From an uncultured Alphaproteobacteria bacterium (GTDB lineage: Bacteria > Pseudomonadota > Alphaproteobacteria > RF32 > CAG-239), in contig CALXTE010000013.1 of assembly GCA_944391345.1 (NCBI GenBank), forward strand, positions 1 through 50,780: a stretch of DNA of 50,780 bases, written 5' to 3'. The notes below the pieces were generated by a model. That model was not told where the DNA came from. It ran no database searches and saw only the letters and a program-made list of their open reading frames with translations. A program made the translations under genes and the position numbers. This document shows positions 1 through 50,780 of the stretch, in pieces (within the stretch, counting starts at the first letter, position 1; every line of letters begins with the position of its first letter).

Positions 1-972
1 TCGGCGCCGGAATGTTCAGCGCCGTTTAAGTGCACGCTGGAAGATTGCTCCGGAAAATTTTATCAAAGCGGCTGTATTGAAGGTTATGTTTGGGACGAAA
101 CGGCAAAAACCTGCACTTGTGAGGGGGTGGATTGGTGCGCGATAACGCCGAGCTGCACGGATTTGGGCTATAAGCAACAGACTTGTAACGGTACTTCAAT
201 CAAATGTCCGTTTGATGTCGATTATTCATTCTGTACCGGCGAGTGCAGCCCGCTGTTTCAAAATACTTGCACCGGCACAGGCTATGCCGGTGGCGTCGGC
301 ACGGCCTGCGGTGGCAAATATACTGAATGCACTTGTGCTGAAGGATATGATTGGAAAGACGGAATTTGTGAATTACAACCAGCAGAATTTGGGCAATGTA
401 ATGGATATGCGGCAAACTGCGCGCTTGGTGATATCTTGTTCAGCGACGGGACTTGCAGCGCGAATACGGTATCAGGCAAAACGCCGATTGCGGTTGTGGT
501 TTATAAATCCGGTAGCTGTGGACAGGCGATGGCATTAAAGTCGTTAGGTGGCTATAAGTGGTCAACGGAATATGTCGATATCTCGGGCTTGACGAACTAT
601 AGTTCATCCTCAGCAGCAAAAAATGATTTTGCAAGCTGTGAAAATAGTGCAAAGATAAGGGCACAAGGAAATAGCAGTACCTATCCGGCGGTATGGGCTG
701 CCTATAACTATACGACAACAGGAACGGAGGCCGGAGATTGGTGCTTGCCGGCAGCAGGAATAATTACCTCAGTATATAATAACCAAGAAGCTATAAACAC
801 AGGGTTTAGCCGCGCAAATGGGACACAATTCACAAATAGCACCCCCGCTTGGTCGTCGTCCGAGTACGATTACCGCTACGCGTGGGGCTCGAACTTTGGC
901 GGCAGTTACGGTTTGGGCTGGTACGATAAGAACTACAACCGCTACGAGGTCCGCCCTGTGATTGAGTTTTAG
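1..972 (+). CDS. Exported Cys-rich protein with DUF1566/C-type-lectin-like C-terminus, 5' truncated by window edge
   Basis: The reading frame is open from base 1, so the gene begins upstream of the window; the GTG at 127 is only an internal valine. The visible part is a Cys-rich region with short EGF-like Cys spacings (for example CTCAEGYDW), then a conserved module starting near GDILFSDGTCS and reaching GDWCLPAAG, and a final module with WSSSEY and VRPVIEF. The last module resembles DUF1566/FISUMP domains, which adopt a C-type-lectin-like fold and are found in secreted or surface proteins. It is the first of three tandem paralogs; 27 nt separate it from the next. Codons 868-942 are hypervariable relative to the paralogs while both flanks are nearly identical in DNA. 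Function is inferred to be surface binding; the ligand is unknown. Confidence 0.8.
   Translation, partial: SAPECSAPFKCTLEDCSGKFYQSGCIEGYVWDETAKTCTCEGVDWCAITPSCTDLGYKQQTCNGTSIKCPFDVDYSFCTGECSPLFQNTCTGTGYAGGVGTACGGKYTECTCAEGYDWKDGICELQPAEFGQCNGYAANCALGDILFSDGTCSANTVSGKTPIAVVVYKSGSCGQAMALKSLGGYKWSTEYVDISGLTNYSSSSAAKNDFASCENSAKIRAQGNSSTYPAVWAAYNYTTTGTEAGDWCLPAAGIITSVYNNQEAINTGFSRANGTQFTNSTPAWSSSEYDYRYAWGSNFGGSYGLGWYDKNYNRYEVRPVIEF
868..942 (+). other. Hypervariable codon block A (DGR-like variable region)
   Basis: Twenty-five codons lying between the invariant GCTTGGTCGTCGTCCGAGTA and TACGAGGTCCGCCC. Compared with blocks at 2410-2481 and 3355-3432, differences fall mostly on codons ending in C (TAC, CGC, GGC, AAC), the pattern expected if AAC codons of a template were mutated at their adenines. 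Confidence 0.5.
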
Positions 973-999
973 AGTAGAGATAAGATAAGGAGAAAAGAG

Positions 1000-2511
1000 A
1001 TGAAGAACAGAAGAAGTTTGATGATTTCGACGATGCTTATGTCTGCTATGGGTGTCGGTGTTGGTGGAATCGGGAATGTGTGGGCGGCGGATGTGCAATG
1101 CCTGAAAACGCCGAGTTGTGAAGAATTAGGTTATACCGAGATTTCGTGTTTTCAGAACAATGGTGTGAAGTGTCCGTACGGCGACAAATATTTTTGCGTC
1201 TGCCCGATGAATTATAAATTTACCTGTACCGGAGAGAATCAAACCGGTGGTGTTGGAGAAAATTGTAATGGGAAATATGCGTCGTGTAATTGTTCCGGCG
1301 GTTTGATGTGGGGCGACGGCGCTTGTGTGGAAAACTGCCCAATTGGCTCGATTTTGTTTAATGACTTTACCTGCAGCGATGATGTCGTCTCCGGCAAAAC
1401 CCCAATCGGCGTGGTGGTCTATAAAGACGGCAAAGGCGCCGGTCAGGCACTAGCACTGAATTCTCTAAGAGCATCATGGAGTGCAGAAAATTCTATTCCT
1501 TCAGGTTTAACTAGCTTTGGTTCTGCTGCAGAGGCTTCTCAAGATTTTGCTAGCTGTAAAAATAGCGCAACAATAAGAGCGGCAGGTGATGAGGCTACTT
1601 ATCCAGCTGCATGGGCTGCGTATGGATATACTACAGCAGGAACCCAAGCGGGAGATTGGTGCCTACCGGCGGCAGGAATATTTACCTCATATTATAACAA
1701 CCAAGATGCGATAAACACAGGCTTTAGCCGAGCAAATGGGACACCATTCACAGACATCACCTTCGCTTGGTCATCGTCCGGTCTTAATTATCTTCATGAG
1801 TGGTATTCATTTTTAGAAGAAGAATATGGAATACAGAGTACAGCTTTTTTTAATACTACCAGTCTTGATGTTCGCCCCGTGATTGGGTTCTGTGATGATG
1901 CGGAGAATTATGTTTATGATGTGGGGACAGATAGTTGTGTGAAAGATAATATTTGTCATTTGGGAAGTATTTTCTATTCAGACAAGACTTGTTCAATGAA
2001 GCTCAAAGACGGTAAAACCCCAATCGGCGTCGTGGTCTATGTTGATGAAAGCGGAACAAGCGGACAGGCGCTAGCACCCAAATCGATAGGCAGCTATGAA
2101 TGGGGAGGATATGGCCCGGATATCTCAACGTTAACGAACTATACATCAACATCGGCAGCATCTAAGGATTATGATAGTTGTGGGAATACGGCAAAAATAA
2201 TCGCGGCGGGAGATAAGAGTAAGTATCCGGCAGCATGGGCGGCACATGAGTATAAAACAGCGGGAACGGAGGCCGGAGATTGGTGCTTGCCGGCAGCAGG
2301 AATATTTACCTCATATTATAACAACCAAGAAGCTATAAACACAGGGTTTAGCCGCGCAAATGGGACACAATTCACAACCAGCACCTACGCTTGGTCGTCG
2401 TCCGAGTACAATGGCCGCAACGCGTGGCGCTCACTCTTTAGCAGCGAGTATGGGTTGACCTACCACTATAAGCATAACAGCTACGAGGTCCGCCCCGTGT
2501 TGGAGTTTTAG
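1000..2511 (+). CDS. Exported Cys-rich protein with two DUF1566/lectin-like modules
   Basis: A protein of 503 residues. An N-terminal signal peptide (Lys/Arg start, hydrophobic core, cleavage near VWAA at about residue 30) indicates export. A Cys-rich segment follows (about 32-110), then two copies of the same ~190-residue module (about 110-305 and 320-503). Each copy has the ILF.D.TCS start, the GDWCLPAAG motif, an AWSSS motif and a VRPV end. The internal copy is diverged in its variable part (WSSSGLNYLHEW) and its NNT-rich codons differ from the NNC-rich codons of the terminal copy. The start is supported by AAGGAG about 8 nt upstream. It lies in tandem with its paralogs on both sides, probably as one operon. 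Exact role unknown; a surface or secreted binding protein is inferred. Confidence 0.85.
   Translation: MKNRRSLMISTMLMSAMGVGVGGIGNVWAADVQCLKTPSCEELGYTEISCFQNNGVKCPYGDKYFCVCPMNYKFTCTGENQTGGVGENCNGKYASCNCSGGLMWGDGACVENCPIGSILFNDFTCSDDVVSGKTPIGVVVYKDGKGAGQALALNSLRASWSAENSIPSGLTSFGSAAEASQDFASCKNSATIRAAGDEATYPAAWAAYGYTTAGTQAGDWCLPAAGIFTSYYNNQDAINTGFSRANGTPFTDITFAWSSSGLNYLHEWYSFLEEEYGIQSTAFFNTTSLDVRPVIGFCDDAENYVYDVGTDSCVKDNICHLGSIFYSDKTCSMKLKDGKTPIGVVVYVDESGTSGQALAPKSIGSYEWGGYGPDISTLTNYTSTSAASKDYDSCGNTAKIIAAGDKSKYPAAWAAHEYKTAGTEAGDWCLPAAGIFTSYYNNQEAINTGFSRANGTQFTTSTYAWSSSEYNGRNAWRSLFSSEYGLTYHYKHNSYEVRPVLEF
2410..2481 (+). other. Hypervariable codon block B (DGR-like variable region)
   Basis: Twenty-four codons at the 3' end of the second paralog, with the same invariant flanks as blocks A and C. 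Variable codons include GGC, CGC, AAC, CTC, AGC, ACC, TAC and CAC. It is one codon shorter than block A and two shorter than block C, so a single common template cannot explain all three without indels. Confidence 0.5.
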
Positions 2512-2535
2512 GGCAGAGATGAGATAAGGAGAAAG

Positions 2536-3462
2536 ATGATGATGAACAGAAAAAGTTTGATGATTTCGACGATGCTTATGTCTGCTATGGGTGTCGATGG
2601 TGTTGTCGGGAATGTTTGGGCGGCGTCATGTGCGGTAACTGACTGTGCGGCGCTTGGTTATACCGAGGCGTATAATTCCAGTGGAAACTGCCTGAAATGT
2701 CCGTTTGGAGAGGCGTATAATTGCGAAAGTGGCTACATCTGCCCCGATAATTATACTCAAGAATGCACCGGAGAAAATATGGTTGCGGTCGGTGAAGCCT
2801 GCAACGGAAAATATGCAGAATGTGCCTGTAAAGAAGGGTATAATCTGGTGGACGGAGAATGTTCTTTGGCTTGGGGAACCTGTTCCGGACTGGCTGCAAA
2901 CTGTTCGCTTGGAAACATCTTGTTCAGTGACGGAACTTGCAGCGCGAATACGGTATCGGGCAAGACGCCGATAGCGGTTGTGGTCTATATCAGCAGTGAG
3001 GGCTGCGGACAAGCGATGGCTTTAAAATCGATAGGCAGCTATGAATGGGGTGGATATGGCACGGATATCTCAACGTTAACAAACTATACATTATCATCAG
3101 CAGCATCTAAGGATTATGATAGCTGTGGGAATACGGCAAAAATAATCGCGGCGGGAGATAAGAGCAAGTATCCGGCAGCCTGGGCGGCATATAATTATAC
3201 GACAACGGGAACGAAGGTCGGAGATTGGTGCCTACCGGCAGCAGGAATATTTACCTCAATCTACAATAACCAAAGCACCATAAACACGGGATTCAGCCGA
3301 GCGGGTGGGACAGAATTCACATCGAGCACCTACGCTTGGTCGTCGTCCGAGTACAGCGGCAACCTCGCGTGGCTCTCAAACTTTAGCGGTAGCTACGGTT
3401 TGTACTACGGCTACAACGCTAAGACTGGCAGCTACGAGGTCCGCCCCGTCCTCGCTTTTTAG
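2536..3462 (+). CDS. Exported Cys-rich protein with single DUF1566/lectin-like module
   Basis: A protein of 308 residues, the third of the tandem family. The signal peptide is nearly identical to that of the preceding gene (SLMISTMLMSAMGV), with cleavage near VWAA. The Cys-rich region includes CPFGEAYNC and ECACKEGYN. One module follows: GNILFSDGTCS, GDWCLPAAG, AWSSSEY and VRPVLAF. Three ATG codons at 2536, 2539 and 2542 follow AAGGAG at 2526-2531; the second or third has the better spacing, so the exact start is uncertain by two codons. DNA around 3028-3190 is almost identical to 2080-2240 of the upstream paralog, suggesting recent duplication or gene conversion. Codons 3355-3432 are the variable block. 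A strong terminator follows. Confidence 0.85.
   Translation: MMMNRKSLMISTMLMSAMGVDGVVGNVWAASCAVTDCAALGYTEAYNSSGNCLKCPFGEAYNCESGYICPDNYTQECTGENMVAVGEACNGKYAECACKEGYNLVDGECSLAWGTCSGLAANCSLGNILFSDGTCSANTVSGKTPIAVVVYISSEGCGQAMALKSIGSYEWGGYGTDISTLTNYTLSSAASKDYDSCGNTAKIIAAGDKSKYPAAWAAYNYTTTGTKVGDWCLPAAGIFTSIYNNQSTINTGFSRAGGTEFTSSTYAWSSSEYSGNLAWLSNFSGSYGLYYGYNAKTGSYEVRPVLAF
3355..3432 (+). other. Hypervariable codon block C (DGR-like variable region)
   Basis: Twenty-six codons at the 3' end of the third paralog between the same invariant flanks. Variable codons are AGC, GGC, AAC, CTC and TAC. Invariant codons within the block (GCG TGG, TCN, TTT, GGT TTG) would keep the fold while the NNC codons vary. 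Confidence 0.5.
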
Positions 3463-3479
3463 GTTTTTATCCCGAAGAT

Positions 3480-3521
3480 AAAAAACTTCCCCGTTCGGGT
3501 TGCCGTGCGGGGAAGTTTTTT
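3480..3521. terminator. Bidirectional rho-independent terminator
   Basis: A 13-bp perfect stem (AAAAACTTCCCCG with CGGGGAAGTTTTT) and a 14-nt loop lie between the third surface-protein gene (+) and the convergent phosphofructokinase gene (-). T-runs occur on both strands. Confidence 0.85.
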
Positions 3522-3535
3522 GGGGTTAGGCAAAA

Positions 3536-4618
3536 TTATTTGATTTCGCCGATATACATTCCCAAAGCTTGGGCTGCTTTGACGCAATCGCTATGGGTGT
3601 CAAGCAAGGTTGTGCCTTTTTTGACAACTTCTTCAATGCTGATGGCTTGAACATGGCCGTCTTTCCAGATAACCATTTTGTTGGTTTCATCATTTGCCAG
3701 CAATTCAATCGCCTTCGCCCCGAAAATGGCAGCCAAATAACGGTCAAACATGCTTGGTGTGCCGGAACGCTGAATGTGTCCCAAGGTGGTGACGCGGGTT
3801 TGGAAGTCTTTGTAACGAATGTTAATTTCAGAAGACAGATATTGTCCGACACCGCCGTAAACAGCCTCGCCAATCATATTTTTTGCGCCTGAAATATGCT
3901 CGCCGTCTTCGGTCTTGATACCTTCGGACACAACAATTACGGCGTGATTGCGGCCGGAAGCCTTAATCTCTTTCAACTTCTTGATAATATTATCAATCTT
4001 ATAAGGAATCTCCGGCACTAAGCAGACATCAGCCTGTCCGGCCAAAGCTGACTGCATGGCCAAATGTCCGGCGTCACGCCCCATAACTTCACAAATCAAA
4101 GCGCGTTGGTGTGAGCGAGCCGTTAATTCCAAGCTGTCAATCGCGGTGGTGCAAACCTGACATGCCGAGTTGAAGCCAACCGAAAATTCAGTAATAGGAG
4201 TATCATTGTCAATGGTTTTTGGAATGCCGATCATCTTGATTCCGGCGCCTTTGCAATAATTGCCGGTGATGTTCATGCTGCCGTCGCCGCCGACAACGAT
4301 TACCGCGTCAAGGCCTAATTCTCTGACACCTTCACCAAAGCGGCGAGACATCTCGCTCAAGGCTTCCATCTTGACGCCCTTGTTTAATGAGCCGAGGTAA
4401 GAACCGCTTAATCTGGGCCATGGGGTGTCTGAAAAATTGTGTACCGTTAATTCTTCATAAGACAATGGTTTTTCGGTCAAGCCCTCTGTTCCGTTATGAA
4501 TGCCGAAAACCTTCCACCCTTTTTGGCTGGCGCCGTTGACAACCGCGCGTATGACGGCGTTTAAGCCGGCGCAATCGCCGCCGCTGGTTAAAATTCCTAT
4601 CCTCTTTTCTTTCGTCAT
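3536..4618 (-). CDS. pfkA: 6-phosphofructokinase
   Basis: A protein of 360 residues catalysing phosphorylation of fructose 6-phosphate to fructose 1,6-bisphosphate, the committed step of glycolysis, in the cytoplasm. The N-terminus has the nucleotide-binding ILTSGGDCAGLNAVIR. The GGDGS motif and the PKTIDND catalytic loop with its proton-acceptor Asp follow. Gly in GGDG is the ATP-type residue, whereas Lys in PKTIDND is the residue usual in PPi-dependent and trypanosome-type enzymes, so the phosphoryl donor cannot be fixed from the motif alone. The open frame extends 90 codons further upstream, but the ATG at 4618 is preceded by AGGAG, and family homology begins there, so the longer start is rejected. 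It is transcribed alone. Confidence 0.95.
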   Translation of the reverse strand: MTKEKRIGILTSGGDCAGLNAVIRAVVNGASQKGWKVFGIHNGTEGLTEKPLSYEELTVHNFSDTPWPRLSGSYLGSLNKGVKMEALSEMSRRFGEGVRELGLDAVIVVGGDGSMNITGNYCKGAGIKMIGIPKTIDNDTPITEFSVGFNSACQVCTTAIDSLELTARSHQRALICEVMGRDAGHLAMQSALAGQADVCLVPEIPYKIDNIIKKLKEIKASGRNHAVIVVSEGIKTEDGEHISGAKNMIGEAVYGGVGQYLSSEINIRYKDFQTRVTTLGHIQRSGTPSMFDRYLAAIFGAKAIELLANDETNKMVIWKDGHVQAISIEEVVKKGTTLLDTHSDCVKAAQALGMYIGEIK

Positions 4619-4753
4619 ATTAAACTCCTGTATTCTTTTTTTTGTTGCAATGTTTCTCTTTTTGCTGTATAATGTATTACAAATTTTATTGGGGGATTTC
4701 CAGTAAAATTTTAGTTTATCATACGTTTTTTTTGAAAAAGGACATAAAATCAG

Positions 4754-4966
4754 ATGTTTAAAGATGATCAGCTCGGAAAACTCCAGCACCAGTTGTGTGA
4801 ACTTAAGCTTGAAGAGCGCCGAATCAGTTCTGATATAAGACATTTGGTTGCTAAAAATAAAACTATCGACTTTTTTCAGGCAAAGCAACTTAATTCTTCT
4901 CGTCTCGGTCTAAAAACTAAGATTAAGTCGGTTGAGGCGAAAATTATGCCAAATATTATCGCATAG
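4754..4966 (+). CDS. DUF465 (YdcH-like) small coiled-coil protein
   Basis: A protein of 70 residues, mostly helical and charged. It follows the DUF465 pattern: an N-terminal heptad-rich helix, a central segment with KNKTIDFFQAKQLNSSRLGLK, and the closing P-N-I-I-A that is common in alphaproteobacterial members. The family is widespread, and its molecular role is not established. It stands alone, divergent from the phosphofructokinase gene and upstream of rpsU. Confidence 0.75.
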   Translation: MFKDDQLGKLQHQLCELKLEERRISSDIRHLVAKNKTIDFFQAKQLNSSRLGLKTKIKSVEAKIMPNIIA

Positions 4967-4978
4967 AATATGCATTTT

Positions 4979-5008
4979 TTGCTTGCAAAATAAAATGGCT
5001 TGTGTTAT
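4979..5008 (+). promoter_or_regulatory. Possible sigma70-type promoter for rpsU
   Basis: TTGCTT and TGTTAT are separated by 18 nt, about 60 nt upstream of the rpsU start. The match to consensus is modest, so this is a tentative assignment. Confidence 0.3.
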
Positions 5009-5066
5009 TGCTTGCCTAAATTTTGGTTTTAACCCTTTATGAGAATTGTGAAAAGAGGTGATTTAA

Positions 5067-5273
5067 GTGGTTCAGGTTACTGTTATCGGAAATGACGTTA
5101 ATCAGTCTTTGAAGGTTTTGAAGAAGAAAATGCAGCGTGAAGGTATCTTCCGTGAAATGAAGCTTCGTCGTTGTCATGAAAAAAACTCTGAGAAAAAGGC
5201 TCGTCGTCAGGCTGAGGCTATCCGCCGCGCCCGTAAACAGCTGCGTAAGCGCTTAGATACTGAAGGGTTCTAG
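5067..5273 (+). CDS. rpsU: 30S ribosomal protein bS21
   Basis: A protein of 68 residues, a small basic component of the 30S subunit involved in initiation. The sequence carries the family core ([19 protein letters not shown] followed by [14 protein letters not shown]) and an Arg/Lys-rich tail. It starts at GTG, supported by AAGAGGTG six nucleotides upstream and by the usual V-Q-V start of the family. It is monocistronic with its own terminator. Confidence 0.95.
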
Positions 5274-5295
5274 TTTTTTTAGGTTCATCTTCTAT

Positions 5296-5333
5296 AAAAA
5301 GGTCGTCTCGCTCAAATGAGGCGGCTTTTTTTT
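5296..5333 (+). terminator. Rho-independent terminator of rpsU
   Basis: Stem GTCGTCTC with GAGGCGGC (two G-T pairs), an 8-nt loop and a run of eight T. Confidence 0.8.
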
Positions 5334-5680
5334 GTTGTGAGTTGAGATGATGTGCGGTGTTGGGGCGGCATGAGTGCGAGGTATGAATGAGATGATGTGT
5401 GGCTAATTTTGTCTAAACGAGAGAGGCGAAATGGGGAGGAAGGTGTGTGTGACTGGGGAGTGGAGAAGCGGCGAAAGGGGCAAGGAAAACTTCGAGTGAA
5501 TGAGATGGAAGAGGATTGGAGAGGTGGAAGAGGGCAGTACAAGTGGTTCCTTAGAGGGGAAAGAGGTGGACAAAGGGCGGTAGAAGAGTTAAATGAGGGG
5601 ATAAGAGGGTGCGAAGAGACTTATTTGATTTCTTGTCTTTTATGTGAATATGCTGTAAAATATTGTTAGTATTCATAGCG
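5334..5680. other. Purine-rich intergenic island
   Basis: About 290 of these bases are strikingly G+A-rich on the plus strand and poor in C, unlike everything around them. A 90-codon open frame (5397-5669) exists, but its translation is a monotonous Arg/Gly/Glu-rich string with no ribosome-binding site, so it is not called as a gene. A 12-nt direct repeat (TGAGATGATGTG) occurs near 5343 and 5388. Confidence 0.5.
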
Positions 5681-5699
5681 TATGGTTTTAAGGTTTGGT

Positions 5700-6746
5700 A
5701 TGAAAGCCGAAGATTTTGAGATATTGGTTGAAAGTTGCAAGTTCTTTTTAGATGATGAAAAAGTTCGGTTTGTTCCTTATTCCATCAAAGACAACAAGCG
5801 GGTTGCAAAAATTCTTATTGAAAATAAGATGACGAGTATTTCTTTGGATGAATTTAATGAAATCGCTAAGCAAAGCGCGCCGCTTTATCAAGCCAGAAAA
5901 AAGCTTAAGCAACAGCAACTTGGTAAGTATAACGCAATGTCGGCTGATGAAATTGCCAAGCAGCCTATGGAAAATAAAGTTGAATATTTGGAGCTTTTAT
6001 TTCCTCGTAACCAAACGAAGGAAGATGTTGACGAGGTATGCCGCAAAAATGAGGAAAATATTCGCGCCTGTTTGTTTCATTTAGATTTTCCTCAGAGCTT
6101 TTGGCAAAAGGAAAAAGAGCAAGCCGCTCGTTATGCTTCTTTGGTGGCGAATTCTCCGGAGATAACCCAAAAATTAAAAAATTGGCAGGATACGAGTTTG
6201 GACGATAAAAAGGAAGTGATAAAACAATCGCTTAAAATTTTTGAATATGTTTATGGTGATGCGCCCAAGCTTGAGTTTTATACCGAGGCGCAAGAACGCG
6301 AACGATTAGTCAAATTAGGTTATCCCGAAGATGTGCATGTAAATGCCGCGAATTATCATGAAGGCGTTATCAGTTTTAATACTGATAGATTGCAAGAAAG
6401 TGACAACCTTTTTGCGGTGTCGGTTCCTTTTCATGAAGGGACGCATTATCGGCAAGATGTTCAAAGTTTTGGCGATGCCCTTGTTGACAGGATTTTTCAG
6501 AGCAGTGTGACTAATCTTCTTGCTTATGACAATGAGCGTAATGATAAGCAAGACAAGAATTATAAAGATCTTTATACCATGCTGCCGTGTGAGGTTCATG
6601 CTTATGGGCTGCAAGAATATATGGAAAATGAGCTTATTCAAAATACCGGAATTCAAAAGGCAAATGATAAGGATACGCCTGTGGTTAAACGTATTCATAA
6701 TAAAGGATATAGTATGGCAAAAGTGAATCAATATCGCAGTCGGTAG
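5700..6746 (+). CDS. Putative zinc metallopeptidase-like protein (HEXXH)
   Basis: A protein of about 348 residues without signal peptide or membrane segment, so probably cytoplasmic. The N-terminal half is charged and helical. The C-terminal half holds H-E-G-T-H (in VPFHEGTHYRQD, about residue 245), the HEXXH zinc-site signature. It is followed ~55 residues later by MLPCEVHAYGLQEYM, whose P-x-E-x-x-A pattern could give the third, glutamate, ligand as in gluzincin-type peptidases. I do not recognise the family as a whole. ATG 5700 is chosen over ATG 5682 because AGG lies six nucleotides before it, whereas no ribosome-binding site precedes 5682. It is followed by a shared terminator. Confidence 0.7.
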   Translation: MKAEDFEILVESCKFFLDDEKVRFVPYSIKDNKRVAKILIENKMTSISLDEFNEIAKQSAPLYQARKKLKQQQLGKYNAMSADEIAKQPMENKVEYLELLFPRNQTKEDVDEVCRKNEENIRACLFHLDFPQSFWQKEKEQAARYASLVANSPEITQKLKNWQDTSLDDKKEVIKQSLKIFEYVYGDAPKLEFYTEAQERERLVKLGYPEDVHVNAANYHEGVISFNTDRLQESDNLFAVSVPFHEGTHYRQDVQSFGDALVDRIFQSSVTNLLAYDNERNDKQDKNYKDLYTMLPCEVHAYGLQEYMENELIQNTGIQKANDKDTPVVKRIHNKGYSMAKVNQYRSR

Positions 6747-6765
6747 GGTGGATTTATTTTTACAA

Positions 6766-6803
6766 AAAAAAACAGTCTTGAGGAGAGACAAGACTGTTTT
6801 TTG
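6766..6803. terminator. Bidirectional rho-independent terminator
   Basis: A 13-bp stem (AAAAACAGTCTTG with CAAGACTGTTTTT) with an 8-nt loop lies between two convergent genes. Confidence 0.85.
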
Positions 6804-6819
6804 TGTTATGCACGGTGGG

Positions 6820-8160
6820 TTATTCAAAATACTGAATATACAGCCAGCCGCAGCTGATGGCGACGCTTATCAGCATGACCGGTATTGACCATTTCAAAAA
6901 CCGGATGAAGCTGATGTGGTTGCCGTGTCTTTGGGCCAAGCCGGCGACGATAACATTCGCCGAAGCTCCAATCAAGGTTCCGTTGCCGCCGAAGCATGCA
7001 CCGAGGGATAACGCCCACCATACCGGCATCATAGCCTCGCGGCCGCCTAAGTCGGCTTCCATGGATTTTATCATCGGAATCATGGTTGCTACAAACGGAA
7101 TGTTATCAATCGCGCTGGATACCAAAGCCGATACCCAAATGATTAAGAGCATGGTCTTGGATATGCTGCCTTCGGTCATCTTGATGAATTCTTGTCCGAG
7201 CAAGGTTAAAACACCGGTTTCTTCCAAGCCGTAGACAATGACAAACAAGCCTGAGAAAAAGAAGATTGTCGTCCAGTCAACCATGGCCAAGGCTTCAGCC
7301 GTTTTGGCTTCGCGTTCGTCGTGGCGATTGCCCCAAGTGTACAGCAAGAGCAAAACCGCAGCGCCGCAGATGGCAATCGTGCCGTTGGCAATATGCAGAT
7401 GCTCAGCTGAAATGAAGGCCGCAATAACCGTGAATAATACGACCAAGCATTTGGTCAGCAAGCCTTTGTCGGTGATGGCTTTGCGCTCATCAATTTTCAT
7501 AACCTCGGCTCTTTTCTTGAGGTCGGTTTTTAAGTGGCGGCCCCAGAAAAAGTCAAAAATCAGTACAATGACTATCATTGTGGTGATGACAACCGGTGTC
7601 AGCTCTTTGACAAAGTCCATAAATGACAAGTTAAGAGCAGACCCTAGCAAAATATTAGGAGGATCACCGATTAAGGTTGCGGTTCCACCGATATTTGATG
7701 AAAAGATTTCAAGAATCAAATAAGGGTAAGGGTTAACTTTGAGTTTTTTGGTAATTTGAAATGTTACCGGCACAATTAATAAAACGGTGGTAACATTGTC
7801 CAAAAAGGCCGAGAAAAAGGCCGTTACCAAAGCTAATACCGCTAATAATCCACGTGGGTTGGCTCTGACTTTTTTGGCTCCCCAAAAGGCGACGTATTGG
7901 AACATTCCTGATTTTTCGCAGATGCCGACAATCGTCATCATACCAATCAGGAGTGCCAAAGTGTTAAAGTCAATACCTTTTAAGGCTGTAGTCTGAGTTA
8001 AAATTCCTGAAAAAATCATAACGGCAGCCGCTAACAAAGCAACGACGGCGCGGTTTAATTTTTCCGTGAACAGAATCAGATAGCAGATGACCACGATTGC
8101 TGTGGCAACAATCTGCGGATTTAAGCCAAATATCAGATGTGAAGCTGTTGCTGCATCCAT
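6820..8160 (-). CDS. ArsB/NhaD-family ion permease (copy 1)
   Basis: A protein of 446 residues with about 11-12 membrane segments. It belongs to the ArsB/NhaD part of the ion-transporter superfamily (COG1055 type): the paired family motifs are FLDNVTTVLLIVPVTFQI followed by NIGGTATLIGDPPNILLG in the first half, and AIDNIPFVATMIP followed by FGGNGTLIGASANVI in the second half. This inverted-repeat arrangement of two DN..T/P loops is characteristic. Members exchange Na+ and H+ or move arsenite, citrate or other anions; the substrate cannot be read from the sequence, and the lack of ars genes nearby favours Na+/H+ antiport. A close paralog lies at 12585-13919. It stands alone on the minus strand. 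Confidence 0.85.
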   Translation of the reverse strand: MDAATASHLIFGLNPQIVATAIVVICYLILFTEKLNRAVVALLAAAVMIFSGILTQTTALKGIDFNTLALLIGMMTIVGICEKSGMFQYVAFWGAKKVRANPRGLLAVLALVTAFFSAFLDNVTTVLLIVPVTFQITKKLKVNPYPYLILEIFSSNIGGTATLIGDPPNILLGSALNLSFMDFVKELTPVVITTMIVIVLIFDFFWGRHLKTDLKKRAEVMKIDERKAITDKGLLTKCLVVLFTVIAAFISAEHLHIANGTIAICGAAVLLLLYTWGNRHDEREAKTAEALAMVDWTTIFFFSGLFVIVYGLEETGVLTLLGQEFIKMTEGSISKTMLLIIWVSALVSSAIDNIPFVATMIPMIKSMEADLGGREAMMPVWWALSLGACFGGNGTLIGASANVIVAGLAQRHGNHISFIRFLKWSIPVMLISVAISCGWLYIQYFE

Positions 8161-8255
8161 TTTGTATTTCCTTTATTTTCTATTTCTTAGATTGTTTTCT
8201 ACGGTTTTAGGTATAGTCCAGAGTTGCTAATAATCTCTTAATTTTAGATTTTTTG

Positions 8256-8284
8256 CAAAAAAAAGCTCCCAAAACGGGAGCTTA
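8256..8284 (-). terminator. Rho-independent terminator of the alpha/beta hydrolase gene
   Basis: On the minus strand a 6-bp stem (GCTCCC with GGGAGC) with a short loop is followed by eight T. Confidence 0.8.
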
Positions 8285-8298
8285 GCATGATGTTTTGA

Positions 8299-9099
8299 CT
8301 AGAAATTGTCGTCTTCGTCAGCAAAATCATCATCATTGAAATCATCGTCTTCAAAAGAATCGACTTGTTCGGTGCTCTCATCCTCAAGCATTAGCGGCGT
8401 ATTCTCTTCTTCAATCTCTGATTTGCGGCGGCGGCCACGGCGCTTTTTCTGCGGTTTTTTCTTTTGCAGGGCACCGATGATGTAGTTGCCGGCAATTTTG
8501 TAGAGGTCAACCAAGTGATTATTATACATATGATCGCCTTCTTCAATCATGGCGAAATCGACCTCAACATTTCTCTGGGTGTTTAAGCGGCGCGCCATGG
8601 TGGCAACACTGCTCGGATTGACAATCTCGTCTTTGCCGCCTTGAATGATTAATCCCGAGGTGGGGCAAGGGGCTAAAAATGTGAAGTCTTTTTCATTAGC
8701 CGGAGGAGAAATGGCGATAAAGTTGTTAATGTCCGGTCTTCTCATTAAAAGTTGCAGTCCAATCCAAGCACCAAAAGAATAACCGGCAATCCAGCATTGG
8801 CGCGCATCAGGGTTCATTGCTTGTAACCAATCAAGCGCGCTGGTGGCATCGGCTAATTCTCCGGGGCCGTCTTCAAACTCGCCTTGTGAGCGGCCGACGC
8901 TTCTGAAATTAAAGCGCAATACCGAAAAGCCCAAGTTTTGAAAACAACTGTACATGGTGTAAACCACTTTGTTGTTCATGGTGCCGCCGTATTGCGGGTG
9001 TGGGTGCAAGATTAAGGCAACCGGTGCCGTTGGGTTGCTGCTTTGGTGGTAGCGTCCCTCTAATCTGCCGGCGTGTCCGTTGAATATTACTTCGCTCAT
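8299..9099 (-). CDS. Alpha/beta hydrolase (COG2945-like) with charged C-terminal tail
   Basis: A protein of 266 residues. The hydrolase core (about 1-205) has HPHPQYGGTMNN near the oxyanion region, the nucleophile elbow GYSFGA (Ser about residue 107), an acidic residue in QGGKDEIV and a catalytic His in EGDHMYNNH. This matches the small COG2945 family of predicted serine hydrolases of unknown substrate. The last ~55 residues are an unusual extension: a Lys/Arg-rich stretch (KKKPQKKRRGRRRK) then a run of Asp/Glu ending DDNF, probably disordered and possibly used for binding. It is transcribed divergently from cysE with its own terminator. Confidence 0.85.
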   Translation of the reverse strand: MSEVIFNGHAGRLEGRYHQSSNPTAPVALILHPHPQYGGTMNNKVVYTMYSCFQNLGFSVLRFNFRSVGRSQGEFEDGPGELADATSALDWLQAMNPDARQCWIAGYSFGAWIGLQLLMRRPDINNFIAISPPANEKDFTFLAPCPTSGLIIQGGKDEIVNPSSVATMARRLNTQRNVEVDFAMIEEGDHMYNNHLVDLYKIAGNYIIGALQKKKPQKKRRGRRRKSEIEEENTPLMLEDESTEQVDSFEDDDFNDDDFADEDDNF

Positions 9100-9206
9100 T
9101 TATTTTTTCTCTTATTAAGATTAATTTAGTACAGTTGTGCTAGAGTTTACTTCAGCAATACTATATAAATTGTTAATTTTCTTCAATTAAGGAAGCATAA
9201 CACAAA

Positions 9207-9887
9207 ATGGAATCGAATTTCAAGATGATTCAGCAAGACATTGATGCCGTGTTGGGGCGTGATCCTGCTACTAAAAGCAAATTAGAAGCTATTCTTTGTT
9301 CGTCAGGGCTTCATGCTATTGTTTTTCATAGATTTAATCATTGGTTGTGGCAAAATAATTTTAGGCTGACGGCACGCTTTCTTTCTCAGGTTTCTCGTTT
9401 TTTGACCGGAATTGAGATTCATCCGGGGGCGCGAATCGGGAAAGCCTTTTTTATTGACCATGGAATGGGCGTGGTGATTGGTGAAACGACCGAAATCGGT
9501 GATAATGTAACGCTTTATCATGATGTGACGCTGGGCGGTACAACGGTTTTTGATAAAAACGGAAAGGTGACGACCAAACGGCATCCGACAATCGGTAATA
9601 ATGTGATTATCGGTTCCGGCGCACAGGTTCTTGGGCCGATTGTTATCGGTGATAATGTTAAAATCGGGTCAAATGCGATTGTGACCAAAGATGTGGCGCC
9701 TAATACAACGGTTATCGGCATGGCGGCGCATCATGTGGCAGAGCTTCGGAATTCTCGGTCTAAAAAGCAAAAATTTGCGGCTTATGGCTTGGTTAATGAT
9801 GTGAAAGATCCGCTGGAAACAAAATTATCTGAGCTTGAGGCTGAAATTAAGACCCTAAAATCCGAATTAAAAGAGCTGAAAAAATGA
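9207..9887 (+). CDS. cysE: Serine O-acetyltransferase
   Basis: A protein of 226 residues transferring acetyl from acetyl-CoA to L-serine, the first step of cysteine synthesis, in the cytoplasm. The N-terminal helical domain is short. The left-handed beta-helix follows, with [40 protein letters not shown] and hexapeptide repeats through [13 protein letters not shown]. The catalytic Asp-His pair lies in the IDHG region. The C-terminus is a coiled-coil tail ([17 protein letters not shown]) where many CysE proteins carry the CysK-binding Ile, which is absent here. Its stop overlaps the mnmA start by 4 nt (ATGA), so the two are translationally coupled; both concern sulfur metabolism. Confidence 0.93.
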
Positions 9888-10981
9888 TTGATTTACCGTT
9901 ACTTGTTCCTGATAAAAAGCCGGCAGAGGTGAAAGTTTGCGTGGCGATGTCCGGCGGTGTAGATAGTACGACGGCCGTCCTTTTGCTCAAACAAGCCGGA
10001 TATGAGGTTTTTGGCATGACGCTTGATTTGTTGCAAGCGCCTTATGAGCCGATTTATAGCTCGATTGCCGATGCAGCCAAGGTGGCGGAGCAAATCGGGA
10101 TTTCTCATTATTATGTTGATGCCAAAGCTGAATTTAAGCGCGATGTGGTTGATTATTTTGCCGAATCTTATCTTAATGGTGAAACGCCGTCACCTTGCAT
10201 TCTTTGTAATCGTTATCTGAAACTCGGCCTTTTGATTGATAAAGCGCGCGCGCTTGGGGCTGATGTGGTGGTGACCGGTCATTATGCCGATATTTTACTC
10301 ACTCATCATGGGGTCGAGTTGCATCGTGCTAAAGATTTGGTACGGGATCAAAGCTATTTTTTGAGCTTGGTGGGTAAAGAAAATTTGCAGATGTTGCGTT
10401 GCCCCTTGGCAGCATTTTCTAAAGAAGATACACGCAAGCTTGTTCAAGAGGCAGGTATTGAAATTTTTAATAAGCCGGATAGTCAAGATATTTGTTTTGT
10501 TTCTCAAGGAAAATATGCCGAGCTTATCCATAAGCTTCGTCCTGATTTCTTGCTGAAAAAAGGAGATATTGTGACAACAGACGGACGCGTTTTGGGGCAG
10601 CATAACGGTATTATTCATTATACGGTCGGGCAGCGCCGCGGATTGGGAATCGGGGGTGGGCCGATTTATTATGTGTTGCGGCTTGATGCCTTGAAAAATC
10701 AGGTTGTGGTTGGGTCTTATGATGAATTGAAATGTACCAAGGTGTTTTTGCGTGATGTAAACTGGTTGGGCGAAGAACAACCGGATGTTTTATCCTGCGA
10801 AGTAAAACTCCGCTCACGGCAAAATTTGGTGGCGGCAGAGGTTAAATTTTTTGCAAAAAATCGGGCAGAGGTTTCTTTGCTCGGCGATTTTTACGGGGCA
10901 GCGGCCGGACAAGGCGGTTGTTTTTATGTTGGTTCCCGCGTTTTGGGTGGCGGTATTATTGAAAATGTAACTGAAGTGTAA
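9884..10981 (+). CDS. mnmA: tRNA-specific 2-thiouridylase MnmA
   Basis: A protein of 365 residues that thiolates U34 of tRNAs for Lys, Glu and Gln, using ATP and persulfide sulfur. The PP-loop AMSGGVDST is near residue 23. The two catalytic cysteines are in SPCILCN (about 104) and SQDICFV (about 203). The C-terminal beta-barrel begins after [11 protein letters not shown]. It overlaps cysE by 4 nt. In this organism cysteine supply and tRNA thiolation therefore appear co-expressed. Confidence 0.95.
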
Positions 10982-11038
10982 CTTTTTTTTAGTGATTTTT
11001 TGTGATATTATTAGTTAAAGGCGGCTCAGGAGGGCATT

Positions 11039-11665
11039 ATGAAAAGTATTTGGTATATTGCGGCACTGCTCATGGGAATAGGTATTTCTTGCAATGCTTA
11101 TGCTTTGCCGGCAAATCCTTGGGCGGCTCCGGCTCAATCTGCCTCCGAAAATACAAAGACTTTGCCTAGTAATCCTTGGGCTGCAAAAAAAACTCTGCCG
11201 CAGGTCGATTATTCTAATCAGGCTGTTCAGCAGCAGAACAGAAACTCTGTGTCGATGGAAAATAGGCAGGTTTCTGAAAAAGCAGATGAAGAAAAACAAG
11301 AGGAGCAAAGTCTTAGACAGCAGCTGCAGGAATTGAACGAAACCTATGGACCGGATATCAGAAGAGCATCGCAAGAGTATAAAAATAAGTTTTCTGACGG
11401 TATGGATGCGGTTGAAGATGCTTCGGCCGATTATAGCAAAAGAATTCAAAAAGGTTATAAAAATGTTGCCGATACGACCAAGGCTTACGGAAAAAAGATA
11501 AAAGACGGTTATAATGATATGGTCGATACGGCGGAAGATTATGGGCGCAAGATTAAAAACGGTTATAATAGTGCCGTCAGCACGGTTAAGTATTATGGAA
11601 GAAAGCTGAAAAGCAGCTTCAGAACACTTGGAAAAGAGCTATCGTCATTAAAAGGTGGGCTTTGA
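11039..11665 (+). CDS. Exported repeat protein of unknown function
   Basis: A protein of 208 residues with a signal peptide (MKSIWYIAALLMGIGISCNA, cleavage near YA). Two N-P-W-A-A motifs follow (about residues 26 and 43), then a Gln/Glu-rich coiled-coil-prone segment. The C-terminal third holds about four copies of an 18-residue repeat of the form YGKKIKDGYNDMVDTAED, rich in Lys and Tyr with amphipathic helical character. The start is supported by AGGAGGG about 5 nt upstream. No family is recognised. A periplasmic or envelope-associated helical protein is inferred. Confidence 0.75.
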   Translation: MKSIWYIAALLMGIGISCNAYALPANPWAAPAQSASENTKTLPSNPWAAKKTLPQVDYSNQAVQQQNRNSVSMENRQVSEKADEEKQEEQSLRQQLQELNETYGPDIRRASQEYKNKFSDGMDAVEDASADYSKRIQKGYKNVADTTKAYGKKIKDGYNDMVDTAEDYGRKIKNGYNSAVSTVKYYGRKLKSSFRTLGKELSSLKGGL

Positions 11666-11719
11666 TTTGAAAAGTTTGTCATGGTGGGGGTGTCAGTGAT
11701 GATGCCCCTTTAATTTTTA

Positions 11720-11748
11720 TTGACGATTTTTTTATATTGCGCTTAAAT
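11720..11748 (+). promoter_or_regulatory. Putative sigma70 promoter for the TrmJ-like gene
   Basis: TTGACG and TTAAAT are separated by 17 nt, 40 nt upstream of the start codon. Confidence 0.4.
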
Positions 11749-11787
11749 CAGCGAAAAGTTTGTTTTTGGAAAAAAAGGAATTAGAGC

Positions 11788-12504
11788 ATGAAGCCGGTTG
11801 TGATTTTGGTTTGTCCGCAGATGTGTGAAAATGTCGGTATGGCCGCGCGTGCCATGATGAACTGCGGGCTTGATGACATGCGTTTGGTTAATCCGCGAGA
11901 AAATCATCTTGACGACAAGGCGATTGCAGCTTCTTCGGGTGCAGAGCGAATCTTGCAACAGGCAAAGGTTTTTAGCTCAACGGCGGAAGCCGTGGCGGAT
12001 TTAAACTTGCTTTATGCTTCTACCGCTCGGCGCCGTAATATGGTCAAAACGGTGGAAACCGCTCAAGCCGCGGCGCATGAAATCGTGGAAAAGGCTACTC
12101 AAGGTGTGCGGTCAGGAATTTTATTTGGTCCTGAGAGAACAGGGCTGCATAACGATGATGTGGCTTTGGCCGATAAAATTATTGAAATTCCGCTGAATCC
12201 GGAGCATTGCTCACTTAATTTGTCGCAGGCGGTTTTGTTGGTGAGTTATGAATGGTATAAAACGCAGGTTAATGTTCCCGACGTGCAGATGGTGACAAAT
12301 AACGGTGTATTGGCCAGCAAAGAAAAGCTTTATCATTTTTTTGACTTTTTAGAGAGCAAGCTAAAAGATTGTCGCGCATTTCAAGATGATGAAAAACGTC
12401 CGAAAATGTTGATTAATCTGCATAATATCTTTTTACGCGGAGAGTTGACCGAGCAAGAGCTTAATACGCTTTACGGAATTGTGACTTATCTCTCTTCTCA
12501 TTAG
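11788..12504 (+). CDS. trmJ: TrmJ-like tRNA/rRNA 2'-O-methyltransferase (SPOUT family)
   Basis: A protein of 238 residues. The start PVVILVCPQMCENVGMAARAM matches TrmJ/TrmH group enzymes, which methylate the 2'-O of a tRNA nucleotide (position 32 for TrmJ) using S-adenosylmethionine bound in a trefoil knot. Knot motifs are GILFGPERTGLHNDD (about 113) and IPLNPEHCSLNLSQAV (about 135), with the conserved Ser-Leu-N-L-S-Q-A. The C-terminal helical extension resembles that of TrmJ. It is a single gene with its own putative promoter. The family call is firm; the exact target nucleotide is inferred. Confidence 0.85.
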   Translation: MKPVVILVCPQMCENVGMAARAMMNCGLDDMRLVNPRENHLDDKAIAASSGAERILQQAKVFSSTAEAVADLNLLYASTARRRNMVKTVETAQAAAHEIVEKATQGVRSGILFGPERTGLHNDDVALADKIIEIPLNPEHCSLNLSQAVLLVSYEWYKTQVNVPDVQMVTNNGVLASKEKLYHFFDFLESKLKDCRAFQDDEKRPKMLINLHNIFLRGELTEQELNTLYGIVTYLSSH

Positions 12505-12584
12505 AATGGTCGGTGGTTAACGAATTTTTTCCTATTCTGCGCTTATACTAGCGCCACTGTTACTATGTTTTAAGGAGAAAGCCT

Positions 12585-13919
12585 ATGCACGGAGCAGAAT
12601 TTGTTTCGCCGGAGGCGGTTATTTTTGGCTGGAATCCGATGATTGTGGCCAGTGTTATTTTAATCATCAGCTATATTATTTTATTTACAGAAAAAGTTAA
12701 TCGTGCCGTTGTGGCGCTGACTGGTGCTTGTGTTATGATCTTTTGCGGGGTGTTGACGCAAAGCACGGCTATTCAGGGAATTGATTTTAATACCTTGGCG
12801 CTGCTTATCGGTATGATGATCGTGGTCGGAATTTGTGAAAAGTCCGGCATGTTTCAATATGTGGCCATTTGGGGGGCACAGCAAGTTAAGGCCAGTCCGC
12901 GCGGATTGATGGCGGTTTTGGCGCTGGTTACGGCAGTGTTCTCGGCGTTTTTGGATAATGTGACGACGGTGCTTTTAATCGTTCCGGTCACTTTCCAGAT
13001 TACGCGTAAGCTTCGTATTAATCCTTATCCTTATTTGATTTTGGAGATTTTTGCCTCGAATATCGGTGGAACGGCGACCTTAATCGGTGATCCGCCTAAT
13101 ATTTTGCTGGGGTCTGCTCTTAATCTGTCATTTATGGATTTTCTCTATGAGCTGACTCCTGTTGTGACGGTCACTATGCTTGTTCTTATCGGGGTTTTTG
13201 ATTTTGCTTACGGGCGGCATATGAAAACCGATATGAAGCGTCGTGCCGAGGTTATGCGTATTGATAAGCGCCAGTCGATTACCGACAAGGTTTTGCTGAC
13301 AAAATGTTTGGTGGTTTTGTTTGGCGTTATCTTGGGCTTTATTGGTGCTGAGCATTTGCATATTGCAAACGGTACTATCGCTTTGTTTGGTGCGACAATC
13401 GCGATGTTGCTCTATACGTGGGGCAATCGTCATGATGAGCGTGAAGCCAAAACAGCGGAAATTTTTACGCTGGTTGACTGGACGACCATCTTTTTCTTTG
13501 CCGGGTTGTTTGCCATTGTTTATGGCTTGGAAGAAACAGGCGTGCTCCTCTTGCTCGGAAATAAGTTTGTTGAGCTGACTGATGGCAGTATTGATAAAGC
13601 CGTGTTCCTCGTTATGTGGGTATCAGCCTTTGTTTCAACCGCGATTGACAATATCCCGTTTGTGGCAACCATGATTCCGGTTTTGAAATCCATGGAGCCG
13701 GGGATGGGCGGTCGCGAAGCCATGATGCCGGTTTGGTGGGCTTTGTCCCTCGGGTCATGCTTTGGCGGAAACGGCTCGCTTATTGCTGCTTCGGCCAATG
13801 TTATTGTGGCCGGTATGGCGCAACGCGAAGGAACGCCAATCTCGTTTATCGGGTTTTTGAAGTGGTCAATTCCGGTGATGATTGGCTCGGTGCTCATTGC
13901 ATCACTCAAGTTTATGTGA
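12585..13919 (+). CDS. ArsB/NhaD-family ion permease (copy 2)
   Basis: A protein of 444 residues, closely similar over its full length to the permease encoded at 6820-8160, including FLDNVTTVLLIVPVTFQI, NIGGTATLIGDPPNILLG, AIDNIPFVATMIP and FGGNGSLIAASANVI. It is slightly shorter at the C-terminus, and the second motif has Ala where copy 1 has Gly (LIAAS versus LIGAS). The SD AAGGAG precedes the ATG. The two copies lie on opposite strands about 4.4 kb apart, which points to an old duplication with retention of both, perhaps with different expression or ion preference. Confidence 0.85.
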   Translation: MHGAEFVSPEAVIFGWNPMIVASVILIISYIILFTEKVNRAVVALTGACVMIFCGVLTQSTAIQGIDFNTLALLIGMMIVVGICEKSGMFQYVAIWGAQQVKASPRGLMAVLALVTAVFSAFLDNVTTVLLIVPVTFQITRKLRINPYPYLILEIFASNIGGTATLIGDPPNILLGSALNLSFMDFLYELTPVVTVTMLVLIGVFDFAYGRHMKTDMKRRAEVMRIDKRQSITDKVLLTKCLVVLFGVILGFIGAEHLHIANGTIALFGATIAMLLYTWGNRHDEREAKTAEIFTLVDWTTIFFFAGLFAIVYGLEETGVLLLLGNKFVELTDGSIDKAVFLVMWVSAFVSTAIDNIPFVATMIPVLKSMEPGMGGREAMMPVWWALSLGSCFGGNGSLIAASANVIVAGMAQREGTPISFIGFLKWSIPVMIGSVLIASLKFM

Positions 13920-13928
13920 TGTTTTTTC

Positions 13929-13966
13929 AAAAAAAAGCCGGAAAATTTCCGGCTTTTGCTTTTTTT
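13929..13966. terminator. Rho-independent terminator
   Basis: An 11-bp stem (AAAGCCGGAAA with TTTCCGGCTTT) is followed by T-rich DNA downstream of the second permease gene. Confidence 0.85.
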
Positions 13967-13990
13967 TTTGAGTTTTTTCTTAGATTCTTG

Positions 13991-14018
13991 TTGACAGAGC
14001 GAAAAAGTTATGTATATT
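13991..14018 (+). promoter_or_regulatory. Sigma70 promoter of the rplU operon
   Basis: A perfect -35 TTGACA and a TATATT -10 are separated by 16 nt, about 48 nt upstream of rplU. Confidence 0.65.
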
Positions 14019-14065
14019 GCAAGTCAAAGATTTGTGTTTAATCTAAATTTTTGGATGGTTTAAAA

Positions 14066-14368
14066 ATGTACGCAGTAATTAAAACAGGCGGAAAACAGTA
14101 TAAAGTTTCGACCGGTGATGTCTTGAAAGTCGAAAAACTGGCCGCCGAAGAAGGTAAAGAAGTTATTTTTAACGAAGTTTTGGCTTTGGATAATACTGTC
14201 GGCACGCCTTTGGTTGAAGGTGCTTCGGTTAAAGCTACTGTTTTGAAACAGGCTAAAGATGCTAAAGTTATTATCTTCAAAAAGAAAAGAAGACAAAATT
14301 ATCGTCGTAAAAACGGCCACAGACAGCAAATTACGCTGGTTAAAATTACCGATATTTGTGGCAAATAG
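14066..14368 (+). CDS. rplU: 50S ribosomal protein bL21
   Basis: A protein of 100 residues, a 23S-rRNA-binding component of the large subunit. It has the family start [14 protein letters not shown] and the C-terminal signature [19 protein letters not shown] five codons upstream would also open the frame, but the ATG at 14066 is the family start. It is first of rplU-rpmA-obgE-rsfS, the usual bacterial order. Confidence 0.96.
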
Positions 14369-14390
14369 TTAGAATTAAGGAGAATTTGTT

Positions 14391-14645
14391 ATGGCACATA
14401 AGAAATCAGGCGGTAGCTCTTCTAACGGGCGCGACTCCATCGGACGTCGTTTGGGCTTGAAAAAATCCGGCGGTCAGGCTGTTATCCCCGGAAACATCAT
14501 TATTCGTCAGCGTGGTACTCAGTATCATGCCGGTGATAATGTCGGTATGGGTAAAGATCATACTCTGTTTGCAACGGCTGAAGGTAAAGTTCAGTTTGCA
14601 AAGAGCGGTACCCGTACGATTGTTTCTGTTGTGACAGAAGACTAG
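14391..14645 (+). CDS. rpmA: 50S ribosomal protein bL27
   Basis: A protein of 84 residues whose N-terminal tail reaches the peptidyl-transferase centre. The start [16 protein letters not shown] is the normal Gram-negative form with no cleavable Firmicutes-type extension; [16 protein letters not shown] follows. An SD (AAGGAG) precedes it. It sits 22 nt after rplU. Confidence 0.96.
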
Positions 14646-14657
14646 TACTCGGTTTGA

Positions 14658-15791
<1,134 letters not shown>

Positions 15792-15800
15792 GGAGTAAAA

Positions 15801-16178
15801 ATGGTGGTTAAAGCGGCTGTAAATAATATAAATGATGTTAAAGATGACGACAGAATCGTCGAGATTGTTACCAAAACGCTTGATGACAATAAGGCTGAAG
15901 ATGTTGTGGTTATGGATTTGAAAGGCAAAACCTCAATCGCCAGCTATATGGTGATTGCCAGCGGAACATCGCAGCGTCATGTGGCTTCTTTGGCTGAAAA
16001 GGTGCAAGAAAATCTTAAAAAAGCCGGTTATAAGTCAACGGTTGAAGGGGCGGAAAAAGCCGACTGGGTGTTGATTGATGCTTTTGATGTTATCGTTCAT
16101 CTCTTCAAGCCGGAAGTGCGTGATTTTTACAGCATTGAGAAAATGTGGAGCAGTGTTGCCGAAATCCGCAAGATTTAG
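15801..16178 (+). CDS. rsfS: Ribosomal silencing factor RsfS
   Basis: A protein of 125 residues that binds bL14 and blocks subunit joining during starvation. The signature motifs are VVMDLKGKTSIASYMVIASGTSQRH, here seen around residues 37-60, then WVLIDAFDVIVHLF and RDFYSIEKMW. It follows obgE by 9 nt, so the two are probably co-transcribed. In many bacteria rlmH follows directly; here a gene of unknown function intervenes. Confidence 0.95.
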   Translation: MVVKAAVNNINDVKDDDRIVEIVTKTLDDNKAEDVVVMDLKGKTSIASYMVIASGTSQRHVASLAEKVQENLKKAGYKSTVEGAEKADWVLIDAFDVIVHLFKPEVRDFYSIEKMWSSVAEIRKI

Positions 16179-16188
16179 TTCCTTTTGA

Positions 16189-16216
16189 GAATCGCCCTTT
16201 GTGGCGATTTTTTTTG
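16189..16216 (+). terminator. Rho-independent terminator after rsfS
   Basis: Stem ATCGCC/GGCGAT with a 6-nt loop and eight T closes the rplU operon. Confidence 0.85.
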
Positions 16217-16252
16217 TGGATGATTTGCAAAAGAAAAGTAAGTAAATTTATA

Positions 16253-16280
16253 TTGACAAAAAATGTTTTTAGTCTATATT
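16253..16280 (+). promoter_or_regulatory. Sigma70 promoter
   Basis: TTGACA and TATATT are separated by 16 nt, the same pair of hexamers as in the rplU promoter, about 43 nt before the next gene. Confidence 0.65.
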
Positions 16281-16322
16281 GGGTGCGATATTTTTTATTA
16301 TTAACTCAAAACATATATTCAT

Positions 16323-16931
16323 ATGAATTATTCTGAAAAAATTGCGGCGGTGCGGCGTTATCCTTATGCAGCTATGGAAGTGCGCGAGAAAAAAATTGAG
16401 CTTTTGAAAAATTTGCAAAAGCTTGCGAAGTCTTGGTCGAATGAGAAGCTTTTGGCTTATGCTCGGAAAATGCATCCGTTGTTGCGTGGCTCGGAGATTT
16501 ATTGCTCCTTCTTTGATGATGACAAACTTGCTAACTATTTGTTGGGTGAAGAGCATTTTCGTCGGCATCAACGGTTGATTAAGCGCTATGGAAAATTGCT
16601 CTTTTGGATGAAGCAAGTTCCGCTTTATTGTCCATTGTCGGAAGGGCAAAAGATTTTGCAAGAAGCATCGGGACTGGTGGAATTAAGACGTGTTACGACT
16701 TATTATGATTCGGACTATTCTCCGGCGGTTTTGCGTCCGACGATTGCCGATGCAATTATCCAATGTCCGAAAGATATTTTGAAGCAAGTCGTGGCCTTTG
16801 AATTTGTGGCGCCGTCAAGTAATGCAAAAGACTGCTACGATGAGGTGCTGGGTATGCATGTGTTGACAACCGTGTATTATACCGGTGTTGTTCCGCAAGA
16901 AATTGCCGAACAAAAAGTGTCGTTGTATTAA
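16323..16931 (+). CDS. Conserved-looking protein of unknown function
   Basis: A protein of 202 residues, soluble, with no signal peptide. It is Lys/Arg-rich and helical in its first half and ends in a segment with two possible beta-strand stretches. No family is recognised. It has its own strong promoter and terminator, so it is an independent unit inserted between rsfS and rlmH. Its codon use resembles its neighbours. ATG start; no strong ribosome-binding site is visible, which leaves the start somewhat uncertain. Confidence 0.7.
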   Translation: MNYSEKIAAVRRYPYAAMEVREKKIELLKNLQKLAKSWSNEKLLAYARKMHPLLRGSEIYCSFFDDDKLANYLLGEEHFRRHQRLIKRYGKLLFWMKQVPLYCPLSEGQKILQEASGLVELRRVTTYYDSDYSPAVLRPTIADAIIQCPKDILKQVVAFEFVAPSSNAKDCYDEVLGMHVLTTVYYTGVVPQEIAEQKVSLY

Positions 16932-16938
16932 AGTTATC

Positions 16939-16982
16939 AGAGCTTGAAATCCTTGCTTGCAAGATTTCAGGCTCTTTTTTTT
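16939..16982 (+). terminator. Rho-independent terminator
   Basis: A long stem (AGAGCTTGAAATC with GATTTCAGGCTCT, one bulge) is followed by eight T. Confidence 0.8.
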
Positions 16983-17036
16983 GTCTTGACAGCGTTTGAT
17001 GATGATTTAAACTGTTTTCCGATAAAGGGAGGCGTT

Positions 17037-17477
17037 ATGAAAATTGTTATTTTAGCCATCGGAAAATGCAAGCGAAACTCGCCGGAGTTTGCGCTTATTG
17101 CCGAATATGTTAAGCGTTGTTCGTGGGAGATTGTCATTAAAGAAAAAGATAATTCAACTCAAGTCGATGAAGCTAAGTTTTTAATCGAAAATATTCCTCA
17201 TGGGGCCAAAGTCGTGGTGCTGGATGAGCGCGGAGTTAATATCAAAAGTACCGAATTCGCCGCTAAAATTCAGGATTGGATGCTTGATGGGGTTTCTGAA
17301 ATTTGTTTTCTTATCGGTGGGGCAGACGGGCATTTGCCTTCAACCCGTGAACGCGCCGACCTTATTCTTTCCTTTGGCAAACTGACCTTGCCGCATATGC
17401 TTATGCGGGCGGTTTTGACCGAGCAAATTTATCGCGCTTCAACTATCCTCAATCATCATCCGTATCACCGCGAATGA
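17037..17477 (+). CDS. rlmH: 23S rRNA (pseudouridine1915-N3)-methyltransferase
   Basis: A protein of 146 residues, a SPOUT-class methyltransferase acting on pseudouridine 1915 in helix 69 of 23S rRNA. It starts MKIVILAIGKCK; the knot motifs are VVLDERG, CFLIGGADGH and SFGKLTLPHMLMRAVLTEQIYR, with the C-terminal HPYHRE. The ATG at 17037 follows GGGAGG; the longer frame upstream overlaps the preceding terminator and is rejected. It is convergent with uvrB, 2 nt apart. Confidence 0.96.
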   Translation: MKIVILAIGKCKRNSPEFALIAEYVKRCSWEIVIKEKDNSTQVDEAKFLIENIPHGAKVVVLDERGVNIKSTEFAAKIQDWMLDGVSEICFLIGGADGHLPSTRERADLILSFGKLTLPHMLMRAVLTEQIYRASTILNHHPYHRE

Positions 17478-17479
17478 GC

Positions 17480-19474
17480 TTATAAGTTCTTCATCGCCAG
17501 TTTTTCAAGTTCTTTAATTTTATCGCGGTAAATGACGGCTTCTTCAAACTCAAGATTGGCGGCCGCGTCTTTCATCTTCTTGGTATATTCTTTGAGTTTT
17601 TTATCAATATTCTTAACATCAGCAATTTCTTGTTTTTGCATTTTATCATCCTGAACGTAATCGCTCTCGGTCATTTCAGTCAGGGTGTTGGATATGCTCT
17701 TTTTAATCGTTTTTGGCGTGATGCCGTGTTCGGCGTTATACTGCTGTTGTTTTTTGCGGCGTCTTTCGGTTTCTTCCAGCGCTTCTTTCATTGAACCGGT
17801 TATTTTATCGGCGTATAAAATCACGCGGCCTTCCGCATTTCGAGCGGCGCGGCCAATCGTTTGTATCAGCGACCGTGCGGATCTCAAAAAGCCCTCTTTA
17901 TCGGCGTCTAATATTGCAACCAGCGAACATTCCGGAATGTCCAAGCCCTCTCTTAACAAGTTAATACCGACCAAAACATCAAAAACACCCAGTCGTAAAT
18001 CGCGGATGATTTCTATTCTCTCCAAAGTATCAATATCCGAATGTAAATAGCGAACCTTCACGCCGTTATCATGCAGGTACTCGGTCAAGTCCTCGGCCAT
18101 TTTCTTGGTTAAAGTTGTGACCAAAACGCGTTCGCCTTTGGCTGCCGTTTTGCGACATTCTTCCATTAAGTCATCAATCTGATTTTCAACCGGACGGACA
18201 ATGCACAAAGGATCAGCCAAGCCGGTCGGACGAATAACCTGTTCGGTAAATGTGCCTTTGCTTTGCTCTAATTCCCAATCTCCGGGGGTGGCCGAAACAA
18301 AAATGCTTTGCCCCCTCATCTTATCCCATTCGGCAAATTTCAGCGGGCGGTTGTCAACACAGGACGGAAGCCGGAATCCATATTGCGCCAAAGTGCTCTT
18401 GCGGTTGAAGTCGCCCTTAAACATTCCGCCAATTTGAGGAATCGAAATATGGCTCTCATCCACAAAGAGAATCGCATTCGGCGGAAGGTATTCAAACAAA
18501 GTCGGAGGGGGATCTCCGGCCTTTCTGCCGGTTAAGTAGCGCGAATAGTTTTCTATGCCTTTGCAATGGCCGGTTGTTTCAAGCATCTCTAGGTCAAAGC
18601 GGGTGCGTTGTTCTATTCTCTGGGCTTCAAGCAACTGGTTGTTTTGCTTAAATTCGTTTACTCTTTCTTCAAGCTCTTTTCTGATGCCGACCATGGCATG
18701 GGCCAAAGCCGGACGCGGTGTTACATAGTGGTTGGCCGGATAAATCGTGACCTCGTCCAAATCTTGAAGCTTTTTTCCGGTAAGCGAGTCAAACTCGCTG
18801 ATTGATTCAATCTCATCACCAAAAAAGGATATTCTCCACCCTTTATCTTCATAATGCGCCGGAAAAATGTCAAGCACATCGCCATTTACGCGGAAGGTGG
18901 AACGCACGAAGTTTTGCTGATTGCGTTCATACTGCAGCTCAGTCAATCTCTTGTATATCTCTTTAGGTTCAATTTGGTCGCCGACGGCCAAAGGAATCGT
19001 CATTGCGGCATAAGAATCGACATCGCCCAAGCCATAAATGCAAGACACGGAGGCAATGATAATCACGTCGTTGCATTCCAAAATATCGCGCGTGGCGGCG
19101 TTTCTCATGCGGTCGATTTGCTCATTTAAGGCCGAATCTTTTTCAATATAAGTATCGGTCTTGGGAACGTAAGCTTCCGGCTGGTAATAGTCGTAGTAAG
19201 ATACAAAATATTCAACATGGTTATTCGGGAAAAACTCTTTCATTTCCGAATATAACTGTGCTGCCAAAATTTTGTTCGGAGCCATTATCATGGCCGGTCT
19301 TTGGCTTTGTTCAATAATCTTGGCCATGGTAAAGGTTTTTCCGGAGCCGGTCACGCCAAGCAGGACTTGAGACCTTTCTCCTCGTTCCAACCCTTCGCAG
19401 ATTTCTTTGATGGCTTGGGGTTGATCGCCGGCCGGTTCATAGGGGCTTTCTATCTTAAATTCTTTTTTGTGCAT
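17480..19474 (-). CDS. uvrB: Excinuclease ABC subunit B
   Basis: A protein of 664 residues, the damage-verification helicase of nucleotide excision repair, working with UvrA and UvrC. Walker A is GVTGSGKTF (about 40-48), the beta-hairpin follows near [12 protein letters not shown], and helicase motifs include FVDESH and GRAARN. The C-terminal UVR motif ([16 protein letters not shown]) that binds UvrC is present. The start codon abuts the stop of the upstream TPR gene, suggesting it is read from the flagellar transcript as well. Confidence 0.97.
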
Positions 19475-22333
19475 TTATTTTATGGTTTCGCTCAAAGGAC
19501 CGCTTTTTAGCGAATCGGTATATATTCTGGCAAAACTGCTGAAAGCGGCAATGTTGTTAATCGCTTTATCAATTTCTTTCAGGTCTATCTTATTGCTCTC
19601 AAAGCTATCGGTCAAGACTTTAAATGCACTGCTGTAAGGTGTGTCCTTAAAGAATGGTTCAAAGGTGTTTTTTAGTCGGACTATGACCGTTTCTTTGCCG
19701 GCTTTTTTCAAAGCTGTTGCCCAGTCTAAAACAAGTTGGGTTTGCTCTTTGGATAGCGGTTTTCCTTCTTGCGGGCGTTCTATCAGATATTTTATGGTGT
19801 CGGCAGCCTCTGACCATTGGTTATTATCCCAGTAAATTTCGCTTTTCATCATAAGGCCGTTTTTGCTGTAATCATCTCTTAATAATTCAAGAGCGGCCTC
19901 CGGCTCTCCTAAAGCAGACAGCGCTTTGGCTCGGATTAAGCGCCGGTGGGCGATGATTGTCGGGGTTAAGTCTTCATGCTCGGTTTTGTCCAGAATGTTA
20001 AGGGCTTCTCCCGGTGATTCATTAAACAAGTTTATCAGCGCCATTCTGGTGCCAATTACAGCCCTTTCTTGCGGTGTCAGATTGCCTTTGGTATATTGTT
20101 CTGATAAAATTTCATAAGCTTTATCCAACAAATCAGCGGCAACTAATCTGTCTGCCAGTTTGGGAATTATGGCATTGTAATATTTGCTGAGCGGGGCCAG
20201 CCAGCTGTAGTCATTGTATAAGGCCAGAGATTTTAGGCTGGCACTGCTACTGTCTTGGTTGTTTATATAAATATTTTCAAAGATTTTTACCATTCTTTGC
20301 GTGACTTGATCTTCTTTATCGGGATCAACAAGGTCTTTTAGCGTTTGCAAGGTGCTGAGCGCGTGGCTGTAATCTCGGCCTTCGGCATAAGTTGTGGCCA
20401 GAGCATCTAAAACTTTTTCTTTGAATTGTTTTTCTTGCCATGCGTATCTTAGTTTTTCATATTCAGAAACGGCTTGTTTGTTTTTGATGCTGCCGGTTCT
20501 TTTTTCTATGTCTAAAATATTATAGCGGGCATAAGCCGAGTATTTCTCAGAGGTGGTGTTTGCAGTATTGCGGTATTCTCTGAGGGCGTTTAGCGGGTAA
20601 CCGAGAAGATCGAGCTTTTTGGCGGTATAATAGCTGATTAAGGCGTCTTTGTTGGTGACATTGCTTGATGACATGATGATGTCGATGTAGTTTTGGACGT
20701 TTAGGTCATCTTGCGCCAAAAAGGCAGACTCTATTCCTGTTAAGGCAATGCGTCTTCTTATCTCGTCGGGATATTCTTTTATCAGATAATTGTAACTGCT
20801 GAGGATTATGTTGTCTTCCGCCTTGGGCTCTTTAGCCGTGGAAATTAAGGTGCGCCAGAAATTGGCCTCGTTTGATGAGACAAGTTCGCCGTAAGAAAGT
20901 TCTTCTTGTGCCGTATCATATCTTTTTAATAAAAAGTTGGCGAGGCCTTTGGCAATGTGAAATTTTTCATCAAGCGTGGCCGGACTCTTTTTCTCTTCTT
21001 GTTCTTGCAATAATTGCAGTGCTTCGCCGGCGAGGCCTTTGGCCAAATAATAATATATTAAAATCATTTCAGTTTTGATTTTATCTTTTTCTTGTGCAGA
21101 GGCGATGTCGTTTAACAGAGCGCTTTTTGCCGTATTAAAGTTTTCGGAAAGAAGCTGCGCATCAACCAAAGAGAAAAAGTTTCCTTCTTCGGTCGTATCT
21201 TGGCTTAATTTGGTTCTTCTTTTTAAGCTTTCAAGGTCTTCGGAAATGTTAAGGCCTTTTTTTATGCGGCGAATCGAAACACCGGTATTGCCGATGTCTA
21301 TGGTTAAGTCATCGGCGTTTAAAATGCTGACCAAACCGGCATAAGACGGCAGAATTTCTACATCCGGATAATAATAGGCGTTTTTCATACCGAGGTTGGT
21401 TTCGTCCGTGGTTATGATATTGATGATATCGCCGATATCGGGATCAAAAATAGAGATGATTTTTCCGGCAGAACTTCCCGGCAAAAACAGATAAGAGTTA
21501 TTAAAGATATCATATTGTGTAAATATCGGAAATTCTTTTATTTCTGTTTGATCGGGGCCGGTGTAAAGGTCAACAATCCACAGCAGACCTTCTTTACGGA
21601 TATTTACGTTTGTTCCTTCTTTGGGTTTGAGGCGGATGATGGCTGCGGCATTATTGGGGAGCTGGATGACGTCTTCGGCCAGAGGTTCGGCGCTGGCATT
21701 TAGCTCCTCAATGTTAAATGTTTGCGGGTGGTCAAATATAATCCAGAGATAGTCATTCCTCTTGAAAACACTGATGTTTACCGGCATGTTCCATGAAAAA
21801 CTAAGGCTTCTGACTTTGCTGACGGCAACGGTGTCAACATTGCCTGCAGCTTGGCGTTCTTGTATTTGGTCACTGCCTTGTGTGTAATCGTTATTGTCTG
21901 AATTTTGGATATCAACAATGATTTTATTTTGTTGCTCAAAAGAATTTTTTATGCCCTCCGGAAAGCTCAAGATAAAGTTTCCGCTTGCATCGCTCTGAAA
22001 TTTTATGGCATCGGAATAAGGATAATTTTTTAGATTGGTTCCGGCTATTTGAAACGGTTTTTGAAAAATAATCTGTGTTGATTTTTTATCAGATTTTATT
22101 TGATAAGGCGGAAGGCGGTCGAATCCGATGATAAACCGAGAAAAGTCTTTTTCCCGATGATAATTCAGGCGGGCCGTATCAAGCTTTTGGGGCAAGACGG
22201 TTTTGATTTTTTCAAGCTCTTGCGTGGTTTTATCTTCCGCCAGGGCAACTGAGGCAAAACAAGACAATATCAGCAGCAGAGAAAGTGCTCTGTTGATTGT
22301 TTTTTTGATGATGTTGTTTTGTTTTGTGTTCAC
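19475..22333 (-). CDS. Large exported TPR-rich protein in the flagellar cluster
   Basis: A protein of 952 residues. The N-terminal signal peptide (hydrophobic core ALSLLLILSCFASVALA) indicates export to the periplasm. A beta-rich region occupies about 45-330, followed by a long helical region (about 370-930) of tetratricopeptide-like repeats, with recurring A..L...Y...N/D pairs. Such large TPR proteins occur downstream of MotE-type genes in alphaproteobacterial flagellar loci, but the role is not established. It lies 6 nt after the MotE gene stop and abuts uvrB. Confidence 0.75.
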   Translation of the reverse strand: MNTKQNNIIKKTINRALSLLLILSCFASVALAEDKTTQELEKIKTVLPQKLDTARLNYHREKDFSRFIIGFDRLPPYQIKSDKKSTQIIFQKPFQIAGTNLKNYPYSDAIKFQSDASGNFILSFPEGIKNSFEQQNKIIVDIQNSDNNDYTQGSDQIQERQAAGNVDTVAVSKVRSLSFSWNMPVNISVFKRNDYLWIIFDHPQTFNIEELNASAEPLAEDVIQLPNNAAAIIRLKPKEGTNVNIRKEGLLWIVDLYTGPDQTEIKEFPIFTQYDIFNNSYLFLPGSSAGKIISIFDPDIGDIINIITTDETNLGMKNAYYYPDVEILPSYAGLVSILNADDLTIDIGNTGVSIRRIKKGLNISEDLESLKRRTKLSQDTTEEGNFFSLVDAQLLSENFNTAKSALLNDIASAQEKDKIKTEMILIYYYLAKGLAGEALQLLQEQEEKKSPATLDEKFHIAKGLANFLLKRYDTAQEELSYGELVSSNEANFWRTLISTAKEPKAEDNIILSSYNYLIKEYPDEIRRRIALTGIESAFLAQDDLNVQNYIDIIMSSSNVTNKDALISYYTAKKLDLLGYPLNALREYRNTANTTSEKYSAYARYNILDIEKRTGSIKNKQAVSEYEKLRYAWQEKQFKEKVLDALATTYAEGRDYSHALSTLQTLKDLVDPDKEDQVTQRMVKIFENIYINNQDSSSASLKSLALYNDYSWLAPLSKYYNAIIPKLADRLVAADLLDKAYEILSEQYTKGNLTPQERAVIGTRMALINLFNESPGEALNILDKTEHEDLTPTIIAHRRLIRAKALSALGEPEAALELLRDDYSKNGLMMKSEIYWDNNQWSEAADTIKYLIERPQEGKPLSKEQTQLVLDWATALKKAGKETVIVRLKNTFEPFFKDTPYSSAFKVLTDSFESNKIDLKEIDKAINNIAAFSSFARIYTDSLKSGPLSETIK

Positions 22334-22339
22334 GTTGAT

Positions 22340-22996
22340 TTACTCTATGTTGTTTAGACTGTTCCCGATGAGTTGGTTGGTAACGGCTTTGGCCTTTTGG
22401 GCATCCATTTGTGATAAAATTGCCGAAGAGGCCGAGGGCTTCATCTCATTTAAAATGGCGGTGCTTAGCTCAATATCAAGGGTATTGAAAATGCGGGCCG
22501 CATCTTTGGGCTTCATGCTGGTATAGAGTTTTACAAGGGTCATGAGCTTTTCTTTTTCTTTAGCGGAATATTCTTGCATTAGGCCTTTTAATTTTGCTTC
22601 ATAGGCTTGAAGTTGCTCTAATTTTTTTTGTATTTCTTCTTCGGTAATTTTTAGCTGGAGAGCCTTTTTTTCGATTTCCTTGTCTTTAAGGTTGAGGGCT
22701 TCTCTTCTTTTGGCAAGGTCTTGAAGAATGGCTATTTCGGACTGAGAAAAGCTGCTGCTTCCTTCTTTTATGTTTGAGGCAGCGGCTGAATCCGTCTGAT
22801 CAAGAATTTGGTTTAATGTAGCCGTTTCAGTATTTTTAGGTTCTTCTTTGGCAAAGACGTCTTGGGTCCCAAATTCGATTTGGGTCTTGTGGCTTTTTTG
22901 AATGTCATCGACGACTTTGGTGACGCGGATTGACAAAGTTAAAACCGCGGTACATATAAAAATAGGTAATAATCTTAATTTTCTTTTTGGTAACAT
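22340..22996 (-). CDS. MotE-like flagellar motor protein (MgtE-N-like domain)
   Basis: A protein of 218 residues. One N-terminal membrane anchor (about 8-25) precedes a periplasmic coiled coil (about 85-150), then a C-terminal MgtE-N-type domain with LYTSMKPKDAARIFNTLD and MKPSASSAILSQMD. This is the arrangement of MotE, a periplasmic chaperone that stabilises the motility protein MotC in Rhizobiales. No motC is in the window. It is part of the fliL-fliM-DUF6468-MotE cluster. Confidence 0.8.
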   Translation of the reverse strand: MLPKRKLRLLPIFICTAVLTLSIRVTKVVDDIQKSHKTQIEFGTQDVFAKEEPKNTETATLNQILDQTDSAAASNIKEGSSSFSQSEIAILQDLAKRREALNLKDKEIEKKALQLKITEEEIQKKLEQLQAYEAKLKGLMQEYSAKEKEKLMTLVKLYTSMKPKDAARIFNTLDIELSTAILNEMKPSASSAILSQMDAQKAKAVTNQLIGNSLNNIE

Positions 22997-23014
22997 TGTT
23001 TTCTTCTTTGTTTC

Positions 23015-23455
23015 CTATTTGATTGAGCGTAATGCTTTGAGAAGTTCCAGTTCGGCTTCGGAGCGGGAGATGTTTTCATCGGTAGCTGCCGGAGAAGAGG
23101 CTGTTTCTTCTTTGGTATTGGTTTCAATTTTTCGAGAGTTGTGGATGACGTTTTCCAGTCTGTCGGCCAGACTATCGGCTCGTTCGTTAATGAAAATGAG
23201 GTCATCTTTGAGGTTTTTGGCACTATTGACGACTTCTTTTAATTCTCCCGAGGTGTTTTGGGTGGCCGTCTTTAATTTCGGAATAGAATTTTCGGCCTTT
23301 ATTGTGGCGTCGTTCAAAGATTCAACCAATCTGGCCAGTGAGCTTTGGTTTTGTCTTAAAATCTCGAGGTTTTTGTTTAATCTGCAGGCATAGATGATTG
23401 TGGGAATTAACAGTCCTATAATTGCCAGATTTATGATTAAATCCAGATTATCCAT
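23015..23455 (-). CDS. DUF6468 flagellar-cluster protein
   Basis: A protein of 146 residues with one N-terminal membrane segment (about 7-25) and a long helical, coiled-coil-prone remainder with an acidic tail. The position between fliM and a MotE-type gene and its topology match the alphaproteobacterial DUF6468 family. Its start overlaps the fliM stop by 8 nt, so translation is coupled. Its role in the flagellum is unknown. Confidence 0.7.
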   Translation of the reverse strand: MDNLDLIINLAIIGLLIPTIIYACRLNKNLEILRQNQSSLARLVESLNDATIKAENSIPKLKTATQNTSGELKEVVNSAKNLKDDLIFINERADSLADRLENVIHNSRKIETNTKEETASSPAATDENISRSEAELELLKALRSIK

Positions 23456-24533
23456 TTTTCTCGGCCTTTCCTTTGACTCTGATTGCTATTTTGTCGGCTT
23501 TGCGTCCCATGGTGCCGCTTAAAAGCGGTACGTCGCCGCAAAACAATGTGATGTTGGCGTTTTTATCCATGTCCAAATCAAGAAATGAACCCTTTTCCCA
23601 TTTGGCAATTTCTCCCAAATCAATTTGCATTTCTTTGAGGCAGGCGCTTATTTCGACTTCGGTTTCCCATAATTCTTCGACCAGATGGTTTTCCCAGATT
23701 GTGTCGCGTCCATAGCGTTCGCCCATGAACATTTGTAACAATAAGTCTCTTACCGGCTCCAGAGTGGCATAAGGAATCATCATGTCCAGTTTTCCGCCGC
23801 GGTCTTCCATATCAATATGGAGGCGGGCGACGATAACTGCGTTTGACATACGGGCGATTGCCGCAAAGCGGGGGTTCGTTTCGGTTCGATCATAGCTAAA
23901 GTTTACTGTGGTAATCGGGTCAAAAGCCGTTGATAAATCTGCTAAAACCAAATCTATCATGTCTTTGACCAGATTGAGTTCTATGGTGGTGTAGGGGCGG
24001 CCTTCGATGCGCATGGCTGCTGTGCCGCGGCGGCCTCCCAGCAAAACATCAACGATGGAATAAACAAGTGACGAATCGACCGAGATCAAGCCGTAATTAT
24101 CCCATTCTTCCGCACGGAATACGGATAATAATGTTGGAAGAGTCAGGGAGTCTATGTATTCCCCGAATCTCATTGATTCGATACTTTCCAAAGAAACTTC
24201 AACATTGTCTTGAGTGAAATTTCTTAAAGAAGTGGCCATCATGCGAATCAGTCGGTCAAACACAACATCAAGCATCGGGAGGCGTTCATAAGACACCATA
24301 GATGAGTTTAATATTGCCTTTACGCCTGATTCTTCGATGTTTTTAGAATTTTTTTCAGAAGTTTGGTGTCCAAAGAGAGAATCTATCTCTTCTTGATTGA
24401 GCAGTTTTGAGCTTTCGGAAGAATTGGTTTCTTCCGTGTTATTGTCTTGTACTTTTATCATGTCTGCCCAATCTTCCTTTTTTTCGGAAGGTGTTTCTGC
24501 CTTGGGATTTGTGTCGTTTTTGTCTTCTGCCAC
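23448..24533 (-). CDS. fliM: Flagellar motor switch protein FliM
   Basis: A protein of 361 residues, part of the cytoplasmic C-ring that sets rotation direction and binds phospho-CheY. The N-terminus is an acidic linker and has LLNQEEIDSLFG, the CheY-binding peptide. The CheC-like middle domain (about 90-270) includes RLPMLDVVFDRLIRMM and GGRRG. The C-terminal SpoA domain (about 275-355) ends with a typical beta-rich fold that contacts FliN. It is downstream of fliL. Confidence 0.95.
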   Translation of the reverse strand: MAEDKNDTNPKAETPSEKKEDWADMIKVQDNNTEETNSSESSKLLNQEEIDSLFGHQTSEKNSKNIEESGVKAILNSSMVSYERLPMLDVVFDRLIRMMATSLRNFTQDNVEVSLESIESMRFGEYIDSLTLPTLLSVFRAEEWDNYGLISVDSSLVYSIVDVLLGGRRGTAAMRIEGRPYTTIELNLVKDMIDLVLADLSTAFDPITTVNFSYDRTETNPRFAAIARMSNAVIVARLHIDMEDRGGKLDMMIPYATLEPVRDLLLQMFMGERYGRDTIWENHLVEELWETEVEISACLKEMQIDLGEIAKWEKGSFLDLDMDKNANITLFCGDVPLLSGTMGRKADKIAIRVKGKAEKNG

Positions 24534-24548
24534 TTTGTTTTTCCTTGT

Positions 24549-25094
24549 TTATTTTTGTATTTCAAAGCTTTTGAAATTCAGATTAGAAATCAATATCGGG
24601 TGGGTGATTAGGTTAATGCGATAGAGCAGTTCTTCTTTGAGCCAATAGATGCCCTCCGATGATTGTATTTCTTCCGGATATAATTCTATCAAATGGGTTA
24701 TTATTGAATCATTAATGCGCGGCACAAAGGCGTCCAGTAAATGTGTTTTTTCAGCATCAATGTTTTTGGTTTCAATCGTTAATTGGATTTTGGCTCTTGC
24801 CTGTTGGTTGTTTTTGCTGTTGAGCAAAACATCTATGGCCGGCAAGTCGTATAAGATTGTGGCGTTGCCGGTTGCAGCGGCATTGTCAGTTGTTCCTTCT
24901 TCAATAACCTGATAATTTTTTTTCTCAGTTTCTTTTTTGGTGTTAAACACGGTATAAAAACTAACAATCAGCCCGATAATGATTAATATCGGTAAAATTA
25001 TCAGAAGTATTTTTTTCTTGCTGGCTTTAGACGATGTTTTGGCGCCTTCTTCTTCATCGTCTTCTTCATCAGCAATGTTGTTTTTTTCAATCAT
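24549..25094 (-). CDS. fliL: Flagellar basal body-associated protein FliL
   Basis: A protein of 181 residues: a short acidic cytoplasmic N-terminus, one membrane segment (ILLIILPILIIIGLIVSFY, about residues 29-47) and a periplasmic domain. FliL surrounds stator units and aids their function under load. The frame is open 25 codons further upstream, but the ATG at 25094 has GGGGA just before it and gives the usual short cytoplasmic N-terminus. It is first in the minus-strand flagellar cluster. Confidence 0.85.
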   Translation of the reverse strand: MIEKNNIADEEDDEEEGAKTSSKASKKKILLIILPILIIIGLIVSFYTVFNTKKETEKKNYQVIEEGTTDNAAATGNATILYDLPAIDVLLNSKNNQQARAKIQLTIETKNIDAEKTHLLDAFVPRINDSIITHLIELYPEEIQSSEGIYWLKEELLYRINLITHPILISNLNFKSFEIQK

Positions 25095-25345
25095 TTTATT
25101 CCCCAATTCAAATGATATCCTTTTATACTCTAATCTAATATTATGCATAAGGGAACAATTATTCTTCACTTATTAAACAAAAAAATCTTTTATTCTCGAG
25201 GAATCTTAACTTTTAATTATATTATTTTTTGTAAAATAATAATAACTATGCAGGGTGTTTCGTGCCGTTTGTCTTAATTTTTATTAGAATTTTAGGACTT
25301 TTTGTGGTATGATGGATTTGTTGGAAACTAGATAAGGCTGAGCTT

Positions 25346-26038
25346 ATGTATATTTGGGTCGTTCTTGCTACTTTTATTGTTGCGCTGGCTGCTTTTAATT
25401 TGCCGGTGCGTCCTGATATGCGTAGTGTTTATGTTGAGCCTCAGGCAGAAGCCGCTATAACAAGACTTTATTTACAACACAAAGCGGCTAAGTCCGCAGT
25501 TTTGGACGAGGTTAAAACAAACGGCGTGTATATGAGCGGAGAAGTGGCCGTTGATGATATCAGAAACTTTTTGCCTCTGGGATTTGAACTTGATGATGAA
25601 TATGAAAGTTTGGATGTGACCGAAAGAAATCATTCTTATTTGTATTGTTTAGACAGATCATCTTCGAATTTATCAGTTGAAAGTCCACAGTGCAGCGGTG
25701 ATTTTGTGCCTTATCTTATTTCTTATGGTTGTATACCCGATAAGTGGCGCAATGTTCGTAATGGCAAGCCCAGTAATGATCTAATCGGGGCTATGAATAA
25801 TGTTTTGGGATATGGTGGGCAGTTTGGCTATTCTCAGGAGATTGAGCCTGTACAGAGCGATAAAAATATTTTGGGATCATCAATGGGAATCAATATTCGG
25901 GATAAGTCTTGGTTTTCTATTCCGCAGTTTATTATTTCACAAGATAAGGGTGCAAATAGTTTTTATAATGTTTGCGGTGACGGTGGCGAATGTGATTATT
26001 GTTTGGTTTATATGACCATTCTTGGTGCAGTTCATTAA
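25346..26038 (+). CDS. Exported or membrane-anchored protein of unknown function (pilin cluster)
   Basis: A protein of 230 residues with one N-terminal membrane segment (IWVVLATFIVALAAF, about residues 3-17) and an extracytoplasmic remainder with several Cys, including CGDGGECDYC near the end. It resembles a minor pilin in outline, but the glycine-before-cleavage site of prepilins is not present. It sits 11 nt before the pilin-like giant gene, so the two are probably co-expressed. No family is recognised. Confidence 0.7.
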   Translation: MYIWVVLATFIVALAAFNLPVRPDMRSVYVEPQAEAAITRLYLQHKAAKSAVLDEVKTNGVYMSGEVAVDDIRNFLPLGFELDDEYESLDVTERNHSYLYCLDRSSSNLSVESPQCSGDFVPYLISYGCIPDKWRNVRNGKPSNDLIGAMNNVLGYGGQFGYSQEIEPVQSDKNILGSSMGINIRDKSWFSIPQFIISQDKGANSFYNVCGDGGECDYCLVYMTILGAVH

Positions 26039-26049
26039 GGAGAATCGTG

Positions 26050-28821
26050 ATGTGGAAAAAAAATAATGGGAAAGAATCAGCAGGAAGCCTTATGATTGAG
26101 GCTATGGCCATGCTGGCTCTCATTGCGATGGTAACCCCTATTTTATATAAAAAAGCGGCTGAAAGAACAACAGAACTAAAAGACATTAATGCTGCCAGTC
26201 AGATGCGTGTTATGATTTCGGCCGTTGATAATTATATTAAAGATCATTATTCAGAAATTTCATCCGGTGAAACTGTTGATACACAATGCCCGGTGTCGCC
26301 TCAACAAGGTTATAATGAATTTCAAGGGAATGATGATGCTGCAGTTGTTATTACTAACCTTGCGCATCTTTGCGAATATTTTCCGTATGGTTTTATTGAT
26401 AATGCCGGAAATGTGCGTGGCAGCAATATGTTTTCTGACTATCAATTGGCGATTGCCAAAAAGGTTTCGCCTTCAGGGTCAGGTGATGCTTCTTTAACCG
26501 GGTTTTTGTTGACAGAGCCGCGGACGCCTTTGCCGATGCTTCGTGCTTCTCGTATTGCTTCTATGATTGGAAGTAATGGCGGTTATACGGAAGGAAATGA
26601 GGCCAATGGTGTGCAGGGTGTGTGGAAAATTGATGATCTTACTACGCTTGGTTTATCTCCTCAATCTGATGGGTCAATTATTGCAGCATCTTTACAGTCG
26701 ATTAATAAAGGTTCTGTTATGAATGAAGATGTTTTGTATCGTAATAATATGGGAGATACAGAGCTTAATACCATGAATGTTCCTTTGCTTATGAATGATA
26801 TTATTGATATGCAGGGAAATGATATAGATAATGTCGGAAATTTGATTGCCGATAGTGCTGATATTGCCAACCAGCTAACTGCCGGAAGTGCGGATGTAAC
26901 CGGTAATTTGACTGCCGGAAGTGCGGATGTGGCCGGTAATTTGTCGGCAGGCAGCGCAAATGTTTCTGATAAGTTGACCGCCGGTTCGGCTGATGTTACC
27001 GGTAACTTTACGGCTGCCGGTGGCAAGTTTAATGTCGACGGTAGCACTGGTAATACAACAGTAAGCGGTGATTTTACCGTTCAGGGCGGAAGTGATGATA
27101 AGTTTAAGGTTGAGGCGGCTACAGGAAATACCACAATCAGCGGAACAGCGACAATTGCCGGAGATACAACAATTGGTGGTGATGATAAGTTTAAGGTTGA
27201 GGCGGAAACTGGAAATACCACAATCGGTGGTGATTTATCAGTGGCCGGCACTACAACGACAGAAATGCTGCGCGTTAATCAGACGTCCTCTTTTGGTGGA
27301 GATGCTACTTTTGAAAGTAATGTAGATATTTATAATAACCTTAATGTCGGTGGAGCTATTACGACGCCTAATCTTTTGTCAAAAACGCTAAAAGGTGGTT
27401 TGATAGGCATTGATTTTTCAAGCAGTCCTGAAAATGATCAATATGTGTTTACAGCGCAATGGGGTAACGGAAATCCCGATAACAGTAAAGTTCTTATGGG
27501 GCCAAATGATGAGGTGATTGTTGGCAATAAGTCGGTTGAGATGAATTATGCCGGTACTCAAATCGAGATGGCGCCTTATGGCGGATCGGTCATGATTGCT
27601 CCCGGTGGCACTACAAGTCCTGAGCTTTATGTTACTCAGGGTCAAACCTTGGTCGATAACGGTAGCTTTGTGGTATCTACCGGACCTTCTACGGATTTAA
27701 ATCAATTTCAGACAGATGATGATCAGATTGACTTTTTTGTAAAGCCGTCTACGGAGGACAGTATCCTCACCGTTACTAATACAAATGAACAAACAAAGGG
27801 TTCTGTTCAGGTGCGGCAAGGTGTGATCGAGGTGGCTTCAAACTATGATGATACGCATGCGACTTTGCCTAGCGGGACAGGCTATATTTTGGCTGATCGT
27901 TTTATTGATCAAAAAGCTTGGGAAACTTCTGCAAACCCAGATGTTTCCGGTATTTCGGGGTCAGCAACGCCGGCGCCTGACTATGATGCTTATCAGGTTA
28001 ATCCGGCTTACACTTCGGTTATGCATGATATTAAGCTCACCACACGCGGCGGTGCTCGCTTGAGCGATATTTTGCCGGACTTTATAAATAAAGGTATTTA
28101 TGTGGTTGATAACAGCTATGATGAAAATGTTCCGTATTGGGGCAATCTGGATGTTTCTGTTTCCGGCGGTGTGCTAAAAGCCGATATTAAAAGCGGTGCT
28201 GTTTGTTCCAGCCACACTTGTTGGACGTCTCCTTGGTTAGGGTTGATTCCGACGCCGTTGTGTCCTCCGGGATATGCTCGCGTTGTGACAATTTCTCCGG
28301 CCGGTTGGGCGATGGGGCAGGCCGGTATTCCGGGGTCAACTATCGGTAATAATCGACAAGACTTGTGGACGCCTGATTATCCGAAGAATCCTAATGATTA
28401 TGCCGAAGGTGACGTAAATGCTCCTTATCCGCTGTATTTCCAAAAGAGTACTTGGTTGCGTGCAAATCTTTATCCGCACAGTAATTCCGGTGAGTTTATG
28501 GGATGGAGTGCTATTATGGGCTTTATGTATCCTTATGCTTATTATACCGATTATATTAATGATTTGGGATTGGGCAGTGAATTAACCGGCGGTAGTGCTG
28601 ATAGCGAAAAAGTTATTTGGAATTTGTTCCCGGTTTTGAAGCGTCAACTTGAAGCCTATGTGACTGTATATTGCTATTTTGATCGTACTAATAGCCGCTA
28701 TGATCCGGCTTATGTTGATAAGTATGACCAACTTAATGATTACAGAACTTCTTATACGAAAGAAGGCGCATATGTCGATAGACTGAATGATCCTGAACTT
28801 AGTTATGATGATATTTGGTAA
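26050..28821 (+). CDS. Giant type IV pilin-like protein with repeat stalk
   Basis: A protein of 923 residues. The N-terminus KESAG-SLMIEAMAMLALIAM is a class III prepilin-type leader: Gly before the cleavage site, Glu at position +5 and a hydrophobic helix. An N-terminal globular part with paired Cys follows (about 20-260), then glycine/threonine-rich beta-type repeats (about 266-430; five copies of an 11-residue T-A-G-S-A-D-V-x-G-N-L unit), then a large C-terminal domain with CSSHTCW and CPPGYARVVTISPAGW, which recalls plasmid PilV pilus-tip adhesins. The ATG at 26050 follows AAGGAG by 7 nt. Surface attachment is inferred; no shufflon recombinase lies nearby. Confidence 0.75.
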   Translation: MWKKNNGKESAGSLMIEAMAMLALIAMVTPILYKKAAERTTELKDINAASQMRVMISAVDNYIKDHYSEISSGETVDTQCPVSPQQGYNEFQGNDDAAVVITNLAHLCEYFPYGFIDNAGNVRGSNMFSDYQLAIAKKVSPSGSGDASLTGFLLTEPRTPLPMLRASRIASMIGSNGGYTEGNEANGVQGVWKIDDLTTLGLSPQSDGSIIAASLQSINKGSVMNEDVLYRNNMGDTELNTMNVPLLMNDIIDMQGNDIDNVGNLIADSADIANQLTAGSADVTGNLTAGSADVAGNLSAGSANVSDKLTAGSADVTGNFTAAGGKFNVDGSTGNTTVSGDFTVQGGSDDKFKVEAATGNTTISGTATIAGDTTIGGDDKFKVEAETGNTTIGGDLSVAGTTTTEMLRVNQTSSFGGDATFESNVDIYNNLNVGGAITTPNLLSKTLKGGLIGIDFSSSPENDQYVFTAQWGNGNPDNSKVLMGPNDEVIVGNKSVEMNYAGTQIEMAPYGGSVMIAPGGTTSPELYVTQGQTLVDNGSFVVSTGPSTDLNQFQTDDDQIDFFVKPSTEDSILTVTNTNEQTKGSVQVRQGVIEVASNYDDTHATLPSGTGYILADRFIDQKAWETSANPDVSGISGSATPAPDYDAYQVNPAYTSVMHDIKLTTRGGARLSDILPDFINKGIYVVDNSYDENVPYWGNLDVSVSGGVLKADIKSGAVCSSHTCWTSPWLGLIPTPLCPPGYARVVTISPAGWAMGQAGIPGSTIGNNRQDLWTPDYPKNPNDYAEGDVNAPYPLYFQKSTWLRANLYPHSNSGEFMGWSAIMGFMYPYAYYTDYINDLGLGSELTGGSADSEKVIWNLFPVLKRQLEAYVTVYCYFDRTNSRYDPAYVDKYDQLNDYRTSYTKEGAYVDRLNDPELSYDDIW
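26845..27009 (+). repeat. Five tandem 33-bp coding repeats in the pilin-like gene
   Basis: Copies at 26845, 26878, 26911, 26944 and 26977; the second and third are nearly identical. They encode 11-residue units (TAGSADVTGNL type). A larger, partly repeated unit with GATGATAAGTTTAAGGTTGA lies at about 27093 and 27181. Slippage could change stalk length. Confidence 0.8.
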
Positions 28822-28901
28822 TTTCAGACACAGGGGAAGTGATGCCGTTGGCAACAAAAGCGGCGGCATCAATTTTTAATACTTTTTTGAGGAGAAAGCT
28901 C

Positions 28902-29618
28902 ATGCTGAAAAAAATATTTGCTTTAACTTTAGTTGGTTGTTTTATCAGCGGCAGTGTTTGGGCGCAGAGTTCTTCCGGTGTTCGAGCTTTTCAGCAGGGG
29001 CAAGATTCTTTAAAAAGGCAAGGAGAGCAGGGTTTTTCTCTGGTCTCAAATTTTTCACGGCAGTTGGATGCTAAGGCACTTAATAATATTTTGAACGCGG
29101 AAATGGTCTTTTGCTATAATGTTGGAAGTGCTTCAAGAAATTATAACGGCTATACGCTTGATGGTTTTGCGATTAATGGTTTTTGCGGTATTGTGCAAAA
29201 TCAGTTAAAATCAGTTCTGATGCAGCAGTTGTTCGGAACTTCTGAAAATGTTAATTTTACAACATCAGAGCAATGCACCATTAATCCGCGCATTATGCTT
29301 CGCTTTATTCGTGGTGTTGATTCAACCGATGTGCTGTTATCTGCCCCGTGTTATTCTATGGCAGTATTTTATGCCGGAAAGACCGAGATTTTTAACTTTT
29401 CGCCTTCTGGGCAGATAATTGATGCAATTGTGAATGGATTTGATGAGACACAGATGCGGTTTTCTTCTCCGGCGGCATTGAAACAGGTTGTGCCGATTGG
29501 TGTGTCTTCTACCACGAGAAGTGGTCGCGGTTCATCATCTCAAGCAAAAGATATATTTGGAAGCAGTTCTGCCTCGGGGGGAACAAGGACGCAAGGAGGT
29601 TGGAACAATCTTCGCTAA
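28902..29618 (+). CDS. Exported protein of unknown function (pilin cluster)
   Basis: A protein of 238 residues with a clear signal peptide (MLKKIFALTLVGCFISGSVWA). Several Cys residues are paired by spacing (CYNV, NGFCGIV, EQCTINP, SAPCYSM), typical of a periplasmic protein. The C-terminus is Ser/Gly-rich. The ATG at 28902 has GAGGAG 7 nt upstream; the longer frame lacks a ribosome-binding site. It follows the pilin-like gene by 80 nt and is closed by a terminator, so it may help assemble or display the pilin-like protein. Not assigned to a family. Confidence 0.75.
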   Translation: MLKKIFALTLVGCFISGSVWAQSSSGVRAFQQGQDSLKRQGEQGFSLVSNFSRQLDAKALNNILNAEMVFCYNVGSASRNYNGYTLDGFAINGFCGIVQNQLKSVLMQQLFGTSENVNFTTSEQCTINPRIMLRFIRGVDSTDVLLSAPCYSMAVFYAGKTEIFNFSPSGQIIDAIVNGFDETQMRFSSPAALKQVVPIGVSSTTRSGRGSSSQAKDIFGSSSASGGTRTQGGWNNLR

Positions 29619-29623
29619 ATTCG

Positions 29624-29650
29624 GAGCCGCAGGTGCGGCTCTTTTTTTTT
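29624..29650 (+). terminator. Rho-independent terminator
   Basis: Stem GAGCCGC/GCGGCTC, loop AGGT, then nine T, closing the pilin-like cluster. Confidence 0.9.
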
Positions 29651-30320
29651 GCAAGTTGTTTTTTCAAGTCATTTAATCCACAGTTGTATTTATTTTTTTT
29701 TTAAACCTATTGAATTTTTTCCTATTAATATTATTTTTTTAATTGTTCCGTTACATGAAAATACATAATTTCTGATGAAGCAATATATTCGTTTTTTCTA
29801 ATAAATATTGAAAAATTTGTTATTATGTATTTTGTGTTCAGGACGGGAATTTGGACTATTTTGTTTCTTGAGTTAATGTTACTTCGGAGGCAATTTTATT
29901 TTCTCGCTATGGCTTTTTTTATATCGCAGTTATATAAATTTTTAGTCTTCTTTTTGTACGTGTTCTTTCTATAATCGACTTAAAAGATGGTTCTATTCAT
30001 TTATTATACTTTGATTATTAAGCTTTTGCGAGTCGGTGGACTTTAATCATAAATTTTGTATTTGAGCTTGTTGGTTCAATATGAATTTTTATCAGTTTTA
30101 ATTTTGCAACTTTTTATTAGAATATTATGATATTTTAATATGTTATAGTTAAAAAATCTATTGTTCTTTTATGTGATTGGCTAAAATTTGGACTGATTTT
30201 TACTTTTATATCACTAGAATTAGTTTGACTTTACTAATTATTAGTATTATTTGTAATTAGTATAAGTTTTAAACTTATTCAACTTAAAGTAGATTTGTTC
30301 TGTTCATAGAAGGAGGTTTT
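29651..30320. other. AT-rich gap before the cold-shock gene
   Basis: About 670 nt, very T-rich on the plus strand, with no credible open frame. It contains a palindrome (TACTAATTATTAGTA, 30232-30246) within a possible promoter just upstream of the cold-shock gene. The rest shows no RNA-gene pattern that I recognise. Confidence 0.6.
30225..30253 (+). promoter_or_regulatory. Possible promoter of the cold-shock gene with internal palindrome
   Basis: TTGACT and TATTTG are separated by 17 nt, with a 15-nt palindrome in the spacer, which could be an operator. Confidence 0.35.
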
Positions 30321-30539
30321 ATGTTATCAGGTGTTTTGAAGTGGTTTAATTCCAAAAAAGGTTATGGGTTCATTACAGCCGACGACAGTGGGAAAGATGT
30401 GTTTGTCCATATTACTCAAATGCAAAAAGCCGGTATTAATCCTATTATTGAAGGTTCCCGTATGAGTTATGAACTTTACAATGACAAAGGCCGTATTGCC
30501 GCCGGAAATCTTTCGGTTTTGGCTGATGCTAAAAAATAG
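30321..30539 (+). CDS. Cold-shock domain protein
   Basis: A protein of 72 residues, a single-stranded nucleic-acid-binding CSD. It has RNP1 (KGYGFI, residues about 14-19) and RNP2 (VFVHI, about 29-33) motifs and the start GVLKWFNSKKG. The strong SD AAGGAGG lies 6 nt before ATG. It is monocistronic. Confidence 0.93.
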   Translation: MLSGVLKWFNSKKGYGFITADDSGKDVFVHITQMQKAGINPIIEGSRMSYELYNDKGRIAAGNLSVLADAKK

Positions 30540-30602
30540 TCTGATTATAAAATAGAAATTTCCTCGGTTTTTATTTTATTTGTTGTTGCGGGGAATAAAA
30601 AA

Positions 30603-30636
30603 ACAGGTTGCATCATAAAAATGCAACCTGTTTTGC
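30603..30636 (+). terminator. Rho-independent terminator of the cold-shock gene
   Basis: A 12-bp perfect stem (AACAGGTTGCAT with ATGCAACCTGTT) and a short loop are followed by T-rich DNA. Confidence 0.85.
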
Positions 30637-30698
30637 TTGATTATTTGGAATCTTTGGCTTATTTCTTAAACAGAAAATTTTATTTGGAGAAATAAGCC

Positions 30699-31802
30699 AT
30701 GAAAAAAATGTTTGCTTTTATTGAAGCTTATTCTTTACCGCTTATTAGTGGTATTTTGGCTGCTTTATGCTGGGCGAATGTTAATTATCCGTCTTATGGT
30801 GAATTTTTGCATTATAAAATTTTTTTAGGGTTGGATATTCATTTTATTGTTAATGAAATTTTTTTGGTGCTGTTCTTTGGCCTTATTTCTATTGAAATTG
30901 TTCATGAATTTTCGCCGCAAGGCAATCTTCATCCTTTGGGAAAAGCGGTTACAAATATTTTTGCGGCTTTGGGCGGGGTTATTCTTCCCATTATTTTATT
31001 TTTTGCGTTTAATGCCGTTTGGGGGCAAGATATTTATTCTGCCGGTTGGGCTATTGCGACGGCAACAGATGTGGCTGTCGCGCTGCTTTTTGCAAAATTT
31101 GCTTTTCCAAACAAGCATCCTGCTTTGGTATTTTTGCTGTTTTTGGCGGTGGTTGATGATTTTATCGGGCTGGGAATTATTGCAATCTTTTATCCTTCGC
31201 CCGAAAAAAGCGTGCAACCGATATTTTTGATATTGGTTGCCGTTGCAATGCTGTTTAGCTATGGTTTGCGTCGGTGTCGGTTGAGCTCTTTTTATCCTTA
31301 TGTTTTGCCGGCAGTTATCTCTTGGGTAGGAATGTTTGGTGCGGGGTTGCATCCGGCTTTGGCTTTGGTGTGGATTGTGCCTTTTATGAAAGACGGAAAA
31401 TCGGAGTCTCTTCCTTTGCACAAGCTGGAGCATTTTCTTAAACCGATTGTGAACTGGGGATTGTTCTTTTTTGGTTTGACGAATGCCGGTGTGGTGTTGG
31501 GAAATATTTCTTCTTTGAGCTTGATTATCTTTTTGTCTTTATGTTTGGGAAAAACTTTTGGTATTTATGGTTTTGCAAAGCTGGCTTATGCTTTGCCTTT
31601 TGCGCGCGGAAAGGCTTTGTATAATCGTGATTTGTTGTTGCTCGGCTTGGTCGCCAGTGTGGGACTGACGGTGTCTTTGTTTATTGCCGATATTGCTTTT
31701 GTGGATGAAACTCTTAAAGATGCGGCCAAAATGGGGGCTCTTTTGAGTTTGCTTTGCGGTGTGTTGGCGGTGGGAACAGCAAAATTTTTGCGTAAAAGAT
31801 GA
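30699..31802 (+). CDS. nhaA: Na+/H+ antiporter NhaA
   Basis: A protein of 367 residues with about 11-12 membrane segments. It exports Na+ in exchange for H+. The family motif ATATDVAVALLFAKFAF and the two essential Asp residues in LAVVDDFIGLGI (E. coli Asp163/Asp164 equivalents) are present. It is slightly shorter than the E. coli protein (388). It has a possible leader before the ATG. It adds to the two ArsB/NhaD permeases elsewhere in the window. Confidence 0.93.
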   Translation: MKKMFAFIEAYSLPLISGILAALCWANVNYPSYGEFLHYKIFLGLDIHFIVNEIFLVLFFGLISIEIVHEFSPQGNLHPLGKAVTNIFAALGGVILPIILFFAFNAVWGQDIYSAGWAIATATDVAVALLFAKFAFPNKHPALVFLLFLAVVDDFIGLGIIAIFYPSPEKSVQPIFLILVAVAMLFSYGLRRCRLSSFYPYVLPAVISWVGMFGAGLHPALALVWIVPFMKDGKSESLPLHKLEHFLKPIVNWGLFFFGLTNAGVVLGNISSLSLIIFLSLCLGKTFGIYGFAKLAYALPFARGKALYNRDLLLLGLVASVGLTVSLFIADIAFVDETLKDAAKMGALLSLLCGVLAVGTAKFLRKR

Positions 31803-31875
31803 TGTTCTTTTCTGACTTAACGGAAATTTAGCAAATGTTTGCTATCCTAACCTTAAGTTTAAGGAAAGGAATATT

Positions 31876-32661
31876 ATGGAAAAGTCTACTCTTATCGGTG
31901 TGTTTGGCGGTATTGCCGCCGTTGGTGTCGGTATGGCGCTGAAAGGTGCCGACCCTCATGCTTTGATTAATCCGGCGGCCTTTTTGATTATTTTTGCCGG
32001 AACGGCTGCCGCTATTTTTAATGCCTTTACCATGAAAGGGCTAAAAAAAGTTCCGAAGCTTTTTAAGATTATTTTTTGCGGAAAGAAAATTACTTCCAAG
32101 CAGGAGGTTTTGGAGCTTTTTGTTTCGGCTGCCAAGGCCGCAAAACAAGAAGGGGTTATGGCCATTGAGAAAAAAGCCAATGAAGTTGATGACCCGTTTA
32201 TTAAAACCAGCTTGACCCTTGTTGCAGATGGTTTTAATGCCGATTTTATTTATGAAGTGCTTGAAGCCGATATTAAGCAGATGGAAGAGCGGCATCGCTC
32301 CGGGGCGTTGGTCTTTGCGCAATGCGGTATGTATGCGCCGACGCTCGGTGTGTTGGGTGCGGTTATCGGTTTGATTGCGGCGCTCGGAAATTTGTCGGAT
32401 ATTGATCAGCTCGGGCATTCCATTGCGGCGGCTTTCGTTGCGACGTTGCTCGGTATTTTTACCGGTTATGTGTTGTGGCACCCGTTTTCAAATAAGCTTA
32501 AGCAAATCTCTCAAGAAGAAGTTGAGATGAAAAAAATGGTGATGGAAGGGGCTTTGGCTTTGCAATCAGGGGCTTCTTCTTTGGCGATGGAGGCTAAGCT
32601 TCAGGCCTTTATTCCGGTTTCGGAACGCAAAAAACAAGAAGACGACAAAGAGGAGAAATAA
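31876..32661 (+). CDS. motA: Flagellar motor stator protein MotA
   Basis: A protein of 261 residues with four membrane segments. It forms the proton- or sodium-conducting stator with MotB. The family pattern is intact: an N-terminal hairpin with FLIIFAGTAAAIF, the cytoplasmic loop with KKVPKLFKI, and the C-terminal PTLGVLGAVIGLIAAL plus GHSIAAAFVATLLGIFTGY. Coupled to motB (3 nt gap). Confidence 0.95.
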   Translation: MEKSTLIGVFGGIAAVGVGMALKGADPHALINPAAFLIIFAGTAAAIFNAFTMKGLKKVPKLFKIIFCGKKITSKQEVLELFVSAAKAAKQEGVMAIEKKANEVDDPFIKTSLTLVADGFNADFIYEVLEADIKQMEERHRSGALVFAQCGMYAPTLGVLGAVIGLIAALGNLSDIDQLGHSIAAAFVATLLGIFTGYVLWHPFSNKLKQISQEEVEMKKMVMEGALALQSGASSLAMEAKLQAFIPVSERKKQEDDKEEK

Positions 32662-32664
32662 TCA

Positions 32665-33327
32665 ATGGTTAAGAAAAAGCCGCAATCTGAGCCGCATGAG
32701 GAACATGCCGACGAAACCTGGCTTATTCCTTATTCGGATTTGCTGACGCTGCTCCTTGCGTTGTTTATCGTGCTATTTGCTTCTTCGAGTTTGGATAAGG
32801 CCAAAATGGGGCAGATGGAATACGTATTTGCGGCCGCTTTTAATACTTTGTCGGCAGATCAGATGAATGGTTCTGTGCTGAATTTTTTGGAGGATGCAAA
32901 GGATTTGAAGCTTGGCGATAATGTGGGCTTGGGCTCTGATCCTAATGGTGCGGTTTTGGATATTGCCGGATTGTTTTTGTTTGACGAGGGGAGTGCGGTG
33001 ATTAAACCCGACGGGGTAGAGGCGCTACGCAAAATTGCGGCTTTGCTTAACAGTAATAAATATAAACGCTATCGAATCGTGGTGGAAGGGCATACCGATA
33101 ATCGTGATTTTAAAAATAATATTTATCCTTCTAACTGGGAATTATCTTCGGCGCGTGCCGGTGCTGTGGTGCGTGAGCTGGTCAGTATGGGGATTGAAGA
33201 TGTGCGCCTGAAAGCAACGGGAATGGCCGGCGTGTCGCCTAAATATCCGAATATGGATGCTTATGGCGAGACTATTCCGCAGAATCAGAAGCTCAATAAT
33301 CGTCTTGAAATCAAGGTGGAAATGTAA
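32665..33327 (+). CDS. motB: Flagellar motor stator protein MotB
   Basis: A protein of 220 residues. One membrane segment with the essential Asp in PYSDLLTLLLALFIVLFAS (about residue 27) is followed by a plug region and an OmpA-like peptidoglycan-binding domain with VEGHTDNRDF and SSARAGAVV. The product anchors MotA to the cell wall. Confidence 0.95.
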   Translation: MVKKKPQSEPHEEHADETWLIPYSDLLTLLLALFIVLFASSSLDKAKMGQMEYVFAAAFNTLSADQMNGSVLNFLEDAKDLKLGDNVGLGSDPNGAVLDIAGLFLFDEGSAVIKPDGVEALRKIAALLNSNKYKRYRIVVEGHTDNRDFKNNIYPSNWELSSARAGAVVRELVSMGIEDVRLKATGMAGVSPKYPNMDAYGETIPQNQKLNNRLEIKVEM

Positions 33328-33420
33328 ATTTTGGTTTTTGTTTTAAATTTTTTCAAAAAATTTAAAATTAGGTATTGTAAAAATTTTTTTATGTGATAAA
33401 CATATCACTGTTCGATTGCT

Positions 33421-33497
33421 CGAAATGTAGTTCAGCCTGGTAGAACGCTTCGTTCGGGACGAAGAGGTCGCTGGTTCGAGTCCAGTCATTTCGACCA
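33421..33497 (+). tRNA. tRNA-Pro (anticodon CGG)
   Basis: A 77-nt cloverleaf. The acceptor stem CGAAATG pairs with CATTTCG, the anticodon stem CTTCG/CGAAG carries loop TTCGGGA (anticodon CGG), and the T arm has GGTTCGAGTCC. CCA is encoded at 33495-33497. A terminator follows. Confidence 0.95.
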
Positions 33498-33502
33498 ACT
33501 GT

Positions 33503-33529
33503 GGGCCGCCGTTATGGCGGTCTTTTTTT
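33503..33529 (+). terminator. Rho-independent terminator after tRNA-Pro
   Basis: Stem GGCCGCC/GGCGGTC with a 5-nt loop and seven T. Confidence 0.75.
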
Positions 33530-33601
33530 ATTGTCCCTCTTTATAAAATTTTAATCAAAGTTATTTATATTATGTAAGCTGAAATTTTAGAGAGAATAGT
33601 T

Positions 33602-34483
33602 TTGGGGTCAAGTCGGTATACTGCCATTATATCCAGCGTTTCTAACGCTTTTTGTGATTCTTTGTTGGATTATTCGGTTAATCGTTTTAATTATCACAAG
33701 GTTTTGTTTTTAACGGCCTTGACAGCGGCGTTGGTTCAATTTTTGGTCGGAATGGGGTTGGGAATAGCCATTCCTTTAGCCTCTGTCGGGGCGGTTGTGT
33801 TGCATTCGGTTTTAATTTTGGCCGGTTATATCTTTTTTGTGAAATCTTTGAAATATATTCCCTTAGCTCTTATCGGGTTGATTGAGGCCAGCAGTTTGTT
33901 TTTGACCTTTATGATTGATGCGGCCATGGGCTATGTGGAATTGACGTTTTATTTTGTGTTGATGCTTTCGCTTTTTGTGTTTTCGATTTTTCTGTTTACG
34001 GAAAACAGTCTAAACAAGGGAAAAGATAGCGTTAAAAGCATAAAGACCATTGGTTTTGTGTATATTATTCTTTCGGTCTTGCTATATTTGGCAGGGCCTT
34101 ATTTGGTTAAGCTGGCGACTTTTCAAGGGGCGAATGAAATCGGTATCAATCTTGGTTATTATCTTTTGGCGGTGCCTTATTTTGCTTACCGAAGTTTTAA
34201 GTTCGGAAAAGAAAATAAGGCCTCTTCCGGTACAAAATCTGGCCGATGGTGTAATATTTATGTGCTTTGTTTGCTTATCGGTTGTTTTGAAGCCGTCTAT
34301 TATATTTTTGAGACCATAAGTTTTAATAATGATGCGCCGACGGTGGTTATTGTGATTTCGCAAATGCGGGCGTTTTTGTTGTTTCTGCTCTCGGTTGTGT
34401 TGAAGACAGATAAATTTACCCTAAAGAAGCTGATTGCCGTTTTGTTGGGCAGTGTTTCCGTTACGGGAATTTATTTCAGCTAA
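33602..34483 (+). CDS. DMT-superfamily (EamA-like) transporter, probable
   Basis: A protein of 293 residues with about ten membrane segments in a repeated 5+5 arrangement, as in drug/metabolite transporters. The C-terminal helix pair (VIVISQMRAFLLFLLSVVLK then KLIAVLLGSVSVTGIYF) resembles the EamA end. The start codon is a TTG with an AG-rich ribosome-binding stretch upstream, so the start is uncertain. Substrate unknown. Confidence 0.65.
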   Translation: MGSSRYTAIISSVSNAFCDSLLDYSVNRFNYHKVLFLTALTAALVQFLVGMGLGIAIPLASVGAVVLHSVLILAGYIFFVKSLKYIPLALIGLIEASSLFLTFMIDAAMGYVELTFYFVLMLSLFVFSIFLFTENSLNKGKDSVKSIKTIGFVYIILSVLLYLAGPYLVKLATFQGANEIGINLGYYLLAVPYFAYRSFKFGKENKASSGTKSGRWCNIYVLCLLIGCFEAVYYIFETISFNNDAPTVVIVISQMRAFLLFLLSVVLKTDKFTLKKLIAVLLGSVSVTGIYFS

Positions 34484-34498
34484 ATGATTTTATTAAAG

Positions 34499-35794
34499 TT
34501 AGCGGCCAATGCCTTGATATTCAAAGCCGGCTTCAATCGCTTGGTCTTTGTTGAGCAGATTGCGGCAGTCGACAATGACTTTTTGTTTCATCAACTTAGC
34601 AGCTTTTGAAAAATCTATATCTTTAAAATTGCTCCATTCGGTCAAAATAGCCAATACGTCAGCATCTTTCATAACCTCATACATATCTGAGGCATAAGAA
34701 ATTTTATCGCCGAGAATGAGGCGGGCATTGTCCATTGCCTTAGGATCATAGGCGGTTATCACTGCATTGCGCTGAATGAGCTCTTGCACGATTGACAGGG
34801 CCGGTGACATGCGGCAATCATCCGTTCCGTTCTTAAAAGCGAGGCCTAAAACGCCGATTTTGGACGAATCGGATTTTGCGGCTTTTATTATTTTTTCTGC
34901 CATTTGGCCATAGCGGGCTTCGTTTCCTTTGATTGTGGCTTCAATCAGCGATAAGTTAACACCGTTTTGGCGCGCCATATAGGCCATGGCGTTGGTATCT
35001 TTGGGAAAGCAGCTGCCGCCGTATCCGGGGCCGGGGTTTAAAAACTTGTTGCCAATGCGCGAATCAAGTCCCATGCCTTGGGCAACCTCAAAAACATCGG
35101 CGCCGGTTCTTTCACAGAAATTTGCCATCTCGTTGATATAATGAATCTTCATGGCCAAGAAGGCATTTGAGGCGTATTTGATTGTTTCTGAAGAGCGGCG
35201 TTTGACGCAGAGAATCGTCGTCTTGCCGGCAAAGGGCGTATAGAGCTGTTTGACAAGCCGGCAAGCGCGTTCCGAATTGGCGCCGATGATGATTCTGTCC
35301 GGATTAAAAAAGTCATGAATGGCATAGCCCTCACGCAAAAACTCGGGCAATGAAACAACATCGAAATCGGCCGTCGGATTTTTTTTGCGAATCAGGGTTT
35401 CGACATCATCACCGGTACCGACGGGAACGGTTGATTTTGTGGCTATGACCGTATAGCCGTTTAAGTATTCGGCAAGTTCGGTTGCGGCGGCATGAATGTA
35501 TTTCATGTCGGCTTCTTTAGTTATCGGGTGCGGCGGTGTGCCGACAGCAATTAAAACAATGTCAGCAGCGGAGACGCCTTCTTTTATTGATGTAGTAAAG
35601 CGAATCCGTTTTTGTGCGACATTTTTTTTGAAAAGTTCTTCAAGTCCGTCTTCAAAAATCGTGAGGATGCCATTGTTTAAGCGCTCTATTTTAGAAGGGT
35701 CACGATCTATGCAAATCACCTCATTTCCGAGTTCAGCCAAACCTACGCCGGTCGGTAATCCGACATAGCCCGTTCCGATAATTGCAACTTTCAT
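34499..35794 (-). CDS. ugd: UDP-glucose 6-dehydrogenase
   Basis: A protein of 431 residues that oxidises UDP-glucose to UDP-glucuronate with two NAD+. The N-terminal NAD-binding motif is IGTGYVGLPTGVGLAELG; the catalytic Cys is in GPGYGGSCFPKDT (about residue 261). The central helix and C-terminal UDP-binding domain are typical. UDP-glucuronate feeds polysaccharide or lipid A modification; no other polysaccharide genes are visible nearby. Confidence 0.93.
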   Translation of the reverse strand: MKVAIIGTGYVGLPTGVGLAELGNEVICIDRDPSKIERLNNGILTIFEDGLEELFKKNVAQKRIRFTTSIKEGVSAADIVLIAVGTPPHPITKEADMKYIHAAATELAEYLNGYTVIATKSTVPVGTGDDVETLIRKKNPTADFDVVSLPEFLREGYAIHDFFNPDRIIIGANSERACRLVKQLYTPFAGKTTILCVKRRSSETIKYASNAFLAMKIHYINEMANFCERTGADVFEVAQGMGLDSRIGNKFLNPGPGYGGSCFPKDTNAMAYMARQNGVNLSLIEATIKGNEARYGQMAEKIIKAAKSDSSKIGVLGLAFKNGTDDCRMSPALSIVQELIQRNAVITAYDPKAMDNARLILGDKISYASDMYEVMKDADVLAILTEWSNFKDIDFSKAAKLMKQKVIVDCRNLLNKDQAIEAGFEYQGIGR

Positions 35795-35823
35795 GGCAGT
35801 CCTTTCTTCCTTGTGGGAAAAAA

Positions 35824-37287
35824 TTATTTTGATTCCAGCTTTTGTTTTAAGTCTTGACCGGTCTTAACATAATTGCCAACGGCAACGGCGGCTTTTTTAG
35901 GCATAGCTAAGCAGCCGGGGCCGGCAACGCAACCGCCTTCACAGCACATGACTTCAATCATGTTGTTGTCACAGCCTTTGAGTGCGTAGCGCTTAAGAAG
36001 TTTAAGGCTTTCTTTGGTTAAGCCGTCAATTGCCTCGGTTCTGATTTCTATTTTGTCTTCAACCAAAGACTTTACAGCTCCGGCAACGCCACCTGTAACC
36101 GGAAATTGGCGTCCCTGATAGTATGAGATTTTGGTAAATTCTTCGGCCGGAGAAGTGGCAACGTCTATTTCGTCAGCTTCAAACATGGCGCCTAATTCTT
36201 CAAAGGTGATAACATAATCCACAAATGGGTCTGATTCGGCTTCAACACGTTTGGCATAGCAAGGACCGACGAAAACGGTGGTGTATTCCGGATGTTCATT
36301 TTTGATTTGTTCGGCAGCGTAATACATTGGGGTATGCGTGTCTGATACATAATGAGCAATTTCCGGAATCGCGGTTTTGGCGGCGCGGAAGTATGCCGGA
36401 CAGCAAGAGGTAGTCATGAATTTTTCGCCTTTTTCCATACGCTCGATGAATTCGGCAGCCTCTTTTTCGGTGGTAATGTCGGCGCCGACGGCAACTTCAA
36501 AGACATCAGCAAAACCGAGTTTTTTCATGGCTCCAATCAGGTTGTTAATCGTACCGCCGAATTGGCCGACAACGGCCGGAGCCAGCATGGCGGCAACTTT
36601 TTTGCCTTCGTCTTTAATGGCTTTGAGAACATCAATCATTTGATAGGGTTCTACGATGGCGCCAAAGGGGCAAGAACGCAAGCATTTGCCGCAAGAAATG
36701 CATCTTTCGGCATCAATGTGTTCTTTGCCAAACTCGTCTTTGGTAATTGCACCGACCGGGCAAGAATCTTCGCAAGGAACCGGAACTTTGATGATGGCAT
36801 TATAAGGGCAGCTGTTAAAGCAGATGCCGCAGTTGATGCATAAGTCCGGATTAATGTGGGCGCGGTTTTCCGGGGTGAAGGAAATGGCGCCTTTGGGGCA
36901 GTTTACCTGACAGGGGCGGGCAACACAGCCACGGCAATAGTTGGTGACAACGTGTTGTTGTTTCATGCAGGCTTGGCAGGCAACATTAATAACGGAGAGT
37001 TTGCTCGGCAAGAGTTTTTCTCTCTTCAAGGCTTCTTGGCCATATTCGTTCAAAGATTTATTTTTGCCTTCTTCATCAGCCGGAGAAAAACCCATGACAG
37101 CCATGGCAATATTTTTTACAATCTCTCGGTCGATATCAATTGATGCGTGATAAAAAAACGAACCGTCCGGCATAATCTCGGATGGAATCGCATCTGCATT
37201 TTTGAAACGGTCTTTGATAAAGCTTTGAGCTACTTTTACGATAATTTGATTACGAATGGGAGCCACGTTGTTTTTCTGTGGTAACAT
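35824..37287 (-). CDS. Monomeric [FeFe]-hydrogenase, group B-like
   Basis: A protein of 487 residues, cytoplasmic. The N-terminal half holds ferredoxin-type [4Fe-4S] motifs (around CRGCVARPCQVNCP, CINCGICFNSCP and CISCGKCLRSCP). The H-cluster domain follows, with TTSCCPAYF (L1), FVGPCYAKRVEAE (L2) and VMCCEGGCVAGPG (L3). L1 to L3 differ from the classical group A signatures (TSCCPGW, MPCxxKxxE), matching the group B enzymes of fermentative anaerobes, whose physiological direction (H2 evolution, uptake or sensing) is not settled. No hydEFG maturation genes occur in the window. It is transcribed alone or with ugd (29 nt away). Confidence 0.9.
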   Translation of the reverse strand: MLPQKNNVAPIRNQIIVKVAQSFIKDRFKNADAIPSEIMPDGSFFYHASIDIDREIVKNIAMAVMGFSPADEEGKNKSLNEYGQEALKREKLLPSKLSVINVACQACMKQQHVVTNYCRGCVARPCQVNCPKGAISFTPENRAHINPDLCINCGICFNSCPYNAIIKVPVPCEDSCPVGAITKDEFGKEHIDAERCISCGKCLRSCPFGAIVEPYQMIDVLKAIKDEGKKVAAMLAPAVVGQFGGTINNLIGAMKKLGFADVFEVAVGADITTEKEAAEFIERMEKGEKFMTTSCCPAYFRAAKTAIPEIAHYVSDTHTPMYYAAEQIKNEHPEYTTVFVGPCYAKRVEAESDPFVDYVITFEELGAMFEADEIDVATSPAEEFTKISYYQGRQFPVTGGVAGAVKSLVEDKIEIRTEAIDGLTKESLKLLKRYALKGCDNNMIEVMCCEGGCVAGPGCLAMPKKAAVAVGNYVKTGQDLKQKLESK

Positions 37288-37400
37288 CTGCCAAAAATCC
37301 TCTATAAATTTATAATTACAAAAAATTCAAGATGATTATAACGAGGCTTAATTAAAAATCAATCAGTTTTTGATATTTTGCATGATGAGGAGAAGAATCC

Positions 37401-38318
37401 GTGCTTATTGAGACAATAATATTTTTTGAAGGCGTGATTGTGGCCGGTATCGCAATGAAAAATTTGCGGCTGGAAAGACAAGTTCGTCAGCATAATGAAA
37501 ATAATCGCAAAGCCTGCAAGATTGCGGCGGAATTTGCCCCTAAGGGAATTGGTGACAGTATATGGCATATTGTTCGTTTTTTTGAGAAAAAATATCCTCA
37601 TGTTAGGTTTGATGTTGTGGCAGAACGCACGTTTTTGCCAATAATGATGGAAAAGAAAAAGTTTGAGGATATGGTCATTAATCTGATCAAAAACGCGGCA
37701 GAAGCGGTAAACAAAGACGGCAAAGTTGTTATTAAAGCGCAAAGTGGCGGCGGATGGATGATGCTGGAGGTTTGTGATAATGGAAAAGGCATTACGCCGG
37801 CTTTGCAGAAAAAAATATTTTTACCAAAATACAGTACCAAAAAGAAGCGGCATAAAGGGCTTGGGTTATACTCGGTGAAGAAAGATTTGGAGGCTTGCGG
37901 CGGGCGTGTTGAGGTTATATCCGAATCTGGAAAAACAAGTTTTAGGGCTTTTGTGCCGCAAAGAAAAATTCAGGCGGTGGTGATTGAAGACGAGCCGGTT
38001 TTGAAGCAAATCTTGACCCTTATTTTAAAAAAAGCCGGTGTGCCGGTGGTGGCTTTCAGCCGGTTTGCGCAGATTGATTATCAACAAGTGGATGTTTTGT
38101 ATTTGGACATTATGCTGTGGGGAAAAAGTTGTCTTGCAGAATATGCAAAATTGCGGCAAAATAACCCAAATCTGATTATTATTTTTATCAGCGGAAGTGA
38201 GGCTCATGAGGGGCTTGAAGATATTTTGAGACAAGATAAGCGCGCGGCTTTGCTGCTTAAGCCTTATCATGAAAGCGAACCCGTGGATAAACTGATAAAT
38301 TTGTTAGCAAAAAATTAG
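37401..38318 (+). CDS. Histidine-kinase-like ATPase fused to receiver domain, no DHp domain
   Basis: A protein of 305 residues. One membrane segment lies at the N-terminus. The ATPase domain (about 75-195) has the N box NLIKNAAEAV, G1 box DNGKGI and G2 KGLGLYSV. The receiver domain (about 197-303) has the acidic pair VVIEDEP, the phospho-acceptor YLDIML and the Lys in LLKPY. A canonical His-containing dimerisation helix (DHp) is not visible: the segment between the membrane helix and N box lacks an H-E-[LI] motif. GTG start with AGGAG 8 nt upstream. It may use another protein's phosphotransfer domain. It precedes the two GGDEF/EAL-like proteins. Confidence 0.8.
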   Translation: MLIETIIFFEGVIVAGIAMKNLRLERQVRQHNENNRKACKIAAEFAPKGIGDSIWHIVRFFEKKYPHVRFDVVAERTFLPIMMEKKKFEDMVINLIKNAAEAVNKDGKVVIKAQSGGGWMMLEVCDNGKGITPALQKKIFLPKYSTKKKRHKGLGLYSVKKDLEACGGRVEVISESGKTSFRAFVPQRKIQAVVIEDEPVLKQILTLILKKAGVPVVAFSRFAQIDYQQVDVLYLDIMLWGKSCLAEYAKLRQNNPNLIIIFISGSEAHEGLEDILRQDKRAALLLKPYHESEPVDKLINLLAKN

Positions 38319-38372
38319 AAAATCTGTGATATTGTACAATGAGATATTGCGGATAATGGTTAATAGAAGAAG

Positions 38373-39653
38373 ATGGCTGCTAAACAAAAAAGTATATTAT
38401 CGGAAAAAATTTTGCTTGATGCGCTGGACAGAGTGGCGCGCAATCCGATGGGCTATACGGTTTTGTATGTTAATATTTCTCGTTTGAAACCGAAAAACAG
38501 GCATCCTCAGTTTGTAAAGATTATTGCGCGTTTATTCGATAGTGTGGTCGGAACCACAAAAGGCGTTATGTTTGTTTTGAGCAACGGTGATATTGCTATT
38601 TTGAGCAAAAATACGCCGCCCGAAGTTGTTGATGAAGCCGTTAAAAAGCTGCGGACAGGCTTGGCGGCAGATCCGATTTTATCTCATGATAGTCAAGACT
38701 TTGCCAAGGTTTATTCTTTTCCGATAGATTTTGCAAATTTTTATTATAAAATTGAGCAGTTGCAGGCGCAGCATCTTAATGCTGTTGCCGAGCAAAAAGT
38801 GCTAAAGCGTCCCTTGAAGGCCGAAGAAGTTGACAGCGTGATTGAACGGCTTGACGTGATTGATATTTCTGAACTGGTGAAAAGGCAAAGTGTTTTGGAA
38901 GCCGGAAATGACGGCAGCTTTCATGTTTATATGCAAGAGTTTTTTGTGGCGGTCAAAGATTTGGCACCATATTTTCCCGAAAATTTGGATTTGACCGCTG
39001 ATCGATGGTTGTTTCAATATTTGACCCAAGTTTTGGATAAAAAAACTTTATCGGCTTTTGAATATGCCGAACTTGAGCAATGGCCGCAAAAAATCAGTAT
39101 CAACTTGAATTTGGCTTCGGTTTTTTCTAAAGAGTTTGTGCAGTTTGCCAAGAATTTTTTGAAGCCGGAGCAGACGGTTGTGGTTGAAGTGCAGATGATG
39201 GATGTGCTCAATAATTTGTCGCAATATAATGAAACCAAAGAGATTTTGCACAAAGGCGGGCATAGGTTGTTGATCGATTCTTTGAATCCCAAGTCCTTGG
39301 AGATGATTAATTTAGAGCAGCTGCAACCCGATATGATTAAGCTTTTTTGGGAGCCTTTGATGGCTTATGAAACGGATAATCAGAGCATTAAAGAGGCGAT
39401 TGAAAAGCTCGGTGCAAAAAATGTTATTTTGGCCAAGTGTGATTCGCAAGAAGCTTTGAAATGGGGCCTGAAATATGGAATTTCGGTTTTTCAAGGGCCG
39501 TTTATGGATAATATTGAAGCAGCCTTAATTCGTAAAAGTTGTCCCTTGTCCAATAAGTGCACTTCTTTGGAATGTCTAAAGCGGCATCGGCTTTTGCGCG
39601 GGCGCTTGCGTCATGAATGCGGTGCAATCGAAAATCTTGAGAAATTGTTGTGA
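38373..39653 (+). CDS. Degenerate GGDEF/EAL-like protein, copy 1
   Basis: A protein of 426 residues, cytoplasmic. The N-terminal ~130 residues resemble a GGDEF fold in which the signature is replaced (SNGDIAIL). The C-terminal half (about 185-400) resembles an EAL domain: SINLNLASVFS, VVVEVQMMD, and LLIDSLNPKSLEMINLEQLQPDMIKL in the place of the DDFG...D.IK segment. Active-site residues for c-di-GMP hydrolysis (the EAL Glu and the DD pair) are missing, so it is most likely a c-di-GMP sensor or scaffold rather than an enzyme. A Cys-rich C-terminus (CPLSNKC...C) could bind metal. It is followed by a paralog 7 nt downstream. Confidence 0.75.
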   Translation: MAAKQKSILSEKILLDALDRVARNPMGYTVLYVNISRLKPKNRHPQFVKIIARLFDSVVGTTKGVMFVLSNGDIAILSKNTPPEVVDEAVKKLRTGLAADPILSHDSQDFAKVYSFPIDFANFYYKIEQLQAQHLNAVAEQKVLKRPLKAEEVDSVIERLDVIDISELVKRQSVLEAGNDGSFHVYMQEFFVAVKDLAPYFPENLDLTADRWLFQYLTQVLDKKTLSAFEYAELEQWPQKISINLNLASVFSKEFVQFAKNFLKPEQTVVVEVQMMDVLNNLSQYNETKEILHKGGHRLLIDSLNPKSLEMINLEQLQPDMIKLFWEPLMAYETDNQSIKEAIEKLGAKNVILAKCDSQEALKWGLKYGISVFQGPFMDNIEAALIRKSCPLSNKCTSLECLKRHRLLRGRLRHECGAIENLEKLL

Positions 39654-39660
39654 GGGGGCT

Positions 39661-40962
39661 ATGTTTTTCTTTAATCGAAATAATAAAAAAAACGAAAAGA
39701 GCAAGCCACAGCAGCTGTCTGCTGCGCCCGAAGTTAAAAAAGACGTGTTGATTAATGATTATGTCGGGCGGTTGAAGGACAGAGATAATTATCGAGCTCT
39801 ATATTTAAGTACAAGCAAGCTTAGTGAAGCAAATCAGAAGTATTTGTCTCGGCAGTCTTTGGTTGAGACTTTTGATGTGGTTTCAGCCAAAGGTGAAGGC
39901 GAAATTTTTGGCTTGCCTAATGATGATATGGTTATTATCTATAATAAAAAAATGGAAGAAGAAATTTTGGCTTGCCTGATTAAGGTGCACTATATCTTTC
40001 ATGATGATCCATTAATAAAAGATTCTTTTGATTTGGAAAAGGTTGGGTTTGTTACCTATTATGATTTGGACGGCCGTTTTCAATCGGCAATAGATAATGC
40101 CATGAAGGCGGCGGCTGAGCAAAGTTTTTCGGCTCTTAGAAAAAAAACATCGACCGATAAAACCTCAGAGTGGCGAATTGTTAAACCTCAGGTTAAAAAG
40201 CTTAGACGTGAGTTGACACCGGCGTTGCTCGGAAAAATTCAAAAAGCATTGTCAATGACTGATTTTGCCAGCTTAATTCGTCGACAGTCCGTGTGTGCCA
40301 TTATCGGAAAATCATCTCCTCAGGTTTTGTTTGATGAGGCTTATGTAGCGATTAGTGATTTGCGAGATATGCTTTTGCCTGATTTAGATTTTACGGCGAA
40401 TCCGTGGCTGTTTTTGGCTTTGGCCGGTACGCTTGATAAAAGAGTTTTGGAACATGTCAGTCAACATGATGACGGCGCTTTGACCAGTAATTTTAGTTTG
40501 AATCTTAATGTTTCAACCATATTGTCTGATGAGTTTTTAGCATTTGATGATGGGATTAATACAGCTACACGCTCGACCATTGTGTTAGAATTGCAGTTGG
40601 TTGATATTTTCAGTGATATAAAGGCCTATATGCTGGCAAAGACATTTGCTCAGTACCGTGGTTATAAGATTTGTATTGACGGTATTACGGTTGATAAGCT
40701 GAAATATATTAATCGGCAAAATCTGGATGCGGATCTTATTAAGATTATTTGGCATCCGAGTTTTATGGATGTTATTCACGAAGACAAGCATTTTATGGAT
40801 TATGTAAACCGTGCCGAACGCGCCAAGATGATTTTGTGTCGCGTGGATGATCCGGCTGCGGTTGAGGTGGGAAATTCGCTGGGGATTAATATGTATCAAG
40901 GCTTTTATATTCAGCGTTTGCTTAATAGTTTGCCGGATAAAACAATTTATAGCCTAAGATGA
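39661..40962 (+). CDS. Degenerate GGDEF/EAL-like protein, copy 2
   Basis: A protein of 433 residues, similar in plan to the preceding protein: a GGDEF-like region with no GGDEF signature and an EAL-like C-terminal half (FSLNLNVSTILSDEFLAF, IVLELQLVDIF, KICIDGITVDKLKYINRQ, DLIKIIW). Catalytic residues are again missing. The chosen ATG at 39661 follows GAGGGGG; a start at 39613 would overlap the previous gene. Its stop overlaps the prmC start by 4 nt. Tandem duplication of a non-catalytic c-di-GMP-like domain is inferred. Confidence 0.75.
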   Translation: MFFFNRNNKKNEKSKPQQLSAAPEVKKDVLINDYVGRLKDRDNYRALYLSTSKLSEANQKYLSRQSLVETFDVVSAKGEGEIFGLPNDDMVIIYNKKMEEEILACLIKVHYIFHDDPLIKDSFDLEKVGFVTYYDLDGRFQSAIDNAMKAAAEQSFSALRKKTSTDKTSEWRIVKPQVKKLRRELTPALLGKIQKALSMTDFASLIRRQSVCAIIGKSSPQVLFDEAYVAISDLRDMLLPDLDFTANPWLFLALAGTLDKRVLEHVSQHDDGALTSNFSLNLNVSTILSDEFLAFDDGINTATRSTIVLELQLVDIFSDIKAYMLAKTFAQYRGYKICIDGITVDKLKYINRQNLDADLIKIIWHPSFMDVIHEDKHFMDYVNRAERAKMILCRVDDPAAVEVGNSLGINMYQGFYIQRLLNSLPDKTIYSLR

Positions 40963-41804
40963 TAGATATAGCTTTTGAACAAGTCGTTAAACAATTGGTC
41001 GGGAAAGTTGATTCGCCGCGATTAGAGGCGCGAATGGTGCTTGCTTTTGTGTTGGGAAAAGACTGTGATGACATCGGTAGCGGGGTGTTTGATTTAACCG
41101 ATGAGCAAAGCAAATGTCTGGAGCATATTCTTCAGAAAAGAATCGAGGGTGCTCCTTTGGATAAATTGCTCGGTGAAAAAGATTTTTATAAATATCGCTT
41201 TAAGGTGAGCGAAGATGTCTTATCTCCGCGGCCTGACACGGAAATTTTGGTGGAAGCGGCCGGAAAATTAATCTTTCAGAACAAAATGGAAAAAGTTATT
41301 GATTTGGGCACAGGGTCGGGCTGCATTTTGTTATCGTTGTTAGCTGATTTTCCGTCTTTGAGCGGTGCGGGGGTTGATGCTTCGGAAAAAGCTTTGGTAA
41401 TAGCTGCCGAGAATGCTAAGCGGTTGGGGATTGAAAGTCGTTGTCGGCTGATGAATTTGAGCTGGTTTGATGATGATTTTGTGCAAAAAACCGGTGCGAA
41501 ATATGATATGATTGTATCGAATCCGCCTTATATTCCGCATAGTGATATTGATGCTTTAGAAGTTTGTGTTAAAAGCTATGATCCTTTGAGTGCGCTTGAT
41601 GGCGGTGAAGATGGTTATGATCATTATCGAAAGATTGCCGAAGTTGCTCCAAAAATTTTGCGCAAAGGCGGATATATCTTGCTCGAAGGGGGAATTAATC
41701 AGGCTCAAGAAATCAGAAATATTTTTGAAAAACAAGGATTTGTTTGGTTTCAAACTTTGAAGGATTTGGGCGGAATTGAACGTTGCATAATTTTGAAAAA
41801 ATAA
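40959..41804 (+). CDS. prmC: Peptide chain release factor N5-glutamine methyltransferase
   Basis: A protein of 281 residues that methylates the GGQ glutamine of release factors RF1 and RF2. The N-terminal helical domain recognises the factor; the SAM-binding motif is DLGTGSGCILLSLLADFP (about 109-126), and the catalytic motif is SNPPYIP (about 187). Translation is coupled to the preceding EAL-like gene by a 4-nt overlap. prfA is not adjacent in this window. Confidence 0.95.
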   Translation: MIDIAFEQVVKQLVGKVDSPRLEARMVLAFVLGKDCDDIGSGVFDLTDEQSKCLEHILQKRIEGAPLDKLLGEKDFYKYRFKVSEDVLSPRPDTEILVEAAGKLIFQNKMEKVIDLGTGSGCILLSLLADFPSLSGAGVDASEKALVIAAENAKRLGIESRCRLMNLSWFDDDFVQKTGAKYDMIVSNPPYIPHSDIDALEVCVKSYDPLSALDGGEDGYDHYRKIAEVAPKILRKGGYILLEGGINQAQEIRNIFEKQGFVWFQTLKDLGGIERCIILKK

Positions 41805-41958
41805 ATTGCAAATTAAAAATTATTATGTATTATAAGCGTGAAAGTACTTGTTTTTTTAAGGTTTGGTACTAAGAATTTTTTCCCAAAATAACTTATTTTT
41901 TTTATCGCTTAGGAAAAGATTTTCGTGTAGAAATCATTACTCGAATTATGGATTAAAT

Positions 41959-42468
41959 ATGAAAAAATTAAATAATAAATATCGCAACAATAATTTTAAC
42001 AATCAAGTCTATTCCCTGAATTATAAATTTGACAGTACTAGTCCGGCCGGAAAAATTACCGGAACGGCGCTGGATTTGATTAAGAGATATAATGATTTGG
42101 CAAAAGACAGTGTCAGCAATAATGATTATGTTACGGCAGAGGTTTATCGCCAATATGCTGAACATTATCGTAAAATTGTGACCGAGATTAATGAAAAGAA
42201 AATGCAGCGCAACAACTTTAATCATGATGCCGAAAATGCCGTTGAAACCAATGTTGCCGAAAAACAAGTTGCCGAGAATGATAATGGTACTGAATCTCAG
42301 TCCGCAGAGGCTGTTAATGCGCCGGTAGAAGACGCTCCGGCGGTTGAGAAAAAAGCTTTTACGGTTATTGAAATTTCTGATGCGCCGAAAGCTGAAAGCG
42401 AATCTGCTCCGGCTCCGAAGAAAAGAGTTTATCGCCGTAAGAGCGCTGCGGTTGCCGCTGAAGTTTAG
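41959..42468 (+). CDS. DUF4167 family protein
   Basis: A protein of 169 residues. The N-terminus is Asn/Lys-rich; the conserved segment (about 17-65) SAPAGKITGTALDLIKRYNDLAKD-like, followed by DYVTAEVYRQYAEHYRKIV, matches DUF4167, which is almost restricted to Alphaproteobacteria and commonly follows prmC. The C-terminal half is an Ala/Glu-rich low-complexity tail ending in Lys/Arg residues, suggesting RNA or nucleic-acid binding. The ATG at 41959 is chosen; the frame extends further upstream without homology. Confidence 0.85.
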   Translation: MKKLNNKYRNNNFNNQVYSLNYKFDSTSPAGKITGTALDLIKRYNDLAKDSVSNNDYVTAEVYRQYAEHYRKIVTEINEKKMQRNNFNHDAENAVETNVAEKQVAENDNGTESQSAEAVNAPVEDAPAVEKKAFTVIEISDAPKAESESAPAPKKRVYRRKSAAVAAEV

Positions 42469-42508
42469 TCCTCAAGTTTAACATACACAAAGAGGTGGGG
42501 AGGAAAAA

Positions 42509-43678
42509 GTGTATTTTTTTATTGCTTTTTTTGTGGTTGTTTTATCCGCCTCTTTAATTACCATTCGGGTGTTGTGCGCTTATAGCGATTATTCTATTTG
42601 GCTCAAGTGGGGCGTGTCTTTGCTGGTGGTTTCCGGCTGGACGGCACCGCTTATCTTGGGGCTGATTCGGCGTTGTCATTGGCTGGAGGGGCAAAGCTAT
42701 GCTCTGGTCAATGATGTTTTATATGCGTTGTTTGGCTTTGTTTTTTTGCTGTTTTGCGTGTTGCTGGTCAGAGATTTCTTGTGGTTTGGAATACACAAGA
42801 TTGCACAGTTGTGCGGAAAGCCGTCTTCTTTTTTAGATCCGATGAATGGGGTTTTGATTAATCGCGCAAATGTTGCGGCGGTTATCTTGTGCGGATTACT
42901 GGCGGTATGGGGCTTGTATGAAGGGCATAAGACACCGCCGATTAAAGAGGTTGTGCTTTATAGCGACAAAATTAAGCAACCGGTGGATATTGTCGTTTTG
43001 AATGATTTGCACGCTAATCGGACAACATCTGATAAACGGCTTAAAAAGTTAGTGGCGCAGATTAAAGGGTTGCGGCCGGAAATCGTGGTAATGCCTGGAG
43101 ATGTGATTGATGACCGCGTCGGGGTTATGGCTGCCAAAGCAGAGATTTTGAAAGAAATCCGTGGAAAGTATGGAACTTTTCTCTCTTTGGGAAATCATGA
43201 ATTTTATTCAGGTCTGAATTCTTGGGTGCCAAAGTTTAATGAACTGGGTTTTCAGCTTTTGTATAATACCGGTCAATATATTCCGGAGCTGAATATTTTT
43301 GTGGGCGGGATTCCTGATTATAATTCGGTTAAAGGGGCGCCGGCCGAGCTGAAAGCCGATATTTATCGTTTGTTGAGTGACCGTAAAGAAGATAGCTATA
43401 AAATTTTGTTATCTCATAGTCCGGCCTTTGCTGACAGGTTGTATAAAAATGCTGTTGATTTGATTATATCGGGGCATACGCATGGGGGACAGATTTATCC
43501 GTTTCATCATTTGGTGAAGGCGGCTAATCATTATCTTTCGGGGTTGTACAAGGTTAAAGGCATGGATTTGTATGTGTCTAACGGCTATGGTACTTGGGGG
43601 CCGATGATGCGGTTGTTTGCGCCGTCAGAACTGACTTTAATTCGTCTGATGCCGCAAGAAAATAAACAGGATAAATAA
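42509..43678 (+). CDS. Membrane-anchored metallophosphoesterase
   Basis: A protein of 389 residues. Three to four N-terminal membrane segments (about 1-135) are followed by a calcineurin-like phosphoesterase domain: DLHANR (metal ligands), MPGDVIDD, GNHEFY, SHSP and GHTHGGQIYP. Members act on lipid or nucleotide phosphates at the inner membrane. GTG start preceded by GAGGTGGGGAGG. Substrate unknown; UDP-diacylglucosamine hydrolases have a different fold arrangement, so this is left as generic. Confidence 0.85.
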   Translation: MYFFIAFFVVVLSASLITIRVLCAYSDYSIWLKWGVSLLVVSGWTAPLILGLIRRCHWLEGQSYALVNDVLYALFGFVFLLFCVLLVRDFLWFGIHKIAQLCGKPSSFLDPMNGVLINRANVAAVILCGLLAVWGLYEGHKTPPIKEVVLYSDKIKQPVDIVVLNDLHANRTTSDKRLKKLVAQIKGLRPEIVVMPGDVIDDRVGVMAAKAEILKEIRGKYGTFLSLGNHEFYSGLNSWVPKFNELGFQLLYNTGQYIPELNIFVGGIPDYNSVKGAPAELKADIYRLLSDRKEDSYKILLSHSPAFADRLYKNAVDLIISGHTHGGQIYPFHHLVKAANHYLSGLYKVKGMDLYVSNGYGTWGPMMRLFAPSELTLIRLMPQENKQDK

Positions 43679-43701
43679 AAAATTTCTAATATTTATTGAT
43701 T

Positions 43702-43729
43702 TTGACCTCATGGCGTTCTTATATATTAA
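43702..43729 (+). promoter_or_regulatory. Putative promoter of clpB
   Basis: TTGACC and TATTAA are separated by 16 nt, about 40 nt upstream of the clpB ATG. No clear sigma32 (heat-shock) signature was seen. Confidence 0.4.
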
Positions 43730-43770
43730 AGGGAACAAGAATTTTTTAGATAACAAAAAGGTGAGGCAAA

Positions 43771-46365
43771 ATGGATTTTGAAAAACTAACGGCTAAGTCA
43801 AAAGAACTGGTTCAAGATGTGGTGAATCAGGCCGTCAAAGAACATCATCAATATATTACGCCCGAACATTTGCTGAGCCGAATGCTGGAAGACAAAGATA
43901 CGACGGCAAAAGAGCTGTTGCAACAGTCCGGTGTTGATGTTAATCGGCTTAAAACACGGGTGGCAGAGGAAATTGCAAAGCTTCCGTCCGTAGAGGGCAG
44001 CGGGGTTCAGAGTGTGATGAATCAAGACTTTACCCGCGTGATGATGGAGGCAGAAAAACTGGCCGAAAAATCCGGCGACAGTTATGTTACGGTTGAACGT
44101 ATTTTGCAGGCTTTGGTTCAGCTTGCCGGTACAAAAGCCTATAATTTGTTGAAAGAATGCGGTGCGAATCCGGTGGCTTTGAATCAGGCTGTTAATGAGA
44201 TGCGGAAAGGTCGGGTGGCTGATTCTGAAAATGCCGAAGATAATTTTAATGCTTTGAAGAAATATGCAATAGACATTACGGCAAAGGCTCAAGAAGGAAA
44301 GCTTGATCCGGTTATCGGGCGTGAACATGAAATTCGTCGGACAATACAGGTCTTGTCGCGTCGTACCAAAAATAATCCGGTTTTAATCGGTGAGCCGGGT
44401 GTTGGTAAAACGGCTATTGTCGAAGGCTTGGCTATCAGAATTGTAAACAACGATGTTCCTGAAAGTTTGCAGCATAAACGCTTGTTGGCGCTGGATATGG
44501 GGGCTTTGATTGCCGGTGCAAAATTCCGTGGTGAGTTTGAAGAACGCTTAAAAGCGGTTTTGAAAGAAGTTGAGGAATCGGACGGTAATATCATTTTGTT
44601 TATTGATGAGATGCATACGATTGTTGGTGCCGGAGCTTCCGAAGGCTCGATGGATGCGTCAAACTTATTGAAGCCGGCTTTGGCAAGAGGTGAACTCCAT
44701 TGCTTGGGAGCAACAACCTTAAACGAGTATAAAAAATATGTTGAAAAAGATGCTGCTTTAGCGCGTCGTTTTCAGCCGGTGTTTGTCGGTGAGCCGAGTG
44801 TTGAAGAAACGATTTCAATTTTGCGCGGTATTAAAGACAAGTTTGAATTACACCATGGTGTTCGTATTGCCGATAGTGCGTTGATTGCGGCGGCTACTTT
44901 GTCGAATCGTTATATTACCGACAGATTTTTGCCGGATAAGGCCATCGACTTGATGGACGAGGCGGCAAGCTCCGTTCGTATGGCAGTTGACTCAAAGCCG
45001 GAAGAGCTTGATGAGCTTGACCGTAGAATCTTGCAGTTGAAAATTGAGCGTGAAGCCTTGAAGAAAGAAACCGACGAGCAGTCGAAATCTCGTTTAGAAT
45101 TAATTGGCTATGAAATTTCTGGTTTGGAAAGCAAGGCTAAAACGCTGGAAGAAAAATGGAAAAAAGACAAGCAGGGTTTGGTTGACTTAACGGCGATTAA
45201 AGACAAGCTTGATAAGGCTAAAATCGAGGTCGATATTGCCAAACGTGACGGGCGTTATGAACGTGCCGGTGAGTTGCAATACAGCATTATTCCGCAGCTT
45301 GAAAATCAGCTAAAAGAACTTGAAGAAGAGGCTAAGAACAACAAAAACAAGGCCAGCGAAACCGTCACGGATGAAAATATTGCGGCCGTTGTTTCTAAAT
45401 GGACCGGTGTGCCGGTTGATAAAATGTTGGAGGGCGAAAGAGAAAAACTTTTGCATATGGAAGATTATTTGTCAAAACGTGTGGTTGGGCAGAAAGATGC
45501 AATTGTGGCCATTTCTAACGCGGTTCGTCGTTCACGTGCCGGTATTTCTGATGCAAACCAACCGATAGGCTCGTTCTTGTTCTTAGGTCCGACGGGTGTT
45601 GGTAAAACAGAGCTCTCAAAAGCCTTGGCCGAGTTTCTGTTTAATGATGAACACGCAATGCTGCGTATTGACATGAGTGAGTATATGGAAAAGCATGCGG
45701 TTGCTCGTTTGATTGGTTCTCCTCCGGGATATGTCGGCTATGATGAAGGCGGTATGTTGACCGAGGCGGTTCGTCGTCGTCCTTATCAGGTTATTTTGTT
45801 TGATGAGGTTGAAAAGGCACATCCGGACATCTTCAATATTTTGTTGCAGGTATTGGATGATGGGCGTTTGACCGATGGTAAAGGTCGGACAGTTGACTTT
45901 AAAAATACCATTATTATCATGACCTCAAATCTTGGGTCAGATATTTTGACCAATGCAACCGGTGGTGATGATCCGCGCAAGATTAAGTCACAGATAATGG
46001 ATATTGTTAAAGCCTCATTCCGTCCGGAGTTTATTAACCGTATTGATGAAATCATTTTCTTCCACAAGCTTGATAAGTCTAATATCAAGGAAATCGCGAA
46101 GATTATGATAAGCAATATTGAAAAACGCTTGTCAGAGCATAATATTACGCTTAATGTTACGGATCAGGCCTTTGTTTGGATTGTTAATAATGGTTATGAC
46201 CCCGTATATGGCGCGCGCCCGCTCAGACGTTTGCTGAAAAATCAGATTGAAAACAAGCTGGCGTTAAAGCTTTTATCCGGTGAGATAGAAGATAATGACA
46301 CGGCAGATATTGTGGTCGGCAGCGATGGTCAATTGGATGTGGTTAAAAGTAAGAGGAAAAAATAA
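43771..46365 (+). CDS. clpB: ATP-dependent chaperone ClpB
   Basis: A protein of 864 residues, the AAA+ disaggregase that works with DnaK. The Clp N domain (about 1-145) is followed by NBD1 with Walker [10 protein letters not shown], the middle coiled coil (about 405-530, EKKLRTTKTR region lies in a shadow frame, not here), and NBD2 with Walker [10 protein letters not shown] and the conserved [12 protein letters not shown]. The C-terminus keeps the small D2 domain with [28 protein letters not shown] precedes the ATG. Confidence 0.97.
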
Positions 46366-46367
46366 GG

Positions 46368-46799
46368 ATGGCATCAAAATTATTTCAACAGGCTTTTCGG
46401 ATTGCTCAAGACTATGATGTCAGTACACCCAAAGACGGGATTGTGCTGTATAGCATTAGTTATCTTCCGACAAAAGAGAACAGAGACAAGGCTTTTGCTT
46501 ATGTAAAGTCTCATCCCGGAAGTATGATGATTGAGCATACGGATTGCGGTGCCAAACTTGTTGAACTCGGTTTATCCAGCGGTGACTGCGGGTTGAGCAA
46601 TGAAGAGATTGCCGATATCTGGTCGATTGCTTCCAAGCGCTTTATCGACGGTGGTCGCGGTAATGTGACCGCCTTTGTGACCGGCGCCGATGCCAGAAGT
46701 GTTTTCCGGCGGCAAGAGCTTCCGAGCATTTTGGAAAACCCAAAAATCACTAAAATTAATGGTGAAGACAAATTTTCTTTTGCAAAGAAATTTGCTTAA
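46368..46799 (+). CDS. Small protein of unknown function after clpB
   Basis: A protein of 143 residues, soluble, 2 nt after clpB so probably co-transcribed. No signal peptide or membrane segment. The C-terminal half has GGRGNVTAFVTGADARSVFRR and a following ELPSILENPKITKINGED. I do not recognise a family with confidence. The pattern of an ELP.IL.NP.I..I end recalls some C-terminal toxin domains, but this is only a weak impression. Confidence 0.65.
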   Translation: MASKLFQQAFRIAQDYDVSTPKDGIVLYSISYLPTKENRDKAFAYVKSHPGSMMIEHTDCGAKLVELGLSSGDCGLSNEEIADIWSIASKRFIDGGRGNVTAFVTGADARSVFRRQELPSILENPKITKINGEDKFSFAKKFA

Positions 46800-46819
46800 A
46801 ACAAAAGAAGTTGACAACA

Positions 46820-46853
46820 ACAGGGTGAAGGCTTAAACTTTACCCTGTTTTTT
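46820..46853 (+). terminator. Rho-independent terminator of clpB transcript
   Basis: A stem (CAGGGTGAAG with CTTTACCCTG) and a 7-nt loop are followed by six T. Confidence 0.85.
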
Positions 46854-46878
46854 GTATTATTTTTAAAACTTTATAATT

Positions 46879-47448
46879 ATGAAAGAAGCAGAAATTATTA
46901 AAAATTTGGAAGGTGTACTTGCCAAAGCGGCATATATCTTAAAAGAAATGTCGGTTGAGGAACGGCAAAAATATGCACCGCATTTGTTAAAAGGTGAAGA
47001 CAAAGGTATTAAGGTTATTTTGTTTTTTACCTATAATCTGTGGAATGAAGACAACATCAAAAGGCTGATTGCCGAAGATAATTTTTTTCAAATCGAACGT
47101 TATTTGGGCTGGATAAAAAAGAGCCTGATGTGTAAAATGGGGGTTTATGGTTATCAGACCTGTTTGGGCGAGTTTAAGCAGGAATTGTTTAAAATCGGAA
47201 GAGCCAAGTTGCTGGTTTTGTTTGAACAATATTTTCCGCTAAGTGCCGAAGATGAGGTTCGATTAATTTCCATTCGCCGCAGCAAAAATACGGAAAAAGC
47301 AGTTGATGACTTTTTGTTGTGGTACTGGCAGACAAGGCGATTAAAGCCAGAAACATTGCAGTTTTTGCAATCACCGGACAATCAAGATTTGTGGCAAAAG
47401 TATCAGGAGACAAGTGCTTTCGCCCGCTATGAAAATTTATTATCATGA
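46879..47448 (+). CDS. Protein of unknown function
   Basis: A protein of 189 residues, soluble and helical, with many aromatic residues (for example WYWQTRRL) and no signal peptide. No family recognised. It lies between terminators, so it is an independent unit. Codon use resembles its neighbours. Confidence 0.65.
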   Translation: MKEAEIIKNLEGVLAKAAYILKEMSVEERQKYAPHLLKGEDKGIKVILFFTYNLWNEDNIKRLIAEDNFFQIERYLGWIKKSLMCKMGVYGYQTCLGEFKQELFKIGRAKLLVLFEQYFPLSAEDEVRLISIRRSKNTEKAVDDFLLWYWQTRRLKPETLQFLQSPDNQDLWQKYQETSAFARYENLLS

Positions 47449-47453
47449 GGAAA

Positions 47454-47492
47454 GAAAAAAGGAACTATGTAAAATAAAAGTTCCTTTTTTTT
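47454..47492. terminator. Bidirectional rho-independent terminator
   Basis: A stem (AAAAAAGGAACT with AGTTCCTTTTTT) with a 12-nt loop lies between convergent genes. Confidence 0.85.
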
Positions 47493-47493
47493 G

Positions 47494-47925
47494 TTATTTG
47501 ATTTCGGTTACTATCCCTTGATTATTGATTTGAAGCTTTCGCTCTTTAAGGGCGGCTTGGCCTTGCGGATCAAAGGTGTAGAAATAAATCAGTTCACGTT
47601 GATTTATCGTGTTTGCATCAATTGCGGCTTCCGGCACACCCCAAATAATTGAAATCGGCCAGGTAAGCAGGTTTAGAAACCCATAAGTAAAATGCTCGGA
47701 TTGAGCCCCATTGCCGGAGGCAAGGTAAAAGTTTCCGCCGCCTAAGATGAGATTGAGAGCGCCGGCGGCTGCCGGAGAAGCCGGTCTTTCCCAGTTTCCG
47801 GCCGGATAATCAACCGAAATACCGTGAGCATCAAGGCTGCGTAGGGTTTGAGTTTCTTGTCGGGTTAAAGAGGTGCAGGCCGAAATAAAGGCACAGACCG
47901 AAAATAAAGTTATAAAAAGTTTCAT
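47494..47925 (-). CDS. Small lipoprotein of unknown function
   Basis: A protein of 143 residues. The signal sequence MKLFITLFSVCAFISAC ends in a lipobox with Cys at about residue 17, so it is probably lipid-anchored in the envelope. After the anchor come a short linker and a hydrophobic stretch (FLNLLTWPISIIWGVP, about 87-102). No family recognised. SD AGGAAGTG precedes the ATG. The candidate small RNA lies immediately upstream. Confidence 0.75.
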   Translation of the reverse strand: MKLFITLFSVCAFISACTSLTRQETQTLRSLDAHGISVDYPAGNWERPASPAAAGALNLILGGGNFYLASGNGAQSEHFTYGFLNLLTWPISIIWGVPEAAIDANTINQRELIYFYTFDPQGQAALKERKLQINNQGIVTEIK

Positions 47926-47950
47926 TGCATCACTTCCTGTTATTTATATT

Positions 47951-48135
47951 AAAAAAAGCCGCTTGATGAAAGCGACTGGAAGTTGGAAACTATTTATACG
48001 AATAGCGCGGTATATTGACCGCAAGGCTTATTTTACCGCCTTCCAGTCAATGGACCAGAAAGCATGCAAAATAACGTTTTTACATATACGCGTATAAAGA
48101 GGTTTCCAAGCCTCAAGGCGGTCATCATTCGCCTC
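47951..48135 (-). ncRNA. Candidate structured small RNA, 6S-like architecture
   Basis: About 185 nt, read on the minus strand. A sigma70-like promoter (-35 TTGATT at 48165-48170, -10 TATTCT at 48142-48147, spacer 17) precedes it, and a rho-independent terminator (7-bp stem at 47958-47976, then seven T) ends it. Ends pair with each other: UUGGAAAC (48102-48109) with GUUUCCAA (47983-47990) and UUUAUACG (48091-48098) with CGUAUAAA (47993-48000). A central open region holds a 3'-side hairpin (48007-48022). The apical arm pairs UUAUUUU (48068-48074) with AAAAUAA (48028-48034) and ends in an 8-bp hairpin (48041-48060). This closing-stem, bubble and apical-arm plan is that of 6S RNA; family identity is not proven. 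Confidence 0.55.
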
Positions 48136-48141
48136 AAAAGA

Positions 48142-48170
48142 AGAATATAAAAAAACAAAGCAAAAATCAA
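48142..48170 (-). promoter_or_regulatory. Promoter of the candidate small RNA
   Basis: Minus-strand -35 TTGATT and -10 TATTCT are separated by 17 nt and lie about 7 nt before the inferred 5' end. Confidence 0.5.
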
Positions 48171-48186
48171 GCGTTGATTTTTTGTT
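48164..48186. repeat. Short palindrome upstream of the small RNA
   Basis: AAAATCAA and TTGATTTT flank a GCG loop, forming a perfect 8-bp inverted repeat that overlaps the -35 box of the small-RNA promoter. It may be a regulatory site. Confidence 0.45.
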
Positions 48187-48217
48187 TGCGTTTTAGGTAA
48201 GTGTAAATTCTTTAACA

Positions 48218-48257
48218 AAATCCGCTAATCATATTGATTGGCGGATTTTTTTTAGAA
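48218..48257. terminator. Bidirectional hairpin between small-RNA promoter and the next gene
   Basis: Stem AAATCCGC/GCGGATTT followed by T-runs on the plus strand and A-rich DNA on the other side. Confidence 0.6.
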
Positions 48258-48337
48258 AAATATATTGCGGAATTTTGATTTTTAAGTATAATCACAGGTC
48301 TGAAATTTATTATTGTTTATTTAATTTATAATTTTGT

Positions 48338-48865
48338 ATGGAAAATATTTTAGAAAAATGCTATCAGGATTTGCTCAAATCAGACCTTCTGCCTGAAGAC
48401 TTGGTTATTTATGAACGCAAAAAAATTCATCAGATTATTGAGCGGATTTCAAAAGAACGCAAAATTGGCGATTTTCTTTTGAAGGACGGTTCGTCGGTTG
48501 CCGAGGTGCCTGCTGATGCTACGCAAATTGAAGGAATTTGGTTGACTGAAAATTGTGTGGCGGCGCCGTGTTTGTCTGAGAAAAAACTTTCGTTTGATGA
48601 AGCAAAAAAGTTTTGTTTGAAGCAACGAATTTTAGGAATTCCTTTGCATCTTCCCGCAGATGTTCGGGTTCCGTTGATTGCCAGAGATCAGCTGAAAAAG
48701 GCTGGTTTTAATACATTTCAAGATGACTTTTATTGGTCGTCCTTGCATGTTCCCGGTCAGCATGATGATCTTTATGGTGTGTGGAATCCTTTTTCTTTCG
48801 AACTGAATTATTTTTTTGCCGAGCAAAAAACATGGTGCTATGCGGTTCTGGAGCTTCCTGATTAA
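48338..48865 (+). CDS. Small protein with DUF1566/lectin-like C-terminus, cytoplasmic
   Basis: A protein of 175 residues with no signal peptide. The C-terminal part follows a DUF1566-like pattern: LSFDEAKKFC, LHLP, FYWSSLHVPGQHDD, YGVWNP and CYAVLEL. The resemblance to the C-type-lectin-like domain of the exported proteins at the left edge of the window is by motif, not by overall identity, and is an inference. The N-terminal third is helical. Function unknown. Confidence 0.6.
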   Translation: MENILEKCYQDLLKSDLLPEDLVIYERKKIHQIIERISKERKIGDFLLKDGSSVAEVPADATQIEGIWLTENCVAAPCLSEKKLSFDEAKKFCLKQRILGIPLHLPADVRVPLIARDQLKKAGFNTFQDDFYWSSLHVPGQHDDLYGVWNPFSFELNYFFAEQKTWCYAVLELPD

Positions 48866-48872
48866 ACAGCAT

Positions 48873-48911
48873 TAAAAAAAAGTTCAATGTTTGGGCATTG
48901 AACTTTTTTTG
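48873..48911. terminator. Bidirectional rho-independent terminator
   Basis: A 14-bp stem (AAAAAAGTTCAATG with CATTGAACTTTTTT) with a 6-nt loop lies between two convergent genes. Confidence 0.85.
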
Positions 48912-48919
48912 TTTGGGGC

Positions 48920-50398
48920 CTAACGCGAGGCAATTTTATCAGAAGAGGCTTGTGCAAACATCGAGCGATAAAGCGACTTGACCTCAGCAACTTCTTGTTT
49001 GAAGTTCTTTAACTCTTTGCCTTTTAGGTTTTCTCCTGCGGCGGCCTTAATCTTTAACGGATTGACGCGCTTGCCGTTTTTAACCACCTCGTAATGTAAG
49101 TGAGGGCCGGTTGAAAGGCCGGTGCTGCCGACATAGCCGATTATTTGTCCTTGTTTGACACGGGTTCCGGGGCGGATGCCTTTGGCAATTTTGCTCATGT
49201 GGCCATAGGCGGTTGAATATTCTGAGTTGTGGCGAATCTTTATGTATTTGCCATAGCCGCCGTTCCATCCGGCTTTTTGTACCACACCGTCGCCGCCGGC
49301 GTAAATTGCCGTGCCTTTGGGTGCGGCATAGTCAACGCCCCAGTGGACGATAACCTTCTTTTTTATCGGGTGGCGTCTTTTGCCAAACGGAGAAGAAATA
49401 CGCGCCGCCTGAAAAGCCAGAGGCTTGCGGTAAAGGGTTTTCTTCATGGCGTAGCCTTTTTCATCGTAGTAGTCAACGTTTCCGGATTTGTCTTTGTAGC
49501 GGAAGAGGGCGATTTTGTCTTTTCTGAGCTGCAAAGAAGCGTATAATATGTTGCCGGTCTTGACCAGCTTGCCGTCCGGCGTTAAGTGATTTTCAAAAAT
49601 GATTTCAAACTTGTCGCCTTTTTTTATGTCACGGCGGAAGTCGATTGAATATGCAAAAATATTAATGAAATTTGCCACAACCTTATTGGGAACGCCGGCT
49701 TTGTTCATTGAAGCAGACAAGTTGCCGTCGATGACGCCGGACAAAGTTTTGACTTCTTCAATCAGTTCGTCTTTAACAGATTTTGCAACATATTTGTCAT
49801 TGTCATCTTTTTCAACAATGTAGCGTTCGCCGGCCTTTGGCTCAATGGTGATATTGTCTAGCGAGATAAGCTCGTTTTTATCCGTGTCTACGGTTGTGGT
49901 GATATGCAGAATTTGTCCGGCACGCAGTTTTTCGGGTTTGTAAACAGGTTTGAGTGTCAGATAAATATCATTGGCCTCTTTATAGCCCAGACCTAAATTG
50001 GTCAGAATTTTGATGAAAGTATCTCCTTTGGAGAGTTTGATTTCGTGTTCAATGGTCTTAACCGATTCTTCATAGCGGACCATCTCAAAAAGCGAACGGA
50101 TGTTTTCTATCGAGCTTTGCGGATAAATTGACGGGTTGTCATAGTTATCATTAACTGAGTTTTCGAGAATCAGGTAGTCGAGCTTGTCTTTGGGTGCAAC
50201 GGAGGCGCTGACATCGTTGTTGTTGATTAAGGCCAGAACAAAAGCCAGTCCGACAACGCCGGCATAGCAGGCGGTCATAACGCGATTGTTGTTTTTGTGC
50301 TGCACTACTCGCAGAATGCGAAAGGTTCTCTCTCGTTGATTCCATATCTCGGTTAGGCGCTCTTTTATTTTATCAAATTGAAAATCTGCAAATTTCAT
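48920..50398 (-). CDS. M23-family peptidoglycan DD-endopeptidase
   Basis: A protein of 492 residues. A cytoplasmic N-terminus of about 45 residues precedes one membrane segment (VMTACYAGVVGLAFVLALI). The periplasmic part has a LysM/OapA-like region (about 95-190, SKGDTFIKILTNLGL) and a C-terminal M23 domain: HWGVDYAAPKGTAIYA (the HxxxD zinc ligands), HMSKIA, and HLHYE (HxH zinc ligands). Such enzymes cleave cross-links to allow wall growth. It is probably involved in cell-wall expansion or division; in this genome no envC or ftsEX is nearby. Confidence 0.9.
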   Translation of the reverse strand: MKFADFQFDKIKERLTEIWNQRERTFRILRVVQHKNNNRVMTACYAGVVGLAFVLALINNNDVSASVAPKDKLDYLILENSVNDNYDNPSIYPQSSIENIRSLFEMVRYEESVKTIEHEIKLSKGDTFIKILTNLGLGYKEANDIYLTLKPVYKPEKLRAGQILHITTTVDTDKNELISLDNITIEPKAGERYIVEKDDNDKYVAKSVKDELIEEVKTLSGVIDGNLSASMNKAGVPNKVVANFINIFAYSIDFRRDIKKGDKFEIIFENHLTPDGKLVKTGNILYASLQLRKDKIALFRYKDKSGNVDYYDEKGYAMKKTLYRKPLAFQAARISSPFGKRRHPIKKKVIVHWGVDYAAPKGTAIYAGGDGVVQKAGWNGGYGKYIKIRHNSEYSTAYGHMSKIAKGIRPGTRVKQGQIIGYVGSTGLSTGPHLHYEVVKNGKRVNPLKIKAAAGENLKGKELKNFKQEVAEVKSLYRSMFAQASSDKIASR

Positions 50399-50596
50399 AT
50401 CTAAAACTTATCTAGTGAATACAACCTTGCACAATATATAATTGATTTCAGCTAATGCAAAGCAAATAAAGTTATCTATGTGTATAATTAAGTATAATTG
50501 CTTAATTTTATTAAAAAAAATATAATTTTCATAAAAAATGCAAAAAAATGCTTGCAAATATAAAAATTGTTCTGTATAAGAGTAAACGAATTTGCT

Positions 50597-50673
50597 GGGG
50601 GCGTAGTTCAGTTGGTTAGAATACATGCCTGTCACGCATGGGGTCGCGAGTTCGAGCCTCGTCGCTCCCGCCA
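50597..50673 (+). tRNA. tRNA-Asp (anticodon GTC)
   Basis: A 77-nt cloverleaf. The acceptor stem GGGGGCG pairs with CGCTCCC; the anticodon stem CATGC/GCATG carries loop CTGTCAC (anticodon GTC); the T arm has GAGTTCGAGCCTC. CCA is encoded at 50671-50673. Confidence 0.96.
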
Positions 50674-50680
50674 GTTTAGG

Positions 50681-50714
50681 AAAGGGGTTGTCTTTAGACA
50701 GCCTCTTTTTTTTG
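50681..50714 (+). terminator. Rho-independent terminator after tRNA-Asp
   Basis: Stem GGTTGTC/GACAGCC with loop TTTA, then CTC and eight T. Confidence 0.75.
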
Positions 50715-50724
50715 TAACAAGAAA

Positions 50725-50748
50725 ACTACCGGCTAGGCCGGTAGTTCC
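50725..50748. terminator. Hairpin at window end, probable terminator of a minus-strand gene beyond the edge
   Basis: A perfect 10-bp stem (AACTACCGGC with GCCGGTAGTT) with a tiny loop. On the minus strand it is followed by a short T-run. Confidence 0.55.
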
Positions 50749-50780
50749 AAAGAGCTTACAGCTTTACAGATAAAAAACTC

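Follow-up and report, generated by a model that had tools for sequence, protein, structure and literature searches.

Evidence that the variable ends of three tandem lectin-like genes in an uncultured alphaproteobacterium are served by a cellular diversity-generating retroelement acting in trans

Three lectin-like genes with variable ends

The stretch of DNA analysed here, referred to as the window, comprises 50,780 nucleotides from an uncultured Alphaproteobacteria bacterium and begins with three tandem genes, each coding for a protein with a lectin-like C-terminal domain. The first gene is truncated by the window start, with its 5' end lying outside. The features of this region, all on the plus strand, are the following:

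1..972, +, target gene 1, with a Cys-rich N-terminal part and a C-terminal lectin-like domain (ORF)
846..959, +, gene 1 variable repeat (VR), 33 codons (comparison with the template 5' part); its template is not in the assembly
946..959, +, right arm of gene 1, GC-rich, IMH-like (arm comparison)
1000..2511, +, target gene 2, with two lectin-like domains (ORF; domain matches 1645-1890 and 2269-2508)
1768..1869 (about), +, first-domain block of gene 2, not template-like (template comparison)
2388..2498, +, gene 2 variable repeat, 32 codons, the clear target of a diversity-generating retroelement (DGR) in the window (template comparison, arms)
2485..2498, +, right arm of gene 2, GC-rich, IMH-like, equal to the template (arm comparison)
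2536..3462, +, target gene 3, with a lectin-like C-terminal domain (ORF; domain match 3214-3459)
3333..3449, +, gene 3 variable repeat, 34 codons (comparison with the template 5' part)
3436..3449, +, right arm of gene 3, GC-rich, IMH-like (arm comparison)

A sequence-only reading of the window had claimed that the three genes end in blocks which differ between near-identical edges, and the arms and ORFs confirm this. The 19-bp left arm, CGCTTGGTCGTCGTCCGAG, is the same in genes 1, 2 and 3 (846-864, 2388-2406 and 3333-3351, respectively), and the right arm, GAGGTCCGCCC[C/T]GT, follows at 946-959, 2485-2498 and 3436-3449; these GC-rich right arms are similar to the IMH, the DGR homing signal. 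The same reading had described block lengths unequal by one to two codons and NNC-type codons unlike those in the rest of the genes. Indeed, the blocks span 33, 32 and 34 codons when measured from TGG up to the codon preceding GTCCGC, and 16/27, 14/26 and 18/28 of the codons within them end in C, as compared to 19-23% C at third positions outside the blocks.

The VRs are located at the C-terminal end of the lectin-like domain, of which 44 copies are present in the window's genome of 1.63 Mb. Lcl_C/DUF1566 matches this domain weakly (5/8 members, best E 3e-4); the match of gene 1 (E 0.018) is likewise weak, and both this and the Lcl_C match of gene 3 (E 0.0025) lie under the curated cut-off. 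A PDB search with a profile of the target domain returned only chance-level matches (best E 0.29). The three genes are surface-protein-like members of a large family of a gut-type bacterium. Among the 28 paralogue pairs that are 85% or more identical in the 150 bp upstream, the first 33 variable nt were less alike than this flank in all 28, with 70% versus 99% identity in the extreme pair, and two pairs with 98-99% identical flanks have VRs of unequal length. Between species, the target genes are 55-92% identical in 100-bp windows over their whole length, as opposed to 87-98% in the pfk stretch, which indicates that recombination among paralogues also acts. As entire target genes diverge in this way, the VRs are not singled out in the cross-species comparison of the window locus.

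Reverse transcriptase, templates and adenine restriction

According to the sequence-only reading, the window itself contains neither a reverse transcriptase (RT) nor a template repeat (TR), and this holds: the PF00078 profile matches at one place in the whole genome, on contig C37, and the complete template described below matches three places on C13, the contig of the window, which are the three variable blocks. The RT gene on C37 is located directly downstream of an avd gene, and both reading frames are open. The RT (RVT_1, E 5e-17) carries the motifs IGNLTSQ and YVDD, and its best PDB sequence match is 8ub7, the phage DGR RT (3.5e-29), while a group II maturase was matched at 5e-7. IGNLTSQ conforms to (I/V/L)GxxxSQ, given as the DGR RT signature in a passage of PMC3521204. 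The Avd protein is matched by bAvd PF22296 above the cut-off and by phrog_3206, and by NF033474 with an E of 1e-15, which is under that model's cut-off. A prophage origin of the RT was considered and rejected: an IMG/VR scan with the C37 RT, which reaches close relatives only, yielded no relative (four pattern-matching stretches, none confirmed), and the RT relatives in 108 phage records are all below 60% identity (15 of 108 listed), with annotated Bacteroides phages at 43-45% among the matches listed.

Two non-coding, AAC-rich template repeats were found on contig C23, one complete (C23:216-345) and one cut by the contig end (C23:1-70); in the VR frame, a start codon is absent upstream. A DGR had been suggested from the window alone, to be checked by searching the rest of the genome for a DGR-clade RT and for a non-coding copy of the block carrying AAC/AAT, and both are present, the RT with its Avd partner on C37 and the templates on C23.

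Comparison of the gene 2 block (2388-2498) with the complete template (G000:C23:225-320) revealed mismatches at 14/37 adenines and at 0/59 other positions (Fisher p 2.6e-7). Similarly, three of 17 VRs differ from the partial template at 7/22, 6/22 and 10/22 adenines and at 0/23 non-A positions each. TR-VR differences are thus confined to template adenines for gene 2 and three further VRs, that is, for four VRs in the window's genome. The other 14 of the 17 show mismatches at 1 to 15 of the 23 non-A positions of the partial template. Aligned without gaps to the complete template over 96 nt, 25/26 genome copies are mismatched at 6 to 35 non-A positions and gene 2 alone at none, so that most VRs must either depend on other templates or have decayed. 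When 70 VR-type cores from three genomes were compared with the 5' part of the template, mismatches were present at 439/910 adenines and 141/2030 non-A sites. At least three of 29 non-A sites were mismatched in 16/70 cores, in some of which indels are the cause, whereas 10/24 cores of the window's genome have no non-A change at the 29 scored sites and 5-7 of 13 adenines changed.

For genes 1 and 3, no template was found in the genome assembly. Against the scored 5' part of the complete template, the gene 1 block has 0/29 non-A and 6/13 A mismatches and the gene 3 block 1/29 and 6/13, respectively. The gene 1 VR and an equal-length VR at C26:6978, which has the TGG in common with it, differ in 17 columns, which fall on codon positions 1, 2 and 3 in 11, 6 and 0 cases, and the two genes appear to use one common unseen template. 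The gene 3 block differs from equal-length copies of a relative at third positions too. By contrast, the first-domain block of gene 2 has 9/29 non-A and 9/13 A mismatches, lacks the NNC pattern and has an altered right arm, and is probably frozen.

Tandem template arrays and leader RNA in relatives

In relatives, templates are organised in tandem arrays of up to seven (G007), with lengths of 30-38 codons where parsed, and each arrayed template is preceded on its 5' side by a conserved, covarying leader RNA. In the leader structure, 96.6% of cells are paired, and double-change cells number 67, compared with 18.3 after shuffling and no more than 20 after sliding; searches of four sources gave no Rfam match. 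The leader model found nothing in G002 and G003, whose templates may be unassembled, since C23 of the window's genome also starts inside a template. Among the last TRs listed, none is followed by a full leader; a leader-like first hairpin follows the last TR in G005, and other hairpins, identified by eye, follow it in G001 and the window's genome. Within arrays, the next leader sits 3' of the preceding TR and could serve that TR.

Adenine restriction is also seen in the relative G006. The cis VR of G006 differs from the 38-codon TR of this genome at 20/40 adenines and 0/74 other positions, and a different VR from the 35-codon TR at 19/38 and 0/67, respectively. On the other hand, for 12/15 VR cores read in G006, the assembled array contains no template of the corresponding length. 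Of three cores in G007, two show non-A mismatches to the best parsed TR, at 9/78 and 11/78 sites, and for the third no TR of equal length was parsed. The unequal block lengths in the window fit templates of differing length with the same edges, which would also be the explanation for genes 1 and 3.

Interpretation and comparison with known systems

Could gene conversion within the large paralogous family account for the differing blocks by itself, without any retroelement activity? The full-length divergence of the target genes between species and the two paralogue pairs with unequal VRs between nearly identical flanks speak for such exchange. We consider this explanation very improbable, as gene 2 departs at adenines only from a non-coding template present in the genome, an RT-Avd pair is present, and the variable columns between the gene 1 and C26 VRs avoid the third codon position. 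The restriction of nearly all variable columns of the gene 1 family to codon positions 1 and 2, together with the location of the blocks at the protein ends, might instead suggest that ordinary mutations in a ligand-binding tip came under diversifying selection, but this leaves the template, the adenine restriction and the in-frame length classes unexplained and is hardly conceivable as the source of the pattern. A relic system, which diversified the genes in the past but has since lost its activity and leaves the VRs only to drift, is unlikely: some copies do have many non-A changes, and the RT-negative congeners G004, G008 and G011 retain 29, 19 and 51 domain copies, respectively, but decay would have added non-A changes to the cores that lack them despite several changed adenines, and the RT and Avd frames are open.

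It is almost certain that the three blocks are VRs belonging to a cellular DGR that acts in trans. A remote or trans-acting DGR with several templates had been suggested from the window, and this is supported by the location of RT and templates on other contigs and by the tandem templates of several lengths in relatives. We propose that one RT with its Avd partner, encoded on C37, would copy short non-coding RNAs that are transcribed from the templates at another place, on C23, and would misread template adenines during copying. The resulting cDNA would then be exchanged for the corresponding terminal block in any one of the numerous paralogous lectin-like genes, whose products, with a presumed lectin fold, may be located at the cell surface. 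The leader might recruit or bound the RT-Avd complex. A further reading, somewhat less likely than not, is that the system is a two-layer diversifier. Its interchangeable templates of different length, arranged in tandem as self-contained RNA units that each consist of a 5' folded leader and a TR, would let dozens of dispersed targets vary in scaffold length in addition to having their adenines scrambled. Recognition would take place 5' of the template, opposite to the arrangement in the studied phage DGR. With interchangeable templates, a single enzyme would provide a whole protein repertoire with diversity in both sequence and length, which would resemble a small immune repertoire more than a single switch. 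The short, covarying, repeated leader also offers a concrete handle on how DGR RTs find their templates.

The DGR of Bordetella phage BPP-1 (bRT-Avd-TR-VR) resembles the system described here in having an RT and Avd and adenine-restricted TR to VR change in a target gene, and its right edge is GC-rich, as here. In BPP-1, recruitment of bRT-Avd and priming of cDNA depend on a folded spacer that lies 3' of the TR (PMC12875486), whereas here the conserved covarying fold was found 5' of each TR, with hairpins also 3' of some last TRs. The Stenotrophomonas sp. SKA14 DGR has two TRs, and its six VRs are spread over different ORFs, five coding for DUF1566 proteins (PMC6642488); it is similarly a multi-TR, multi-VR system with DUF1566 targets, but here there are up to seven tandem templates with their own leader each (relative G007), and the window's genome has templates and RT on separate contigs and its many domain copies. 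One RT with remote targets is likewise known from Treponema denticola, where the targets have a lectin-type fold and number two to seven genes per isolate, with one TR among the table rows listed (PMC4891356, in part). The Thiohalocapsa PB-PSB1 DGRs are also cellular and have many targets, with trans activity proposed and 15 targets, 21 VRs and nine loci in four classes (excerpt of PMC10907252); in contrast, one RT in the assembly and one paralogous target family are found here. Among the papers listed by the literature searches, whose scope left out most subscription papers and all preprints, none describing tandem leader-TR arrays or a DGR of this lineage was found. DGRs with two TRs, with remote targets or with DUF1566 targets are already known, whereas the array-plus-leader layout at such a scale looks new.

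Variable blocks and a retroelement spread over several contigs

The three tandem genes at the start of the window each code for a Cys-rich protein with a lectin-like domain at its end. These last domains have a left arm of 19 bp and a GC-rich right arm of 14 bp in common, between which the sequence differs among the genes:

Gene 1: 1-972, start outside the window; left arm 846-864, right arm 946-959
Gene 2: 1000-2511, has also a first domain; left arm 2388-2406, right arm 2485-2498
Gene 3: 2536-3462; left arm 3333-3351, right arm 3436-3449

The sequence-only reading had described strongly differing blocks between near-identical edges and a bias towards NNC codons. The arms bear out the former, and the latter is confirmed by a C at the third position of 16/27, 14/26 and 18/28 block codons (genes 1, 2 and 3), compared to 19-23% outside the blocks of the same genes. 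Elsewhere in the window we noted, by eye, a large protein whose hydrophobic start resembles that of a pilin (25999-28821), two similar ion-transporter-like permeases (6820-8160, minus strand, and 12585-13919, plus strand) and a compositionally unusual, G/A-rich stretch in which no gene is convincing (5330-5640).

A remote diversity-generating retroelement (DGR) had been proposed, and its reverse transcriptase (RT) and template repeats (TRs) were indeed found elsewhere in the genome (1.63 Mb, 44 contigs, the window being contig C13). A PF00078 search gave one RT, on contig C37. As a DNA query, the gene 2 block had 34 matches with E values up to 10, chance matches included, and two of the 34 are the template repeats on C23:

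C37:140-568: gene for the accessory protein Avd, 142 aa, adjoining the RT gene
C37:572-1999: RT gene, directly behind the Avd gene
C23:1-70: partial TR, cut by the contig end, non-coding, AAC-rich
C23:216-345: complete TR, non-coding, AAC-rich

The RT carries the DGR motif IGNLTSQ and YVDD, and its best match among PDB sequences is 8ub7 (3.5e-29), which we take to be the RT of a Bordetella phage DGR. Avd matches bAvd (PF22296) above the cut-off and phrog_3206, annotated 'Avd protein of DGR', while its match to NF033474 falls below that model's cut-off. No TR lies between Avd and RT. With RT, Avd and non-coding templates present and gene 2 differing from its template at adenines only, the proposal stands and the system is a DGR.

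Adenine-restricted and localised change

Over 96 nt, gene 2 differs from the complete template at 14/37 adenines and at 0/59 other bases (Fisher p = 2.6e-7); since the gene 2 block was the query that led to this template, the similarity was selected, but the location of the differences was not. Aligned ungapped and regardless of length, the remaining 25 of 26 copies have 6 to 35 mismatches at template bases other than adenine (non-A), and the complete template is therefore not theirs as a whole. When 17 blocks were compared with the partial template over its 45-nt 3' part, three had 0/23 non-A changes, namely C18:26146 (7/22 A), C23:504 (6/22 A) and C23:11796 (10/22 A); a fourth had 7/22 A and 1/23 non-A, and the other 13 had 2 to 15 non-A.

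For 70 cores of variable repeat (VR) type, drawn from the window's genome and those of two close relatives and compared with template codons 1-12 and 15-16, 439/910 adenines and 141/2030 other bases were changed, for which a pooled Fisher p assumes independent sites, which these are not. At most two of 29 non-A positions were changed in 54/70 cores, and in 15 of the 24 own-genome cores that had the arms required by our script in the fetched stretches (not all 44 domain copies). Genes 1, 2 and 3 have 0, 0 and 1 such changes, respectively. Gene 1 differs from a VR on contig C26, of the same length and with a common TGG codon, in 17 columns (11, 6 and 0 at first, second and third codon positions), and the absence of third-position differences is the pattern expected if both derive from one unseen template. 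No template was identified for gene 3, whose variable positions relative to two same-length copies of a relative number 15, 15 and 5 at first, second and third codon positions. The first-domain block of gene 2 (about 1768-1869) is without the template pattern (9/29 non-A changes) and its exact right arm is gone; possibly it is a frozen VR. A paralogue's first domain at C18:1768 is more template-like (4/29 non-A).

Change is localised among paralogues. Using 150 bp of upstream sequence for the 24 own-genome cores, 28 pairs had at least 85% identical flanks, and in 28/28 the first 33 variable nt showed lower similarity than the flank (median 0.68 vs 0.88). Between species, the target genes diverge over their whole length (55-92% per 100-bp window and 51% in one at the edge, compared with 87-98% for a pfk stretch). 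In two pairs with 98-99% identical flanks the VRs are of unequal length. This is consistent with one gene drawing on templates of several lengths, but would likewise follow from recombination between paralogues.

Target family and tandem templates in relatives

Of 21 genomes searched with a domain profile, 18 have 1-81 copies; this genome has 44, and congeners without the RT keep 29, 19 and 51 (G004, G008 and G011). One own-genome copy (C5:987-1226) has a single in-frame TGA.

The relatives' templates are arranged in tandem. In G006 (BRZ_AG bin71 contig, stretch L109) the order is Avd, three TRs of 38, 35 and 35 codons, and RT, and leader matches indicate four TRs in G019 (main locus), three in G017, two each in G001 and G005, and seven in G007. 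All script-parsed TRs consist of whole codons, 30-38 in number (G001, G012, G017, G019 and G020 were left out of this parsing). In G006, the VR next to Avd differs from the 38-codon TR at 20/40 A and 0/74 non-A. For a VR located on a different contig, compared with a 35-codon TR, the figures are 19/38 A and 0/67 non-A, and for a third VR 17/38 A and 4/67 non-A; 12 of 15 cores read, from loci of 30 of 40 matches, have lengths without an assembled TR. The agreement is poorer in G007, where two of three cores have 9/78 and 11/78 non-A changes from the best of five parsed TRs, and the remaining core has no parsed TR of equal length. In this genome the templates lie on a different contig from Avd and RT, and in G005 an Avd-like ORF and two TRs share one contig and the RT is on another (loci G005:C26:28700-30300, L221, and G005:C30, L230). 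From the G005 layout, it seems that the system can be split into separate parts.

A conserved leader 5' of the templates

Wherever the sequence upstream of a TR was available, it includes a conserved stretch, delimited here at 107-145 nt. RNAalifold on 23 distinct leaders gave 22 pairs, 12 of them with double changes (8.6 in shuffled alignments, reached by 1/500). Cells were paired in 96.6% (82.6% shuffled), and double-change cells numbered 67 (18.3 shuffled, reached by 0/500); further pair types, the weakest measure, numbered 32 (27.7 shuffled, 19/500). Sliding the partner gave at most 20 double-change cells, a comparison in which the structure, taken from the same alignment, is favoured. In addition, the leaders are related to one another. 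The leader has no match in Rfam. A covariance model detected it in 13 of 57 genomes, including this one, of which 12 have a strong RT match (our cut, E below 1e-90; 14/57 genomes), a rate that is not independent, as the model was built on leaders from ten of the 13. A leader without an RT match was seen in G029, and an RT without a leader in G002 and G003. Second leader copies occur at G012:C185, beside a second RT match, and G019:C72. A contig filed as Actinomycetota (L112, 7724-7921) carries a TR-like stretch, a relative of the RT and, by eye, a target resembling DUF1566; a weak leader match also occurs there (E 0.07).

In the BPP-1 DGR, a folded RT-recruiting element sits 3' of the TR (PMC12875486), whereas here the conserved leader lies 5', and RT recognition may thus lie 5' of the TR in these systems. 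Alternatively, the leader may serve the TR preceding it: within arrays, the next leader motif begins 10-44 nt past the right edge of the preceding TR. 3' of the last TRs inspected, no full leader was seen; there, G005 has a leader-like first hairpin, and G001 and this genome have other hairpins (by eye). A role as a signal for cDNA termination or for processing is another possibility for the leader. No description of leader-TR arrays was found in the literature searched, most subscription papers and all preprints being outside its scope. DGRs with several VRs, with two TRs or with targets at a distance have already been published (PMC3521204, PMC6642488, PMC4891356, PMC10907252); what appears new is the layout and scale of this DGR.
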